Source of the DNA: Candidatus Vesicomyosocius okutanii
GTDB taxonomy: Bacteria; Pseudomonadota; Gammaproteobacteria; PS1; Pseudothioglobaceae
Length of the DNA: 64,000 nucleotides
Reading direction: 5' to 3'
NCBI RefSeq assembly: GCF_000010405.1
Contig: NC_009465.1
Span: forward strand, 868,001 to 932,000
Shown here: positions 1-64,000 of the stretch, one piece after another
Numbering within the stretch: position 1 is the first letter of the stretch
Layout: every line of letters begins with the position of its first letter
Notes under the pieces: model-generated
The model's input: the letters and a program-made list of their open reading frames with translations, nothing else
What the model was told of the DNA's origin: nothing
Database searches by the model: none
Made by a program: the position numbers and the translations under genes

Positions 1-340
1 TTAAATCAACAACTGAATGAGACTTAAATTTAACTAACCAACCATCATCATAACAACTAGAATTAACCAATTCTGGTTCGTCATCAAGTGCTTCGTTAGC
101 TTCGATAATTTGCAAATCAGCAGGTGAATAAACACCACTAGCCGCTTTAACAGATTCAACCACACAAAACTCATCATCAATAGATACTTCATCATCAACA
201 TTAGGTAATTCTACAAATACCATATCACCTAATAATGCTTGTGCATGATCAGTAATACCCATAGTATAAGTGTCATCACCATTATCTAAAATCCACTCGT
301 GAGTCTGTGTATATTGTCTGTCATCTCTTATTTCACTCAT
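1..340 (-). CDS. gcvH: Glycine cleavage system H protein (partial, C-terminus beyond window)
   Basis: H protein is the lipoyl shuttle of the glycine cleavage complex: it carries the aminomethyl group from the P protein to the T protein. Reading from the ATG at 338-340, the first 113 residues are visible. They include a THEW motif near residue 13 and the lipoylation site ESVKAASG, with the modified lysine at residue 65. The usual length is about 125-130 aa, so only the last dozen or so residues are missing at the window edge. A clear Shine-Dalgarno (TAGGAGA on the minus strand) precedes the ATG. The gene lies 43 bp downstream of gcvT in the same direction, so the two are probably cotranscribed. 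Confidence 0.96.
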
Positions 341-383
341 GCTGTTCTCCTAAATTTTTTTCAAGTAATTTTTTCTTACTTAT

Positions 384-1460
384 TTAAACCAATACAATAC
401 CATTACGCACAAATGGCGGTTCAACTATTTTAGCGTAAACCTGCCTTTTTCGTATCTCAATTTCACACACACCAAGGCTACCTTTCGGTACGCTTGCCAG
501 TGCAATTGCCTTACCTATAGTAGGTGAAAATATACCTGACGTAACTTTACCTTCACCTAGACTAGTCATTACTTTTTGGTGGTTACGAATCACACCTTTA
601 CCTTCTAAAACTAATCCAATAATGGTTTTTTTAACACCCTTATCTTTTAACGTCTCTAATGCATCACGGCCTATAAACGCACGATTTTCGTTGCTTAAAT
701 CAACCGTCCAAGCTAGTGCTGCTTCAAGTGGTGAAACCATATCATTCATTTCTAAACCATATAAACTTACTCCTGCTTCTAAACGTAAAGTATCAAACGC
801 ACCTAAACCATAAGGTTTAACACCAGCCTCAAGCAGCATTTTCCAAGTAAATTTTGCCGCATTTAAAGGTAACATAATTTCAAATCCATCTTCACCTGTA
901 TAGCCTATACGTGCAATAAATAACTTACCTAAACTAGCTGCATTAAATGATTTTAATTCACCACAAACCTCTTCTACTCCTGGTATAGCAGAGAATACTT
1001 TTTCCCTTGCATTTGGACCTTGTACAGCAATCATAGCTAAATCAGATATAGGCTCAACCAATACGTCAAAACTATTTGCTTGAGTGTTAATCCAAGCCAT
1101 ATCCTTATCGGTAGTCCTTGCATTGATAACCATGCGATAATATTCATTATTTCGACAATAAACAATCAAATCGTCCACTATGCCGCCTAACTCATTTAAC
1201 ATACAACCATATAAAGCCTTTCCTTGTACTCTTAACTTATCAACATCATTAGCAATCAAAACTTGCAAGAATGCTTTTGCTTCAACGCCTTTAAAATCCA
1301 CCACGCTCATATGTGAAATATCAAACATACCCGCATCATGGCGTACTTGATGATGTTCCTCAATTTGAGAACCATAATTAAGTGGCATTTTCCAATCCCA
1401 AAAATCAACCATATTTCCTTGTGACTCTACATGTATTTGATACAATGGTGTTTGTTTCAT
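384..1460 (-). CDS. gcvT: Glycine cleavage system T protein (aminomethyltransferase)
   Basis: The T protein releases ammonia from the H-protein-bound aminomethyl group and passes the one-carbon unit to tetrahydrofolate. At 358 aa it is full length for the family. It shows the N-terminal folate-binding GcvT domain with HDAGMFDISHM (41-51), the GGIVDDL segment with the conserved Asp pair (92-98), and a C-terminal barrel domain from about residue 270. Its ATG overlaps the stop codon of the upstream yciB-like gene by one base (TAATG), which suggests translational coupling. gcvH follows; no gcvP is in this window. Confidence 0.97.
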   Translation of the reverse strand: MKQTPLYQIHVESQGNMVDFWDWKMPLNYGSQIEEHHQVRHDAGMFDISHMSVVDFKGVEAKAFLQVLIANDVDKLRVQGKALYGCMLNELGGIVDDLIVYCRNNEYYRMVINARTTDKDMAWINTQANSFDVLVEPISDLAMIAVQGPNAREKVFSAIPGVEEVCGELKSFNAASLGKLFIARIGYTGEDGFEIMLPLNAAKFTWKMLLEAGVKPYGLGAFDTLRLEAGVSLYGLEMNDMVSPLEAALAWTVDLSNENRAFIGRDALETLKDKGVKKTIIGLVLEGKGVIRNHQKVMTSLGEGKVTSGIFSPTIGKAIALASVPKGSLGVCEIEIRKRQVYAKIVEPPFVRNGIVLV

Positions 1461-2113
1461 TATTTTTTATCTTCTTTAATATATTTCTTAATAAAAATTA
1501 TCATTATGATTATCAATATAAGTGTTAGTCCCATAGTGCCAAATAATTTAAAATTAACCCAAGATTCTTCAGCCTCTTGGGCAATAATACAAAGATTACT
1601 CATTGCTATATTCGTGCAATCTAACATTGTCAATTCAATTTTAGGATCAAGTTCAGTAGAAGTAAACAATGCCTCTCTAGCACTTAAAGCAATATTAACA
1701 TAGTAAGCATTAACAATCGCAATACCTATAAAACCAAATCCCCACAACCAACTAAGCTGACACCATACATTTATCGGCAAATCTAATTCTTTTCCTAACA
1801 TCCTTTGTAATAAGGTTTTTTTACCAATCCACATACTTAACACTAACATAAAAGCAAATACCACATACAACACACTAACTTTCCACATTAAAAATGCAGG
1901 ATCTCTTAAAACAAGCGTTACTCCTCCTAAAACTCCCAATAAACCAAATGTTATTAAATGCGTATTTTCGAACCTTCCTATTTGGAAACGTACAATTATC
2001 ATCTGCAAAAAAGTCGCGCTAATCATGGCATAAATTGCCATATACAAACCCATCACTTTATAAACAACAAAAAATAGAATAATAGGAAAAAATTCAAGTA
2101 AGAATTTATTCAT
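1460..2113 (-). CDS. yciB: YciB/IspA family inner-membrane (septation) protein with extra loop
   Basis: YciB is an inner-membrane protein linked to cell envelope synthesis and septation. Family hallmarks are the N-terminal FFPIILFFVVYK helix, the LVLRDPAFLMWKVSVLY segment, the MLGKEL-LP-VW block (106-117) and WVNFKLFG (185-192). The protein has 217 aa; the E. coli homologue has about 179. The excess is about 35-40 polar residues at 140-182, with Cys166 and Cys175, inserted just before WVNFKLFG where E. coli has only a short turn. The gene abuts the PP0621-like gene (start codon directly after its stop) and overlaps gcvT by one base, so all four minus-strand genes probably form one operon. Confidence 0.9.
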   Translation of the reverse strand: MNKFLLEFFPIILFFVVYKVMGLYMAIYAMISATFLQMIIVRFQIGRFENTHLITFGLLGVLGGVTLVLRDPAFLMWKVSVLYVVFAFMLVLSMWIGKKTLLQRMLGKELDLPINVWCQLSWLWGFGFIGIAIVNAYYVNIALSAREALFTSTELDPKIELTMLDCTNIAMSNLCIIAQEAEESWVNFKLFGTMGLTLILIIIMIIFIKKYIKEDKK

Positions 2114-2323
2114 TTATTCTAAATGCTCTTTAGAGCAATATGCTTTATTGTTTTGAATAATCGCCTCATTTCTAGGGATATGAATCTTGCAAACACTACA
2201 AGCCAACATTATATTGCTAGAAGATTTCTGCTTAATACGATCAATTGGTTTCCTAAACTTTTTTAATAACCAAAAACCCATCCAAACAAATAGAACAATA
2301 ATAATTAACTTAATAATCCCCAT
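2114..2323 (-). CDS. PP0621-family small membrane-anchored zinc-ribbon-like protein
   Basis: This is a 69-aa protein with one N-terminal membrane helix (about 3-20), a basic linker, and a C-terminal metal-ribbon-like domain. That domain has ACSVCKIHIPRNEA and YCSKEH, with cysteines at roughly 41, 44 and 63 and a final histidine, a likely four-ligand metal site. The layout matches the uncharacterised gammaproteobacterial PP0621 family, for which no function is established. It is first in the apparent operon with yciB, gcvT and gcvH. The assignment rests on domain layout only. Confidence 0.8.
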   Translation of the reverse strand: MGIIKLIIIVLFVWMGFWLLKKFRKPIDRIKQKSSSNIMLACSVCKIHIPRNEAIIQNNKAYCSKEHLE

Positions 2324-2407
2324 ACAATGCTACTCTGACAAAAAGTGAAATTTTACCCATGCTTAGTATATAATTCCTTTTTTTTACGTATCAATAATTT
2401 ACAAACT

Positions 2408-2495
2408 GCCCGGGTGGTGAAATTGGTAGACACACAGGACTTAAAATCCTGCGGCCTTAACGGCCATGCCGGTTCGATTCCGGCCCTGGGCACCA
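2408..2495 (+). tRNA. tRNA-Leu (anticodon UAA)
   Basis: A cloverleaf can be drawn by eye. The 7-bp acceptor stem is GCCCGGG (2408-2414) with CCTGGGC (2485-2491, one G-U). The anticodon stem is CAGGA/TCCTG around the loop CTTAAAA, with anticodon TAA at 2442-2444. There is a long class II variable arm, a T-loop GGTTCGATTCC, and an encoded CCA at 2493-2495. It reads UUA/UUG, the dominant leucine codons in such AT-rich DNA. The next gene downstream is ridA, about 200 bp away. Confidence 0.97.
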
Positions 2496-2700
2496 TTCTT
2501 AAATTAATTTTTTGGACAACCAATACTTGATGACGAAAAACTAACTATATTTTCTATATTTTACTAACAAATAATTATGGAGTATTAGTTATCTTTACAA
2601 CCACTCTGTTCAAAATATTTAAGTAATATTTATCAAAAAATTTACCTTAACTTGGCTAAGATTTCGTATAATTAATACATTCTAATTCAGGTACTTTATC

Positions 2701-3108
2701 ATGCAAAAACAGATTATTTCAACCAACAAAGCCCCTAAAGCAATCGGCACTTATTCTCAAGCAGTATGTATTACTGGCGGATCTATCATTTATTTATCTG
2801 GACAAATTCCTTTAATACCAGCAACAATGGAAATAATAAATGGAGATATTGGTGAACAAATTAATCAAGTTTTTAAAAATCTAATAGCTGTTTGTCGTCA
2901 ATCTAACGGTGACTTAAAAGATATTGTAAAACTTAATATCTACCTAACTGATCTAAATAATTTTCCAAAAGTTAACAAAATTATGTCCACCTATTTTAAT
3001 GAACCATATCCAGCACGTGCAATGATTGGTGTTAATGAACTACCTAAAAAATCTATGGTAGAAATAGATGGGGTTATGGTGATAGAACCCTATGACTACA
3101 CATACTAA
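2701..3108 (+). CDS. ridA: RidA/YjgF family enamine/imine deaminase
   Basis: RidA proteins hydrolyse reactive enamine/imine intermediates made by PLP enzymes such as threonine dehydratase, protecting the cytosol. At 135 aa the length is slightly above the usual 128. Seen: APKAIGTYSQA near the N-terminus, YLSGQIPL (31-38), and YPARAMIGV with the substrate-carboxylate-binding arginine at 106. Before the ATG, a TAATACATTC-like AT-rich stretch could hold a promoter. It lies 70 bp upstream of recG on the same strand and could be cotranscribed with it. Confidence 0.93.
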   Translation: MQKQIISTNKAPKAIGTYSQAVCITGGSIIYLSGQIPLIPATMEIINGDIGEQINQVFKNLIAVCRQSNGDLKDIVKLNIYLTDLNNFPKVNKIMSTYFNEPYPARAMIGVNELPKKSMVEIDGVMVIEPYDYTY

Positions 3109-3178
3109 ACACTCCATACTAAAATAACTTGATATAGCTCTCATAGTTTGTTTAAATAAACTCCACCTATTTTATTTT

Positions 3179-5245
3179 ATGTATCAATTATCTAATTCAA
3201 TTATTATATTAGATGGATTAGGTCCAAAAACACAACAAAAACTAAATGCCATTGGCATTTTTAATTTGGAGCATTTATTGTTTCAATTGCCAACACACTA
3301 TCAAGATAAAACCAAACTAGCTAAGCTAAACCAAGTCCAAATAGGTGATGAAGTATTAATTCAACTAACCATAAAGTATACCGAACAAGTATCAACTCAT
3401 CAGAAACAATTGTTATGCTATTTATCTGACTCTAATCACCGAAACTTATTACTTAGATTTTTTTATTTTAATCAATACCAAAAACAAAACTTTATTCGTG
3501 GTGATATCATCCAATGCTTTGGTGAAATAAAAATGGGTCAAAATAGCTTAGAAATACACAATCCTGAATATCGATTAATCTCTAAAGGACAAGCTAATTT
3601 ACTAGAAAAAACACTTAGCCCTATCTATCCATTAACCGCCAATATTCGTCAAGCACAAATGAAGAAATGGATAGATACTGCATTAGAAGTTCTTCAACAA
3701 TCAGATTTGTTTGATAATTTTAAAAATCTAACAAACAATACCATGCCTACTCTTAAACAGGCCTTAAATACATTACACCATCCTAAAGTTGATGATAATA
3801 TAAAACAAATCGCTAATTTTAAGCACTTTTCACAGCAACGCTTGATTATTGAAGAGTTATGTACACAACGTCTTAGTCTACTCAAACTCAAAAGCAAACG
3901 TAAATCCAAAATATCCAACATATTTAAAATAAAAAATAGATTAACTCAAAAAGCATTAGACACCTTAAAATTTCAACTTACCCAAGCACAACAAAGTTGT
4001 ATTAATGATATTAATTCAGATCTTAGCTCAAACCATCCTATGCTTAGACTATTGCAAGGTGACGTAGGATCAGGCAAAACTATTATAGCTGTATTTGCTT
4101 GTTTACAAGCAATTGAGAATGGCTTTCAAACGACTATCATTGCACCCACTGAAATACTAGCTGCACAACATTTACAAGGATTCTCAAATTATCTAACTCC
4201 TTTAGGTATTGATATTGCGTTTTTAACTGACTCACAAAGTGCAATACAAAAATCCAAACAACTTGAAAAAATTAACTCAGATACAGCAAGAATTATCATT
4301 GGTACACATGTATTATTACAAACTAAAGTTGTTTTTGATAAACTAGGCTTAGTAATTATTAATGAACAACACAAATTTGGTGTACATCAATGCTTATCTC
4401 TTGTACAAAAATCGCATAATACACCTCACCAACTAGTCATAACTGCCACTCCTATTCCAAAGTCATTAACCATTAGTGTTTATGCAGATTTAGATTACTC
4501 AATAATTGATGAATTACCCACTGGTAGAACACCAACTAACACTATTGTACTTGGAAATGATAAGAAAAATAAAGTAATTGAAAAAATCAAACAAGTTTGT
4601 AATATTGGTAATCAAGTATATTGGGTATGTACATTGATTGAAGAATCAGAAGTACTCCGTACTGAATCTGCTACCAATACCCATAATTATCTAAAAAAAA
4701 ATTTAGAAGGGTTAACTGTAGTACTAATTAATGGGAGGATGCAAAAATATAAAAAATCCAATATTATAGCACAATTTTTGAAAGGTGAGATTGACGTTTT
4801 AGTTGCCACTACAGAGATTGAAGCAGGTGTTAATATCATTAATACCTCACTCTTGGTCATTGAAAATTCTGAAAGACTAGGGCTTACACAATTACACCAA
4901 TTACGTAGTCGCGTAGGACGAAGTCTTGACGCTAGTATTTGTATTCTAATGTATCAAGCACCACTCAGTTATAATGCTATTGAACGACTTGACATCTTAA
5001 GAAAAACAAATGATGGATTCAAAATTGCACTAAAAGACTTAGAACTTCGTGGCCCTAGTGAAATTCTAGGAACACAGCAGATAGGCATAACTAATATGAA
5101 AATTGCTAATATTGTACGTGATAGGTATTTACTCAAACAAGTACAGTCTTACTCAAAGCAATTCTTAAAATTAGACAAAAACAAGCAACAAATACTTATT
5201 ACTCGTTGGATTACTAATGATAACAGCACATATAGTAATATTTAA
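3179..5245 (+). CDS. recG: ATP-dependent DNA helicase RecG, probably impaired
   Basis: RecG reverses stalled forks and branch-migrates Holliday junctions. At 688 aa it matches the usual ~693 and is open throughout. Walker A GDVGSGKT is intact at 294-301, and TATPIP (motif III) and a TRG-like DLELRGPSEILGTQQ are present. Motif II, normally DEQHRFGV, reads NEQHKFGV: codon 395 (4361-4363) is AAT, so the Mg/ATP-coordinating aspartate is lost. Motif V is also altered (EAGVNIINTS instead of EVGVDVPNAS) and motif VI reads LRSRVGRS instead of LRGRVGRG. The fold may persist while helicase activity is weak or gone. ubiC follows 31 bp downstream. Confidence 0.94.
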   Translation: MYQLSNSIIILDGLGPKTQQKLNAIGIFNLEHLLFQLPTHYQDKTKLAKLNQVQIGDEVLIQLTIKYTEQVSTHQKQLLCYLSDSNHRNLLLRFFYFNQYQKQNFIRGDIIQCFGEIKMGQNSLEIHNPEYRLISKGQANLLEKTLSPIYPLTANIRQAQMKKWIDTALEVLQQSDLFDNFKNLTNNTMPTLKQALNTLHHPKVDDNIKQIANFKHFSQQRLIIEELCTQRLSLLKLKSKRKSKISNIFKIKNRLTQKALDTLKFQLTQAQQSCINDINSDLSSNHPMLRLLQGDVGSGKTIIAVFACLQAIENGFQTTIIAPTEILAAQHLQGFSNYLTPLGIDIAFLTDSQSAIQKSKQLEKINSDTARIIIGTHVLLQTKVVFDKLGLVIINEQHKFGVHQCLSLVQKSHNTPHQLVITATPIPKSLTISVYADLDYSIIDELPTGRTPTNTIVLGNDKKNKVIEKIKQVCNIGNQVYWVCTLIEESEVLRTESATNTHNYLKKNLEGLTVVLINGRMQKYKKSNIIAQFLKGEIDVLVATTEIEAGVNIINTSLLVIENSERLGLTQLHQLRSRVGRSLDASICILMYQAPLSYNAIERLDILRKTNDGFKIALKDLELRGPSEILGTQQIGITNMKIANIVRDRYLLKQVQSYSKQFLKLDKNKQQILITRWITNDNSTYSNI

Positions 5246-5276
5246 AAGTATCTGATTGACGTAAAATACTACAATT

Positions 5277-5741
5277 ATGTTTAATACAAAAAATTTAATA
5301 TGGACAAACTTAAATCAAATCAGAAACATACCTGACCACATTCTTACTTGGCTTGATGATTATCAATCCTTGACTGCTAAACTAAAACAAAAATTTAATC
5401 GTTTTTCAGTCAATATTTTATCACAAAAAAAATCTATTCCACATGCTGATGAAATAGAATTGCTTGATTGGCACAGCCAATTTGTTGTACGCGAAGTAGA
5501 ACTTTTAGGAAATGATCAAGTTATTGTATTTGCTAGGTCAATCATCCCCATTACTGACAACACACAAAGATTATTAAAAATTGGTAGTCACCCTTTAGGT
5601 GAAATGTTGTTTAATGATATAAATATTAAACGTGGTCAATTACAAATTACCCATACACATGGAACTTGGGGTAGAAGATCTATCTTTACCATTGGTTCAA
5701 CTCAAGTATTAGTGAGTGAATTTTTTATAAAAGATTCATAA
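5277..5741 (+). CDS. ubiC: Chorismate pyruvate-lyase
   Basis: UbiC converts chorismate to 4-hydroxybenzoate and pyruvate, the first step to the ubiquinone ring. The 154-aa protein has the family block VREVELLG with Arg72, the FARSIIP segment (86-92), HPLGEMLF (105-112) and a late glutamate in VSEFF (Glu148), matching the catalytic Arg/Glu pair known for E. coli UbiC. The ATG follows recG by 31 bp with a TAAAAT-like element just upstream. ubiA, its usual partner, is not next to it; a 447-bp spacer follows. Confidence 0.92.
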   Translation: MFNTKNLIWTNLNQIRNIPDHILTWLDDYQSLTAKLKQKFNRFSVNILSQKKSIPHADEIELLDWHSQFVVREVELLGNDQVIVFARSIIPITDNTQRLLKIGSHPLGEMLFNDINIKRGQLQITHTHGTWGRRSIFTIGSTQVLVSEFFIKDS

Positions 5742-6188
5742 AAACTAATTAGTTAATTTCACCTTTTGATATATAAATTAATATATTTGATGATATTCTT
5801 TATAATCTCTAGTCATCAATCCATAATTGAAATAGTTAACTTATTAACCTTGACAATTTAACAGGTAATATTGATAATATTGACCTATTTTTAGTCAATA
5901 TCTTTGATATAGAATTTAAAAAATTATCTATTATTACGCTTAATCTTAATCTTGTAATCTATTTACACTAAAAAATAAACAAGTTCTAATTTTGACAATC
6001 AACAAAAACACAACCAGCCAATGGCTATTTATAACAAGATTAAAAATACAAAAAAATCAATCGATTGAAAACATACAAATAACAGATAAACTCATTGAAT
6101 GATTTAACACGGTAAACTACAAAACAGTATTTGCTGTTTTCAGTGTTCTTAACTCCACCTCTATTTTAACGGTAAAATAGTACATATT
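5742..6188. other. AT-rich non-coding spacer between ubiC and trpG
   Basis: No gene can be supported here. The stretch has several short inverted repeats: ATATTGA/TCAATAT at 5877-5883 and 5895-5901, AAAACAG/CTGTTTT at 6121-6127 and 6134-6140, and the 8-bp hairpin described separately at 6161-6180. A 40-odd-codon open frame around 5845-5972 has no start codon and no recognisable motif. It may be eroded coding DNA. Confidence 0.5.
6161..6180 (+). promoter_or_regulatory. 8-bp inverted repeat just upstream of trpG
   Basis: CTATTTTA (6161-6168) and TAAAATAG (6173-6180) form perfect arms around the tetranucleotide ACGG, ending 8 bp before the trpG ATG. The right arm contains TAAAAT, a plausible -10 element. 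If that is the promoter, the transcript would be nearly leaderless and the repeat would act as DNA (an operator) rather than RNA. Function is inferred from position only. Confidence 0.4.
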
Positions 6189-6776
6189 ATGTTGCTTATG
6201 ATTGACAATTACGACTCATTTACCTATAATCTAGTACAGTATTTTGGTGAGTTAGGACAAGCCGTTGAAGTGTACCGTAACGATGAAATTACAATACAGG
6301 AAATTGAAAAACTTATGCCTGAATTTTTGGTAATTTCACCAGGCCCTTATGCACCAAATGAAGCAGGAATTTCAATTGAGGCCATTAAGTATTTTTCTAA
6401 GAAAATACCAATCTTAGGTGTATGTCTAGGGTTTCAAGCTATAGTTCAGACTTTTGGTGGAAATATTATTGGTGCAAAAAAAATTATGCATGGGAAAGTG
6501 TCTAAAATTTATCATACCAACAAAGGTGTATTTACAAGCCTCAAGAATCCACTCAATGCAACACGCTATCATTCATTAGTAGCACAACAATCAACTTTAC
6601 CAAAATGCTTTGAAGTTACCTCATGGACCAAAAATAACAAAGGAGAAGTAGACGAGATTATGGGCGTTAGACACAAAGAATTTGCTACCGAGGGAGTGCA
6701 ATTTCACCCGGAATCAATTTTAACCGAACAGGGTCATGAAATACTAAATAATTTTTTAATAAGGAGGGCTTTATAA
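6189..6776 (+). CDS. trpG: Anthranilate / aminodeoxychorismate synthase glutaminase subunit
   Basis: This glutaminase subunit supplies ammonia to the chorismate-aminating partner (TrpE for tryptophan, PabB for folate). It has 195 aa, and the class I triad is visible: Cys79 in GVCLGFQ, His173 and Glu175 in GVQFHPES. The residue after CLG is Phe82 where His is common, and the loop reads [11 protein letters not shown]. No trpE or pabB neighbour is in the window, so the tryptophan versus folate role (or both) cannot be settled. The downstream rhodanese gene starts 3 bp after the stop, with a GGAGG inside the trpG end as its ribosome binding site. Confidence 0.92.
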
Positions 6777-6779
6777 ACC

Positions 6780-7199
6780 ATGGAAATATTTGAATTCTTA
6801 TTTGCTAATGAGCAAATATTTACAACTATTACGCTTATATTATTAATTGCTTTATTTATTGGTAATATTGTTGTTGATAAATTAAAAAAATATAAAGATA
6901 TTGACCCTAATGGAGCGGTAACACTTATGGATAATAACAATCTTATTCTATTAGATGTTAGAGAAGAAAGGGAGAGAAAGGTCGGATATATTGATGGTGA
7001 TATTCACATTCCACTTGCTAATGTTAAAAGTAAATTATTATCACTAGATAAACACAAAAAAGTACTAGTTTATTGTCGTAGCGGCTCTCGTTCAGCACAT
7101 ATTTCTGGACTATTAACACGCAATAAATTTGTAAGTGTATACAACTTAAAAGGGGGGTTTCAAGCATGGAAAAGAGCCAAACTACCAATTAAAACCTAA
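6780..7199 (+). CDS. Membrane-anchored rhodanese-like protein (YibN type)
   Basis: The 139-aa protein has one N-terminal membrane helix (about 14-32) followed by a single rhodanese domain exposed to the cytoplasm. LLDVREERERKVGYIDG marks the first half and the active-site loop CRSGSRS starts with the catalytic Cys99. The family carries persulfide sulfur or senses sulfur compounds. Its place directly before grxC and gpsA matches yibN in E. coli. Ribosome binding is strong: AAGGAGGG lies about 10 bp before the ATG, within trpG. Confidence 0.9.
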   Translation: MEIFEFLFANEQIFTTITLILLIALFIGNIVVDKLKKYKDIDPNGAVTLMDNNNLILLDVREERERKVGYIDGDIHIPLANVKSKLLSLDKHKKVLVYCRSGSRSAHISGLLTRNKFVSVYNLKGGFQAWKRAKLPIKT

Positions 7200-7202
7200 A
7201 CA

Positions 7203-7460
7203 ATGATGAAAAAAAATATTATTTATTGCTCAGATTCTTGTTTTTTTTGCCAAAAAGCTTACCAATTACTTGAAAAAAAAGGCATCCATTTTAAGAAACA
7301 CTACGTTAGGACCCAAGTCGACTGGAATGAAGTGAAAGAAAAAACAAATAGAACAACCGTTCCACAAATATTTATTAATGACTTCTATATAGGAGGATTT
7401 GATGACTTATCAGCTGCAGAACAATCCGGAAAATTAGATGAAATTTTAAATAAAACATGA
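7203..7460 (+). CDS. grxC: Glutaredoxin 3, with a CFFC active site
   Basis: Glutaredoxin reduces disulfides and glutathionylated proteins using glutathione. The 85-aa length fits GrxC. The thioredoxin fold has the redox pair Cys13-Phe-Phe-Cys16 (the usual motif is CPYC), the cis-proline loop TVPQIFI with Pro53, and the glutathione-binding IGGFDDL (62-68). Loss of the active-site proline should shift redox potential, but both cysteines remain. The stop overlaps the gpsA ATG (ATGA), so translation is coupled. E. coli places secB between these genes; here it is absent. Confidence 0.93.
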   Translation: MMKKNIIYCSDSCFFCQKAYQLLEKKGIHFKKHYVRTQVDWNEVKEKTNRTTVPQIFINDFYIGGFDDLSAAEQSGKLDEILNKT

Positions 7461-8440
7461 GTAATAACCTTAGTATCATTGGTGCTGGTGCTTGGGGAAG
7501 TGCCTTATCCATTGCTCTTTATGATAACTTTGATACAATTTATCTACACACCCACACTCAAGCTGACATCAAAAAATTAAAATCAAAACATTCAGCATTA
7601 TCCATACCCTACCCTTACAATGTAAAAATTGCTTATGACTTATATAAATTACAAGATTCTAAAAACATAATAATTACCACACCTAGCTATGCATTTTCTG
7701 AAATTTTAGAAAAAATAAAGCCATTCATTAATCATACTCATAAAATTGCTTGGGGTACCAAAGGTTTTGATACAACTAAAAGATGTTTTTTATATGAAAG
7801 CTTCAAACGTTTATTCCCAAATCGTAATGGGTGTGTTATCTCTGGACCAAGTTTTGCATTTGAAGTAGCACTAAATAAACCTACCGCATTAGTCGTGGCA
7901 TCTATTGATGAAAATACCAGAAACCATTTTGCAAAATTAATACAAACAAACACCTTGCGCACTTATACCAATGCTGACATTATCGGTGTAGAAGTTGGCG
8001 GATCAGTTAAAAATATCTTAGCCATAGCCGCAGGTATTGCCTCGGGATTAAAGTATGGTTTTAACACTCAAGCAGCCTTAATCGCTAGAGGCTTATCAGA
8101 GATGTCACGTTTAGGAAAAAGTCTTGGTGCAAAAAATTCTACTTTTATTGGCTTATCTGGTTTAGGAGATTTAGTACTTACTTGTTCAGATAATCTTTCT
8201 AGAAACAGAAGATTTGGCCAAGAATTAGTTAACAACCACAATATCAAAAATGCATTAATCAATGTAGGGGGTACAGTTGAAGGACTTAATACACTTGATC
8301 TTATTTTATCTATTGCCAATAAAAAACAAGTAGAAATGCCAATTTGTGAACAAGTTTATCAAATTACTCAAGGAAAGATAACCCCTGCTGAAGCAGTTAA
8401 TTATTTAATGTCTAGAGAACAACAACAGAATAACGAATGA
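7457..8440 (+). CDS. gpsA: Glycerol-3-phosphate dehydrogenase [NAD(P)+]
   Basis: GpsA reduces dihydroxyacetone phosphate to sn-glycerol 3-phosphate for phospholipid synthesis. The 327-aa protein opens with the dinucleotide-binding GAGAWG (9-14), has Lys102 in WGTKGF, the SGPSFAFEV loop (129-137), and the catalytic Lys185 in VGGSVKNILA. It starts inside the end of grxC and overlaps the next gene by ATGA, so grxC, gpsA and the phosphatase form a tightly packed operon. The acyltransferase partner plsY is at 23.6 kb. Confidence 0.96.
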   Translation: MSNNLSIIGAGAWGSALSIALYDNFDTIYLHTHTQADIKKLKSKHSALSIPYPYNVKIAYDLYKLQDSKNIIITTPSYAFSEILEKIKPFINHTHKIAWGTKGFDTTKRCFLYESFKRLFPNRNGCVISGPSFAFEVALNKPTALVVASIDENTRNHFAKLIQTNTLRTYTNADIIGVEVGGSVKNILAIAAGIASGLKYGFNTQAALIARGLSEMSRLGKSLGAKNSTFIGLSGLGDLVLTCSDNLSRNRRFGQELVNNHNIKNALINVGGTVEGLNTLDLILSIANKKQVEMPICEQVYQITQGKITPAEAVNYLMSREQQQNNE

Positions 8441-8964
8441 AATTAGATCTACTTAGGCACGGAATACCTATTGGTGGACATATTTATCGTGGCAACCAAA
8501 ATGATCCTATTAGCAAAAACGGTTGGCAGCAGATGCTCAAATCTACTCAAGGAGAATCCTGGGATTACATTGCCAGTTCACCCTTAATACGTTGTGCTAA
8601 ATTTGCTAAGTATTTATCCAAAGAACAGAACATTTATTGCGAAATTATTAATAATTTTAAAGAATTAGGATTTGGTGATTGGCAAGGTAAAAATGTTGAT
8701 TCTATTGGTCTAAAATTAATTAATAATTTTAGACAAGATCCTATTAATCATCAACCACCTAATGCAGAAAACCTTTATGATTTTCAATCACGGGTTTTAT
8801 CTTCCTTTGAAGATATTAGACTTCATCATACCAATAAATCAGTATTAATTATAGCGCATGCTGGTGTTATTCGAATAATTAAATCTTACTTATTAAATCT
8901 ACCCGTTGAAAAAATGTTTACAATAGAAGTTTCTTGTGCATCCAGTGAGCATTTTACTATTTAG
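8437..8964 (+). CDS. Histidine phosphatase family protein (CobC-like)
   Basis: This 175-aa member of the phosphoglycerate-mutase-like superfamily has the phospho-accepting His8 in LLRHGIP, Arg52 in SSPLIRC, acidic Glu76 in KELGFGDWQGK and the second catalytic His141 in IAHAGVIR. The PIGGHIYRG region resembles alpha-ribazole phosphatase (CobC) relatives. No cobalamin gene is nearby, so the substrate is not known. It is translationally coupled to gpsA. Confidence 0.82.
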   Translation: MKLDLLRHGIPIGGHIYRGNQNDPISKNGWQQMLKSTQGESWDYIASSPLIRCAKFAKYLSKEQNIYCEIINNFKELGFGDWQGKNVDSIGLKLINNFRQDPINHQPPNAENLYDFQSRVLSSFEDIRLHHTNKSVLIIAHAGVIRIIKSYLLNLPVEKMFTIEVSCASSEHFTI

Positions 8965-9362
8965 TATTTTATTTCTTAGTAAAACTCTTTTAATCCAAAT
9001 TAATTTCAAAAATTAGAATCATAACTAAATTCTCTTAAAACACCATATTTTAGATAAATTAAAAATAACCAACTTAACAAAATACAAATTAGTAAATTAA
9101 TGAAAAAATATAGGTACTTTGTCTGCAAAAATAATATTACTTAGAAAGTAGTCATAATAAGCGCAATAACTGCTATCCTATTGCTGATATTTCTTTACCA
9201 TAAAAAAAGGGGGTTGAAGGATTACCCTTAAATTAACCTTGATTATATGAAACAGATACAAAACAGTATAAATATACAACAAACTTAAACAATACAATTA
9301 TTCAATTTAAAGAATACACTAATTAATAGACAATAAAACCTATACCTATATTTAAAAGTAGC
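8965..9362. other. AT-rich non-coding spacer between convergent phosphatase and rpsI genes
   Basis: No open frame or RNA gene can be supported in this 398-bp stretch. It separates the plus-strand gpsA operon from the minus-strand rplM-rpsI operon, so it should contain both terminators, but no GC-rich hairpin with a T tail stands out. Confidence 0.5.
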
Positions 9363-9758
9363 TTAACGCTTAGAGAATTGCTCGCTCTTACGTGCTTTCT
9401 TACGACCAACTTTCTTACGTTCTACAATTCTAGCGTCTCGCGTTACAAAACCTGCTTTACGTAACACACCCCGTAAATCATTATTGTACGCAATAAGTGC
9501 ACGAGTCACTCCTAATCTAATCGCGCCAGCTTGGCCTGTATCCCCACCACCTTTAACTATAATATTAAAATCAAATTTATCTTTCATATCAGACGTATCT
9601 AATGGTTGATTAATAATCATTGAAGAGGTTTCACGTCCAAAATATTCATTCATTGGGCGTTTATTAACTATAAAAACACCTTTTCCTTTACTCATGTAAA
9701 CACGAGCTACTGATGTTTTTCTTCTACCTGTTGCATAATAAATTTCTGTTTTTACCAT
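9363..9758 (-). CDS. rpsI: 30S ribosomal protein S9
   Basis: S9 binds 16S rRNA in the small-subunit head, and its C-terminal tail reaches the P-site tRNA. The 131-aa protein has [14 protein letters not shown] near the N-terminus, the [14 protein letters not shown] segment, and the typical basic tail ending in SKR ([19 protein letters not shown]). It follows rplM by 12 bp in the universal rplM-rpsI order. Confidence 0.98.
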
Positions 9759-9770
9759 AATATTTTTACC

Positions 9771-10199
9771 TTAAATATCTAATACTTTAGGTTGTTGTGC
9801 ACCATGTGTGTGTTCACTGTCTACAAATACTTTCATTTTTTTAAACATATCTCTTCCTAAAGGACCTTTTGGCAACATGCCCTTCACCGCTTTATTAATA
9901 ATTGTCTCTGGATTTTTGGTCTGTAAATCTTTAAATGCTATTGATTTTAAGTTACCAACATATCCTGTATGGTGGTAATATATTTTGTCTTCAAATTTAT
10001 TACCTGTTACCTTAATTTTTGAGGCATTGATGACAACAATATAATCACCAATATCAGTATGGGGTGTATATTCAGGTTTATGCTTACCACGAAGACAAGA
10101 AGCAATTTTCGTTGCTAAACGACCTAAGGTTTTACCATCAGCATCAATGAGTAACCAGTCTCTTTTGACGTCACGTGCTTTAGCGCTAAATGTTTTCAT
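9771..10199 (-). CDS. rplM: 50S ribosomal protein L13
   Basis: L13 is an early-assembly 23S rRNA-binding protein. At 142 aa it equals the E. coli protein. It has [15 protein letters not shown] (15-29), [18 protein letters not shown] (36-53), and [14 protein letters not shown] near residues 108-121. It is first gene of the rplM-rpsI operon and is divergent from the DEAD-box helicase. A minus-strand TATAAT lies at 10383-10388, about 180 bp upstream. Confidence 0.98.
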
Positions 10200-10381
10200 A
10201 ATCCTATCTATATTATATGTAAAATATAATGGACTATTATAAACATTCTGAACTTTAAATGTTTACATATATTTCAATACTAACATAATTAATCACATCA
10301 CTAGATTCACTTTGAAAAACAACTAACAATGTTAATTTATTTATAGTATGTAATAAAGATAATTAAAATTAAATTTGTTAA

Positions 10382-10406
10382 AATTATACCTAAATTAGGT
10401 ATAATT
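10382..10406. promoter_or_regulatory. Symmetric bidirectional promoter/operator between rplM and deaD
   Basis: A 25-bp palindrome has perfect 12-bp arms, AATTATACCTAA (10382-10393) and TTAGGTATAATT (10395-10406), around one central base. Each arm carries TATAAT: plus strand at 10400-10405 (28 bp before the helicase ATG) and minus strand at 10383-10388 (toward rplM). It could act as two back-to-back -10 elements or as an operator for a dimeric regulator. The repeat is seen directly; function is inferred. Confidence 0.55.
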
Positions 10407-10433
10407 CTGATCTTCATTTGTCTTATAAATCAC

Positions 10434-12260
10434 ATGTCTGAAAATAAATCTGACCAAAAGTCACCATCCAAATTTGAACGTTTAGGATTATCTAATACTA
10501 TTTTAAATGTATTAGATTCTATTGGCTATGAAACTCCTTCCCCAATCCAAGAACAATGCATAACTCACTTATTAAATAACAAAGATATTATCGGTCAAGC
10601 CCAAACAGGCACGGGAAAAACAGCAGCATTCGTCCTCCCATTACTTGACAAAATTAATTTAAACATTAATGCACCTCAATTATTAATCTTAGCACCTACC
10701 CGTGAACTTGCCATTCAAGTATCAGAAGCAGTACAAACCTATGCACGAGGTATGAAAGGTTTTCACGTATTACCTATTTACGGAGGGCAATCTTATGATA
10801 TTCAACTACGTCCTCTAAAACGTGGCGTACATGCTATTGTTGGAACACCTGGTCGAGTAATGGATCATATTGAGAAAAAGACTTTAAAACTAGATAATCT
10901 CAAATCTTTCGTACTAGATGAAGCGGATGAAATGCTTAAAATGGGATTTATTGACGATATTAAATGGATAATGCAACGTATTCCAGAACAACGACAAATT
11001 GCCCTTTTTTCTGCTACTATGCCAAATGTTATCAAAAAAATAGCTAAACAATTTTTAAACCAACCAAAAATTATTAAGATAAAAACAAAGACAGAAACAG
11101 CAACCACCATAACCCAAAAATACTGCATGGTTGGCGGCTTATCAAACAAGCTAGAAGCATTAACTCGTATTCTTGAAGTAACCGTATTTGATGCAATGAT
11201 TATTTTTGTTCGAACCAAAACACTCACCACAGAATTGACAGAAAAACTATCTGCCCGGGGTTTTTCAGCAGATGCAATTAATGGGGATATTCAACAAAAT
11301 CAAAGGGAACGTATTATTAATGACTACAAACAGGGAAAAATTGACATCCTCATTGCTACCGATATTGCTGCCAGGGGTTTAGATGTAGAACGCATTTCTC
11401 ACGTAGTTAATTACGATATCCCCCAAGACGCTGAATCTTATGTACATCGTATTGGCAGAACAGGACGTGCAGGTCGAAAAGGTGAAGCAATTTTATTCGT
11501 ATCAAACCGTGAAAGACGTATGCTTAATACTATTGAGCATGTTACTCGACAAAAAATAACCCCCATTGAACTACCTAGCGTAAAAATTATTAATGCCAAA
11601 CGAATTGAAACATTCAAACAAAATATAATACAAACTATTAACAATCAAAACTTAGAAATATTTAAAAAATTAGTTGGGGAATTTCAACAAGAAAATCCAA
11701 AAATTGAAATCTCACAAATTTCTTCTGCCTTGGCATATATTGCACAAGGCAATGAACCATTACTATTATCAGAGAAGGAATCAAACCTTGGATTCAATCA
11801 AACACCTAAAGAAAAAATAATAATCTCCATTAGAGCTAAACCACTAAAAGGATTTCCGAAAATCCCAATGTGTCGCTATAAAATTGAAGTGGGTAATAAT
11901 AATAATGTTAAGACGAGCAATATTTTAGGTGCTATCGCCAATAAGACCAATATGGATAGTGAATATATTGGATCAATTCAAATTTTTGATCATTTCTCAA
12001 CTATTGACTTACCGGCTAAGATATCAAATGAAGTATTTGGGGTTTTACAAAAAACTATAGTTTGTGGTAAGCACTTAAATATTGTAGAACTCACTAAAAA
12101 AAATAACAAAGATACAATTGTAGGACGAACAGAAAAACGTAATCTTAATCGTGGGAAATTCTCCAAGAATAAAAACAATAACCAACGTGATAATAAAAAC
12201 TATCACAGTAAAAACAAAAAATATGATAAACACAGCAGAAAATCAAAATTATCACATTAA
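10434..12260 (+). CDS. deaD: DEAD-box RNA helicase (DeaD/CsdA type)
   Basis: This ATP-dependent RNA helicase is likely involved in ribosome assembly and mRNA decay. The 608-aa protein has the Q motif (PSPIQEQ, 35-41), Walker A AQTGTGKT (56-63), PTRELA (89-94), GTPGR, DEAD (163-166), SAT (194-196) and HRIGRTGRAG in the second RecA domain. A DbpA-like RNA-binding domain spans roughly 475-555, and a basic, asparagine-rich tail of about 45 residues follows. The E. coli protein is about 629 aa. It diverges from rplM. Confidence 0.93.
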   Translation: MSENKSDQKSPSKFERLGLSNTILNVLDSIGYETPSPIQEQCITHLLNNKDIIGQAQTGTGKTAAFVLPLLDKINLNINAPQLLILAPTRELAIQVSEAVQTYARGMKGFHVLPIYGGQSYDIQLRPLKRGVHAIVGTPGRVMDHIEKKTLKLDNLKSFVLDEADEMLKMGFIDDIKWIMQRIPEQRQIALFSATMPNVIKKIAKQFLNQPKIIKIKTKTETATTITQKYCMVGGLSNKLEALTRILEVTVFDAMIIFVRTKTLTTELTEKLSARGFSADAINGDIQQNQRERIINDYKQGKIDILIATDIAARGLDVERISHVVNYDIPQDAESYVHRIGRTGRAGRKGEAILFVSNRERRMLNTIEHVTRQKITPIELPSVKIINAKRIETFKQNIIQTINNQNLEIFKKLVGEFQQENPKIEISQISSALAYIAQGNEPLLLSEKESNLGFNQTPKEKIIISIRAKPLKGFPKIPMCRYKIEVGNNNNVKTSNILGAIANKTNMDSEYIGSIQIFDHFSTIDLPAKISNEVFGVLQKTIVCGKHLNIVELTKKNNKDTIVGRTEKRNLNRGKFSKNKNNNQRDNKNYHSKNKKYDKHSRKSKLSH

Positions 12261-12953
12261 GGTTTAAAATAAAATGAAATTGATGCGTTTTTTCCTAATT
12301 TTAATTTAGTCTAAATTTTTTAATAAAAAACTTTCTTAAAGCGTATCTAATTGGCAAGATTAACTAATAACTATATATTAATCTATATACTGCAATTATT
12401 ATTATACTTTGTTTCAAAAGAAACAACCACAGCAACTTATCCGCCATAGTTATGACACCATTAGTCATCACAATAAACTAGGTAGGGGTTGAATTTTCCA
12501 CTTTCATCACTAGAATCTATCTTATCCACTCTTATTCTCTATTATATTATTTATTACATATCTATTAACAAATGTAAAAGGTTTTATTCTTTTAGTCTAC
12601 TATAATTTGTTAGAATTAAGACTTATATTTATATATTTACTGATAAAAAACATTAAACACATTACCAGGTTAAATTTATTAACTAAAGATCACAAGCTAT
12701 TATACATTTTCACAAGAAACTAAAAAATAAAACTTTAATAACTTGACAAATACTTATTTTAAGTAAATATTATCCTTAATAACAAAAATATATGCTAAAA
12801 TCAGAAGTGCTGTAAAGAATATGCTCATAAAAAAATTAGTTTTGGGTTGCAGCTACTATTTATATCTATGTTGTTGATTGATTCATTGTCGGTTTTCGTA
12901 CTCTATAAAGGTGGTCTATTTTTTCGGTAATTTTTAACTTATAGGAGGACACA
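12261..12953. other. Non-coding spacer and probable long leader of the cold-shock gene
   Basis: This 693-bp stretch has no supported gene. Its 5' part is featureless AT-rich sequence with single DnaA-box-like nonamers (TTATCCACT at 12522-12530). The 3' part, from about 12743, looks like a promoter plus leader for the cold-shock gene and is described in a separate entry. Confidence 0.5.
12743..12953 (+). promoter_or_regulatory. Candidate promoter and ~145-nt 5' leader of the cold-shock gene
   Basis: TTGACA sits at 12743-12748 with TATTAT at 12768-12773 (19-bp spacing). An extended -10, TGCTAAAAT, ends at 12801. Start from the latter would give a leader of about 145 nt, less AT-rich than its surroundings, ending in a perfect TAGGAGGA ribosome binding site. 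cspA-type genes elsewhere have 150-160-nt thermosensing leaders; the length match suggests, but does not show, the same control. Confidence 0.4.
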
Positions 12954-13157
12954 ATGTCTACAACAGGAAAAGTCAAATGGTTTGACGCAAAGAAAGGGTT
13001 TGGTTTTATTGAACAAGAAAGTGGGGGTGATGTATTCGTTCACTTTCGCGCTATTCAAGGCGATGGCTACAAATCATTAGAAGAAGGTCAAGAAGTGGAA
13101 TTTGACTTAGAAGATGGTGAAAAAGGCCCACAAGCTGTTAACGTCTTTCCAAAATAA
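12954..13157 (+). CDS. Cold-shock domain protein (Csp family)
   Basis: This is a 67-aa single-domain OB-fold RNA/ssDNA chaperone. RNP1 (KGFGFI, 14-19) and RNP2 (VFVHF, 27-31) are intact, as is the VKWFDAKKG start. Composition is acidic at the C-terminal half as in CspA/CspE. It is monocistronic, has the strongest Shine-Dalgarno in the region, and is closed by a hairpin at 13174-13207. Which E. coli paralogue it corresponds to cannot be told by eye. Confidence 0.96.
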
Positions 13158-13173
13158 ATTATTGCTTATCTAA

Positions 13174-13207
13174 ATAATAAGCCCAATTTAATCACTGGGC
13201 TTATTAT
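13174..13207 (+). terminator. Hairpin terminator after the cold-shock gene
   Basis: A perfect 12-bp stem, ATAATAAGCCCA (13174-13185) with TGGGCTTATTAT (13196-13207), surrounds a 10-nt loop and starts 17 bp after the stop. The following bases (CATTTCCT) are only moderately T-rich. The stem is the most GC-containing hairpin in this region, supporting a terminator or 3'-end stabiliser. Confidence 0.75.
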
Positions 13208-13947
13208 CATTTCCTATTACAAACAAAATTAACATATCCAAGAAGATTAAACTTATAATAATTGTATAACTAAATTACTAACAGTATCAATAATTTTCTT
13301 ATTCCCAATAATAAATATTTAATTTATCCCTGTTTTAGATATAAAAGTATATTTTTTATCTAATTTTTTTAGAATATGGTAGAAATAACCTCCTTCATTC
13401 ATGGTATAAATTCTACTATTTAGTTTTTAAAACTCTTAAATAAATCTTATGATAATAAACCACTTATTTACTAATTATATCCTTATCCACATTCTCTCTA
13501 ACTTTACATATATACTGTAACATAATTAGGATCTCATACTTATTAAATAATAGTATTTCTACATTTTTTAATTAATAATTCTACAGCACAAGCAAGTCAT
13601 CTTTCCCTTGTCAATACTTTAAATGCTGCACCTATTATATCAATTACTTAAAAAAATTACTCTTGTCATTATTAATTTTAGTAGTAGGCGTATTATCAGT
13701 TTCAATTATTTTTAGGTTTGGATTTAATATATTATAGGTGTTACATCTAGTTGTTAGTAATATTCCTGTATATATTGTTAACAATTTTTTTAAATATTAA
13801 AATAACCAAAGATAGTAATAATAAAAAATCAATATTAATAATTTACCTTGAAGATATTCGGAGATTATATATAGTAGATGATTTTTACTAAAATTGAGAC
13901 ATAAGAAATGTATTCGTAAACAACCAATACACTAAACTAGTGTACTT
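13208..13947. other. Non-coding spacer upstream of sbcB
   Basis: No gene can be supported in this 740-bp stretch. A perfect DnaA-box nonamer TTATCCACA is at 13493-13501. Around 13585-13735, short open segments in different frames suggest an eroded coding sequence, but no family could be recognised. Confidence 0.45.
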
Positions 13948-15369
13948 ATGAAAACATTTTATTGGTATGACTACGAAACTTTTGGAATTTCTCCAAAAAT
14001 AGATAGAATATCTCAATTTGCTGGTATCAGGACTGATGAGAATTTTAATATTCTAGATGAACAGATGTTTTACTGCAAACCTACCAATGATTGCTTACTA
14101 TCTCCTGAAACCTGTCTTATAACTGGTATTAGCCCGCAATTATGCGAGCAAAAAGGAATGATTGAGCATAAATTTATTAAAAAAATTCACGCTCAACTTT
14201 CAACTCCAGATACCTGTGTTATAGGTTACAATTCAATTCGTTTTGATGATGAATTCACTCGTTACGCATTGTATCGTAATTTTATAGATCCTTATACTTG
14301 GCATTGGAAAAATGGTAATACTCGCTGGGATATATTAGACGTTGTACGCTTATGTTATGCACTTAAAAAAGACACAAGCCTTAAATGGGTTTATGATGAG
14401 CAAAATAAGGTAATATTTAAATTAGATCAATTATCACTAGCTAACAACATTGAACATACATACGCACATAATGCTTTAGCTGATGTATATGCAACTATTG
14501 CAATAGCAAAAATCATTAAAAAAACACAACCACAATTATTTAATTATGCATTTAGTTTAAGAAAGAAGAAAACCATTAAGGAGAAAATCAAACTATTTGA
14601 ACCGATGTTGCACACCTCAAGAGTATATTCTGCTACTCTTTCTTGCACACGTTTATCAGTTGCTCTTGCCTATCATTCATATCATGATCGAGTCTTTGTG
14701 TTTAACCTTGATCAGGATCCTTGTATTTTACTAGAACTTAACATTAAAACACTTAAAACTCTAATGTTTACTAAAAATAATCAATCTGCATTATCAAAAG
14801 AAATGAAAGGACTGCAAATTAAAGAACTAATTTTTAATAAAAGTCCAATGTTTGTTCCTAATGTTTATAAACTGGAGTCAAAAATTATTAAACAATTGAA
14901 AATTGATATGAGCACTTGCCTTCAACGACTTGAATTTATTAAAAAAAATCAGGTTATAATTAGCAAAGTTGTACAAGATTTATACAGAAATGATCAGCAA
15001 CGTCAGCCAAGTTCTGATGTTGATCAAGCATTATATGATGATTTTATTAACGACAATACAGATAAACATATTTGCAATCAAATCCAAACTTTATCTACTA
15101 ATGAATTAAAAAACTTTCATCCAAAGTTTAAAGATAATAGACTCTCAAAATTACTAATACACTTCAAAGCTAGGAACTATCCAAATATTCTAACTGAAAA
15201 CGAAAAAGAAGAATGGTTTAAAACTGTACAAGAACGAGTCCAAACAGGTAAAAATGGATACACAACCATTGATGATTATCTAGCACGAATTAACATAATA
15301 AGAAAACAACACCCAAATCAAGAAAAATTATGGAAACAACTTGAAACTTATAGCAAGTCGTTCTTTTAG
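13948..15369 (+). CDS. sbcB: Exodeoxyribonuclease I
   Basis: SbcB degrades single-stranded DNA 3' to 5' and acts in mismatch repair and recombination. The 473 aa equal the E. coli length (475). The DnaQ-like exonuclease domain is intact: DYETFG with Asp8 and Glu10, GYNSIRFDDEF (93-103), and His174/Asp179 in HNALADV. The SH3-like and helical C-terminal domains follow, with a FHPKFKDNRLSKLLIHFKARNYP block. Its retention is notable beside a damaged recG. Confidence 0.95.
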   Translation: MKTFYWYDYETFGISPKIDRISQFAGIRTDENFNILDEQMFYCKPTNDCLLSPETCLITGISPQLCEQKGMIEHKFIKKIHAQLSTPDTCVIGYNSIRFDDEFTRYALYRNFIDPYTWHWKNGNTRWDILDVVRLCYALKKDTSLKWVYDEQNKVIFKLDQLSLANNIEHTYAHNALADVYATIAIAKIIKKTQPQLFNYAFSLRKKKTIKEKIKLFEPMLHTSRVYSATLSCTRLSVALAYHSYHDRVFVFNLDQDPCILLELNIKTLKTLMFTKNNQSALSKEMKGLQIKELIFNKSPMFVPNVYKLESKIIKQLKIDMSTCLQRLEFIKKNQVIISKVVQDLYRNDQQRQPSSDVDQALYDDFINDNTDKHICNQIQTLSTNELKNFHPKFKDNRLSKLLIHFKARNYPNILTENEKEEWFKTVQERVQTGKNGYTTIDDYLARINIIRKQHPNQEKLWKQLETYSKSFF

Positions 15370-15397
15370 GGTATTTTCATTAAATTTAAATATAAGG

Positions 15398-15403
15398 TAT
15401 AAT
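15398..15403 (+). promoter_or_regulatory. -10 element for nth
   Basis: A consensus TATAAT lies at 15398-15403, about 30 bp after sbcB. Transcription would begin near 15410. This makes the upstream TTG at 15412 effectively leaderless and favours the ATG at 15439 as the nth start. No good -35 is visible. Confidence 0.5.
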
Positions 15404-15438
15404 GTTTAGCATTGAGAAAAAAAATAGGCAAAGAAAAA

Positions 15439-16071
15439 ATGAACGCCGAGACACGCACAAAGATATTTGGAAGGTTGCTTAAAAAGATACCAAATCCAAC
15501 CACAGAATTAAACTATTCAACGCCATTTGAACTATTAGTGGCTGTAACATTGTCTGCCCAAGCAACCGATAAAAGTGTCAATAAGGTGACTGACAAATTA
15601 TTTCCAATTGCCAATACACCTGAAACTATTTCTAAACTAGGAGAAGACACACTTCGAAATACAATAAGAACTATTGGCTTATTTAACTCAAAAGCCAAAC
15701 ATATTATTCAAGCTTGTAAAATTCTAATTGAAAAATACAACTCAGGTGTACCAAAAACTCGTAAAGAACTAGAAGCACTACCTGGTGTTGGTCGTAAAAC
15801 TGCCAATGTTGTTCTTAATACTGCCTTTGGCCATCCCACTATTGCAGTGGATACACATATTTATCGTGTAGCTAACCGCACTGCTATTGCGAGTGGTAAA
15901 ACTGTATTAGAAGTAGAAAAAAAATTGGTTAAATTCATCCCTAATGAATACCGAGTACCTGCACACCATTTAATGATTCTACATGGTCGTTATACCTGTA
16001 AAGCTCGATCTCCATTATGCGGAGAGTGTATTTTACTTGATCTTTGTGAATACGAAGAAAAAAACTTATAA
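15439..16071 (+). CDS. nth: Endonuclease III (base-excision DNA glycosylase)
   Basis: Nth removes oxidised pyrimidines and nicks the abasic site. From the ATG at 15439 the protein is 210 aa, one less than E. coli Nth, and begins MNAETRTKIFGRL as expected; an in-frame TTG nine codons upstream (15412) is less likely. Key residues sit at the E. coli numbers: Lys120 in the helix-hairpin-helix GVGRKTANV, Asp138 in VDTHIYRV, and the 4Fe-4S cysteines 187, 194, 197 and 203 (C-X6-C-X2-C-X5-C). Confidence 0.96.
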   Translation: MNAETRTKIFGRLLKKIPNPTTELNYSTPFELLVAVTLSAQATDKSVNKVTDKLFPIANTPETISKLGEDTLRNTIRTIGLFNSKAKHIIQACKILIEKYNSGVPKTRKELEALPGVGRKTANVVLNTAFGHPTIAVDTHIYRVANRTAIASGKTVLEVEKKLVKFIPNEYRVPAHHLMILHGRYTCKARSPLCGECILLDLCEYEEKNL

Positions 16072-16509
16072 TTTTTTAAATATTCCACGCTCAAGATAGA
16101 ACACAATAACAAAAATCTCTTAATTCTTAAACAAGCAACGCTTAACTAATTAGAAACTCAAATAACATAGATAACATAGATAACATAGATAACATAGATA
16201 ATATTTACATGTATGACCCTTAACTTTCATCCTTTAAAAGATAGTTCTAAATTCACCATACACTTAATATTAAAACTACACATAACAGTTGCAAATGATC
16301 ACTTAGTTTACTAAACTTCATCAAAATACCAATAATTATTTTTTTGTTTTAGACTTAACAATCATTATAAAAATTTATAGTCTAGTAATAAATGATCCTG
16401 ATTTTATTAACTTTACAAATTATTATAGTCACTGTAAATTTGATTTTACTTTAATCTTTATATTTAGATAAAAAAGCATCTACAAAAAACAAGATTTACA
16501 GAAAATAAA
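16072..16509. other. AT-rich spacer between nth and hisH with a tandem repeat
   Basis: No gene is supported in this 438-bp convergent spacer. It carries the 9-bp tandem array listed separately. No strong terminator hairpin is visible for either nth or hisH. Confidence 0.5.
16162..16201. repeat. 9-bp tandem repeat, four copies
   Basis: ATAACATAG is repeated perfectly at 16162-16170, 16171-16179, 16180-16188 and 16189-16197, followed by a partial ATAAT. The array is in a non-coding spacer and would be prone to slippage, so copy number may vary among cells or strains. Confidence 0.95.
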
Positions 16510-17127
16510 CTAATTTTGCCAATTGACAAAATTACTAAGTAACTGCAACCCATCATACTGTGATTTCTCAGGATGAAATTGTACTGCAAACAGTTTATTT
16601 TGAGCAATAGCACAAGTGAAATCAACTCCATAACTAGTCAAACCAGCAACTACATTAGTGCTATTTTGTTCTACATAGTAACTATGCACACTATAAAAAT
16701 ATGTATTATCATCAATATTATGCCAAAGTGGATGTTCTATTGTTTGTTTGACTGTATTCCAGCCCATATGTGGAACTTTAAGATTATTTTTAGAAAACTT
16801 TACAATGTTACCTTCTACAATAGATAAACCATCAGTACCACCATTTTCCGCACTAAAATCAAATAAAAGCTGTAAACCTAAACAAATACCCAAGAATGGC
16901 TTCTCATTAACGCAATGCTTAATCACATTAATTAATTTATGTTTTACTAATACCTCTATACAAGCGCCTATTGCGCCTTGCCCTGGAAAAACAATGCGAT
17001 CAGCCTGCATAATTAAATCAGCATTATTAGTTATAACCACGTTGTCATTAGGAGCAACATATGTAAGGGCTTTTTGCACACTGCGTGTGTTGCCCATACC
17101 ATAATCAATAATTACAATACTTTGCAC
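16510..17127 (-). CDS. hisH: Imidazole glycerol phosphate synthase, glutaminase subunit
   Basis: HisH feeds ammonia to HisF in histidine synthesis (and AICAR production). At 205 aa it is typical. The class I amidotransferase triad is present: Cys82 in GICLGLQ, His185 and Glu187 in AVQFHPEKS. YGMGNTRSV (9-17) and PGQGAIG (48-54) match the family. It lies 6 bp downstream of hisB; hisF is not in the window and hisA is at 45.1 kb, so the his operon is split. Confidence 0.96.
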   Translation of the reverse strand: MQSIVIIDYGMGNTRSVQKALTYVAPNDNVVITNNADLIMQADRIVFPGQGAIGACIEVLVKHKLINVIKHCVNEKPFLGICLGLQLLFDFSAENGGTDGLSIVEGNIVKFSKNNLKVPHMGWNTVKQTIEHPLWHNIDDNTYFYSVHSYYVEQNSTNVVAGLTSYGVDFTCAIAQNKLFAVQFHPEKSQYDGLQLLSNFVNWQN

Positions 17128-17133
17128 GAATAC

Positions 17134-17712
17134 TTAAAGTGATCCTTTGGTTGAAGGAATACCTTCTTGACGTTCATCTTCTGTTATTGCCACACGTAAT
17201 GCTCTGCCAAATGCTTTAAAGATGGTTTCAGCCTGATGATGGGAATTAATTCCTTTAAGATTATCAATATGCAGTGTAACTAAAGCATGATTAACAAAAC
17301 CTTGGAAAAATTCTGAAATCAAATCAACATCAAAAGTACCAATCATAGCACGTGTAAAACTTACATTCAATTTTAGACTAGGACGACCAGAAAGGTCCAA
17401 TACAACTCGCGATAAAGATTCATCCAACGGCACATAAGAATAACCATAACGTATAAGGCCTTTTTTATCACCTACTGCTTGAACAAAAGCTTGGCCTAAT
17501 GTAATGCCAATATCTTCAACACTGTGATGATCATCAATTTGTATATCACCATCGCATTTAATAGTTAAGTCCATTAATCCATGCCGTGCAACTTGATCTA
17601 GCATGTGGTCTAAAAATGGAACACCAGTATCTATGCTTGCCTTACCCATACCATATAGGTTCAACTCAACACTAATGTCAGTTTCATTGGTTTTTCTAGA
17701 TACTTTAATCAT
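17134..17712 (-). CDS. hisB: Imidazoleglycerol-phosphate dehydratase (monofunctional)
   Basis: HisB catalyses the sixth step of histidine synthesis. The 192-aa protein carries only the dehydratase domain, without the N-terminal histidinol-phosphatase domain of E. coli HisB. Metal-binding histidine clusters are clear: [13 protein letters not shown] (33-45), [10 protein letters not shown] (61-70), and [16 protein letters not shown] near the C-terminus. It ends in GIPSTKGSL, the usual tail. Confidence 0.97.
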
Positions 17713-17726
17713 ATTTACTCTGCAAA

Positions 17727-17912
17727 TTAAAATAATTTTTTATTGTAACTATTGACAAAAATAATCACCTCAACAAAATAAAGGGATAAAGCTAAAGCAG
17801 TTATAAAACTAATAATTCCAGTAATAACCAACATAATCAAAATACCAATAACACTTGCATAAAACAACCAGATTACTCCTAAGATATAAACAAAATAATT
17901 AACAAAATACTT
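17727..17912 (-). pseudogene. Possible remnant of a small membrane protein gene
   Basis: Between asd and hisB, the minus strand has a 61-codon open frame that encodes two hydrophobic stretches (about 7-30 and 33-52, including VIWLFYASVIGILIMLVITG) and ends in NSYNKKLF. It has no ATG, GTG or TTG at its beginning. This is more hydrophobic and longer than chance would suggest in such DNA, so it may be a decaying membrane-protein gene. Family unknown. Confidence 0.3.
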
Positions 17913-17941
17913 TTAATAGGTAGTTTTTGTGATATTAAGAT

Positions 17942-18964
17942 TTATAAATATTCCTCAATTAAAATTTCAGCAATTTGTACGGTATTAAGCGCCGCACCCT
18001 TACGAATATTATCAGAAACTACCCACAAGTTTAGAGCTTTTTCATGGGAAATATCCTCACGAATACGGCCTACAAACGTATCATCATGATTAGTTGCCTC
18101 AACAAATGGTGTAGCATAGCCACCATCTTCACGCTTATCCATAACCGTCACACCGTTTGCTTCTGATAGAATCTTAGTAGCTGCAGTTGCAGTAATTTTT
18201 CTTCTAGTTTCAATATTAATTGCCTCGGAATGACCATAAATAACTGGCACACGAACTGCTGTTGGATTGACTAAGATATTTTCATCCTCAAAAATTTTTT
18301 GAGTCTCCCATACCATTTTCATTTCTTCCCTGGTATAACCATTGTCTTGAAAAACATCAATATGTGGAATGACATTAAACGCAATTTGCTTTGGATAAAC
18401 CTTAATATCAATTTCTTGGCCATTTAACAATTTAACTGTTTGATCTGTTAGTTCAGTAATTGCCTCCTTGCCAGAACCAGATACCGCCTGATAAGTAGCA
18501 ACATTAATACGCTTAATCCCTACTGCATCATAGATTGGCTTAAGTGCTACCAACATTTGAATGGTTGAACAATTGGGGTTGGAAATAATATTACGTTTTG
18601 TATAATCTACAATCGCATGAGGATTTACCTCTGGTATCACTAATGGGATATCCTTATCACGGCGAAAATACGCCGTATTATCAATCACAACACACCCTGA
18701 ATCAGCTGCAATTGGTGCATATTTTTTAGAAATACTACCTCCAGCTGAAAACAAACTAATTTGCACTTGTGAAAAATCAAAGGTGTTTAAATCCTGCACC
18801 ATCCAACTTTTACCCTGACAAAATACTTTTTTACCAGTAGAATTAGCACTCGCTAAAGGATATAAGCTATTAATTTGAAAATTTCGCTGTTCTAAAATAG
18901 AAAGAATCATCTCGCCTACTACACCTGTTGCACCAACAACAGCAACATCATACTTTTTATTCAT
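17942..18964 (-). CDS. asd: Aspartate-semialdehyde dehydrogenase
   Basis: Asd reduces aspartyl phosphate to the semialdehyde, the branch point to lysine/diaminopimelate, threonine and methionine. The 340-aa protein has the NADP-binding GATGVVG (11-17), the catalytic Cys132 in SNPNCSTIQ, and SGSGKEAI after it. It is the shorter USG-1-like type common outside the enterics. No Shine-Dalgarno precedes the ATG; instead a 53-bp inverted repeat begins 6 bp upstream. Confidence 0.96.
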   Translation of the reverse strand: MNKKYDVAVVGATGVVGEMILSILEQRNFQINSLYPLASANSTGKKVFCQGKSWMVQDLNTFDFSQVQISLFSAGGSISKKYAPIAADSGCVVIDNTAYFRRDKDIPLVIPEVNPHAIVDYTKRNIISNPNCSTIQMLVALKPIYDAVGIKRINVATYQAVSGSGKEAITELTDQTVKLLNGQEIDIKVYPKQIAFNVIPHIDVFQDNGYTREEMKMVWETQKIFEDENILVNPTAVRVPVIYGHSEAINIETRRKITATAATKILSEANGVTVMDKREDGGYATPFVEATNHDDTFVGRIREDISHEKALNLWVVSDNIRKGAALNTVQIAEILIEEYL

Positions 18965-18969
18965 AAAGT

Positions 18970-19022
18970 TATAATTTATAAGTTATATAAATAATATTAT
19001 ATTATATAACTTATAAATTATA
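18970..19022. repeat. 21-bp perfect inverted repeat upstream of asd
   Basis: Arms at 18970-18990 and 19002-19022 are perfect reverse complements over 21 bp, separated by 11 bp (ATAATATTATA). Every base is A or T except one G or C per arm. The repeat ends 6 bp before the asd start on the minus strand. It could extrude as a cruciform, be a regulatory site, or hold the asd promoter. Confidence 0.9.
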
Positions 19023-19569
19023 CTTGAGTTTTAATCAATATTTTATTTGTCAAAAGCAGGTTATTTTTATCCTATCTCACTGTCCAAGATAGGATTTTAT
19101 TATTTATTTAAGTTTCTTTATATTTTTACCAAATTTAAAATACTTATTTTCCTAAAAAGGAACTATAGCTACGTATTTAACATTAAAAATATTTTTGTTA
19201 AAGTTGAATTTAACACTAAACCAACTACATTACTTCACAATTTTCCTATATAAATGTTATTTGACTAATTTTAATAAAAATATAATTAAAATTAATACTT
19301 AGAGCAGGGTAAACCATCAAAACATTAACAATGCATAATCACAATGCCTATACAAATAAAAATCAACACTATGAAAATATAACAATTTTAATACTTCTTC
19401 ATGATAAAACAAATATTAGCATCAAAGAATCATTATATATAGCATACTAAAATATATTTTAACCCTACGCTAAAAACTAAAATAAAAAAATAGACTAACG
19501 ATAATACCATTTAAATTTTTGGTAAATTAAGATAAATTTGATATTAACTCTTACTTTTAAACTTATTTT
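19023..19569. other. Non-coding spacer between the nif3-like gene and asd
   Basis: Apart from the orphan hairpin, nothing is supported. A TTG-initiated 68-codon plus-strand frame at 19047-19253 reads through the hairpin, is rich in F, Y, K and I, and looks like chance in AT-rich DNA. Confidence 0.5.
19069..19107 (+). terminator. Orphan Rho-independent terminator-like hairpin
   Basis: ATCCTATCT (19069-19077) pairs with AGATAGGAT (19087-19095) around a 9-nt loop, followed by TTTATTATTTATT. The T-rich tail places it on the plus strand, yet no plus-strand gene lies upstream. It may mark the end of a lost gene. Confidence 0.55.
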
Positions 19570-20310
19570 TCATACGATATTATCAATATCAATAAATTGA
19601 TACTGAACGTTAAATTTTTCACTCAAGTGTTGACATAAGGCTTGTACACCATAACGCTCGGTAGCATAATGACCCGCAGATATAAAAGCAATATTATTCT
19701 CTTTAGCAATAGCTGGGGTTTGTTCTGATATTTCTCCAGTAATAAAACAATCAGCACCAATATTAATTGCATGTTTAATATAGCTTTGGGCATCACCAGT
19801 ACACCATGCAATTTTTTTAATTTGTTGATTAAGGTCTCCAAATACTAAAGGTATACGTTGTGTAATATCTTGCACTAATTGAGATACCTCAATAAGTGAT
19901 AATTTAACTTCACCTTGCCAAACCAAAGTATCGCCAATAGGCGTTGGATTAACAATATTAAGGTGCATTGCTAGTTGAATATTATTACCAACTATAAGGT
20001 GAGCATCCAAAGGAAGATGATAAGCAAATAGATTAATATTTTTCTCTAGTAAAATTTTAATACGATTCTTTTTAATGCCAGTAATTACTAAACTTTCATT
20101 TTGCCAAAACAATCCATGATGAACAAATAGAGCGTCAGCTTTTTCATCAATTACTCTTTCAATTAAATCCTGATTGACGCTAACACCAGCAATGATTTTT
20201 CTAATTTGTTGACGCCCTTCAATTTGCAAACCATTTGGACAGTAATCATCAAATGTATCTACATCAAGATAATCATGACAATATTCAGATAGAGTTTTAT
20301 TATCAATCAC
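19570..20310 (-). CDS. Nif3-like dinuclear metal-centre protein (YbgI family)
   Basis: The Nif3/YbgI family forms hexameric toroids with a two-metal site; its reaction is not settled, although links to GTP cyclohydrolase-like chemistry are discussed. The 246-aa protein has DDYCPNGLQIEG (21-32), the metal ligands in LFVHHGLFW, the YHLPLDAH segment, and a late SAGHYATERYG with His and Glu ligands. It is the last gene of the folB-to-nif3 run, 9 bp after hisC. Confidence 0.93.
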   Translation of the reverse strand: MIDNKTLSEYCHDYLDVDTFDDYCPNGLQIEGRQQIRKIIAGVSVNQDLIERVIDEKADALFVHHGLFWQNESLVITGIKKNRIKILLEKNINLFAYHLPLDAHLIVGNNIQLAMHLNIVNPTPIGDTLVWQGEVKLSLIEVSQLVQDITQRIPLVFGDLNQQIKKIAWCTGDAQSYIKHAINIGADCFITGEISEQTPAIAKENNIAFISAGHYATERYGVQALCQHLSEKFNVQYQFIDIDNIV

Positions 20311-20319
20311 TTATACCTT

Positions 20320-21384
20320 TTATAATATATAGAATTTTTCTACAATATTAATGAATTTTTGATTTTGTTCTTCAGTACCAATCGTCACACGTAAACAATT
20401 AATTAATTTCTTCTTTACACTTAAATTTTTAATTAAAACGCCATTTTCTTTCAAAAAATCAAACAAAATATTTGTATTAGGAGCTTTAAATAAAATAAAG
20501 TTTGCTTGTGAAGGATAAACTTTTAAAACATTTATTTTAACAAGTGCATCAAATAATACCTGACGTTGAGCAAGAATAACACTAACATTGGCATTAATAG
20601 TATTCTTTTCTTGTAAAAGAAAATTAGCACTAACTTGAGTTAAAATATTTATATTATAAGGTAATCGTAATTTATTTAATTGATTTACTGTATCTTGCGT
20701 AGCAATTAACAAGCCTAAACGTAAACCAGCAAAACCAATTTTAGAAACTGTTCTAAGTAAAACTAAATTTGGATACTTGGCAATATCAGTTAAAAAACTA
20801 TCTGTTGTATATGCATAATAGGCTTCATCAAGCACAACCATTGCCTTAGTTGAACTAATAATATGCTCAATAATTTCTCGATTAAACATATTGCCTGTTG
20901 GATTATTTGGATAAGCAATAAAAATTAATTTAGGATTATAAGTTTTTATTGCCTTTTGCATAGTATCATCGTCAATCTCAAAATCATCTGTTAATAAAAC
21001 ACTCTGATAATTAAGACGTGTAAATTTTGTAATCATTCCATACATCACAAAACTTGGTTCAACACTTAAAACAGTATCTCCGGTATTACATGCCAAAGCT
21101 AATAATTGGATTAATTCATCTGATCCATTACCTAGTAATACGCCAAATTCTTTAGGAATATTCATCAATAATCTAAGTGTTTGATTCAATTTATCTGAAC
21201 TAGGGCTTGGATAGCGATTAAGCTGTGCATCAACTAAATAGGTTAAATATTGATCTGTTAATTCGTCAGATAAAGAAAATGGAGATTCCATAGCATCCAT
21301 TTTTACCATATCAGCAGAAATTGGCACATGATAGGCATTAATCATCTTAATATCAGATCTCAACCAACTGTTAATAAAGCTCAT
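20320..21384 (-). CDS. hisC: Histidinol-phosphate aminotransferase
   Basis: HisC is a PLP enzyme that converts imidazole-acetol phosphate to histidinol phosphate. The 354-aa protein has the class II aminotransferase signatures GNGSDELI, the YPNNPTGN loop, LDEAYYAY and the PLP-lysine region RTVSKIGFAGLRLG. It overlaps thiD by 4 bp. Its distance from hisBH shows how the pathway genes are dispersed. Confidence 0.95.
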   Translation of the reverse strand: MSFINSWLRSDIKMINAYHVPISADMVKMDAMESPFSLSDELTDQYLTYLVDAQLNRYPSPSSDKLNQTLRLLMNIPKEFGVLLGNGSDELIQLLALACNTGDTVLSVEPSFVMYGMITKFTRLNYQSVLLTDDFEIDDDTMQKAIKTYNPKLIFIAYPNNPTGNMFNREIIEHIISSTKAMVVLDEAYYAYTTDSFLTDIAKYPNLVLLRTVSKIGFAGLRLGLLIATQDTVNQLNKLRLPYNINILTQVSANFLLQEKNTINANVSVILAQRQVLFDALVKINVLKVYPSQANFILFKAPNTNILFDFLKENGVLIKNLSVKKKLINCLRVTIGTEEQNQKFINIVEKFYIL

Positions 21385-22133
21385 AATGGTTTTTGTCTAT
21401 TTGGATGCAATTGCATTTTACCAATACTCTTAGCATTTAACAAAGTTTGATATGTATAGTCTAATGCTCGCTTGCTTGCAATCTCAATATCCAAACCCAA
21501 TGCAATTAATGCACTCATTGCACTTGAAAGTGTACAACCAGAACCATGATAACTACCTGGTAACTTTTGATAAGAGAAACTTTGAATGAGTGTTCCGTAG
21601 TGATACAAACAATGTTCAATCACATCATCAGATGAATCAGTTTTTGTAAGTAAAATCCAATTATAAGAGAGTTTCTTAATAGCTTTTTGCTCATCTTGTT
21701 CGTCCGCCAAAATTTGTAATTCTGTTAAATTAGGTGTAATAACTTTTACCATTGGTAATAATTGATGTTTTAAAGAATCAATTAAAACACTATCTAAAAA
21801 ATCAAAATCACTACTAGATTTCACAATTGGGTCAAGAACTATGATTTTATTTTTAACCAACTTAGTAATGGTTCTAATTTGCTGAATTGAAGATAACAAA
21901 CCGATCTTCACCACTTCAAAATCAACATCAGCTTGTAAGCACTCAAATTGTTGAATAATAAATTTGCAATCCACCTCAACTAAATTCTCAACTGACGCTG
22001 TATTTTGTACGGTAAGGTTGGTAATAATAACCAGTGGTGTTACGCCAAATTGATTAATACTTTCAATATCAGCAACTAATCCTGCACCTCCACAAGGATC
22101 AAGTCCTGATAAAACTAAGACTGTATTATTCAA
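21381..22133 (-). CDS. thiD: Hydroxymethylpyrimidine / phosphomethylpyrimidine kinase
   Basis: ThiD phosphorylates the thiamine pyrimidine moiety twice. The 250-aa ribokinase-like protein begins [18 protein letters not shown] (the substrate loop), has [10 protein letters not shown] in the middle, and [16 protein letters not shown] as the anion-hole motif near residue 192-207. The start overlaps the end of dsbA by 8 bp. No other thiamine gene is in the window. Confidence 0.94.
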
Positions 22134-22743
22134 GCTTGCTTTCTTTTTTGATTAAAAAATCTACCACTTTAAACATATCAATATGCGAACCTGCATATGT
22201 TGCATCGGTCAAGTATTTACCATTAATAATAATAGCTGGTACACCTGTAATCTTATATTTAAGTGTATTCAACTTAGATCTATTTACTTTAATTTTCACA
22301 TTAAAAGAGTTGAATGCTGTTTCTATCTTATTTTTATTAACACCAAAACTTGCCACCCAATTAACAAAACTCTCTTTAGAATTAAAGCGTTTATTATTTA
22401 CATGGATTACATCAAATAACTCCTCATGCAATTTTTCAACTAGGTCTAACTCTTCTAACACAAAATAAAAAATTGCACCATTTAACCAGCGCTCAGAAAA
22501 AATAGCTGTTTGGCGCACAAATTCAACATTACTAGGCTTGGTTTTAAGCCACCTATTTATAAGTGGTTCAAGATTATAACAATGTAGGCAATAGTACCAA
22601 AATAACTCACGCACTTCAATTTTATCACCCGTAATAGTTTTAACAGGCTTATTAAGCACTATATAATCTATGCCAGCTTCATAATCTTTCGAAAATACAA
22701 AGCTAGAAAATGCAATAAGTAAAATAGATAGTATCTTTTTCAT
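22126..22743 (-). CDS. dsbA: Periplasmic thiol:disulfide interchange protein DsbA, CLHC active site
   Basis: DsbA oxidises cysteines in exported proteins. The 205-aa protein has a lipid-like N-terminal signal sequence (1-18), a thioredoxin fold with Cys52-Leu-His-Cys55 in [10 protein letters not shown], and the cis-proline loop TGVPA (Pro169). The classical motif is CPHC, so the proline after the first cysteine is replaced by leucine. No dsbB is visible here. It follows folK by 2 bp. Confidence 0.92.
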
Positions 22744-22745
22744 AG

Positions 22746-23228
22746 TTATTCCGTATTTAAGATGTCAATATTATACGATTTTAATCCACTCATGGTTGCC
22801 CGTAACTGAGTATAAGTTTGATGTTGTTGTGGATGAACCAGATTTGGGTTTAACTCTGCTAATGGCATAAGCACAAAATTATATTTCAGAATATCATCTC
22901 TTGGTAAGTTGTAATTTTGATCAATAACTGAATCATATAAAGTTAAATCAAGATCAATTGAACGGGATGAAAATTTTGACGCCTCTCTATCCCTACCAAG
23001 ATTTTCTTCAATGTCATGTAATATATTAACCACCTCAGCAATTATTAAATTAGTAGTCGCATTAATACCAACATTATAAAAATTATCACCTTTAAAACCA
23101 AATGCTCTAGATTCATAAACCTTAGAAAAAACCGTATTTTCAAACATTACTTTAATAGCATAAATCGCCTTAGATAGATTTTCCCTACGATTCCGGTTTG
23201 ATCCAATATTAATATGGATATTAGCCAT
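22746..23228 (-). CDS. folK: 2-amino-4-hydroxy-6-hydroxymethyldihydropteridine pyrophosphokinase
   Basis: HPPK transfers pyrophosphate from ATP to the pterin in folate synthesis. From the ATG at 23228 (chosen because it places [17 protein letters not shown] at the start as in homologues; a TTG six codons upstream is also open) the protein is 160 aa. Seen: [18 protein letters not shown], and the ATP/Mg signature [19 protein letters not shown], in pieces SSRSIDLDL. The start overlaps the folB stop by 8 bp. Confidence 0.94.
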
Positions 23229-23574
23229 TACTACGTTCAATGACAATACCTACTCCTTGCGCTCCCGTCAACACTTCACCTTTATTCAAGGTAAGTTTTA
23301 TCCAAGTAACTTTAAATTCTTTCAATACAATTTGAGTAATTCTTTCAGCTAAAGTTTCAACCAATTGAAATTCACTACGCTGAACAAAATCAATTAATCG
23401 CTTTGATACTGCCTTGTAATCCAAAGCTTGATTAATATGATCGGTTTTACTAGCAGCTTTAATATTAGCTGACATTTCAATATCCAACACAATATCTTGA
23501 CGAATTTTTCGCTCCCAATCATAAATACCAATAACCGTATCAATTTTTAATCCTTGTATAAATATAATATCCAT
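23221..23574 (-). CDS. folB: Dihydroneopterin aldolase
   Basis: FolB cleaves dihydroneopterin to the folK substrate. The 117-aa protein shows the family opening IQGLKIDTVIGIYDWERKI (Glu22 region), LDYKAVSKRLIDFV, and the C-terminal LNKGEVLTGAQGVGIVIERS with the conserved lysine. It begins 55 bp from divergent plsY and leads an apparent six-gene minus-strand run (folB, folK, dsbA, thiD, hisC, nif3-like). Confidence 0.95.
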   Translation of the reverse strand: MDIIFIQGLKIDTVIGIYDWERKIRQDIVLDIEMSANIKAASKTDHINQALDYKAVSKRLIDFVQRSEFQLVETLAERITQIVLKEFKVTWIKLTLNKGEVLTGAQGVGIVIERSNG

Positions 23575-23629
23575 TATAAAATTTTGAGCAGCTAAAATTA
23601 CTAATCCAATTAAACCAAAAGAAACTATT

Positions 23630-24220
23630 ATGTTACCTGAGTTATTCTTTACTATTATTATCCTTAGTTATCTAATTGGTTCAATTTCAACAGCCATTAT
23701 TATCTGTAAAATACTTAATCTACCTGACCCTAGAACTCAAGGGTCAAACAATCCAGGTGCTACAAATATACTTAGGATAGGTGGGAAAAAAGCAGCTATC
23801 ATCACACTCGTTGGAGATGGACTTAAGGGTATGATTCCAGTATTAATTGCCCATTACTTAGACTTAGATACACTTAATATTACTTGGATTATCTTCGCAG
23901 CATTTTTAGGTCATGTATACCCAATCTTCTTTAGCTTTAAAGGCGGAAAAGGAGTTGCAACTTTCCTAGGCGCTTTACTTGCCCTTAGTTATCCTACTGG
24001 GCTGAGCTTTATAATCACTTGGATTTTTGTGGCAAAAGTACTAAAAATCTCATCATTATCAGCACTAGTAGCTACCGCACTCACACCAGTTTATTTCTAT
24101 CTAATTACTAATAATTTAATTGCTACTTATGTCATTATCTCAATATGTATATGGATTTTTTACACCCATCAAAGTAATATTAAGAGACTATTCAATAACC
24201 AAGAAAATAAAATCAATTAG
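23630..24220 (+). CDS. plsY: Acyl phosphate:glycerol-3-phosphate acyltransferase
   Basis: PlsY is a multi-pass inner-membrane enzyme that acylates glycerol 3-phosphate to lysophosphatidate. The 196-aa protein has about five hydrophobic segments and the three family motifs: SYLIGSIS near residue 13, GSNNPGATN (about 39-47), and GHVYPIFFSFKGGKGVAT (about 100-117). It is divergent from folB. Substrate would come from GpsA (7.5 kb). Confidence 0.96.
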   Translation: MLPELFFTIIILSYLIGSISTAIIICKILNLPDPRTQGSNNPGATNILRIGGKKAAIITLVGDGLKGMIPVLIAHYLDLDTLNITWIIFAAFLGHVYPIFFSFKGGKGVATFLGALLALSYPTGLSFIITWIFVAKVLKISSLSALVATALTPVYFYLITNNLIATYVIISICIWIFYTHQSNIKRLFNNQENKIN

Positions 24221-24319
24221 CACTTAAAATCTCAACATTTACCCATTAAAACAAAAACCATATCTTAATTATATAATGTTACAATAATATAATTATTTAA
24301 ATTTAAACACCACAATATT

Positions 24320-25231
24320 ATGTTAATAAGGAAAAAATTTAGTAAAAAAGATGCTAAAAACAAGATAAAAAAATTACAAAATAACAAATATGTTATGCAT
24401 AAAAATAATGTCATGTCTGGCAATGCATTGTTAAGCTTATCAGAAATAGCAGGAGATTACCCTTATGCTAAAAAAATGCACGTTGAAGAATACGAGAATG
24501 AAAAATATTTATTACAAACAGAGTTACTAAAAGCACAAGATTGGATTAAAAATTACAATAAAAAAATTATCTTATTATTCGAAGGCCGTGATGCAGCTGG
24601 AAAGGGCGGTACAATTAAGCGTTTTATGGAACACCTTAATCCTCGTGCTGCACGTGTGATTGCCTTAGAAAAACCATCAAGAGTAGAACTAGGACAATGG
24701 TATTTTCAACGCTACATTAAACATTTTCCTACCAATGGAGAGATGGTACTATTTGACCGATCTTGGTATAATAGAGCTGGTGTAGAACGTGTTATGGGCT
24801 TTTGTAAAAACTCAGAATATCTAGAATTTATGCGGCAAGCGCCTTTACTGGAACGTATGCTAGTTAATGATGGCTTTATGCTTTCTAAGTACTGGTTTTC
24901 TGTTAGTCATCAAGAGCAATTAAGGCGCTTTCATCTACGTAAAAACGACCCCTTAAAAAGGTGGAAGTTAAGTGAAATTGATTTACAATCATTAACAAAA
25001 TGGGAGCAATATACCAAGGCTAGAAAAGATATGTTTTTTTACACCAATACCGCTGATTCATCTTGGATTGTTGTAAAATCAGATGATAAAAAACGTGCAA
25101 GAATTAATTGTATTAGGCATTTTCTTTACTATCTAAATTATCCTAATAAAGATACTAAAATAGTTTTTAAGCCTGATTCAAAAATTATTGGAAGTGTGAG
25201 TAATTTATATAAAAATAAGGAGGATATTTGA
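24320..25231 (+). CDS. ppk2: Polyphosphate kinase 2
   Basis: PPK2 enzymes mostly phosphorylate nucleoside diphosphates with polyphosphate, and can run in reverse. The 303-aa protein has Walker A FEGRDAAGKGG (88-97), a lid with Arg-rich HLNPRAARVIAL, and Walker B LFDRSWYNRAGVERVMGF. The first 35 residues are very lysine-rich. At its end, a strong AAGGAGGA and a TTG overlapping the stop (TTGA) couple it to a small lysine-rich ORF. Whether it makes or uses polyphosphate cannot be told. Confidence 0.95.
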   Translation: MLIRKKFSKKDAKNKIKKLQNNKYVMHKNNVMSGNALLSLSEIAGDYPYAKKMHVEEYENEKYLLQTELLKAQDWIKNYNKKIILLFEGRDAAGKGGTIKRFMEHLNPRAARVIALEKPSRVELGQWYFQRYIKHFPTNGEMVLFDRSWYNRAGVERVMGFCKNSEYLEFMRQAPLLERMLVNDGFMLSKYWFSVSHQEQLRRFHLRKNDPLKRWKLSEIDLQSLTKWEQYTKARKDMFFYTNTADSSWIVVKSDDKKRARINCIRHFLYYLNYPNKDTKIVFKPDSKIIGSVSNLYKNKEDI

Positions 25232-25482
25232 TATCAAATAAAAAACAACAATTAAAAGATGCTATACAAATTGCAAGAAAAGCAGAAATTGAAGCCTTAA
25301 TTGCAACTGAGAAAGCTCAAAAATCTGTTAATAAAATAGTAAAATTAAGAAAAGAATTAGATGTACAGTATAAAAAATTAGCCAAAAAAATCAAAGAAAA
25401 TAAAAAAAACAACGACAAAAAAATAGAGTATTTTTCTAAAAAGAAAGTAAAAAAAGCAAAGAAAAAAAAATCTTTAAAATGA
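25228..25482 (+). CDS. Small lysine-rich coiled-coil-like protein coupled to ppk2
   Basis: This 84-aa frame begins at TTG 25228, four bases after a perfect AAGGAGG (25217-25223), and shares TTGA with the ppk2 stop. The first 55 residues form an alanine/glutamate/lysine helix with heptad-like spacing (IQIARKAEIEALIATEKAQK). The last 30 are largely lysine, ending FSKKKVKKAKKKKSLK. I recognise no family. The coupling signal argues that it is translated. A nucleic-acid or polyphosphate-binding role is a guess from charge alone. Confidence 0.6.
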   Translation: MISNKKQQLKDAIQIARKAEIEALIATEKAQKSVNKIVKLRKELDVQYKKLAKKIKENKKNNDKKIEYFSKKKVKKAKKKKSLK

Positions 25483-25547
25483 TTTCAGTTCTTAACTAGT
25501 TTATCATAATAACCATTATATATAGTGAAATAGGACTACATTTTTAG

Positions 25548-25572
25548 TAATTATTCTTCTAAAAAATAATTA
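25548..25572. terminator. Weak AT-only hairpin between convergent genes
   Basis: TAATTATT (25548-25555) and AATAATTA (25565-25572) form an 8-bp stem around a 9-nt loop in the short spacer between the lysine-rich ORF and the convergent ABC permease. It could serve as a bidirectional terminator, but it has no G or C in the stem. Confidence 0.3.
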
Positions 25573-25581
25573 TATAATATA

Positions 25582-26343
25582 TTAAGTTTTAATATTCACA
25601 TTTCTTTTTAATAGACAAAATGCAAATATTGCCAATACAATAATTATACTCAATAAGACTAAAATTGATACCCAAAACTCAGAAGTGCTAACACCTAAAA
25701 ATCCCAATCTAAAACTATCAACCATATAATAAATAGGATTAAATTTAGATATATTTTGCCAAAACTGGGGTAGTATTTCTACATTATAAAATATACCGCC
25801 AAGATAAGTCATAGGCATAAGAACAAAAGTAGGAACAATAGAGATATCATCAAACGATTGGGCAAAAATAGCGTTAATAAATCCTGCTAATGAGAATAAA
25901 ATTGAGGTAAATAAAAAAATAATAAGTACAATTAGCATATTATTTATTTCAAAATCAATAAAAAAACTCATAGCAATAGAAACCCCCAACCCAACTGCAA
26001 AGCCTCGCGATACACCACCAGATACATAACCTAATAAAATAACCCAATAAGACACAGGTGCTACTAATAATTCTTCAATGCTATGATTAAATTTTGCTAA
26101 AAAAAACGATGTTACTGTATTAGTATAAGAGTTAGTAATAACCGTCATTAGAATCACCCCAGGAATTATATAATGCAAATAATCCACACCTTGCATATCA
26201 CCAATACGCTTGCCCATCAAACCACCAAAAATTAATAAATATAGTGATGTAGTGATAATGGGTGGAAAAATAGTTTGCACCCAAATGCGAGAAAATCTTA
26301 AAATTTCCTTAATAACAATAGTTTTATAAGAAATCCACATCAT
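25582..26343 (-). CDS. ABC-2 type exporter, permease subunit (YadH-like)
   Basis: This 253-aa inner-membrane protein has six predicted membrane segments and the ABC2-membrane signature MPMTYLGGIFYNVEILPQ. The opening ILRFSRIWVQTIFPPIITTSLYLLIFGG resembles YadH in its first part. It pairs with the ATPase gene, whose stop it overlaps by 4 bp. The exported substrate is unknown. Confidence 0.9.
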   Translation of the reverse strand: MMWISYKTIVIKEILRFSRIWVQTIFPPIITTSLYLLIFGGLMGKRIGDMQGVDYLHYIIPGVILMTVITNSYTNTVTSFFLAKFNHSIEELLVAPVSYWVILLGYVSGGVSRGFAVGLGVSIAMSFFIDFEINNMLIVLIIFLFTSILFSLAGFINAIFAQSFDDISIVPTFVLMPMTYLGGIFYNVEILPQFWQNISKFNPIYYMVDSFRLGFLGVSTSEFWVSILVLLSIIIVLAIFAFCLLKRNVNIKT

Positions 26344-27257
26344 TCCTCCTTGTTAGTTAAGTATAAAAATAAAGTTTCTAAACGATTTTGAGCGCTATGA
26401 ACATAGTCCACACTAACACCTTGTGTATCTAAATCATGTAACACACTGGTAATGCTAATATCTGAGTTCAATACAACTTGTAATGAATGGTCATCTAAAC
26501 GTTCACATTTAAACCTATCACTTGTTATAGTCTGAGGCAATTGAGATAAGCTTTCCAAAATCAGCACTTGTTGGTCAACTTGTGACAATAATGCCTTCAT
26601 ACTAGTTTGCTTAATCACTTTGCCTTCATTTAGAATAGCAACATTACGACAAAGTAACTCAGCCTCTCCAAGATAATGTGTAGTTAAAATAATAGTCATA
26701 CCTTGGCGATTAAGTTTACTCAAAAAACGCCATATTGAATGGCGTATTTTAACATCAACACCTGCGGTAGGTTCATCAAGAATTAATATCTTAGGTTGAT
26801 GAATGAGCGCCCTTGCTAACATTAAACGTCTCTTCATACCACCTGATAATGATTTAGCCATATCAGAGCGTTTTTCCCAAAGATCTACCTCTTTGAGTAA
26901 AAACTCAGCTTGAATTTTAGCTTTTGACTTAGCAATGCCGTAATAACCTGCTTGATTAATCAAAATTTCCTCAATAGGTTCAAAAGGATTAAAATTAAAT
27001 TCTTGCGGCATTAATCCAATTAATTTTTTCACCTGATTAACATGGTTACTTTGATTAAAACCTAATACCTTAATACTACCTGAAGTTTTATTGAGTAACC
27101 CGCAAATAATACCAATAACTGTTGTCTTTCCTGCGCCATTACTTCCTAATAATGCATAAAAATCACCATGATCAACACAAAGATCAATACCTTTTAATGC
27201 TTCTAATTGATTAGAATAAGTCTTTTTTAAACCTTTAATGAGTAATGCAGTAGACAT
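26340..27257 (-). CDS. ABC exporter, ATP-binding subunit (YadG-like)
   Basis: From the ATG at 27257 the protein is 305 aa and begins MSTALLIKGLKKTY as in YadG homologues; an upstream in-frame start at 27293 would add 12 atypical residues. Walker A GSNGAGKTT, the Q-loop region LMPQEF, signature LSGGMKRRL, Walker B ILILDEPTAGVD and the switch TTHYL are all intact. With the overlapping permease gene it forms a two-gene exporter. It is divergent from aceF, with about 107 bp between starts. Confidence 0.93.
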   Translation of the reverse strand: MSTALLIKGLKKTYSNQLEALKGIDLCVDHGDFYALLGSNGAGKTTVIGIICGLLNKTSGSIKVLGFNQSNHVNQVKKLIGLMPQEFNFNPFEPIEEILINQAGYYGIAKSKAKIQAEFLLKEVDLWEKRSDMAKSLSGGMKRRLMLARALIHQPKILILDEPTAGVDVKIRHSIWRFLSKLNRQGMTIILTTHYLGEAELLCRNVAILNEGKVIKQTSMKALLSQVDQQVLILESLSQLPQTITSDRFKCERLDDHSLQVVLNSDISITSVLHDLDTQGVSVDYVHSAQNRLETLFLYLTNKEE

Positions 27258-27364
27258 AATGAGTTTAGAATAAAAATCAAAACATTTTAACATTTATCCC
27301 CTTTTATTAGCTATTTTTGCGATAATTACCCACTTTAAATTATTTTCCAAAACATACAAAACTT

Positions 27365-28888
27365 ATGATGAACATAAAAAATATAGTACTACCTGATATT
27401 GGTGATTTTTATGAAGTTAAAATAATTGAGATTTTAGTAAATGTTGGAGACAAGATAAACACTAATGATAGTATAGTAACATTGGAAAAAGACAAATCTT
27501 CTATGAAAATTCCAAGCCCTTATACAGGTATTATTACGAAAATTGAAGTTAATATTGGTAACAAAATTAAACAGAATGATATCATCTTGAGCATTGAAAG
27601 TGAATATAGTGAGATTCAAAATACCAACAAAAATATCAAAAATGAATATCAAAAAACAGAAATTATACCCGTTGTTGTGCCTAATATTGGTGATTTTGAT
27701 GAAATTGAGGTCATTGAAATCCTAGTCAGTGTAGGAGATGAACTATCTGTGGAAGACAGTATAATCACCTTAGAAAGTGATAAAGCTTCAATGGAAATCC
27801 CAACACCAGTTGCAGGCAAGGTTATTAATATTAATGTTGCACTAGGTGATAAAATTTCTCTAGGTACGTTAATTCTTAATATTAAAAGTATAGCTGAAGA
27901 AACACCTACTGAAATTAAAATACAAAGCTCAACACCGATACCAATACCACCGAACCCTAGTACACTAACGCCCATAACAAATAACATTAATCAAATAGTT
28001 TCAGAACCAATCAGAGGCAACTCACACGCTTCACCTTCTATTCGTAAACTAGCTAGAGAGTTAGGTGTTAATTTATCATATATAACTGGCACAGGAAGAA
28101 AAGGCAGAATTTTAGATACTGATCTTAAAAGCCACGTTAAACAAATAATCACTTCTAACAACTTTAACAGCGTCCTTCCTAAACCACCAATAATTGATTT
28201 TTCTAAATTTGGCAACACTGAAACAATAAAACTATCCAGAATAAATAAATTATCAGGTAAACATTTAACTACCTGCTGGTTAAGCATTCCCCACGTTACC
28301 CAATTTGACGAAGTTAACATTAATCAAATGGAAGCATACCGACAAGAACAAAAAGCTAACGGCATTAAACTCACTCCTCTAGTTTTTATTATGAAAGCAT
28401 TAGTTCGAACGTTGAAAAATCATCTGCGTTTTAATGCATCACTTGATGAGTCAGGTGAAAACTTGATTATTAAAAAATATTTCAACTTAGGAATTGCAAT
28501 GGACACACCAAAAGGCTTAATTGTGCCAGTTATTCGTGATGTTGAAAAAAAATCTTTAACTGATTTGGCTAAAGAACTTTTTGAAACTTCAAAAAACGCA
28601 CGAGAAAACAAGTTAAAACCAGCAGATATGCAAGGTTCAGGTTTAACTATTTCCAGCTTAGGTGGTATTGGTGGTACACAATTTACCCCTATTGTTAATG
28701 CGCCAGAGGTAGCTATTTTAGGCATATCACGTTCATATTTCAAACCCACTTGGGATGGTGAAAATTTCATCCCAACTTTAACATTACCACTAGCATTGTC
28801 CTATGACCATCGCGTGATTGATGGTGCACAAGGTGGACGATTCATGGCAGAATTAAATACAACATTAAGAGAGGCAAATTATGATTAA
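27365..28888 (+). CDS. aceF: Pyruvate dehydrogenase E2 (dihydrolipoyl acetyltransferase), two lipoyl domains
   Basis: E2 forms the PDH core and passes the acetyl group to CoA. The 507-aa protein has two lipoyl domains with lysines at 44 (EKDKSSMKIP) and 140 (ESDKASMEIP), a short Pro/Thr-rich linker, the E3/E1-binding domain (ASPSIRKLARELGV, around 220-255) and a catalytic domain ending SYDHRVIDGAQGG with the active-site His and Asp. The E. coli protein has three lipoyl domains. Two consecutive ATGs start the gene. aceE, normally just upstream, is absent here. Confidence 0.95.
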   Translation: MMNIKNIVLPDIGDFYEVKIIEILVNVGDKINTNDSIVTLEKDKSSMKIPSPYTGIITKIEVNIGNKIKQNDIILSIESEYSEIQNTNKNIKNEYQKTEIIPVVVPNIGDFDEIEVIEILVSVGDELSVEDSIITLESDKASMEIPTPVAGKVININVALGDKISLGTLILNIKSIAEETPTEIKIQSSTPIPIPPNPSTLTPITNNINQIVSEPIRGNSHASPSIRKLARELGVNLSYITGTGRKGRILDTDLKSHVKQIITSNNFNSVLPKPPIIDFSKFGNTETIKLSRINKLSGKHLTTCWLSIPHVTQFDEVNINQMEAYRQEQKANGIKLTPLVFIMKALVRTLKNHLRFNASLDESGENLIIKKYFNLGIAMDTPKGLIVPVIRDVEKKSLTDLAKELFETSKNARENKLKPADMQGSGLTISSLGGIGGTQFTPIVNAPEVAILGISRSYFKPTWDGENFIPTLTLPLALSYDHRVIDGAQGGRFMAELNTTLREANYD

Positions 28889-30287
28889 GACTCAAATTGT
28901 TATTATAGGCTCTGGTCCTGGGGGTTATACAGCTGCCTTTCGTCTGGCAGATTTAGGTAAACAAGTTACTCTAATTGAACGTTATAACGCTTTAGGTGGT
29001 GTATGCTTAAATGTCGGCTGTATTCCTTCTAAAGCACTTCTTCATACAGCCCAAATCATCAATGAAGCAAAAGATGCCTCACATGTAGGTGTTACCTTTA
29101 ATGAACCATTAATTAGCATTAATGGTATACGTACAAATAAAGACAACATCGTAACCAAACTAACAAATGGTATAAAAACTTTAGCAAAAGCAAGAAAAAT
29201 TAATGTTATAACAGGTTATGGAAGATTTATCTCAGCTAATCAAATTACAATCGAAAATAGCGATGATATTATTGAATTTGAACAATGTATTATTGCTACA
29301 GGTTCGCAAGTTACCAAAATCCCCACCCTTCCATTTGATGATGCTCGTGTAATGAGTTCAACAGATGCACTAAACTTATCCAATATACCAAAACGTTTGT
29401 TAGTGGTAGGTGGGGGTATTATTGGCTTAGAAATGGCAACAGTTTATAACGCGCTTGGTAGCGAAATTACTGTGGTTGAACTTTCTGACCAACTAATTAC
29501 TAGTGCCGACAAAGACATTATCAATCCACTACTTAGACGCATTAAAAAACAATATGCTAACATCTTTTTAAACACCAAAATAACCAAAATTGAGGCATTA
29601 AAAGAAGGTATTAAAGTCAGATTTGAGGGAAAAAACACCCCAAAATTCGACACCTTTGATAAAATACTAGTCGCTATTGGTCGCACCCCTAATGGAAGAT
29701 TGATCGATTGTGAAAAAGCTGGTGTTGAAATAAATGATTGGGGCTTTATTCCTGTCAATAAACAAATGAAAACCAATGTTAATAACATCTACGCCATTGG
29801 CGACATTATTGGTCAACCTATGCTTGCCCATAAAGCCATACACGAAGCTAAAATTGCAGCAGAAGTCATTTGCGGATACAAATCAGGTTTTAATGCCCTT
29901 ACCATCCCATCTATTGCCTATACTGATCCAGAAATTGCTTGGACAGGAAAAACAGAAAAAGAACTCAAAGCTGAAGGAATCTCTTATGAAAAAGGTTTAT
30001 TTCCTTGGACAAATTCAGGTCGTAGTTTAAGTATTGGTAGATCTGAAGGCATTACTAAAGGGTTGTTCGATACAAAAATAGGCAAAATTTTAGGAATGGG
30101 TATTTGCGGTACCAATGCAAGTGAGTTGATTGCTGAAGCAACACTAGCTATTGAAATGGGTTGTGATATGGATGATATTGCACTAACTATCCACGCCCAC
30201 CCAACCTTAAGTGAAACTACCGCCTTTGCAACTGAAATGGCACAAGGTACAATTACAGATTTATTATCATCAAAAAAGAAAAAATAG
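28881..30287 (+). CDS. lpdA: Dihydrolipoyl dehydrogenase (E3)
   Basis: E3 reoxidises dihydrolipoamide for PDH and, if present, the 2-oxoglutarate and glycine cleavage complexes. The 468-aa flavoprotein has the FAD-binding GSGPGG (10-15), the redox pair Cys42/Cys47 in GGVCLNVGCIPSK, the NAD-binding VVGGGIIGLEMA, and the dimer-interface catalytic pair His440/Glu445 in HAHPTLSE. It overlaps aceF by 8 bp. It could also serve the gcvH/gcvT system at 0-1.5 kb. Confidence 0.97.
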   Translation: MIKTQIVIIGSGPGGYTAAFRLADLGKQVTLIERYNALGGVCLNVGCIPSKALLHTAQIINEAKDASHVGVTFNEPLISINGIRTNKDNIVTKLTNGIKTLAKARKINVITGYGRFISANQITIENSDDIIEFEQCIIATGSQVTKIPTLPFDDARVMSSTDALNLSNIPKRLLVVGGGIIGLEMATVYNALGSEITVVELSDQLITSADKDIINPLLRRIKKQYANIFLNTKITKIEALKEGIKVRFEGKNTPKFDTFDKILVAIGRTPNGRLIDCEKAGVEINDWGFIPVNKQMKTNVNNIYAIGDIIGQPMLAHKAIHEAKIAAEVICGYKSGFNALTIPSIAYTDPEIAWTGKTEKELKAEGISYEKGLFPWTNSGRSLSIGRSEGITKGLFDTKIGKILGMGICGTNASELIAEATLAIEMGCDMDDIALTIHAHPTLSETTAFATEMAQGTITDLLSSKKKK

Positions 30288-30298
30288 GGAGAGATTAT

Positions 30299-30952
30299 AT
30301 GAATATAAAACAAGCAAGAAAAAATGTCATTGAACAACAAATACGCCCTTGGGGCGGCTTGAATTATATTGCTAATAATGCACTTAAAGATACACCAAGA
30401 GAAGATTTTGTACCAGAGAAATATAAAAATCTTACATTTGCAGATATTGAAATTCCACTTACTAGTAAAGCAAAAATGCTTTTTCCAAAGATTGAAGGAC
30501 GATTATTAAATGCACTTAATATTAAAAAACATGAAACTGTACTAGAGATAGGAACAGGTAGTGGTTATTTAACAGCTGTTTTATCAAAATTATGCAAATC
30601 TGTAACCAGTATTGAAATTGATGAAAATCTTAGTCATAATGCCAAAAAAAGAATTGATACATTGGGCATTGATAATGTTACTTTAGAAGTGGTAGATGCT
30701 TCTAAGAACTGGAAGTATAATGATTTCTTTAATGTAGTAATTATTAGTAGTTCAGTACCTAAAATTACAGGTTATTACTTTCATTTATTAAATATAGGTG
30801 GTAGAATTTTTGTGATTGAAGGTACTAAAAACATTATGAGTGCAAAACTTATTACTCGAATTAGTAAGAATAAATGGGATACAAAATCCTTATTTGAAAC
30901 ACAATTAGACGCCATGCGAGGATTAGAATCATCAAATAATTTTGAATTTTAA
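30299..30952 (+). CDS. Protein-L-isoaspartate O-methyltransferase family protein
   Basis: This is a 217-aa SAM-dependent methyltransferase. NVIEQQIRPWG and TPREDFVPEKYKNLTFADIEIPL are typical of the PCMT-like family in proteobacteria, and the SAM-binding motif I is VLEIGTGSGY (81-90). A canonical Pcm would repair isoaspartyl residues, but this subfamily differs at the substrate loop, so the methyl acceptor is uncertain. A good GGGAGA ribosome binding site precedes the ATG, 11 bp after lpdA. Confidence 0.85.
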   Translation: MNIKQARKNVIEQQIRPWGGLNYIANNALKDTPREDFVPEKYKNLTFADIEIPLTSKAKMLFPKIEGRLLNALNIKKHETVLEIGTGSGYLTAVLSKLCKSVTSIEIDENLSHNAKKRIDTLGIDNVTLEVVDASKNWKYNDFFNVVIISSSVPKITGYYFHLLNIGGRIFVIEGTKNIMSAKLITRISKNKWDTKSLFETQLDAMRGLESSNNFEF

Positions 30953-30954
30953 TT

Positions 30955-33336
30955 ATGAACTTATTTTTCGATTTTATCCTAAAAAAAGCCTCATTAGGGC
31001 TTACACTGTTGTTACTAATTGCTATATTTTTTATAGCTCAAATCTCTGATTTTCAACTAGATGCATCTGCAGACTCTTTAGTACTGGAAGGTGATGAAAA
31101 CCTGCGTTATTACCAAAACATTAAGAAAAATTATGGGTCTGATGATTATTTAATCATCTCTTATCAGGTTAAAGACAGTTTGATTACACCTAAACAACTT
31201 GATCATCTTAGAAAATTTAAACAAGATTTAACTAAAATTAACCAGATCAGGTCAGTAACGACTATTCTAGATGTACCACTTTTTAGATCCCCTCCCTTAT
31301 CTTTAGCAGAACTAGCTAGTGAAAACATCAGCATTGATAATGATAATGCTAACTTAGCTTTAGCTAATAATGAATTCAAAAATTCACCTTTATATGCTAA
31401 CAATTTAGTCAGTAAAGATGGAAAAACAACTGCTATTCTAGTGAAACTAAAAAATAATCAAAAGTTCAAAGAATTACGTGAAAATCTTGACAAAATGCGC
31501 ACCCAAAGAGCTAATAATAAATTATCAAATGACCAACAATTAAAACTTAAAATTATCGAAAAGCAAGTTTTAAAGAATATCACTACCCAGAATAAAATAC
31601 AAGCACAAACAATTGCCCAAATTCGAACTACTATTAACCAATATTCAAACAAGGCTCATTTATTCTTAGGTGGTTTACCTATGATAACTACTGATATTGT
31701 GACCTATATTAGCAATGATTTGATCATATTTAGTTTAGCAGTTATTGGGTTGATGAGTTTAATTTTAACAATTATTTTCAAAAGTGTTCGATGGGTCATT
31801 ATCCCAATTGGCATTAGTATTTTCAGTTCGTTTATCATGACAGGTATTTTAGCTTATTTAGGTTGGAAAATTACCGTTATTTCATCTAATTTTTTCTCAT
31901 TATTACTAGTTATGACACTTTCTATAGTTATTCACCTTATAGTTAGATATAGAGAAATTTCCCAGCTTAATCCAAATATCAACTCACATCAACTAATTAA
32001 AGACACCTTGTCACAAATGTTTAAGCCTTGTTTTTTTACAACTTTAACCACATTTGTAGCTTTTAGTTCTTTACTTATTAGTGGTATCAGACCTGTGATT
32101 AATTTTGGCTGGATAATGTCAATTGGCGTGATTATTGCTCTTGTGTTATCGTTTTTAGCTTTTCCGATGATCATGAGTTTGTTACCAAAAGCAAAAATTA
32201 CAAAACAGAAAACCGAACTAAGAGCTACCACTTTATTAGCCAAATTTGTAGAAAAATTTGGTAATCATTTATTAGTAATATTAGTAATATTACTAATAGG
32301 TTCTGGATTTGGAATTAGCAAACTTAGTGTTGAAAATCGTTTTATTAATTATTTTAAACAAAACACAGAGATCAACCAAGGGCTAACTTTGATTGATAAA
32401 GAACTAGGTGGCACTATTCCACTAGAAATTATTTTTGACAATTTAGCAGAAGACTACTGGTTTGACGAGGATTTACGTAATGAGATACACGATGTTCATC
32501 AATATCTTAATTCTTTAGATGAAACTGGCAAAGTATTATCAATTGACACTTTAATGCAGATTCTAACCCAAGCTAATGATGGTAAAACACCTAATGGATT
32601 TCTCTTAAACATTATTCACTCACAATTACCTGAACGTGCTAAAGTACAAGTGTTATATCCTTATTTATCTGAAAACAGTGGACAACTAAGAATGGTTATC
32701 CGTATTAGAGAAACTGAAAAAGAATTAAAACGTGGAAAGTTAATTGATCAAATACAACATCATATTTCTACTGAACTTGGATTTAAACAGAATAGTTTTC
32801 ATTTAAGCGGTATGCTAATTTTATACAACAACATGTTACAAAGTTTATTTGACTCGCAAATAAAAACAATTACTGTGGTATTTGTAATGATTTTTATCAT
32901 GTTTTTATTTATTTTCAAATCAATTAGTTTATCCATAATTGCATTAATTCCAAACACTTTACCATCACTTTTTATCCTTGGTATTATGGGATTATTAAAT
33001 ATCCCACTAGACTTAATGACTATCACTATTTCAACAATTGCTATTGGTATTGGCGTTGATAACGCCATTCACTATATCCATCGTTTTCAGCATGAATTTA
33101 GAAAAGACAACGATTATATAGCAACTATGTATCGCTCACATACTAGCATTGGATTAGCTATGTTTTATACCTCAATTACAGTTACAATAGGCTTTTTAAT
33201 TTTAGCTTTATCTAATTTTATACCAAGTATTTATTTTGGTGTATTTACAGCTATTGCAATGCTTAGTGCACTACTTGCCAATTTAACCCTACTACCTAAA
33301 TTAATACTAATGATAAAACCAAAAATTAATATATAA
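30955..33336 (+). CDS. RND superfamily transporter (MMPL/HAE3 type)
   Basis: The 793-aa protein has the RND layout of two repeats. TM1 near residue 12-30 is followed by a large periplasmic loop (about 35-250) and TM2-6 (about 255-410). TM7 near 435 is followed by a second loop (about 460-640) and TM8-12 to the end. IAIGIGVDNAIHYIHRF in the second repeat is the MMPL-family signature. HAE3 proteins include the hopanoid transporter HpnN, but no hopanoid genes are here; the substrate is unknown. It starts 2 bp after the methyltransferase stop. Confidence 0.9.
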   Translation: MNLFFDFILKKASLGLTLLLLIAIFFIAQISDFQLDASADSLVLEGDENLRYYQNIKKNYGSDDYLIISYQVKDSLITPKQLDHLRKFKQDLTKINQIRSVTTILDVPLFRSPPLSLAELASENISIDNDNANLALANNEFKNSPLYANNLVSKDGKTTAILVKLKNNQKFKELRENLDKMRTQRANNKLSNDQQLKLKIIEKQVLKNITTQNKIQAQTIAQIRTTINQYSNKAHLFLGGLPMITTDIVTYISNDLIIFSLAVIGLMSLILTIIFKSVRWVIIPIGISIFSSFIMTGILAYLGWKITVISSNFFSLLLVMTLSIVIHLIVRYREISQLNPNINSHQLIKDTLSQMFKPCFFTTLTTFVAFSSLLISGIRPVINFGWIMSIGVIIALVLSFLAFPMIMSLLPKAKITKQKTELRATTLLAKFVEKFGNHLLVILVILLIGSGFGISKLSVENRFINYFKQNTEINQGLTLIDKELGGTIPLEIIFDNLAEDYWFDEDLRNEIHDVHQYLNSLDETGKVLSIDTLMQILTQANDGKTPNGFLLNIIHSQLPERAKVQVLYPYLSENSGQLRMVIRIRETEKELKRGKLIDQIQHHISTELGFKQNSFHLSGMLILYNNMLQSLFDSQIKTITVVFVMIFIMFLFIFKSISLSIIALIPNTLPSLFILGIMGLLNIPLDLMTITISTIAIGIGVDNAIHYIHRFQHEFRKDNDYIATMYRSHTSIGLAMFYTSITVTIGFLILALSNFIPSIYFGVFTAIAMLSALLANLTLLPKLILMIKPKINI

Positions 33337-33395
33337 ATCCACGCCAATGAATTAAAAAAGATTATGCCAATAATATTCATTTATCGTTAATACCC

Positions 33396-34967
33396 ATGAC
33401 AAAACAACATCATTTTGACGTTCTAATTATTGGTACAGGTAGTGCAGGATTAATGAGTGCATTACAATTATCAGATAATTTAAGTATTGCACTAATTGCC
33501 AAAGATAAAATATTAGAAGGCAGTTCATACTATGCACAAGGCGGTATATCTGCTGTACTAGACATAAATGACAACTTTACTACTCATATACAAGATACCT
33601 TGTTAACTGCAGCAGGCTTAGGTGATGAAACTGCCATTCGCTTTATGGTTGAAAATGCACCCAAAGCCATTACCTCATTAGAACATTCCGGAGTTAAATT
33701 TACCAAAAATAAAGATAAAGAAGATTATCATCTAACCACTGAAGGTGGTCATAGCCATAGAAGAGTAGCACATGTTGCTGATAAAACAGGACAATCAATC
33801 CAAACTAATTTGCTTAAAAACGTTAAAGAAAAAAGCAATATAACACTTTTTGAAAACTATATTGCCATTGATTTATTAATCAAATCCTACGACTGCTATG
33901 GTGCTTATGTTTTAAACAAAAATACTAACCAAGTTGAAAGTTTTATCTCTCATAAAACTATTATTGCCACAGGCGGAGCATCAAAAACTTATCTTTATAC
34001 CTCCAACCCGGATACATCAACAGGTGATGGTATTGCCATGGCTTATCGAGCAAAATGTATTATTACTAATATGGAATTTACCCAATTCCATCCTACTTGC
34101 CTTTACCATCCACATGCAAAATCTTTTTTAATTACCGAGGCGCTTCGTGGCGAAGGTGGTAAGCTAATTTTACAAAATGGTGAAGCTTTTATGCATAAAT
34201 TTGACAATCGAGAGGAGCTTGCACCACGTGATATTGTTGCCCGTGCAATTGATGTACAAATAAAAACCCATGGGTTTGAATGTGTTTATTTAGACATTTC
34301 ATTTAAAAATAAAAGCTGGATTAAGCAACATTTTCCAACAATTTACAAAAAATGTAAATCACTTGGTATTGATATTTCTAAAAATGCTATCCCTGTTGTA
34401 CCTGCAGCACATTATACATGTGGAGGCGTACAAACCAATCTTGACGGACAAACTAATATAGACAATCTATACGCCATTGGAGAAGTTGCACACACTGGTG
34501 TACATGGTGCTAATCGTATGGCAAGTAATTCTTTATTAGAATGTGTAGTATTTGCTAAATCTTGTGCTAATTATATAAATCAACAATCAACAACATTAAC
34601 ATTAACATATAAACAATTTAGTCAGTGGGACGCTTCCAAAGCAGCACCTTCAAAAGAAAAAGTAGTCGTATCACATTTATGGGATGAAATTCGCCGTATT
34701 ATGTGGAATTTTGTTGGTATTGTACGTTCTAACAAACGCTTAAAATATGCACAGTATCGTCTGAATCAGATTCAAGCAGAAGTGAACGATTACTACAAAC
34801 TTTATTTAATATCTAGTAACTTAATTGAACTAAGAAACCTTATTCAAACCGCACAACTAATTGTGCAATCTGCAATTTTTAGAACAGAAAGTAGAGGATT
34901 GCATTACAATGAAGATCATCCACAACAATCAAATCATCCCATTAATACTATAATTAAAAAATCATGA
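33396..34967 (+). CDS. nadB: L-aspartate oxidase
   Basis: NadB oxidises aspartate to iminoaspartate for de novo NAD synthesis. The 523-aa flavoprotein has the FAD-binding IIGTGSAGLMSAL (11-23), SSYYAQGGISAV, the active-site TEGGHSHRRVAH block, LITEALRGEGG, and GEVAHTGVHGANRMASNSLLE. The C-terminal helical domain is complete. Its last 4 bp overlap the def start (ATGA). nadA and nadC are not in view. Confidence 0.96.
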   Translation: MTKQHHFDVLIIGTGSAGLMSALQLSDNLSIALIAKDKILEGSSYYAQGGISAVLDINDNFTTHIQDTLLTAAGLGDETAIRFMVENAPKAITSLEHSGVKFTKNKDKEDYHLTTEGGHSHRRVAHVADKTGQSIQTNLLKNVKEKSNITLFENYIAIDLLIKSYDCYGAYVLNKNTNQVESFISHKTIIATGGASKTYLYTSNPDTSTGDGIAMAYRAKCIITNMEFTQFHPTCLYHPHAKSFLITEALRGEGGKLILQNGEAFMHKFDNREELAPRDIVARAIDVQIKTHGFECVYLDISFKNKSWIKQHFPTIYKKCKSLGIDISKNAIPVVPAAHYTCGGVQTNLDGQTNIDNLYAIGEVAHTGVHGANRMASNSLLECVVFAKSCANYINQQSTTLTLTYKQFSQWDASKAAPSKEKVVVSHLWDEIRRIMWNFVGIVRSNKRLKYAQYRLNQIQAEVNDYYKLYLISSNLIELRNLIQTAQLIVQSAIFRTESRGLHYNEDHPQQSNHPINTIIKKS

Positions 34968-35506
34968 TTCTACCCATCTTAAGCTACCCTGATAAACGCT
35001 TAAGAATTAAAGCCAAAAATGTGAATATAGTTAATAAAACCATACAAACTTTAATCAAAAATATGTTTGAAACTATGTATGCTAGAAACGGTATCGGATT
35101 AGCTGCTACCCAAGTTAACCAACATCTACAAATAGTAGTAATTGATGTGCCAAACTCTCAATTTTTATTTAAAAATCGAAAAAATAACTCACAAAAGTTA
35201 CTACAAAAACAACACCCTTTATGTTTTATCAACCCAGAAATTAAAGAAAAATATGGACAAGAAAAACACACCGAAGGTTGTCTATCTGTGTCAGATTTTC
35301 AAGCAGAGATTCAACGTGCTAACCATATTAAAGTTAAAGCACTCAACGAAAAAGGTGAGATATTTATCCTGCAAGCAACAGGACTACTTGCTATTTGTAT
35401 CCAGCATGAAATAGATCATTTAAAGGGTATTTTATTTGTTGATTACTTATCCAAACTCAAGCAAAAACGACTCCTAGAAAGAATAAAAAAGATGACTAAA
35501 GTATAG
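34964..35506 (+). CDS. def: Peptide deformylase
   Basis: Def removes the formyl group from nascent N-terminal Met. The 180-aa protein has all three motifs: GIGLAATQ (43-50), EGCLSV with metal ligand Cys106, and QHEIDHLKG with His148, Glu149 and His152. Residues 66-85 form a lysine/asparagine-rich insertion compared with the 169-aa E. coli enzyme. It is translationally coupled to nadB rather than to fmt. Confidence 0.95.
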   Translation: MILPILSYPDKRLRIKAKNVNIVNKTIQTLIKNMFETMYARNGIGLAATQVNQHLQIVVIDVPNSQFLFKNRKNNSQKLLQKQHPLCFINPEIKEKYGQEKHTEGCLSVSDFQAEIQRANHIKVKALNEKGEIFILQATGLLAICIQHEIDHLKGILFVDYLSKLKQKRLLERIKKMTKV

Positions 35507-35913
35507 AAAACTAATACTAATCAAAATTAACACCTATAAACTCAATTTCCAAATATTACTTATAGCCTATAACTATACCATTTAGACTATTATATAATCC
35601 AGAAGATATGGCATTAACAACCTAAGAAAAATAGTATTAAAAAATAATTTACTCAAAATAAAGGGATAATAACAACAATTAGTATTCGAATAATCAGATA
35701 TGAAACTTTAAAGTTGTAAATATCTTATAAGAACTATTAAATTTAATATATAAATGATAGGTTAAATCTGTAAAAAATAGAAGGTTATAGAAAACACATC
35801 TTTTAGTGTATTACGTACTTTAACAAAAAATATATTCAACAATCTTGGTAAAACATTAACCAAATTAGTACTCAAAAATAATTCAACCTACTTGAAAAAC
35901 ACCTGAAATAATT
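35507..35913. other. AT-rich spacer between def and the fis-like ORF
   Basis: Nothing is supported in these 407 bp. In many gammaproteobacteria dusB precedes fis, but I could not recognise dusB residue patterns here in any frame. Confidence 0.45.
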
Positions 35914-36153
35914 ATGATCTCAACTGATTTACTAGTATGTATTAATACAAAACTTAAACATTACTTTAAGCAATTATATGATGAACAAACAAGCAGTATA
36001 CATAAAATAAGCATTAATAATGTAAAGTCTGTTGTAATTAATTTATATTTACTTGACTTAGTTAACCATAATCAAAGCGAAGTTTTAAAAATTTTAGACA
36101 TTAATCTTGTCACATTAAAAAAATTCAACGATACAAACTATAACACTTTATAA
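35914..36153 (+). CDS. fis: Fis-like nucleoid protein, degenerate
   Basis: The 79-aa frame aligns by eye with E. coli Fis residues ~27-98: KLKHYFKQL matches ALKNYFAQL, and NHNQSEVLKILDINLVTLKK matches [20 protein letters not shown]. The recognition helix reads INLVTLKK instead of INRGTLRK, so the DNA-contacting Arg and the Gly are lost while Asn, Thr and Lys remain. The position directly before purH is where fis sits in many relatives. There is no clear Shine-Dalgarno. It may be a weakened regulator or a late-stage pseudogene. Confidence 0.6.
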   Translation: MISTDLLVCINTKLKHYFKQLYDEQTSSIHKISINNVKSVVINLYLLDLVNHNQSEVLKILDINLVTLKKFNDTNYNTL

Positions 36154-36189
36154 TAATTTTAATTAGCGTAAAAAATATTAAAGAAATAA

Positions 36190-37731
36190 ATGTCTATACA
36201 ACGAGCTTTAATCAGTGTTTCTAATAAAAATGGAGTTATTGATTTTGCCCAATTCTTGGTAGATAATAATATCGATATTATTTCCACAGATGGTACAGCA
36301 AAACTTTTAATAGAAAATAATATTCCAGTAATTGAGGTCTCAGATTACACAAGGTTTCCTGAAATAATGGCAGGTCGGGTTAAAACTCTTAACCCTAAAA
36401 TTCATGGCGGTATTTTAGCGCGTCGTGGAATTGATGAGGATATAATGGCACAAAACAACATTAAGCCAATTGACTTAGTTATAGTTAACCTATATCCATT
36501 CCAAGCAACGATTGCCAAAACTGATTGTACATTGGAAGATGCAATTGAAAATATTGATATTGGCGGCTCAGCAATGCTTAGATCAAGTGCCAAAAATTAT
36601 ACATCTGTTACAGTTATAGTAAATAACACAGACTATCAAAAAGTTATGGATGAAATAAGCGAATTAGGCAATACTACACTCGAAACTAGAGCTATGCTAG
36701 CCCTTAAAACATTTGAACATACTGCCATGTATGATGGAGCAATTGCTAATTATTTAGGCAAAAATAAAAATGGCTTCTCTAACACTATAAATCTACAATT
36801 TAATAAAGCACAATCAATACGTTATGGTGAAAACCCACATCAAAAAGCTGCTTTCTATGTTGAAAGCAACTTATCAGAATCTTGTTTGGCATCTTCTATT
36901 CAATGTCAAGGTAAAGAAATGTCATATAATAATATGGCTGATGCTGATGCTGCCCTTGAATGTGTACGTAGTTTTAACAAGCCCTGTTGTGTGATTGTTA
37001 AGCATGCCAACCCTTGTGGCATAGCTATTCGTAACAATATTAATAATGCCTATTTAGATGCTTTTAAAACTGACCCAACCTCTGCATTTGGCGGCATTAT
37101 TGCCTTTAACAGAGTGCTAGATAAAAACACAGCTCAAAATATTATTGATAAACAATTTGTAGAAGTCATTATTGCACCAAGTGTACAAACACAAGCTAAA
37201 CAAATACTATCTACCAAACAAAATATACGCGTACTAGAATGTGGTAATTTAAACACAGCAAAACCTTCTTTAGATTATAGACGTGTAACTGGTGGTTTAT
37301 TGGTACAAGATAAAGACCTAGGCATTATCACAGAAGATGATATAAAATGTGTCAGTGATTTAACACCTACCAAAGACCAAATAGAAGATTTATTATTTGC
37401 TTGGAAAGTTGCTAAAGTCGTTAAATCAAACGCTATTGTTTACGCTAAAAATAAAATGACCATCGGGATTGGTGCAGGTCAAATGTCCAGGGTCTATTCT
37501 GCTAGAATAGCTGGTATGAAAGCTACTGACGCAGATTTTATTATTGATAGCTGCGTAATGGCCTCTGATGCTTTTTTCCCATTTCGTGATGGTATTGACT
37601 CAGTAGCACAAGCTGGCATTAAAGCCATCATTCAACCAGGTGGGTCGATACGTGATAAACAGGTTATTAAGGCAGCTAATGAACACGGTATCACAATGGT
37701 ATTTACAGGTATGCGTCATTTTAAACATTAA
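36190..37731 (+). CDS. purH: Bifunctional AICAR transformylase / IMP cyclohydrolase
   Basis: PurH carries out the last two steps to IMP. The 513-aa protein starts with the cyclohydrolase (MGS-like) domain ([36 protein letters not shown]). The transformylase domain follows from about residue 200, with [13 protein letters not shown] and the catalytic KHANPCG segment, and it ends FTGMRHFKH. The E. coli protein is 529 aa. purD, its usual downstream partner, is absent. Confidence 0.97.
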
Positions 37732-38145
37732 TTTTAAATATATATTATTAAAATTTATCCACACAAATTAATAAGGATTTTTTAGGTTTTTTCTTATAAT
37801 TAAAAAATCAATATTTTAAGATAATATAACTTAAAAAAGTAAACCTAATAAGTTCTTTAGATTGCTCTATAAAATTATTTGATGAAGTTGTCATATTATA
37901 CTGAATTTAGCGCTAAATACTAATCATTATTAATCCAAATCTTAAAACAATCATAACTTTAACTTTAGATTTAACTGATCTTTATTATTAATAACAAACT
38001 TAATATCAAGAACTTAAAAGTAGTATTGGAGAGTTATGAATACTTAACACCTTAATTCATTAGAAATATACTAATGGGTGATTTATTTCAAAATAAAAAT
38101 AATCAATTTAATCTATTGGTAATTCTTAAACAACAAATATTTTAT
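37732..38145. other. AT-rich spacer between convergent purH and dbpA
   Basis: An AT-only hairpin, AATTTTAA (37730-37737) with TTAAAATT (37748-37755), starts at the purH stop and could act as a weak terminator. A lone DnaA-box nonamer TTATCCACA is at 37755-37763. No gene is supported. Confidence 0.45.
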
Positions 38146-39534
38146 CTATGAAAGAATTCTCACTTTAAACGACCTTCCTTTTAACTTATCATACCTTATC
38201 TTTTTTAATGCCGTTTTAACAAAATTTGAATTAACTGCAACATAAGACCACTGACTAAGCACATTAATTTTTCCAATCTGATTAAAAGTAATCTCTTTTT
38301 TTTTGCCAGTTAATCCACCTACAATATCACCTGGACGTAATTTGTGTTTCTTACCACCGTCTATCTTCAAGGTTATCATGGATGGTTTTTTAATGGGGTT
38401 ATTTAAATAATGCTTACTTGGTAATGAATCTAGAATAATATCATCCCCAGTACCTAATTTTAATGTATCAAGTTTATAGGTTTCTCTATTACTATACAAA
38501 GTACAAGCAATTCCAAAATGCCCTGCTCTGCCAGTACGTCCAATACGATGTATATGAACTTGATCATCATGGGCAATGTCAAAATTAATCACCATATCAA
38601 GAGAGTCAATGTCTAACCCCCGGGCTGCCACATCAGTTGCCACGAGAATAGACACACTTTTATTAGAAAATCTAATCAACGCCTGATCTCGTTCTCTTTG
38701 ATCAAGATCGCCATGAATGGCTAATGCATAGAATCCATAATAAACCAACTCATTAGCAACTTTCTGTGCATCCCGCTTAGTATTACAAAACACCAAACTA
38801 GATTCAGGTTTATATTTTGCCAGCAAAAGTCTCAAAGCCATCATACGTTCATTATCTGTATTGATTTTATAGAAATACTGCTTAATAGTTGATCTTTCAT
38901 TTATTAATGGTACCTTAACCATAATAGGAGACCTCATCACGCGCTGCGTGATATTGGTAATAGTATCTAAACAAGTCGCACTGAATAATAAGGTTTGTCG
39001 ATTAGTAGGCATTGTTTCAATAATATTGTCAACAGATTCTTGAAAACCCATATCTAGCATACGATCTGCTTCATCAAGAACTAATGTATTAATATAACTC
39101 AATTTAAGCGTACCTTTTCGCAAATGTTCTTCAATACGCCCAGGCGTACCCACCACAACATGCACACCATGTCTTAATGAATCAATTTGCAGCCCAAAAG
39201 ACATACCACCACACAACACCACAACCTTAATATTATTAATAACTCTAGCTAATTTTTGAATTTCAACCGCTACTTGATTAGCCAACTCACGAGTTGGACA
39301 TAAAACAATGGATTGCAATTTAAACAATTTAACATCCAGTTTTTGTAACAAACCTAAGCCAAATGCCACTGTCTTACCTGAACCTGTCTTACCTTGACCA
39401 ATCACATCTTTACCAGATAGAATAACTGGTAGACTCAACTTCTGAATAGGTGTCATTAAATCATAACCTAAAATCGTTAAATTTTTTAATAAATTTGGAT
39501 GTAACTTCAATGAAGAAAAATCAGTCGCGTTCAA
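38146..39534 (-). CDS. dbpA: DEAD-box RNA helicase specific for 23S rRNA
   Basis: DbpA remodels the peptidyl-transferase region of 23S rRNA during 50S assembly. The 462-aa length matches E. coli (457). It has the Q motif PIQK, Walker A GKTGSGKT (48-55), PTRELAN, GTPGR, DEAD, SAT and HRIGRTGRAG. The C-terminal ~75 residues form the hairpin-92-binding domain (KLRPGDIVGGLTG and the VLSQWSYVAV segment). It is monocistronic. Confidence 0.93.
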   Translation of the reverse strand: MNATDFSSLKLHPNLLKNLTILGYDLMTPIQKLSLPVILSGKDVIGQGKTGSGKTVAFGLGLLQKLDVKLFKLQSIVLCPTRELANQVAVEIQKLARVINNIKVVVLCGGMSFGLQIDSLRHGVHVVVGTPGRIEEHLRKGTLKLSYINTLVLDEADRMLDMGFQESVDNIIETMPTNRQTLLFSATCLDTITNITQRVMRSPIMVKVPLINERSTIKQYFYKINTDNERMMALRLLLAKYKPESSLVFCNTKRDAQKVANELVYYGFYALAIHGDLDQRERDQALIRFSNKSVSILVATDVAARGLDIDSLDMVINFDIAHDDQVHIHRIGRTGRAGHFGIACTLYSNRETYKLDTLKLGTGDDIILDSLPSKHYLNNPIKKPSMITLKIDGGKKHKLRPGDIVGGLTGKKKEITFNQIGKINVLSQWSYVAVNSNFVKTALKKIRYDKLKGRSFKVRILS

Positions 39535-39727
39535 AATAATAAAAGTTAATTAATATAGAATAGATTTTACGCCAATCTTTTATATTAAACCCCTTATACC
39601 AATAATTTAAAAACAAGGCTTATTTACTTTAAATACTCTCTAAAAATATATTCTTTTATAAAAAATTCAAATAATTATTATATATTATATTTATAGAAAA
39701 CACCAAAATAACCTTCAAACTTTCTTC

Positions 39728-39750
39728 TTGAATCTTATGATTCAATTTTC
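39728..39750 (+). terminator. Terminator-like hairpin upstream of the cyclo-ligase gene
   Basis: TTGAATC (39728-39734) and GATTCAA (39739-39745) pair around TTAT and are followed by TTTTC. It ends 40 bp before the chosen start of the cyclo-ligase gene on the plus strand, where no upstream plus-strand gene is visible. It may be an attenuator or the end of a small RNA. Confidence 0.5.
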
Positions 39751-39790
39751 TTGTAACATAATACCGATGAAAAAAGTTATAATTATTATT

Positions 39791-40348
39791 ATGAAAGCAT
39801 TAAGACTAACACTCAGACAAAAAAGACACACTATTAATCACAACAATCGAAAAAAATTTGCCCAATTCTTATTATTTCAAACACAAAAATTAACCACTTT
39901 TAAACGTGAAGAAAAAATTGCTATTTATCTGCCAAATGATGGTGAAATTGACACTAAATATATTGCTAACTTCTTAAAAAGACAAAATTTTAGTATATAT
40001 TTACCAAAACTAATTGGTAAAAAACTTAAATTTGCAAAAGTTAATAAGTTTTTCAAAAAGAATATATTTGGCATTAAAGAGCCTATTTACACTAAAATCT
40101 TAAACACCAAACAAATGAATATTATCTTCGTGCCACTAGTTGGTTTTGATAAAAATAAGAACCGAATTGGCATGGGTAGTGGTTTTTATGACCACACACT
40201 TGCTTTCAAAAAATACCAACAAAATTATAAAAATCCAAAACTTTATGGTTTAGCATTTGATTGCCAAAAAGTAGATAAGCTTAACACAAAACCTTGGGAT
40301 GTACCACTTGACGCAATCATAACACCAACAAAAATTTACAATAAATAA
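39791..40348 (+). CDS. fau: 5-formyltetrahydrofolate cyclo-ligase
   Basis: This enzyme (ygfA in E. coli) converts 5-formyl-THF to methenyl-THF. From the ATG at 39791 the protein is 185 aa, like E. coli YgfA (182). Upstream in-frame starts at 39728 (TTG) and 39767 (ATG) would add non-homologous residues and read through a hairpin. Motifs: basic N-terminus RLTLRQKR, IYLPNDGEIDT, and the ATP/folate loop VPLVGFDKNKNRIGMGSG followed by FYD. Confidence 0.88.
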   Translation: MKALRLTLRQKRHTINHNNRKKFAQFLLFQTQKLTTFKREEKIAIYLPNDGEIDTKYIANFLKRQNFSIYLPKLIGKKLKFAKVNKFFKKNIFGIKEPIYTKILNTKQMNIIFVPLVGFDKNKNRIGMGSGFYDHTLAFKKYQQNYKNPKLYGLAFDCQKVDKLNTKPWDVPLDAIITPTKIYNK

Positions 40349-40539
40349 AAATATAAAATATTTTAATTTGTCCTATCAGGGTTATACCTGCGCCTGAATT
40401 GATTTCAGTTTATTTCTATAAAAATAAACATACTAAATCAATAGTACTGTTCTTTTATAAATATTAACCTATCATTGAAACATCAACACTAATTCTCCTC
40501 TAATCTTCTAAGATTATTTTAAAGTTGCTATAAAGATTC

Positions 40540-40622
40540 AAAATATCAATTATTTATTAGACCTGTAAGACTTATTGAATGTTTAAGTGAGTCTTTCATT
40601 TTAAAAAAATAATTGATATTTT
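40540..40622. repeat. Nested inverted repeats (possible structured RNA)
   Basis: AAAATATCAATTATTT (40540-40555) and AAATAATTGATATTTT (40607-40622) are perfect 16-bp arms 51 nt apart. Inside them, AAGACT (40567-40572) pairs with AGTCTT (40590-40595). A transcript would fold as a long outer stem with an inner hairpin. No known RNA family was recognised. Confidence 0.75.
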
Positions 40623-40649
40623 TATACCCTCTATACCCTCTATACCCTA
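40623..40649. repeat. 9-bp tandem repeat, three copies
   Basis: TATACCCTC is present at 40623-40631 and 40632-40640, with TATACCCTA at 40641-40649. The array directly abuts the 3' arm of the nested inverted repeat. The unit length equals that of the unrelated ATAACATAG array at 16.2 kb. Confidence 0.9.
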
Positions 40650-40709
40650 TAAACAATAAGCATTAGTAAGAGATATAGTGTAAGTAGCGAATTTTTTAAA
40701 AGGACTATA

Positions 40710-41891
40710 CTAAATATTAAATAGTTTATTTCCTGAAGCTTGTTTTTGAAAGTAAGATTTTAAAGTCTTACTTTCATTAATTAAATTCATACCAAAACCA
40801 CGCAACCATCTAAGTGGTTCGTTATTCTCTTTATAAATCCAATTGAGCCCAGTCATAGTTTTTGCCATAAGTTCATTGTTTAATCTTCTGGATCTAGCAT
40901 ATTTTTTTAATACTAAATAATCATCTAAAGATTTATGATTAGCTTGTATTTGTTGTGATAATTCGATAACATCAGAAAAACCTAAATTAACTCCTTGACC
41001 TCCAAGAGGATGAATATTATGCGCAGCATCACCAATTAATACTAAATTACGTTTTATATAATCTTGTGCACTACGCTCAATGAGCGTAAAGGATTTAATA
41101 TCACTAACAACTTTAAATCGACTAAATTTATATTCAACACTTTTAGAAAGTCTATCGGCAAACTGCTTAACTGAAAGTTGTATAAGCTCGTCAGCTAAAT
41201 TATTTTCTGCTGACCAAACAATGGATGCTTGTTTATCACTTAAAGGAAGTAAAGCAATAATACTGTCTGATAAGAAACGTTGCCAAATTGTATTCTGAAA
41301 ACTTTGTAAGGATTCAATATTACAAACAATAGCTCTTTGCTGGTAATTATTTTCACTAAATTCAATACCTGCTAATTCTCTAACATTTGATTTAGCCCCA
41401 TCTGCACCAACCAATAAACCACATTTGATTTTATGATTACTATTCAAATCAACCTGATAACCATTATCAATTCTATTGATAGCAGTGAGTTCTGTACAAA
41501 TAAACTCAACACGAGTTTTCTCTAATATCGTATACATTGCAGATTGTATGGCATCATTTTCAATAATATAACCTAATTGGTTAATATCTTCATCTTGACT
41601 ATGAAAATCTAAACTACCATGAGAATTCTGATCCCAAATATGAATATCAGTAAACGCATATTTACGCTTAATTAACCTCCAAACACCAATATTTCTTAAT
41701 AACGTCTCTGATTTAGATGTAATTGCACTAACACGTGTATGGTACTTATCCTGCAATTTTGGATTAAAATAGTTAGGCTCAATAATAACAATCTTCAAAC
41801 CTTTATTAATCATAGATAAGGCAAATGCCTGTCCCACCATGCCACCACCAATAATAACAATATCATATTGTAAATTGTTTTCAGAACTCAT
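40710..41891 (-). CDS. UbiH/UbiF/UbiI family FAD-dependent ubiquinone hydroxylase
   Basis: This 393-aa class A flavoprotein monooxygenase hydroxylates a ring position of the ubiquinone precursor. It has GGGMVGQAFAL (15-25), the DG motif LVGADGAKSNVRELAGI, and GDAAHNIHPLGGQGVNLGFSDV near residue 285-306. Which carbon it attacks (C1, C5 or C6) cannot be decided by eye. It shares the UbiC pathway (5.3 kb). The start overlaps the pmbA stop by one base. Confidence 0.9.
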   Translation of the reverse strand: MSSENNLQYDIVIIGGGMVGQAFALSMINKGLKIVIIEPNYFNPKLQDKYHTRVSAITSKSETLLRNIGVWRLIKRKYAFTDIHIWDQNSHGSLDFHSQDEDINQLGYIIENDAIQSAMYTILEKTRVEFICTELTAINRIDNGYQVDLNSNHKIKCGLLVGADGAKSNVRELAGIEFSENNYQQRAIVCNIESLQSFQNTIWQRFLSDSIIALLPLSDKQASIVWSAENNLADELIQLSVKQFADRLSKSVEYKFSRFKVVSDIKSFTLIERSAQDYIKRNLVLIGDAAHNIHPLGGQGVNLGFSDVIELSQQIQANHKSLDDYLVLKKYARSRRLNNELMAKTMTGLNWIYKENNEPLRWLRGFGMNLINESKTLKSYFQKQASGNKLFNI

Positions 41892-43210
41892 TACACTTCT
41901 CCTGCAATAGTCATCTGCTGTATTAAAACAGAACCAACTTTAATATTATTACGATAGTCGATATCCGAACCAATATGCTCAATACCTAATAGCATTTCTT
42001 TAAGATTACCAGCAATTGTAATACCTGATACTGGATATTGAATTTTACCATTATCCACCCAAAAACCCAAAGCACCACGAGAATAATCACCCGTTGTGTC
42101 ATTTACACCTTGACCCATCAATTCAGTTACAACTAAACCTTGGTGCATATTTTTAATTACCTCATCAAGACCACCTTCAAATTTATGTTCAATCATAACA
42201 TTATTCACACCACCTGCATTTGCTGTAGTTTTAAGGCCTAACTGATTAGCTGAATATTGTCCCATAATATAACTTTGAACCTGACCATTCTTAACAAAAT
42301 ATTGTTGTTTTTTTAGCACGCCATCTTGGTCAAATGCTTTAGAACCAATAGTTTTCTTAACCAATGGTTTTTCTAATAAACTAATACTACTAGGCATTAC
42401 TAGCTGGTCAACACTATCCAATAAAAACGTTGATTTTTTATATTGTCGAGCACCATTTAATGCACCCATTAATTGTGAAAACAATCCACCAGATAAACGC
42501 GATGTAAAAATAACTGGGCATTTTCTTGATTCTAGAGACCTTGAAGCAAGCTTATTAACAGCTAAATTTGCTGCCTTTTTACCTACTACTTCTGGCGACT
42601 CTAAATCAAAATTATCCAATGCTACTGTATATTCATAAGCCGTTTGCATATCTCTATCTTGTTTAGCAATAATAGAGCAATGCAATGAATGCTTAGCACC
42701 TTGTTGCGCCGCCATCATTCCATGTGAATTAATATATAAATCCTTGCCTTGAAAACTTGATAATTCAGCACCATCTGAACTATCAATATATTTTTGTTCT
42801 AACGCCGCTGTTTCACAACGTTTAGCTAAGTCAACACTATGGCTCGGATCTAAATCCCACGGATAATACAAATCTAAATCAGGAGGATTAAACGCCATTA
42901 ATTCTTTTGGTGCCAAACCATTAAATAGATCTTCTTGTGTATATTTAGCAATTAGACAAGCAGATTCTATAGTTTTAGCAATACCCTGCTTATTTAAATC
43001 CACACTAGATGCATGTCCTTTTTTGTTACCCATATAAACATTAATATCAAACATTTTATCTAAATGATGTTCTAAAGTTTCAATTTTACCTAATCGAACA
43101 GCAGTGGAAACGCCAGAGCTTGAACTTAAAAAAATTTCATAATCAGTAATATCATACTTTTTTAAAAAATCAATAGCAAATTGTGCAGTATTTTCTAGTG
43201 AAAATGACAT
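41891..43210 (-). CDS. pmbA: TldE/PmbA metalloprotease component
   Basis: PmbA (TldE) pairs with TldD to degrade unfolded peptides and process modified peptides. At 439 aa it is close to E. coli's 450. Seen: DYEIFLSSSSGVSTAVRLG near the N-terminus, GKDLYINSHGM, and the C-terminal GVNDTTGDYSRGALGFWV followed by YPVSGITIAGNL. TldE lacks the HExxH zinc site, as expected. tldD is not in the window. Confidence 0.93.
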   Translation of the reverse strand: MSFSLENTAQFAIDFLKKYDITDYEIFLSSSSGVSTAVRLGKIETLEHHLDKMFDINVYMGNKKGHASSVDLNKQGIAKTIESACLIAKYTQEDLFNGLAPKELMAFNPPDLDLYYPWDLDPSHSVDLAKRCETAALEQKYIDSSDGAELSSFQGKDLYINSHGMMAAQQGAKHSLHCSIIAKQDRDMQTAYEYTVALDNFDLESPEVVGKKAANLAVNKLASRSLESRKCPVIFTSRLSGGLFSQLMGALNGARQYKKSTFLLDSVDQLVMPSSISLLEKPLVKKTIGSKAFDQDGVLKKQQYFVKNGQVQSYIMGQYSANQLGLKTTANAGGVNNVMIEHKFEGGLDEVIKNMHQGLVVTELMGQGVNDTTGDYSRGALGFWVDNGKIQYPVSGITIAGNLKEMLLGIEHIGSDIDYRNNIKVGSVLIQQMTIAGEV

Positions 43211-43263
43211 AATGAAATTATACCCAATAATAAAAACATATCAGCTTAGAAAAATGCATAATA

Positions 43264-43962
43264 TCATATATAATCATAAAATATCATAGATTGAATTGGC
43301 ATCCATAATGCCATAATTCCCAAAATAATAATTAACAAACCAGATAAGCGCCGAATCCAAAGTTTTTGGATTAAAAAACTCATCTGAGTAGATAAAACTG
43401 ACATTAACAACAAGCTTGGCAACGTCCCTAGTCCAAATGACAACATAATTAAACTGCCTTCAAACATCGAGCCAGATAAAATAGAAAAGCTAAGTGCTCC
43501 ATAAACTAATCCACAAGGAATCCCTCCCCATAGCAAACCAATAAAAAATGCACTTCTAAGATTTTTAATTGGTAAAAACTGTTGAGTTAATGGCTGTAAT
43601 TTTACCCAAAATTTAGCGCCAAATTTTTCCAATATTTGAATGTTGAATGACCAATTACCAATATATAACCCAACCATCACCATCAACATGCCTGAGAATA
43701 TTCGCAAAACCTTATCAAACACACTCATTTGTAAGACTTGAGTTAATAGCATTCCAAATAAACCAAAAATAGCACCTAGTAGTATATAACTTAGAATTCT
43801 ACCAAGATTATAATTTAGATGAAAAAGTGCTATTTTTTTTGGATTACTCCTAACTTTTGGGTCAAGTCCGGCACTAAGCATACCCACTATACCACCACAC
43901 ATTCCTAGGCAGTGCACCCCACCTAATAGCCCCATTATAAACACACTAATAAGAATACTCAT
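43264..43962 (-). CDS. DsbD_2 / TauE-like membrane protein (cytochrome biogenesis or metal handling)
   Basis: This 232-aa inner-membrane protein has about six helices. The motif GGVHCLGMCGG (14-24) is diagnostic of the DsbD_2 family; a second cysteine motif, GGIPCGLVYGAL, lies near residue 146-157. Relatives sit beside cbb3 oxidase or copper-handling genes. Here it lies between corC and pmbA, so function is only suggestive. The two cysteine motifs could carry electrons or bind copper. Confidence 0.85.
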   Translation of the reverse strand: MSILISVFIMGLLGGVHCLGMCGGIVGMLSAGLDPKVRSNPKKIALFHLNYNLGRILSYILLGAIFGLFGMLLTQVLQMSVFDKVLRIFSGMLMVMVGLYIGNWSFNIQILEKFGAKFWVKLQPLTQQFLPIKNLRSAFFIGLLWGGIPCGLVYGALSFSILSGSMFEGSLIMLSFGLGTLPSLLLMSVLSTQMSFLIQKLWIRRLSGLLIIILGIMALWMPIQSMIFYDYI

Positions 43963-44810
43963 TAAGCATTGTTACCGTTCATAGAACGTTCCACTTCAAG
44001 TAAATGAATACGTCTAGAATCAGTTTTTAAAATTTTAAAATTAAAGCCCTGTAACGATATTTCATCCATTTGCTCAGGCAAACGAGTAAATCCTTTAATT
44101 ACCAAGCCAGCTACTGTGTCAAGATTTTCAACTTGCAACTTCACCTTAAAAAACTCATCAAATTCTTCAATAGGGGTGTTGGCCTTAAGCAGAAATCTAC
44201 CTTCACCAAAATCAATAATATTGTCTTCTTCCAAATCATGTTCATCTTCAATCTCTCCTACGATTTGTTCTAATACATCTTCTAGCGTTACTAAACCCGC
44301 AATTTCTCCATATTCATCCATCACAATTGCCATATGTGATTTTTTTTGTTGAAAATCTCTTAATAATGCACCAAGGGTTTTGCTTTCTGGTACAAATAGA
44401 GAGTCTCTTAAATATTGCTTATAATTAAACTCAAAGTTCTGCTTTTCTACCAAAAACCCAAGCAAATCCTTAGCCAAAATTACACCTTGAATTTTATTTT
44501 TATCACTATTAATGATTGGAAATCTAGAGTGTGAGGATTTAATCATAATATCAAGCAATTCTTTAGTGGTTGATTGATGCTCAATCATAACCATCTTGGA
44601 TTTTGGCACCATTACATCACGAACTTCTAACTTTTCAAGCTGCATTGTACCTTCAATAATTGAGCGAGAATTAGAGTCAATAATATAATTTTCCTCCGCT
44701 TCTTTAAGCATTCTCAAAAGTTCATCACTTGAACGTAGTGGTATATGCAGATAACGTTTTTTAAGTCTTTGTAAAAAGAAGGATTTCAGTGAAAATTGTT
44801 CTTTATTCAT
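43962..44810 (-). CDS. corC: CorC/YbeX family CBS-domain protein
   Basis: The family is linked to Mg/Co efflux and late 50S/tRNA maturation. From the ATG at 44810 (an in-frame GTG lies two codons upstream) the protein is 282 aa. Two CBS domains span roughly 65-185, with VRDVMVPKSKMV at the start and MAIVMDEYGEIAGLVTLEDVLEQIVGEI at the end (in parts). A CorC_HlyC domain follows (about 200-275). It is soluble and lacks the DUF21 membrane part. The stop overlaps the next gene by one base. Confidence 0.92.
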   Translation of the reverse strand: MNKEQFSLKSFFLQRLKKRYLHIPLRSSDELLRMLKEAEENYIIDSNSRSIIEGTMQLEKLEVRDVMVPKSKMVMIEHQSTTKELLDIMIKSSHSRFPIINSDKNKIQGVILAKDLLGFLVEKQNFEFNYKQYLRDSLFVPESKTLGALLRDFQQKKSHMAIVMDEYGEIAGLVTLEDVLEQIVGEIEDEHDLEEDNIIDFGEGRFLLKANTPIEEFDEFFKVKLQVENLDTVAGLVIKGFTRLPEQMDEISLQGFNFKILKTDSRRIHLLEVERSMNGNNA

Positions 44811-44848
44811 TAACACCTATATAAATTATAGAATTATTTTAACAAAGT

Positions 44849-45145
44849 TCAAGTTTTTTTACCACTACGCATCATTTTTCCTTGTGCAGCTCTCTCCTTA
44901 CGTACAACCTTAGGGTCAGCAATTAGTGAACGATAAATTTCAATCCTATCTTTTTCCCTAAGAACCGTGTCAAGCTTAACAATTTTACCAAAAATACCAG
45001 TTTTTTGTTTAATAAGGTCAATCTCTGGGTATATGCTCAATATACTGGACATCTTAATTGCTTGCTGTAAAGTTGTTCCTTCACTTATTTCTAATTCAAG
45101 CAAAGTCTGCTTATCTCTTAAGGCATACACAACCTCAATTTTCAT
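44849..45145 (-). CDS. rnfH: RnfH family ubiquitin-like protein
   Basis: RnfH has a beta-grasp fold; its role is not established. The 98-aa protein starts at the ATG 45145 ([13 protein letters not shown]), not at the upstream in-frame start at 45196 inside hisA. VYAL, GIFGKIV and the [21 protein letters not shown] block are typical. The start overlaps the hisA end by 11 bp. In other gammaproteobacteria rnfH sits with ratA and smpB; here it is with hisA. Confidence 0.92.
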
Positions 45146-45866
45146 CACAAAGTTGTTGTGCTTGTTTAAAATCAAGTGTACCTTCATAAATTGCACGCCC
45201 AGTAATCACCCCCATAATACCAAAATGTACCTCAGTTAATAATCTAATAATATCTCCTATATTAGTAATTCCTCCTGAGGCAATAATAGGAATTGAAATT
45301 TGCTTAGCAAGATTAACTATTGCCTCAACATTCATTCCCTGCATCATTCCATCACGTGCAATATCTGTATAAATAATGGAATTAATACCATCTTGTTCAA
45401 ATTTTTTAGATAAATCCACCACATTCAAGTTCGTTTTTTGCACCCAACCTTTTGTCGCTACAAAACCATTATTTGCATCTAAACCTACAATCACCTTATT
45501 AGGGAATTCACGACATAATTCAGATACAAACTCAGAGTCTGTTACTGCCATTGTACCAATAATCAAATAACTAACTCCTGCTTCAATATAAGTATTAGCA
45601 ATTTTAATATTGCGAATACCACCCCCAATCTGAACTGGCAAATCAGGAAATGCCGATACAATCTCAGTGATACTAGTTGAATTAACAGGCCTTCCTTCAA
45701 ATGCACCGTTAAGATCCACTAAATGCAACCTGCGTGCACCTTGCTCTACCCACTGCGTTGCCATTTCAATAGGATTACTAGAAAATACCGTCGTATCCTC
45801 CATTAAACCTTGCCTTAAACGAACACATTGTCCATCTTTTAAATCTATTGCTGGAATAACAATCAT
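45135..45866 (-). CDS. hisA: Phosphoribosylformimino-5-aminoimidazole carboxamide ribotide isomerase
   Basis: HisA opens the ribose ring in the fourth step of histidine synthesis. The 243-aa TIM barrel has [14 protein letters not shown] with the catalytic Asp8, [24 protein letters not shown] with the second Asp, and ASGGI near the phosphate site. It is separated from hisBH and hisC. It overlaps rnfH by 11 bp. Confidence 0.97.
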
Positions 45867-47175
45867 ATTTCTCTTATTGTATTAACAATACCAAATCACT
45901 TTAACCCAACATGCTGATTGATATGCTAACCACTTCTAAAATTTGGTAATAAATCCTAATAAATAAGTACAAATTATTAACTATACATTTTAATAACCGT
46001 TTATTTTCCTTGTTCTTCTATTCTCATATTATAACTTTTAGACACTTATCTTTCGTATAAATTTTACTACTCTCAATATATTTTATATTTTAATTGCATA
46101 ACAAAAAGAAAAAGTATATTTAACACCATGTCAATACACTCAAGCAACAACCTATATCAATTTAATTAAGATATTTGTTGTATAAAATTTTCTCTCTTTA
46201 GGTATTTTATTTACACCAAAACTACATTAACCGTATTTCCAAACTCTTTTAAGTCAAAAATTAACATAATATTTACAATCATAATGAAACTTTTTTAAGT
46301 CAAAAAAGTAAGTTTATTGTTATAGAAATCAGCAACAATTAATAAATTACTATTTAAATTACGTAGCATATAAATTGCCTTTTACTTCAGAATATGACAG
46401 CAAATAAGCGTTCAATTTATCTCATTTAAGAGCTTGTTATAGTTTAATAATAAAGAATAACTTAAATAAGTAAATGTTGTATCTCCTCACAGGAGAAGTA
46501 GTTACTTTAATTGGTCTTTTATTAAAAGAAAAACTAATCTTCTCATACTAAGTTTTATCCCTATAATCAACAACAATTTAACTTGCTTCTTTGAAAATAT
46601 TGTTAACAAGAACTATTTATGTTGAAACATGTCCTCTAAACCTTTTAAATTGTTACCTATCTAGTACTTTATCGTTTCGCTATATATAATAATTATTTAA
46701 ACCGTCTTTTGTAAGGGTCATTATTGTCAAATAACTAGCTATTAAATAAATTAACATATATAAATAATAGTTTACCAACCAACAAACATTATAATATAAG
46801 ACTTGATTTAGTAGGATACTTACCTGGCTTAACTACTTACAATGATAGCTGGTAATTAAAGTAAGCTATCTAATCCCAATCCTTCATAAAATTTAAATAA
46901 GCTGATGTCAATACTTTGTTTAATTTATTCAAAATCCAGTAGCAATCCAATAATAATATAAAAATTATATATAGTAAATTTACAACAATCATCCATTTTG
47001 TAAAAAATTTAAACTTTAAAGTCATAATTGTACTGCACACATAATCTTTGCTTTTATGTATCATACTTTCAGACAAATCAACCATCAAAAACTATAGCAA
47101 GTTAACCTATTAAATATACACTTCAATGGTTACTAGTATAATACATCACGTCTTATTAACGTATAGAAAAACAAT
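45867..47175. other. 1.3-kb non-coding region with repeats and hairpins
   Basis: This is the longest gene-free stretch in the window. It holds a direct repeat TTTTAAGTCAAAAA (46247-46260 and 46293-46306), a hairpin ACTTTTTT/AAAAAAGT (46289-46296 and 46302-46309), and TCTCCT-CAC-AGGAGA (46482-46496). A 72-codon minus-strand frame at 46870-47088 encodes one hydrophobic helix but has no homology I recognise and no ribosome binding site. It is probably eroded coding DNA. Confidence 0.5.
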
Positions 47176-48201
47176 TTATTTAATTTGACTCAATTCTTCT
47201 ATATTCCATCTAGGCTTAATGTTAATTTCATAATTGGTATCGCACTGTCCATCGCTTAAGCGAAAATGCCCAGCTAAAGCTATCATAGCACCATTGTCAG
47301 TACAAAACTCTTGCCTTGGATAAAAGATATTTACACCCACTTTTCTACCCATTTGGTTAAGTTCACTACGCAAAGATAAATTTGCACTAACACCACCTGC
47401 AACCACAAGTGTTATTCTTCCAGTCTTCTCTAATGCCCTTCTACACTTAATCATAAGTATTTGCGTAGTAGCAACTTCAAAAGCTTTAGCAATATCTGAT
47501 TTTTTATTAGGATGTTTAGTAAAGGTATTACGTGCAAACGTTTTTAAACCACTAAAACTAAAATCAAGCCCAGGACGGTTAACCATAGGAAGTGGAAACT
47601 TAAAAGTATTAGTATCACCTTGTTTAGCAAGCATTTCTAAAGCAGGGCCACCAGGATAACCTAAGCCTAAAATTTTTGCTGTTTTATCAAACGCCTCGCC
47701 TACTGCATCATCTAAAGACTTACCTAAAATTTTATATTGGCCAATGGCCTTAACATCAATTAACATAGTGTGACCACCTGAAACTAACAAAGCTACAAAA
47801 GGGAATTTAGGCTGAGATTCTTCTAGCAAAGGCGCTAGTAAATGTCCTTCCATATGATGCACAGCTAAAGACGGAACGCCCAAACTCCAAGCCAAAGATT
47901 TAGCCAACGCACTTCCTACCAAAAGCGCACCTGCCAAGCCTGGTCCAGCTGTATAAGCAATGCCACTTAAATCTTGCAAGGTAAATTTTGCATTTGTTAA
48001 AACTGTTTTAATTAAAGGTAACACTCTTTGAATATGATCACGCGATGCCAACTCAGGAACCACGCCACCGTATTCGCTATGGATTTCAACAGATGAAAAT
48101 AACTTATGACCAATAAGACCAAGCTCAGAATGATACAATCCAACACCTGTCTCATCACAAGAACTTTCTATACCTAGCGTAATAAAGTCAAGTTTAGCCA
48201 C
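47176..48201 (-). CDS. tsaD: tRNA N6-adenosine threonylcarbamoyltransferase
   Basis: TsaD transfers threonylcarbamoyl to A37 of ANN-decoding tRNAs. At 341 aa (E. coli 337) it has [11 protein letters not shown] (10-20), the iron ligands in HMEGH (116-120), LLVSGGHT, and the C-terminal [12 protein letters not shown]. It is essential and usually sits beside rpsU; here lptB lies upstream on the same strand (38-bp gap). Confidence 0.97.
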
Positions 48202-48238
48202 CTATTAATCCTAATGAGTGTACATTGTAAAGATAAGA

Positions 48239-48961
48239 TCATACCCTTCCTAAATAAACTTCACGAACCCTTTCATTGTAAAGAATTTGTTCTTTACTAC
48301 CCTTTGCAATAATAACCCCATTATGTAATACATAGGAGTTATTGCAAGTATCTAGCATTTCACGATAATTATGATCCGTAATTAGTATGCCAATATCTTG
48401 ATCTTTCAAATAGAAAATAATTTTTTGAATATCTACTACAGAAATTGGGTCGACACCTGAAAATGGCTCATCAAGTAATATAAATTTTGGATTCATTGCT
48501 AGTGCCCTAGCACTTTCTACTCTTCTCCTTTCACCACCAGATAAACTAACACCGTTAATATGGCGAATATGTTCAATACTAAACTCTCTTAATAATTTCT
48601 CCAATCTGTTTACTCTCTGTATTTTATCAAAATTAGAGTTTAGTTGTAACACCGCCATAATATTGTTTTCCACAGAAAGATTACGGAAAATAGAAGGCTC
48701 TTGAGGTAAATAACTAAGCCCTAAATCAGCACGTTTGTGCATTGGTAAATGATCAATTCTCTTATTGTTTAAGTATACCTTTCCTGAATTTGACTTAACC
48801 AAACCACAAGTAATATAAAAACAAGTAGTTTTTCCTGCGCCATTTGGACCTAACAATCCAACCACTTCACCACTTTTCACAAAAAATGACACATCATTAA
48901 CTACATTCCTACCTGAATAAGATTTGCTAATATTTTGTATGATTAAGGCGTTACTAGTCAT
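48239..48961 (-). CDS. lptB: LPS export ABC transporter ATPase
   Basis: LptB powers LPS extraction by LptFG. From the ATG at 48961 (a TTG three codons upstream is also open) the protein is 240 aa, matching E. coli's 241. Walker A GPNGAGKT (38-45), the [13 protein letters not shown]-loop, signature [10 protein letters not shown], Walker [14 protein letters not shown] and the switch ITDHN are intact. Its presence implies an LPS-bearing outer membrane. lptA and lptC are not adjacent. Confidence 0.96.
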
Positions 48962-49231
48962 ATATAACAAATATCAATTATTTTAACAGTTCTAATCATT
49001 AACCTAAACCAAATAATAAACAAAAATACGTAAATGTTAGAATACAAAACACTATTGTTAATATTGAGTAAAAAACCTAATTTAAAACAAAATCTAAAAG
49101 GGACCACATTAAAAATGATATTTCTGGTTACAATAATATAAACATATTTGAAAATATGAAAGACATCATAATCCTAAAAAAAATAACTCAGTTACAAATG
49201 AAAAATTAACTAAATACCGCATCAATCAACA

Positions 49232-49990
49232 TTAATAAAGATGTAAAAATTCAGATGAATAAACCAGTTTAATGCCACATTGAGTTTCAACTAACAAGAC
49301 TCCTTCGTGATTGATACCAAGACAAGTACCACTAAACAACTGCATTTTATTTGTATGCTTAACCTGCTTACCTAATAAATAATCTATTTTAGACCACTCG
49401 TTATAAAACTTATCAAAACCACTTGATTCAAAAATATCTAGATATTCTAATATCTTATTAATTAAATTTTTACTTAAATGTAGCTTATCAATCGGTATTA
49501 AAATTATTTTTTTTAAATCTATCCAAGGCGTTTCACACTGAAAATCTTCATTAAAATCAACATTTAGTCCTAAACCAATAATGACTGAATGATAGTCACC
49601 TTGAAGTGAATTCTCAATCAAAATACCTGCTAATTTCTTATCCTTAAAATAAAGATCATTTGGCCATTTGAGTTTCAAATCAAAAATACCATATTTTTCT
49701 AATACATCAACTAATGCAAGACCAACCACCAAACTTAATCCGCTCAATAAAATTCTACTAAGAAAAACACGACGTATTGATAAAATAATGCTTGCATCTT
49801 TCTGACTCAACCATTTCCTATTATATTGGCCCTTTCCACAAGTTTGTTCAGAAGTAACACAAACTTGCGTTTTCATACAAAAAGCTAACTGGGCTAAATA
49901 ATCGTTGGTGCTAGATATTGAATCAAAAACAAAACATTGAATATCATCACTTAAATAACTTGATAGATTTGTATAATTATAAGTATTCAA
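49232..49990 (-). CDS. birA: Biotin--[acetyl-CoA carboxylase] ligase, lacking the HTH domain
   Basis: BirA biotinylates the AccB carrier protein. The 252-aa protein has only the ligase and C-terminal domains; the ~65-aa DNA-binding domain of E. coli BirA is absent, so it cannot repress bio genes. It has SISSTNDYL (25-33), LKWPNDLYFKDKKLAGIL (107-124) and the GLGLNVDF segment. The biotin/ATP loop, commonly GRGRRGRxW, reads GKGQYNRKW (52-60), a marked departure in a functional loop. Confidence 0.9.
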   Translation of the reverse strand: MNTYNYTNLSSYLSDDIQCFVFDSISSTNDYLAQLAFCMKTQVCVTSEQTCGKGQYNRKWLSQKDASIILSIRRVFLSRILLSGLSLVVGLALVDVLEKYGIFDLKLKWPNDLYFKDKKLAGILIENSLQGDYHSVIIGLGLNVDFNEDFQCETPWIDLKKIILIPIDKLHLSKNLINKILEYLDIFESSGFDKFYNEWSKIDYLLGKQVKHTNKMQLFSGTCLGINHEGVLLVETQCGIKLVYSSEFLHLY

Positions 49991-50268
49991 GCAAAATAAT
50001 AAATCTTAACTAAGTTATGGTTTTTTATAATTTAACGTTTAGTAACTCAAAAGGTTATTTTTAATAAATTTCTAAGTTATCACTATGTTATATGTCACTT
50101 TAAAAAAGAGATAGAAAATGATATATTACCCTAAAAGGTGTTTAAGACTAAACTAGAAGACTTTAAGTTTCTCATATAAAAATCCAAAAGTATTGATAAT
50201 GTTCATTCATATTTCATTTTAACTAATTTAATTGGTTAAAATAGTTACATTTAGCTAAATATTATATC

Positions 50269-51012
50269 ATGAAACTAGCATTAGGAGTTGAATACTTAGG
50301 CACACATTTCCACGGCTGGCAGTGTCAAAAATCGAACATTCGAACTGTACAACAAGTAATAGAACAAGCTTTATCAAGCGTTGCCAATCAACCTGTAAGA
50401 GTATTTTGTTCCGGTAGAACCGATACTGGCGTACACGCCACCTGCCAGGTTATTCATTTTGAAACTAACATCAAGCGTAAAAATAAGGCTTGGCTATTTG
50501 GTGGCAATGTTCACCTGCCAAGTGATGTTAACTTCACTTGGGTAAAACCCGTTGATGATAATTTCCACGCACGATTTAGTGTTATCACTAGACAATATAA
50601 TTATAAAATACATAACACAAAAATCCGTTCTTCTATCATAGCAACTCATTCATTATGGGAACCAAGAAAATTGGATATAGTAGCAATGAATAAAGCCGGC
50701 CAATACTTAACTGGAAAACATAACTTTTCAGCCTTTAGAGGAAGTTTATGCCAAGCAAAATCCCCCATTAAAAACATTGAGTTTATAAAACTAACCAAGC
50801 ATGATGATAATATTTTATTAGACATAAAAGCCAACGCTTTTTTACACCATATGGTACGCAATATTGTTGGCACACTGCTCAAAGTAGGTAAAGGAGAAAA
50901 ACCCATTGAATGGGTGAGAGAGGTTTTGAATAGCAAACAAAGAAAACAAGCAGGCCCTACCGCACCACCACAAGGACTTTACTTTATTAGAGCTTTTTAT
51001 AAAAATATTTAA
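50269..51012 (+). CDS. truA: tRNA pseudouridine synthase A
   Basis: TruA makes pseudouridine at positions 38-40 of the anticodon arm. The 247-aa protein has YLGTHFHGWQCQ (9-20), the catalytic Asp52 in CSGRTDTGVHA, and FLHHMVRNIVGTL near residue 191-203. No ribosome binding site is obvious. A 36-bp palindrome lies 50 bp after its stop. Confidence 0.97.
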   Translation: MKLALGVEYLGTHFHGWQCQKSNIRTVQQVIEQALSSVANQPVRVFCSGRTDTGVHATCQVIHFETNIKRKNKAWLFGGNVHLPSDVNFTWVKPVDDNFHARFSVITRQYNYKIHNTKIRSSIIATHSLWEPRKLDIVAMNKAGQYLTGKHNFSAFRGSLCQAKSPIKNIEFIKLTKHDDNILLDIKANAFLHHMVRNIVGTLLKVGKGEKPIEWVREVLNSKQRKQAGPTAPPQGLYFIRAFYKNI

Positions 51013-51062
51013 TACTAAAAAAGACAACGTCTAAATATCTTATTTTAATATATTACTAAAAC

Positions 51063-51098
51063 AATCAACATATATTTATTAATAAATATATGTTGATT
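51063..51098. repeat. 36-bp perfect palindrome downstream of truA
   Basis: AATCAACATATATTTATT (51063-51080) is immediately followed by its exact reverse complement (51081-51098), with no spacer. It is 50 bp after truA and 178 bp before the SLC13 gene. It may act as a terminator-like stem or a protein site. There is no T tail. Confidence 0.92.
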
Positions 51099-51230
51099 AA
51101 ATTCGCACAAACAACAACATGTTTAATCAAAAAATTACTTATAAGAAGGAAATAACTATCACTTAGTTTAATAAAACAAATATTTTTAATCAGTAACACT
51201 TATTAGCAGTGATTAGCAATGTTATGATTA

Positions 51231-51239
51231 TGGTATAAT
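51231..51239 (+). promoter_or_regulatory. Extended -10 promoter for the SLC13 permease gene
   Basis: TGGTATAAT (TATAAT at 51234-51239) matches the extended -10 form. Transcription would start near 51246, about 30 nt before the ATG. The -35 region (TTAGCA, 15-bp spacing) is weak, as is common for extended -10 promoters. Confidence 0.6.
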
Positions 51240-51276
51240 TTTTTTATTATTTTGTACACTTTTTAAAATTAAAATC

Positions 51277-53220
51277 ATGTTCAATAAAAAAAATATTTCA
51301 GCTATTATTTTTGCTATTTTTGCCGTATGGCTCTCAACAATTGCACCAACTACTTCTATTTCTTGGATGTTGGGCGTTCTCGTATTAACAATTTACTTAT
51401 TTGCTTTTGAAGTGGTAGAGGTTGATGAAGCCGCCATTACCATTATGATTATTTTAGGGCTAAGCTCTTTACCATGGATTTATACTTTAATGGGGCTAAA
51501 AGAAGGATTGGTTGACAATCAAAGACTATTTGATGGATTCTCTTCTAATGCAGTTATGTCAATTATTGCAGTAATGATTATTGGCGCAGGTTTGGATAAA
51601 ACAGGATTAATGGGGAAGGTTGCTACTTTTATTCTTAAAATAGGTGGCACCTCTGAACCAAGAGTAATTCCAATTATATCTTCTACTGTTGGATTTATCT
51701 CATCTTTTATGCAGAATGTTGGTGCAGCTGCATTATTTATCCCTGTTGTAAGTCGTATTTCATCACGTTCAGGTATCCCAATGTCACGATTATTAATGCC
51801 AATGGGATTTACAGCAATTTTAGGCGGCACAATAACCATGGTAGGTTCTAGTCCTTTAATTTTGCTTAATGACCTAATTTTAACCACTAACCAAGGACTA
51901 GAAGTTGGACAGGAAATGAATACGTGGGGTTTATTCTCTGTCACACCAATAGGTATTGCACTAGTAATAACAGGTATTATATATTTCGTTATTGCTGGAA
52001 AATTTGTCTTACCTGTAACAAAAAAAGAACAGTTAGAATCTGTATCTGCCATTGAACACTTTCATAAAGTTTACAATATAGATTATGATTTATTTGAGGT
52101 TAATGTTCCTACAGATTCCAACTTAATAGGCATGATGCTTGATGATATTGAAACAACTGCTAAAATTAGAATCATCGCAATTCAAACCATTGAAGGAGAA
52201 ACATTTATTGGACATCATTCTGTTGAAAGAAGTACTGCAATTAAACCCCAAATGACCTTAGGTGTTTTAACTAAAAAAGAGCATTTAGATACTTTTATTC
52301 AAGAGTTTCATCTTAAACTATCAGACACAATTGAAAAATTCTCCAATTTACTATCCACACAAGAATGTGGCACAGCAGAAATTGTTATCCCCCCTAATTC
52401 TTCGCTCATTAATCAAAGTGCTAGAGACGTATGGTTACGAAAAACTTATGGGATCGCCATGGTAGCCCTACATCGTGGTGGCGAAACCATGCAAGAAGGT
52501 GAAGGTATTCGTAATATACCATTTCAATCTGGTGATACGTTAATTGTCCATACACGTTGGATTGACCTTGATAGACTACAATCCAATACTGATTTTATTG
52601 TTATTACTTCTGAGTATCCAAGACAAGAAGAATACCGACCTGAGAAAATCAAATGGGCAAGTATTTTCTTTGTTATTGCACTTTTCTTAGTCTTATTTAC
52701 AGATATTAAACTTTCTATAGCGCTTATGACTGGTGCTTTAGGTATGATTTTATCTGGTGTTATTAAAATAGAAGAAGCTTATCGCGTCGTTTCCTGGAAA
52801 ACAGTATTTTTATTAGCCAGTCTTATTCCACTAGGTATGGCCGTGTCAAAAACTGGTACTGCCTTATGGATTGCACAAGAAACAGTTAAAGTAGTTGGAG
52901 ATATGGCACCTTGGGTCATATTAACCTCAATTGTAATATTGGCAACTTTCTTTACATTAGTCATGTCTAATGTAGGTGCAACCATTCTTTTAGTACCTAT
53001 TGCCGTTAATATTGCTATTCAAGTAGGCGAAAATCCTGCAGTTTATGCACTAGCAGTTGCTATTGCAACTTCAAACTCATTTTTAATTCCTACACATCAA
53101 GTGAATGCTCTAATTATGGGTCCTGGTGGTTATAAAGTAGCAGATTTTATCAAAGCAGGTGGTCTTATGACAGTACTATTTATCATTGTGATGATGTCAA
53201 TGATGAGTATCATCTTTTAG
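51277..53220 (+). CDS. SLC13 family anion permease with two TrkA-C domains
   Basis: The 647-aa inner-membrane protein has an N-terminal permease half (about 1-245), a soluble region (about 250-445) with two RCK/TrkA-C-like domains, and a C-terminal permease half (about 455-647). The repeated NVGAAALFIPV and NVGATILLVPI segments are the SLC13 / DASS anion-site hairpins. Relatives with this layout move sulfate or related anions or sense sulfur. In a sulfur-oxidising symbiont, sulfate transport is an attractive but unproven role. Confidence 0.87.
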   Translation: MFNKKNISAIIFAIFAVWLSTIAPTTSISWMLGVLVLTIYLFAFEVVEVDEAAITIMIILGLSSLPWIYTLMGLKEGLVDNQRLFDGFSSNAVMSIIAVMIIGAGLDKTGLMGKVATFILKIGGTSEPRVIPIISSTVGFISSFMQNVGAAALFIPVVSRISSRSGIPMSRLLMPMGFTAILGGTITMVGSSPLILLNDLILTTNQGLEVGQEMNTWGLFSVTPIGIALVITGIIYFVIAGKFVLPVTKKEQLESVSAIEHFHKVYNIDYDLFEVNVPTDSNLIGMMLDDIETTAKIRIIAIQTIEGETFIGHHSVERSTAIKPQMTLGVLTKKEHLDTFIQEFHLKLSDTIEKFSNLLSTQECGTAEIVIPPNSSLINQSARDVWLRKTYGIAMVALHRGGETMQEGEGIRNIPFQSGDTLIVHTRWIDLDRLQSNTDFIVITSEYPRQEEYRPEKIKWASIFFVIALFLVLFTDIKLSIALMTGALGMILSGVIKIEEAYRVVSWKTVFLLASLIPLGMAVSKTGTALWIAQETVKVVGDMAPWVILTSIVILATFFTLVMSNVGATILLVPIAVNIAIQVGENPAVYALAVAIATSNSFLIPTHQVNALIMGPGGYKVADFIKAGGLMTVLFIIVMMSMMSIIF

Positions 53221-53285
53221 ATAACTACTCTAATCCTTAACTTAAAGAGAGAAACGTTCTTAACGAGACAAAAAATTTAAATTCA

Positions 53286-53876
53286 ATGCAAGCAAAAAAA
53301 AGACTGATTGATGGTAATCAACGTTTTATTGATGGCACTACTACCTTGCATCATCAATTACCTCCACATAAACATATAAAAAATATACAAGATCAAAAAC
53401 CTTTCGCAATTATATTAGGCTGTTCTGATTCACGAGTACCTATTGAGACCATCTTTGACCAAAATTTTGGAGATTTATTTATTATTCGTATTGCAGGTAA
53501 CATAGTAGCACCATCACAAATGGGTAGTGTTGAATTTGCAATATCAAAATTCAAAACAGTCTTAATTGTTGTACTAGGACATTCTAACTGTGGCGCTATT
53601 AACGCCACCATTGATGAATGTATCAATAAAACACATTTATCAAGCAGTCTTCACTCTATTACTGATAGAATAAAACCATCAATCCTACCTTTAATTAACT
53701 TAGATTTACCCAATCATGAATTAATGAACAAAGCTGTTAAAGTTAATATTATTAATTCTGTCAAACAATTACAAAGCCAATCAACAATAATTAAAGAATC
53801 TATGAAAAATAATAAACTAAAGATTATAGGTGCCAACTATTCTTTAGCATCAGGAATGGTTCAGTTCCTGACTTAA
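53286..53876 (+). CDS. can: Beta-class carbonic anhydrase
   Basis: The enzyme interconverts CO2 and bicarbonate. The 196-aa protein has the complete beta-class zinc site: Cys46 and Asp48 in GCSDSR, and His99/Cys102 in GHSNCGAI. No signal peptide is visible, so it is cytoplasmic. It lies 65 bp after the SLC13 gene. It could feed bicarbonate to carboxylases or CO2 to RuBisCO in an autotroph. Confidence 0.95.
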   Translation: MQAKKRLIDGNQRFIDGTTTLHHQLPPHKHIKNIQDQKPFAIILGCSDSRVPIETIFDQNFGDLFIIRIAGNIVAPSQMGSVEFAISKFKTVLIVVLGHSNCGAINATIDECINKTHLSSSLHSITDRIKPSILPLINLDLPNHELMNKAVKVNIINSVKQLQSQSTIIKESMKNNKLKIIGANYSLASGMVQFLT

Positions 53877-53910
53877 TTTTCTTAATCTTTTGTGATTGAA
53901 ACTAAATTGT

Positions 53911-54414
53911 TTAAAAATTCTCATCCCAATCAACTAAAATAATTTGATTGTTTATATCTACTTGTATTAAAAATGGAGAAATATAAGGCACCCAGTGCTC
54001 TTTTCCACCCCTAACTACAAGTACGTTATTCGAACCAGTATCAACTAAATTAAACACTTTACCAAGCACAAATTGTGCTTTATTAACTACTTCTAAACCA
54101 ATTAAATCATTCCAGTAGTATTCACCTTCTTTGAGTCTTAATAATTGTGATTTCTTAATATACAAATTAATATCTATATAGACTCTAGCTTGTTCTTTAT
54201 CAAAAATATCTTTGATTTGTGCTACAATAGTTTTAGCTTGCACACGACCTTGTGAAATATTTAAAGTTTGCCAATGACTATCAACATTGATATACCATGG
54301 TTGATAGGATAAAATATTCACCCTTGGATGGGTATGGGATAAAACTTTAACCCAACCATTAATACCAAAAAATCCATTAATCCTCCCGATTAATAGCTTT
54401 TTATTATTAGATAT
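53911..54414 (-). CDS. rimM: Ribosome maturation factor RimM, apparent ATA start
   Basis: RimM binds S19 and helps 16S 3'-domain maturation. Conserved residues run from KKLLIGRINGFFGINGWVKV through YQPWYI and EGEYYWNDLIGLEV to the PRC-barrel end ILVDWDENF. The N-terminal block lies upstream of the first standard start (GTG at 54321). In that frame the only reasonable initiators are ATA at 54412-54414 (giving 167 residues that begin SNNKKLL as in homologues) or CTG at 54433-54435. The ATG has probably mutated to ATA. trmD and rplS do not follow. Confidence 0.85.
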   Translation of the reverse strand: MSNNKKLLIGRINGFFGINGWVKVLSHTHPRVNILSYQPWYINVDSHWQTLNISQGRVQAKTIVAQIKDIFDKEQARVYIDINLYIKKSQLLRLKEGEYYWNDLIGLEVVNKAQFVLGKVFNLVDTGSNNVLVVRGGKEHWVPYISPFLIQVDINNQIILVDWDENF

Positions 54415-54427
54415 TAAAAACTCTGAA

Positions 54428-54471
54428 TTACTCAGCGATTTCTACTGCTTCTGCTATTAATTTAGATTTAA
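54428..54471 (-). pseudogene. Relic of the rpsP C-terminal tail
   Basis: This stretch is out of frame with rpsP but encodes, in the +1 frame, about 14 residues ending AEAVEIAE and a TAA. It ends 13 bp before the apparent rimM ATA. It supports a recent one-base deletion in the A run, or programmed/transcriptional slippage. Confidence 0.6.
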
Positions 54472-54762
54472 TCAAAGATTTTTTGCTGATTTAACAGCAA
54501 TATCTCTTTCACGAATTAAAGGATCTTTAAACTCTTTAACAAGCTGCTTAACACGATCAGAAATTTGAGCACCTTTTGATGTCCAATATGCTAACCTAGC
54601 TTCTTCGATAATAAGCCTAACTTCTTGTCCATGGGTAACTGGATTAAAATATCCAAGTCGCTCAATGTAAGCACTATCTCTACGTCTTCTAGAGTCTGTT
54701 GCAACAATTGAATAAAAAGGTTTTTTCTTGGCTCCGCCCCGAGCTAGTCTAATTTTAACCAT
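54472..54762 (-). CDS. rpsP: 30S ribosomal protein S16, frameshifted C-terminal tail
   Basis: S16 is essential for 30S assembly. The core ([38 protein letters not shown]) is complete. The frame ends at residue 96 after a run of six A (minus strand; 54479-54484). One extra A would continue through [16 protein letters not shown] to a stop at 54428-54430, an acidic/alanine tail typical of S16 extensions. The core exceeds E. coli's 82 aa, so the truncation is probably tolerated. Confidence 0.95.
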
Positions 54763-54826
54763 GGTTTTTTATTCCTAATTTATATTATATAATATGTACT
54801 TATACATTACGGCATAAGACTAGTTA

Positions 54827-56224
<1,398 letters not shown>

Positions 56225-56314
56225 TTAATTACTCATCATATAAAAAAATAAGATTATGATATGAAAAAAGATACAGAAATAAAATGATAAAATTATACAC
56301 TTTATTGTTTTATA

Positions 56315-58903
56315 ATGAGAACTCAGATGAAATCTGTATACCTTGAACATGTTAATAAACGCCAACAAAATAATTTACCGCCAATTGCCTTAAATAAACA
56401 ACAAACTGAATCAGTAATTAGGCATTTAATCAAAGATAATCATTCATCCTTTTATCTTGATTTACTCACCCATCAGATACCACCCGGTGTTGATGAAGCT
56501 TCTTATATAAAGGCCAATTTTTTAAGTAGTATTTCCAAGGGAGATCAATCTTGTCATAGTATTTCTCAGACACATGCTACTTTTCTGTTAGGTACTATGA
56601 TGGGTGGTTATAACATTAAGCCTTTAATTGAACTATTAGATATTGATGCTACAAAAGAAAATGCACAAATAGCACTAGCAAATACCTTATTAATTTATGA
56701 AGCATATCAAGCTATTATGGATAAATCTAAAAATAATATTTACGCTAGAAACGTTGTACAAAGTTGGGCAGATGCGCAATGGTTTAACAAAAAAACACCC
56801 TTATCTGACAAAATTAAATTAACAGTTTTTCGTGTTGAAGGTGAAGTTAATACAGATGATTTATCACCTGCAACTCAAGCTTGGTCACGCCCAGACATTC
56901 CTTTACATGCACAGTCTATGTTAATCAAAAAAATGAATAACCCACTTAAGACGATTAAAAAACTCAAACAAAAAGGCCTACCATTAGTCTTTGTGGGTGA
57001 TATTGTTGGCACAGGATCTTCACGAAAATCTGCTATTAACTCAGTACTTTGGCACATTGGTCAAAATATTAATTACATACCTAATAAACGAAGTGGTGGT
57101 ATTATACTGGGTGGTAAAATTGCACCAATATTTTTTAACACCGCGCAAGATTCTGGAGCCTTACCAATTGAGTGCGACGTTGGCAAAATGCGAATGGGTG
57201 ATAAAATAACAATTTATCCATTTAAAGGAAAAATTACTAATAGCAAAGGTGAGATCATTTCAACTTTTATCATCTCACCAACTACACTGCCTGATGAAGT
57301 ACGCGCAGGTGGTCGAATTCCACTTATTATTGGCAGGGGTTTAACTGATAAGACTCGACAAGACCTTGGCCTGCCTATCTCAACTACTTTTTTACGACCA
57401 CAAGCAGGTACAGAAGAGCAAAGTATTAGTCAAAGTCATACTGGTTACACACTGGCACAAAAAATTGTTGGTAAAGCTTGTGGGGTAAATGGCATTTATC
57501 CAGGCACTTATTGCGAACCACACATGTCTAGCGTAGGTTCACAAGACACTACAGGAGCAATGACACGTGATGAACTAAAAGAATTAGCTTGCCTTGAATT
57601 TTCAGCAGATTTAGTCATACAAAGTTTTTGTCATACAGCTGCTTATCCTAAACCTATTGATTTAGAATTGCAACACTCATTACCTAATTTTATGCACTCA
57701 CGTGGCGGTGTATCACTAAAACCAGGTGATGGAATTATCCATTCATGGCTTAATCGCATGTTATTACCTGATACAGTAGGAACAGGTGGTGACTCTCATA
57801 CACGCTTTCCTATTGGTATTAGTTTTCCAGCTGGATCTGGACTAGTTGCCTTTAGTGCTTCAATTGGTATGTTACCACTTAATATGCCTGAATCTATCTT
57901 GGTACGTTTTACCGGTACAATGCAATCAGGTATTACCTTAAGAGACATAGTCAATGCAATCCCATACACAGCTATACAAAGAAATCTACTAACCATTGAT
58001 AAATCTAACAAAAAAAATATTTTCTCAGGTCGTATTTTAGAAATTGAAGGGCTAAACGATTTAAAAGTAGAACAAGCATTCGAGCTAGCCGATGCCTCAG
58101 CTGAGCGTTCTGCTAATGGTTGTACTATTAAATTAAATAAAGAACCTGTTATAGAATACTTAAGATCTAATATTGCTTTATTATCTTCAATGATCAATAA
58201 AGGCTATGAAAATAAAAAAACCCTCGCTAGACGTATTCAAGCAATACAAAAATGGCTGGAAGAACCCGAACTGCTAATAGCAGATTCAGATTGTAAATAT
58301 GCTTCCATTATTGAGATCAATCTTAATGAAATAAAAGAACCAATCTTGGCATGTCCAAATGATCCAGATGATGTCAAACTACTCTCAGAACTAGCTAATA
58401 CCAAAATTGATGAAGTCTTTATTGGTTCTTGTATGACTAATATTAGTCATTTTAGAATGGCTGCGCAAATGTTAAAAGATGAATTAAATATAGCAACTGA
58501 ATTATGGATCGCACCACCCACTCGAATGGATAAAGCGCAACTTAAAGCAGAAGGTGTATATGATATATTTAATAAACTAACTAAACACGTCGAAATTCCC
58601 GGCTGTTCTTTATGTATGGGTAACCAAGCACGAGTTAAAAACAATTCCACAGTTGTATCTACCTCAACACGTAACTTCCCTAACCGTTTAGGAAATAATA
58701 CAGATGTTTACTTATCTTCTGCTGAAGTAGCAACAATTACTGCAAAACTAGGACATATCCCAACAAACATAGAATATCAACAAGCAATAAAGAGCATTAA
58801 GCCAATAGAAGAACAAATTTATCAAAATCTAAATTTTGACCAATTAGAAGAATATAAAGACGAGATAAATAACCTATCACTAAAAAACATCTTAAATGCA
58901 TAA
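56315..58903 (+). CDS. acnB: Aconitate hydratase B
   Basis: AcnB isomerises citrate and isocitrate. The 862 aa match E. coli's 865. Domain order is AcnB type: an N-terminal HEAT-like domain (1-~160), then the swivel domain (~165-370, with FVGDIVGTGSSRKSA), then the catalytic 4Fe-4S core. Cluster cysteines are Cys706 (GSCMTN), Cys764 and Cys767 (GCSLCMGNQ). A second ATG is four codons downstream. It is the only TCA enzyme in the window. Confidence 0.97.
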   Translation: MRTQMKSVYLEHVNKRQQNNLPPIALNKQQTESVIRHLIKDNHSSFYLDLLTHQIPPGVDEASYIKANFLSSISKGDQSCHSISQTHATFLLGTMMGGYNIKPLIELLDIDATKENAQIALANTLLIYEAYQAIMDKSKNNIYARNVVQSWADAQWFNKKTPLSDKIKLTVFRVEGEVNTDDLSPATQAWSRPDIPLHAQSMLIKKMNNPLKTIKKLKQKGLPLVFVGDIVGTGSSRKSAINSVLWHIGQNINYIPNKRSGGIILGGKIAPIFFNTAQDSGALPIECDVGKMRMGDKITIYPFKGKITNSKGEIISTFIISPTTLPDEVRAGGRIPLIIGRGLTDKTRQDLGLPISTTFLRPQAGTEEQSISQSHTGYTLAQKIVGKACGVNGIYPGTYCEPHMSSVGSQDTTGAMTRDELKELACLEFSADLVIQSFCHTAAYPKPIDLELQHSLPNFMHSRGGVSLKPGDGIIHSWLNRMLLPDTVGTGGDSHTRFPIGISFPAGSGLVAFSASIGMLPLNMPESILVRFTGTMQSGITLRDIVNAIPYTAIQRNLLTIDKSNKKNIFSGRILEIEGLNDLKVEQAFELADASAERSANGCTIKLNKEPVIEYLRSNIALLSSMINKGYENKKTLARRIQAIQKWLEEPELLIADSDCKYASIIEINLNEIKEPILACPNDPDDVKLLSELANTKIDEVFIGSCMTNISHFRMAAQMLKDELNIATELWIAPPTRMDKAQLKAEGVYDIFNKLTKHVEIPGCSLCMGNQARVKNNSTVVSTSTRNFPNRLGNNTDVYLSSAEVATITAKLGHIPTNIEYQQAIKSIKPIEEQIYQNLNFDQLEEYKDEINNLSLKNILNA

Positions 58904-58959
58904 TCAATAAAAGAATTTCAAATAAGAAATTCTTTTTACTAATATTTGATTAAGAAAAG

Positions 58960-59115
58960 TTACTTAATCTTAACTTCCTTATACATCACGTGTTTTCTAA
59001 CAACTGGATCAAATTTTTTAACTTCTACCTTCTCCGGATGGAGACGTTTATTTTTAGTGGCTGTATAAAAATGACCTGTTTTAGCTGATGACACTAACTT
59101 AATTGTCTCTCTCAT
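58960..59115 (-). CDS. rpmG: 50S ribosomal protein L33
   Basis: This 51-aa basic protein begins [17 protein letters not shown] and ends VMYKEVKIK, with [21 protein letters not shown] in the middle (in parts). It lacks the zinc-binding cysteines, like the C-minus type of E. coli. Its ATG overlaps the rpmB stop (ATGA), the standard rpmB-rpmG pair. Confidence 0.97.
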
Positions 59116-59360
59116 AAACTTGACTCCTTAAACTTTCCGCGTGCACGAATTTCAGTTAATACAATGTTGATACCTTTTTTATCAATAATACGAAATCCTT
59201 TAGCTGATAACTTCAACTTAACAAAACGATTCTCACTTTCTACCCAGAAACGATGTTTGTGAAGATTTGGATAAAAACGACGACGCGTTTTATTATTCGC
59301 ATGAGATACATTATTACCACTAATTGGTCGCTTACCCGTAACCATACATACCTTTGCCAT
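59112..59360 (-). CDS. rpmB: 50S ribosomal protein L28
   Basis: L28 is a 78-82-aa large-subunit protein; this one has 82 aa. It has [27 protein letters not shown] at the N-terminus (in parts) and [22 protein letters not shown], then a slightly extended [11 protein letters not shown] tail. It is translationally coupled to rpmG. Confidence 0.97.
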
Positions 59361-59484
59361 AACTCACCATCTAAAGAATCTAAAAGATAGGAATTATATC
59401 TTAAAATTATTTAACTTTCAAAGCTAAATTATACAAAAAATCTATTCACTATTAACCGAACAAACGGTATCATACATTAATATT

Positions 59485-59574
59485 GGAGGGATGGCAGAGT
59501 GGCTGAATGCACCGGTCTTGAAAACCGGCAAGGGCTAATACCCTTCTAGGGTTCAAATCCCTATCCCTCTACCA
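59485..59574 (+). tRNA. tRNA-Ser (anticodon UGA), altered acceptor end
   Basis: This is a class II tRNA with acceptor GGAGGGA (59485-59491), an anticodon stem CCGGT/ACCGG around CTTGAAA with anticodon TGA, a long variable arm (AGGGCTAATACCCTT), a T-arm TAGGG-TTCAAAT-CCCTA, and an encoded CCA (59572-59574). The 3' acceptor strand is TCCCTCT followed by A, so position 1-72 is a G-U pair and the discriminator is A73. Bacterial tRNA-Ser normally has G1-C72 and G73. Confidence 0.95.
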
Positions 59575-60065
59575 TGATAACACGCAACACAATACTCACT
59601 AAATATTAAGACAACATTTATTTAATCTTAATAAACAAACCTTTTGTTAACTATTCTTCCAAAAAGTTTACCACGTCCCACATATAAATATCAACATTAC
59701 CTGATAAATGCCAAATAATTCACTTTTAAATATAAAGTTACTATTATTAAATTAATTTACACTAACATTATAAGAAAAATATGATTAAAGCAATAATTCT
59801 TTTTACACTTTTATTCGATACTTTTAGATGACATGCATATAAACTATTGGATTATCTTATCTAGTAAAACAAATATTTATCAACAAAGAAATATTTCTCT
59901 TACACACAATAAATCGTTTAAAACAGCAAAACAGAACTTAGCATTATAAATTAAACATTAATATACTTGATACCAGTTTAAATCACAAAAAAGAAAAACT
60001 ATAGCTCTTAATCTAAAAATAGAATTATAACTGAGAAAAATAATAGTCAATATTTTAAACCATAA
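59575..60065. other. AT-rich spacer between tRNA-Ser and pyrE
   Basis: No open frame, hairpin with T tail or RNA gene stands out in these 491 bp. It lies between a plus-strand tRNA and the 3' end of pyrE. Confidence 0.5.
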
Positions 60066-60689
60066 TTATCTCTGTACTTCAATACGATCAATTAACGCAT
60101 GATTATTGCCTTGTTTTAGATAATCAACCACATTCGATAAATTAATAATACTGAATACTGAAATACCAAAATTCTGCTCAACTTCCTGAATAGCAGATTG
60201 TCCACTCTTACCTTTTTCTTGGCGATCAACTGCCACAATCACACCTTTAACAGTAGCACCATTTGCTTTAATAATATCCACTGCCTCATGAATAGCAGTA
60301 CCTGCTGTGATTACGTCATCAATAATCAAGATATTACCTTCAAGTGAATGACCAACAATACCTCCGCCTTCTCCATAAGTCTTTACTTCTTTACGATTAA
60401 AACTATAAGACACATCTTTATTAAAATTATTATTAAATGCCACAGCTGTTGCCGTTACTAGTGGAATACCTTTGTAAGATGGACCAAACAAAACATCAAA
60501 ATCTAAGCCACTATTCTCAATCGCTATAGCGTAGAATTTTCCCAATTGAGAAAGATACTGCCCAGTATTAAATACTCCAACATTAAAAAAATAAGGACTA
60601 ATTCGACCAGATTTTAAGGTGAAATTACCAAACTTAAGCGCACCACTATCCAATATAAACTCTACAAAGTCTTCTTGATACTGTTCCAT
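60066..60689 (-). CDS. pyrE: Orotate phosphoribosyltransferase
   Basis: PyrE couples orotate to PRPP to give OMP. The 207-aa protein has [14 protein letters not shown] near residue 25-38, the [10 protein letters not shown] loop, [12 protein letters not shown], and the PRPP-binding [22 protein letters not shown] ribosome binding site precedes the ATG. It is divergent from xthA, with only 25 bp between the two start codons. A minus-strand TATAAT is inside xthA at 60724-60729. Confidence 0.97.
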
Positions 60690-60714
60690 CTAATTTTCCT
60701 ATAAAATTATTCTG

Positions 60715-61485
60715 ATGATAAGAATTATAACGACTAATGTCAATGGAATTCGTGCTGCTGAAAGAAAAGGTTTTTTAAATTGGATAAAAAATCAAAATGC
60801 AGACGTAGTTTGTCTGCAAGAAATCAAGGCAACAGAAGAACAATTAGATGAGCGATTTTATCCAGAAGAATACCATTGCTATTATCAACCAGCCCAAAAA
60901 AAGGGCTATTCTGGCACGACAATTTTTACCAAACAAACACCTATTCAAGTAATTAAAGAAAGTCCATGGAAAGATATTAATTTTGAAGGACGATTTATTC
61001 AAGTTAACTTCAAAAATTTTTCAGTTATTTCAATTTATATACATTCAGGTAGTGCCAAACAAGCACGCCAAAATTTAAAAATGGAATTTTTAACTGAACG
61101 ATTTATGCCTTACTTACAAGAGCTTAAGATAAGCGGACGTAAGGTAATTATTTGTGGTGATATGAATATAGTACACCAAGAAAGAGATATCAAGAATTGG
61201 AAAGCCAATCAAAAAAATTCAGGCTGCTTACCAGAAGAACGCGCTTGGTTAGATAAGTTATTTTTTAAAGTTGGCTTTATTGATGGATTTCGTGAGGTCA
61301 ATCAAGAGGATCAGCAATACACTTGGTGGAGTAATCGAGGACAAGCATGGGCGAATAATATCGGCTGGCGTATTGATTATCAAATCCTCACTCCAAATCT
61401 CAAAGGCAAAGTTAAAAATGCTAATATTTATAAAAATAAGCGTTTTTCAGACCATGCGCCAATTATTATGGATTATCAACTATGA
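60715..61485 (+). CDS. xthA: Exodeoxyribonuclease III (AP endonuclease)
   Basis: This is a 256-aa Xth-family enzyme of base-excision repair. Catalytic signatures are TTNVNGIRAA (N10 region), Glu36 in CLQEIK, GDMNIVH with Asp and Asn, YTWWSNRGQAW, and the final SDHAPIIMDY with the catalytic Asp/His pair. Its promoter must lie in pyrE or in the 25-bp gap, where TATAAA-like sequence occurs. With nth it preserves base-excision repair. Confidence 0.96.
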   Translation: MIRIITTNVNGIRAAERKGFLNWIKNQNADVVCLQEIKATEEQLDERFYPEEYHCYYQPAQKKGYSGTTIFTKQTPIQVIKESPWKDINFEGRFIQVNFKNFSVISIYIHSGSAKQARQNLKMEFLTERFMPYLQELKISGRKVIICGDMNIVHQERDIKNWKANQKNSGCLPEERAWLDKLFFKVGFIDGFREVNQEDQQYTWWSNRGQAWANNIGWRIDYQILTPNLKGKVKNANIYKNKRFSDHAPIIMDYQL

Positions 61486-62227
61486 CAATAATAATCACAA
61501 GTCTACATCAAATACATCATTTCTAATAGTTTAAATAAGATAAATAAACAAAAACTATAAAAATAAAATACTCTAATTCAACACTAGTTGTTATTGCTAC
61601 ATTTGAACTTTAAGCGTTTCTAAATACTGGGTTACTTAGCAAAGTAACAGTGTTAAATACTAGTTAGTTACATTAAATTTATTCAAAATTTTCAACTTTT
61701 TTGATTAATTCAACATTGTTAAATCATTACTTAAACGATCATTTATGACATACTATCTCCATCTCTTACAAGTTTAAATGTAACAAAGGTCGATGATAGC
61801 TAAAGTCTATATAATTAAGTTACATACAAATAATCTAGTTGGAACTACTTAAAAACAATATTAATTATATGTAACATTAGGATGTTCTGATTCATTAAAC
61901 AAAAAAATTTGTAAAGGAAAGTCTCACTTACTAAAGAAAAACAGAACCTTATTAACCTAAGCCTAAACATTCTATCCATCCTACTATCATAAGAGATTTT
62001 ATCCTATTTATTCTAGGTACAAATAAAGTCATGATAAACAGGTAAGCAGAAAACTATTTTTTTGGTTTAAGACTTATAAATATACCATACATCATTTAAC
62101 TTTCAAACGGTAAAATACGGCTTATTATAACAAATAACTTTTATAAAATACTTGTTCCTTTAGATTTTTTTATTTTAATTTTCTTGGCAACAATCCACTA
62201 AATACTGTTTATATTTATGCTAATATT
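61486..62227. other. 742-bp AT-rich non-coding spacer
   Basis: No gene is supported. GTTACTT-AGCA-AAGTAAC (61631-61648) forms a 7-bp hairpin without a T tail. The region separates xthA from the trmB-fxsA-folC run and may be eroded coding DNA. Confidence 0.5.
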
Positions 62228-62911
62228 TTGATAAATCAGATAAGAAAAATTAAAAGTTTTGTACGTCGTCCTGGAAGATTAACTCTAGGTCAAAAAATGG
62301 GTCTGACTAAGTTTTGGGAAGATCATGGAATAGATTTACCAAAAGGCAAAATTAATTTAAATACTTTATTTGTTAAACAACAAAAAATTGTTTTAGAAGT
62401 TGGTTTTGGCAATGGTGATAGTTTACTGAAAATGGCAATTAATACACCTGATAGAAATTTTTTGGGTATTGAAGTGTATGAAGCAGGCGTTGGTCAGTTA
62501 ATTAATAAGGCACACAAATACCAATTAAATAATCTTAAAATAATTAAAGAAGATGCTGTTAAAGTATTAACAAATCATATAGAAGATAGTAGTTTTAATC
62601 TTTTTCAAATGTTTTTCCCTGATCCATGGCATAAGAAAAGGCATTTTAAACGTCGATTAGTACAAACTGATTTTTTAAATTTGTTATCACATAAAATGAT
62701 AAAAAGTGGAAAAATTCATATAGTAACTGACTCGAAACATTATGCTATTCATATGATGACAGTCTTAGAAAGACACCCTAACTTTAAAAACACACAGAAT
62801 GCTCCTATCTATTCACCAAGACCTGAACATCAACCTATTACCAAGTTTGAACAACGAAGTCATAGACTTGGACATGATGTTTGGAATTTGATCTTTACAA
62901 ACGAGAAATAA
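62228..62911 (+). CDS. trmB: tRNA (guanine-N7)-methyltransferase
   Basis: TrmB makes m7G46 in tRNA. The 227-aa protein has the N-terminal RRPGRLTLGQ, the SAM site VLEVGFGNGDSLL, and the FPDPWHKKRHFKRR catalytic block. Initiation is at TTG 62228; no ATG occurs before residue ~25, which lies beyond the conserved start. It is followed 1 bp later by fxsA. Confidence 0.95.
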   Translation: MINQIRKIKSFVRRPGRLTLGQKMGLTKFWEDHGIDLPKGKINLNTLFVKQQKIVLEVGFGNGDSLLKMAINTPDRNFLGIEVYEAGVGQLINKAHKYQLNNLKIIKEDAVKVLTNHIEDSSFNLFQMFFPDPWHKKRHFKRRLVQTDFLNLLSHKMIKSGKIHIVTDSKHYAIHMMTVLERHPNFKNTQNAPIYSPRPEHQPITKFEQRSHRLGHDVWNLIFTNEK

Positions 62912-62912
62912 T

Positions 62913-63365
62913 ATGATTTTTCCAATATTTGTAGTCATGACTCTACTTGAAATTTATATACTCGCCTCAGTAGGTGCTGCTATTGGTGGTTTTTTAACAG
63001 TTTTATTAGTTATCATCACAGCATTTATTGGTTTCTTTTTATTAAAACAACAAGGTTATTCAACAATAGCTAAAGCGCAAAATACAATCTCAAATAACCA
63101 AACATCTACCTTTGTAAGGCTTGAAGGTGTAGTAATTGTGGTATCTGGAGTATTGTTATTAACTCCTGGGTTTATTACTGATATGATTGGTCTATTAGGT
63201 TTATTACCCTTTTCTAGATCTTATTTTATTAACCGAATTTTAGAAAAAAATGCAAAAAAAATATTTAACAATAATCACTCTGGTTCTATTATTAAAACCC
63301 AAAACAATCAACCTCAACAAAGTAATGAAAAAAACACTATTGAAGGTGAGTTTTGGGAGGATTAA
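62913..63365 (+). CDS. fxsA: FxsA family membrane protein
   Basis: FxsA (a suppressor of F exclusion of phage T7 in E. coli) is a small inner-membrane protein of unclear function. The 150-aa protein has four hydrophobic segments and the family core LEIYILASVGAAIGG (12-26) with GVLLLTPGFITDMIGLLGLLP (about 77-97, in parts). The C-terminal 35 residues are Asn/Gln-rich. It overlaps folC. Confidence 0.92.
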   Translation: MIFPIFVVMTLLEIYILASVGAAIGGFLTVLLVIITAFIGFFLLKQQGYSTIAKAQNTISNNQTSTFVRLEGVVIVVSGVLLLTPGFITDMIGLLGLLPFSRSYFINRILEKNAKKIFNNNHSGSIIKTQNNQPQQSNEKNTIEGEFWED

Positions 63366-64000
63366 ACACTCTTAGTGATTGGTTAAATTACCAAGATAAC
63401 TTACATTTTAAGAAAATTGATTTAGGGCTAGAACGTGTTACAAAAGTTTATAAAAAACTATTTCCAAAAGGCATACTCTTTCAAGTAATTACGGTTGCTG
63501 GTACGAATGGTAAAGGTTCCACTGTTGCCTTTATTGATAGCATCTACCAACAATCAAACTTTAAAGTGGGAAAATTTAGCTCGCCACACATTCTTAAATA
63601 CAATGAACGCTTTGTGATTAATGGTATACAAGCTACTGATGAGAAAATTTGTTCAGCGTTTAATAAAATAGAACAAATTCGAGAAAAAACATCGCTCACT
63701 TATTTTGAATTTTCAACACTAGCTGCTCTGATTATTTTTGAGCTAGAAAAAGTTGATGTAGCTGTATTAGAAGTAGGAATAGGTGGTCGGCTTGATTCAG
63801 TTAATATTGTTGATAATAACGTTGGTGTTATTACTAATATTGACATTGATCATGTAGATTATTTAGGTAATACTCGTGAATTAATTGGGTATGAAAAAGC
63901 AGGTATTATGCGAAAAAATACACCTTGTATTTGTGCTGATATTAATCCACCTACTTCAATTAATCAATATGCTCATCAAATCAAGGCGCAACTAGAATTT
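63353..64000 (+). CDS. folC: Folylpolyglutamate / dihydrofolate synthase (partial, 3' end beyond window)
   Basis: FolC adds glutamate to dihydropteroate and folates. The visible 216 residues have LHFKKIDLGLERV, the P-loop TVAGTNGKGST (P-loop 51-57), FSSPHILKYNERF, LTYFEFSTLAAL and AVLEVGIGGRLDSVNIVD, matching the family N-terminal domain. The only standard initiator in frame is TTG 63353, inside the fxsA end, with AAGGTGA at 63343-63349 as ribosome binding site. A GGAGG at 63356-63360 has no start codon after it. Confidence 0.93.
   Translation, partial: MGGLNTLSDWLNYQDNLHFKKIDLGLERVTKVYKKLFPKGILFQVITVAGTNGKGSTVAFIDSIYQQSNFKVGKFSSPHILKYNERFVINGIQATDEKICSAFNKIEQIREKTSLTYFEFSTLAALIIFELEKVDVAVLEVGIGGRLDSVNIVDNNVGVITNIDIDHVDYLGNTRELIGYEKAGIMRKNTPCICADINPPTSINQYAHQIKAQLEF

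Follow-up and report, generated by a model that had tools for sequence, protein, structure and literature searches.

In the clam symbiont Candidatus Vesicomyosocius okutanii, the rimM gene has no ATG, GTG or TTG ahead of its conserved domain, and we propose that it starts at a CTG codon which overlaps the stop of the upstream gene rpsP, or the remnant of that stop, by 8 nt. We put at roughly three in four the probability that this codon is the start of a rimM gene ancestrally coupled to rpsP and of low output, throughout the genus and probably in a good part of the family. Use of the CTG, the coupling to rpsP and the low yield are what we infer; the observations that bear on them are set out below. 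The window referred to throughout is the whole stretch of DNA that was analysed, 64,000 nucleotides of a genome of 1,022,154 bases in one contig, and coordinates are those of the window unless another source is named.

Read along the minus strand, the genes at this locus are an open frame at 56203-54827, which from its sequence we take to be purB, then rpsP (54762-54472) and then rimM. The rimM frame is open from 54441 to the stop codon at 53913-53911 and its earliest ATG, GTG or TTG is the GTG at 54321; following the TAG that closes it upstream, it reads AAA TCG CTG AGT AAT TCA GAG TTT TTA ATA TCT AAT AAT AAA AAG CTA TTA ATC GGG. The product matches TIGR02273 with an E-value of 1.5e-43 and 148.1 bits, against a curated cut-off of 66.2, which places it in the RimM family. 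Both PF01782 and PF24986 are found in the protein when it is read from the ATA at 54414-54412, and reading from the CTG merely adds residues. A first-pass annotation of this DNA had described a RimM domain that is in frame and free of stops and has no ATG, GTG or TTG ahead of it. The frame as we read it agrees with that description, as do the three closest sister genomes, which likewise have no standard start ahead of the RimM domain, so that the missing start is not an error confined to one genome. The same annotation held that a full reading is possible only from the ATA, a statement that fails on the CTG at 54435-54433, in frame and seven codons further upstream. The features of the locus are collected in Table 1.

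Table 1. Coordinates of features at the rpsP-rimM locus of the window.
Feature	Position	Strand	Basis or remark
rpsP (ribosomal protein S16), C-terminal extension truncated	54472..54762	-	TIGR00002, E 1.1e-25; stop TGA 54474-54472
A6 tract, where rpsP leaves the tail frame of its relatives	54479..54484	-	-1 frame translation compared with relatives' tails, by eye
rpsP tail remnant; its last triplet, TAA 54430-54428, is the old stop and overlaps CTGAGTAA	54428..54471	-	
TAG closing the rimM frame upstream	54442..54444	-	sequence
Proposed rimM start CTG	54433..54435	-	in frame in 12/12 genus genomes and in 31/31 family genomes without a standard start in the usual region
rimM, CTG to stop	53911..54435	-	174 aa if the CTG is read as fMet; open frame, TIGR02273, dN/dS
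ATA of the first-pass annotation	54412..54414	-	codon 8 from the CTG; most likely an ordinary Ile codon
RimM N-terminal domain, PF01782	54145..54390	-	residues 9-90 counted from the ATA
Earliest standard start in the rimM frame, GTG	54319..54321	-	would delete the start of the RimM domain
RimM PRC-barrel domain, PF24986	53920..54114	-	residues 101-165 counted from the ATA

Two further observations concern the neighbourhood of the gene. On the minus strand at 54375-54387 within the start region of rimM, a GGGAGG lies just 5' of an out-of-frame ATG that opens a frame of 19 codons (read by eye); it is probably due to chance, since it is not kept in the three sisters. The trmD gene lies outside the window, at G000:C1:263329-264003, about 658 kb from rimM (or about 363 kb the other way if the chromosome is circular), so that the usual order rpsP-rimM-trmD is broken in this genome; the trmD match runs past an in-frame TAG in 6 of the 12 genomes of the genus.

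The evidence for the CTG comes chiefly from comparison. An in-frame CTG is common to all 12 genomes of the genus and lies seven codons upstream of the position of the ATA (eight in L007). Where rpsP is of full length, the CTG overlaps its stop: GCT GAG TAA in the rpsP frame is read as CTG AGT AA in the rimM frame. When ATG, GTG, TTG, CTG, ATA, ATT and ATC were all scored, the CTG was the only codon upstream of the domain to be shared by all four genomes of the Vesicomyosocius clade, the next shared codon being an ATC at the first residue of the domain. Taken within these four genomes alone, the retention of the CTG lacks significance: of 144 four-fold sites in the clade 77% do not vary, and three bases would stay unchanged by chance about half the time, while 12 unchanged bases would have a p of about 0.04.

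The comparison was extended to the family, in which 83 genomes were searched, 75 gave a RimM match, 72 loci were read and 68 could be scored; the unread genomes (G015, G019 and G084) have partial RimM matches and, among the 72 loci, three were too short and one contained an N. Each locus was scored for ATG, GTG or TTG in the usual start region, defined as running from 14 codons before the position of the ATA to the conserved Lys-Lys/Arg, a definition that omits the codons between the Lys-Arg pair and the domain, where 18 of the genomes scored as CTG-only have a TTG. By this measure 31 of the 68 genomes have no standard start, and every one of the 31 has the in-frame CTG with the overlapping stop triplet as in CTGAGTAA. 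Among the 36 genomes with a standard start the overlapping CTG is in frame in 5, out of frame in 9 and absent from 22; the one remaining scorable genome, L083, has rpsP and rimM in a single frame. The first-pass annotation had named the CTG at 54433 as one of several alternatives, and its presence in all 11 congeners and in all 31 family genomes without a standard start in the usual region supports this alternative.

No standard codon stands upstream of the ATA position in the open frame of 21 of the 31 CTG-only genomes (one of these frames reached the end of the locus), and in the other 10 the standard codon is at least 17 codons upstream, inside rpsP or its remnant. Ten of the 21, nine of the genus with that of the window included and L080, have no standard codon either upstream or just before the conserved domain. 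The 31 CTG-only genomes are spread over seven genus groups and, on a RimM tree of 67 rows, at least nine changes between the CTG-only and standard states are needed, against 22.2 with shuffled labels. All 10 genomes of genus group g3 have a GTG; in eight of them the CTG lies in a different frame from rimM, and two lack it. Where a shortened rpsP no longer codes through the site, the overlapping CTG is nevertheless kept in L001-L004, L007, L008 and L011, and lost in L078 and L084, both of which have standard starts.

In the relatives the surroundings of the codon also resemble those of a start. The tail of rpsP extends in many of them to the CTG overlap, ending exactly there in 23 of the 31 CTG-only genomes, and most of the 31 have GAGG among the bases ahead of the CTG. 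In 19 of 31 a pairing with the 16S tail at -6 kcal/mol or stronger precedes the CTG, compared with 3.9% of windows in the same rpsP tails; the corresponding Fisher p of 3.5e-18 is nominal, since these windows overlap and their number (about 1,200) was itself inferred. In the four Vesicomyosocius genomes, where rpsP departs from its old frame at the A6 tract, the matches are weak, between -0.5 and -1.4 kcal/mol, and the rpsP stop lies 30-36 nt before the CTG, the values for the genome of the window being -1.4 kcal/mol and 36 nt. It thus has neither the Shine-Dalgarno match nor the overlap with a working stop that would mark a coupled pair, and the coupling of rimM to rpsP is on this evidence doubtful in the genome of the window itself.

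Codon choice in the tail of rpsP was considered as a further proof of the CTG start and is not decisive. In the 23 CTG-only genomes whose rpsP ends at the overlap the penultimate codon is GCT in 21 and ACT in two, while GCT makes up 22% of the Ala codons of these tails; GCT also accounts for 14 of the 16 penultimate Ala codons of standard-start genomes, so that the preference cannot be credited to the start. The genomes in which a shortened rpsP has left the site uncoded are more telling. In 22 of these CTG-only genomes rpsP ends in Glu, which is encoded by GAG in 20 (one genome has GAT), against 9 of 15 among those with a standard start. An intact rpsP puts a coding constraint of its own on the bases of the CTG. 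The S16 extension of this family is rich in Ala, Glu and Lys and very variable in length (a total of 120 aa in L039 and 272 aa in L080; L005 is a further example), and it is shortened in several genomes.

The initiation machinery was examined as another possible source of an unusual start. The GGG/CCC pattern of the initiator tRNA stem is present in 72 of 83 family genomes and the anti-Shine-Dalgarno pattern of 16S rRNA in 9 of 12 genus genomes, the genome of the window being included in both counts; an altered machinery was rejected, as both elements are of the usual type in that genome. The gene for initiation factor IF3, infC, is readable in 9 of the 12 genus genomes, in eight of which (the window genome among them) no ATG, GTG or TTG precedes the domain. 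These eight have an ATT at the expected place of the start, where L146 has an ATG, and, in the window genome, this ATT lies where we take the E. coli start to be. With ATT in eight of nine readable genomes, the classical IF3-sensitive start of infC seems to have been kept in the lineage.

Two controls bear on the absence of a standard start. Outside the family, a standard start lies 6-24 codons before the domain in 35 of 36 RimM genes, the 36 loci being the best 28 new ones of 107 genomes matched and eight from another search. The exception, the gammaproteobacterium L119 (G147), has no ATG, GTG or TTG within 25 codons of the RimM domain, and its rimM frame has a GTA at the rpsP stop. Within the window, 5 of 68 conserved open frames, rimM included, have no standard start in their first 25 codons. 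The comparison of start with domain covered four of these five (rimM and three others), and in all three others a standard start precedes the family match or coincides with its beginning; the fifth is a frame of 69 codons at 12514-12723. Conservation upstream of first starts was of little use across the window as a whole, where only the five flagged frames were informative, because the intergenic DNA of such close sisters also aligns.

Other start codons have to be weighed against the CTG, and the ATA, which the first-pass annotation took to lie exactly where the homologous methionine would be and to have arisen from ATG by a single mutation, is the least likely of them. In its favour, ATA is named as a rare bacterial start in the part of PMC4611024 consulted, a weak match of -2.4 kcal/mol lies upstream of it, the congener L007 has an ATG at this position and L087, outside the genus, also has an ATA. 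Against it, the 12 genus genomes have ACA in seven, ATA in two, TTA in two and ATG in one, so that a methionine there fits L007 alone among the 11 congeners (the others having ACA in seven, ATA in one and TTA in two), and in 41 of 60 rows outside the genus the position codes for His, Gln, Asn or Thr. The ATA of L087 is the only one in these rows and their sole ATG belongs to L105, a sequence of 27% identity that is probably foreign and that we counted among the standard-start genomes and omitted from the RimM tree. The TTA is found in L002 and L004, two of the three closest sisters, where it is not a start, so the ATA cannot be a start solution shared by the clade. We rejected it on the strength of ACA or TTA in 9 of 12 genus genomes. 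The older state of the genus at this position was likely ACA and not ATG, which leaves the proposed mutation from ATG to ATA unsupported, and L007 most plausibly acquired its ATG independently. Comparison of the codon in sister genomes, which had been suggested as a check, thus shows the CTG and not the ATA to be the codon in common, in 12 of 12. A start within the domain or right at its edge is improbable as well, whether at the GTG at 54321, at the ATC of the first domain residue or, in other genera, at a TTG. The GTG is the earliest standard start in frame, the ATC is common to the four sister genomes, and 18 of the 31 CTG-only genomes, all of them outside the genus of the window, have a TTG within one or two codons ahead of the domain (L087 was unscorable). 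A start at the GTG would, however, remove profile positions 1-25 of 84 in PF01782, a stretch to which three of the four solved RimM sequences found align from residue 6-8 onwards; we rejected it because it cuts the RimM domain, and translation from this codon, an option that the earlier annotation had listed, is unlikely to give a functional protein. The ATC is replaced by GTC or GTT in L006 and L007, and none of the 18 TTG codons has a match of -6 kcal/mol or stronger ahead of it. Given the best-match sample from outside the family, with starts 6-24 codons before the domain in 35 of 36, RimM normally has residues ahead of the domain and a start at its very edge would be unusual. The TTG could start a slightly shorter RimM outside the genus and is, from this spacing and the lack of matches ahead of it, a weaker candidate than the CTG; because of its presence in 18 of 31 genomes, a CTG start can be claimed with less confidence for the family than for the genus.

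Frameshifting or slippage out of rpsP could yield an S16-RimM fusion with no new initiation, an idea to which L083 (G045, genus group g2) lends some weight, as its rpsP and rimM form one frame of 322 codons from the S16 start; it may be a natural S16-RimM fusion, but the genome is a draft whose repeats could have been misassembled. Three of the four Vesicomyosocius genomes, moreover, have a -1 frame that runs open from the A6 tract to the old stop. In L003, though, this frame is closed, and in the window genome the rimM frame is shut by the TAG two codons before the CTG while the -1 frame ends at the old stop, so that no fusion would arise there without a further shift and such an origin for RimM is, judged on these frames, very unlikely. 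In a variant of this idea, ribosomes of the Vesicomyosocius clade would at least reach the CTG through a -1 slip at the A6 tract. It is also highly improbable that rimM is decaying and hardly translated, its missing start being a step towards a pseudogene. The genome is a reduced one, the Shine-Dalgarno sequence and the stop overlap have been lost in the Vesicomyosocius clade and, since deletion of rimM slows growth in E. coli (according to a portion of PMC9032327), low expression of the gene may be tolerated. Against decay, the RimM match is without internal stops in all 12 genus genomes and dN/dS, counted from the ATA codon on, is 0.18-0.26 in six pairs from the four-genome Vesicomyosocius clade, where RimM is under purifying selection; in addition, the absence of a standard start predates the clade and is found also in relatives with larger genomes.

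A start at the CTG would fit into the following course of events. In the ancestor, ribosomes that had completed S16 would have halted next to a GAGG Shine-Dalgarno sequence within the final codons of rpsP, and a minority of them would have restarted at the overlapping CUG with initiator tRNA. A single mRNA would in this way have given little RimM relative to S16, because CUG initiates poorly. Later, in the Vesicomyosocius clade, rpsP was shortened by a change of frame and the Shine-Dalgarno sequence decayed, with the CTG remaining in place; in three of these genomes, L003 being the exception, ribosomes that slip at the A6 tract would arrive at the old stop, and such slippage may still give some longer S16. 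The ATA would be an internal codon of rimM.

Several known systems resemble the one proposed. The gene for IF3, infC, keeps its AUU start, against which IF3 discriminates, over many species and is autoregulated by its own product. The rimM gene is likewise a translation-related gene that would have a non-standard start over many species, with the difference that it would use CUG and that its link to IF3 is putative. Known overlapping gene pairs that are coupled by termination and reinitiation generally use AUG, GUG or UUG for the restart; the CTG-only relatives resemble such pairs in the rpsP ending at the CTG (23 of 31) and in the Shine-Dalgarno match (19 of 31), and would differ from them in the codon used and, in the Vesicomyosocius clade, in having no overlap with a working rpsP stop. 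In E. coli the output of rimM is held below that of rpsP, and the window genome has the same first two genes as the E. coli rpsP-rimM-trmD-rplS operon in the same order; in the window genome rimM may be kept low by a weak start codon, and trmD does not adjoin rimM. For E. coli, initiation at rimM is described as controlled by mRNA structure in work cited in a passage of PMC5318159, and a passage of PMC10931766 speaks of no information on the regulation of the rpsP-rimM-trmD-rplS operon.

Rare start codons are a familiar phenomenon; it is unusual for a CUG start to be conserved across many species. The extracts of the literature consulted give CUG as 0.024% of bacterial starts (PMC11497404), its output from a reporter as 0.86% of that from AUG (as cited in PMC11497404) and switches to CUG as 2 of 61,358 ancestral AUG, 1 of 5,080 GUG and 1 of 2,468 UUG starts (PMC5622118). 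Among the matches listed in a search of open-licence PubMed Central titles and abstract openings, we found no report of a CTG start of rimM. Since IF3 discriminates against starts other than AUG, GUG and UUG (as stated in a section of PMC4611024), rimM might itself sense IF3, the CUG being a kept regulatory device through which RimM, a 30S assembly factor, rises when IF3 is scarce relative to 30S subunits. We regard this as rather unlikely; if true, rimM would be a second IF3-sensed gene beside infC, and subunit maturation would be linked to the balance of initiation factors across the family.

A gene caller limited to ATG, GTG and TTG would probably truncate rimM in these genomes or overlook it. 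If the proposed start is correct, a CUG start common to the genus, and perhaps to seven genus groups, would be a rare natural test case, bearing on how bacteria use a poor start codon and on why CUG persists here while side branches have gained ATG, GTG or TTG. It would bear also on how the non-ribosomal genes in ribosomal operons are kept low.
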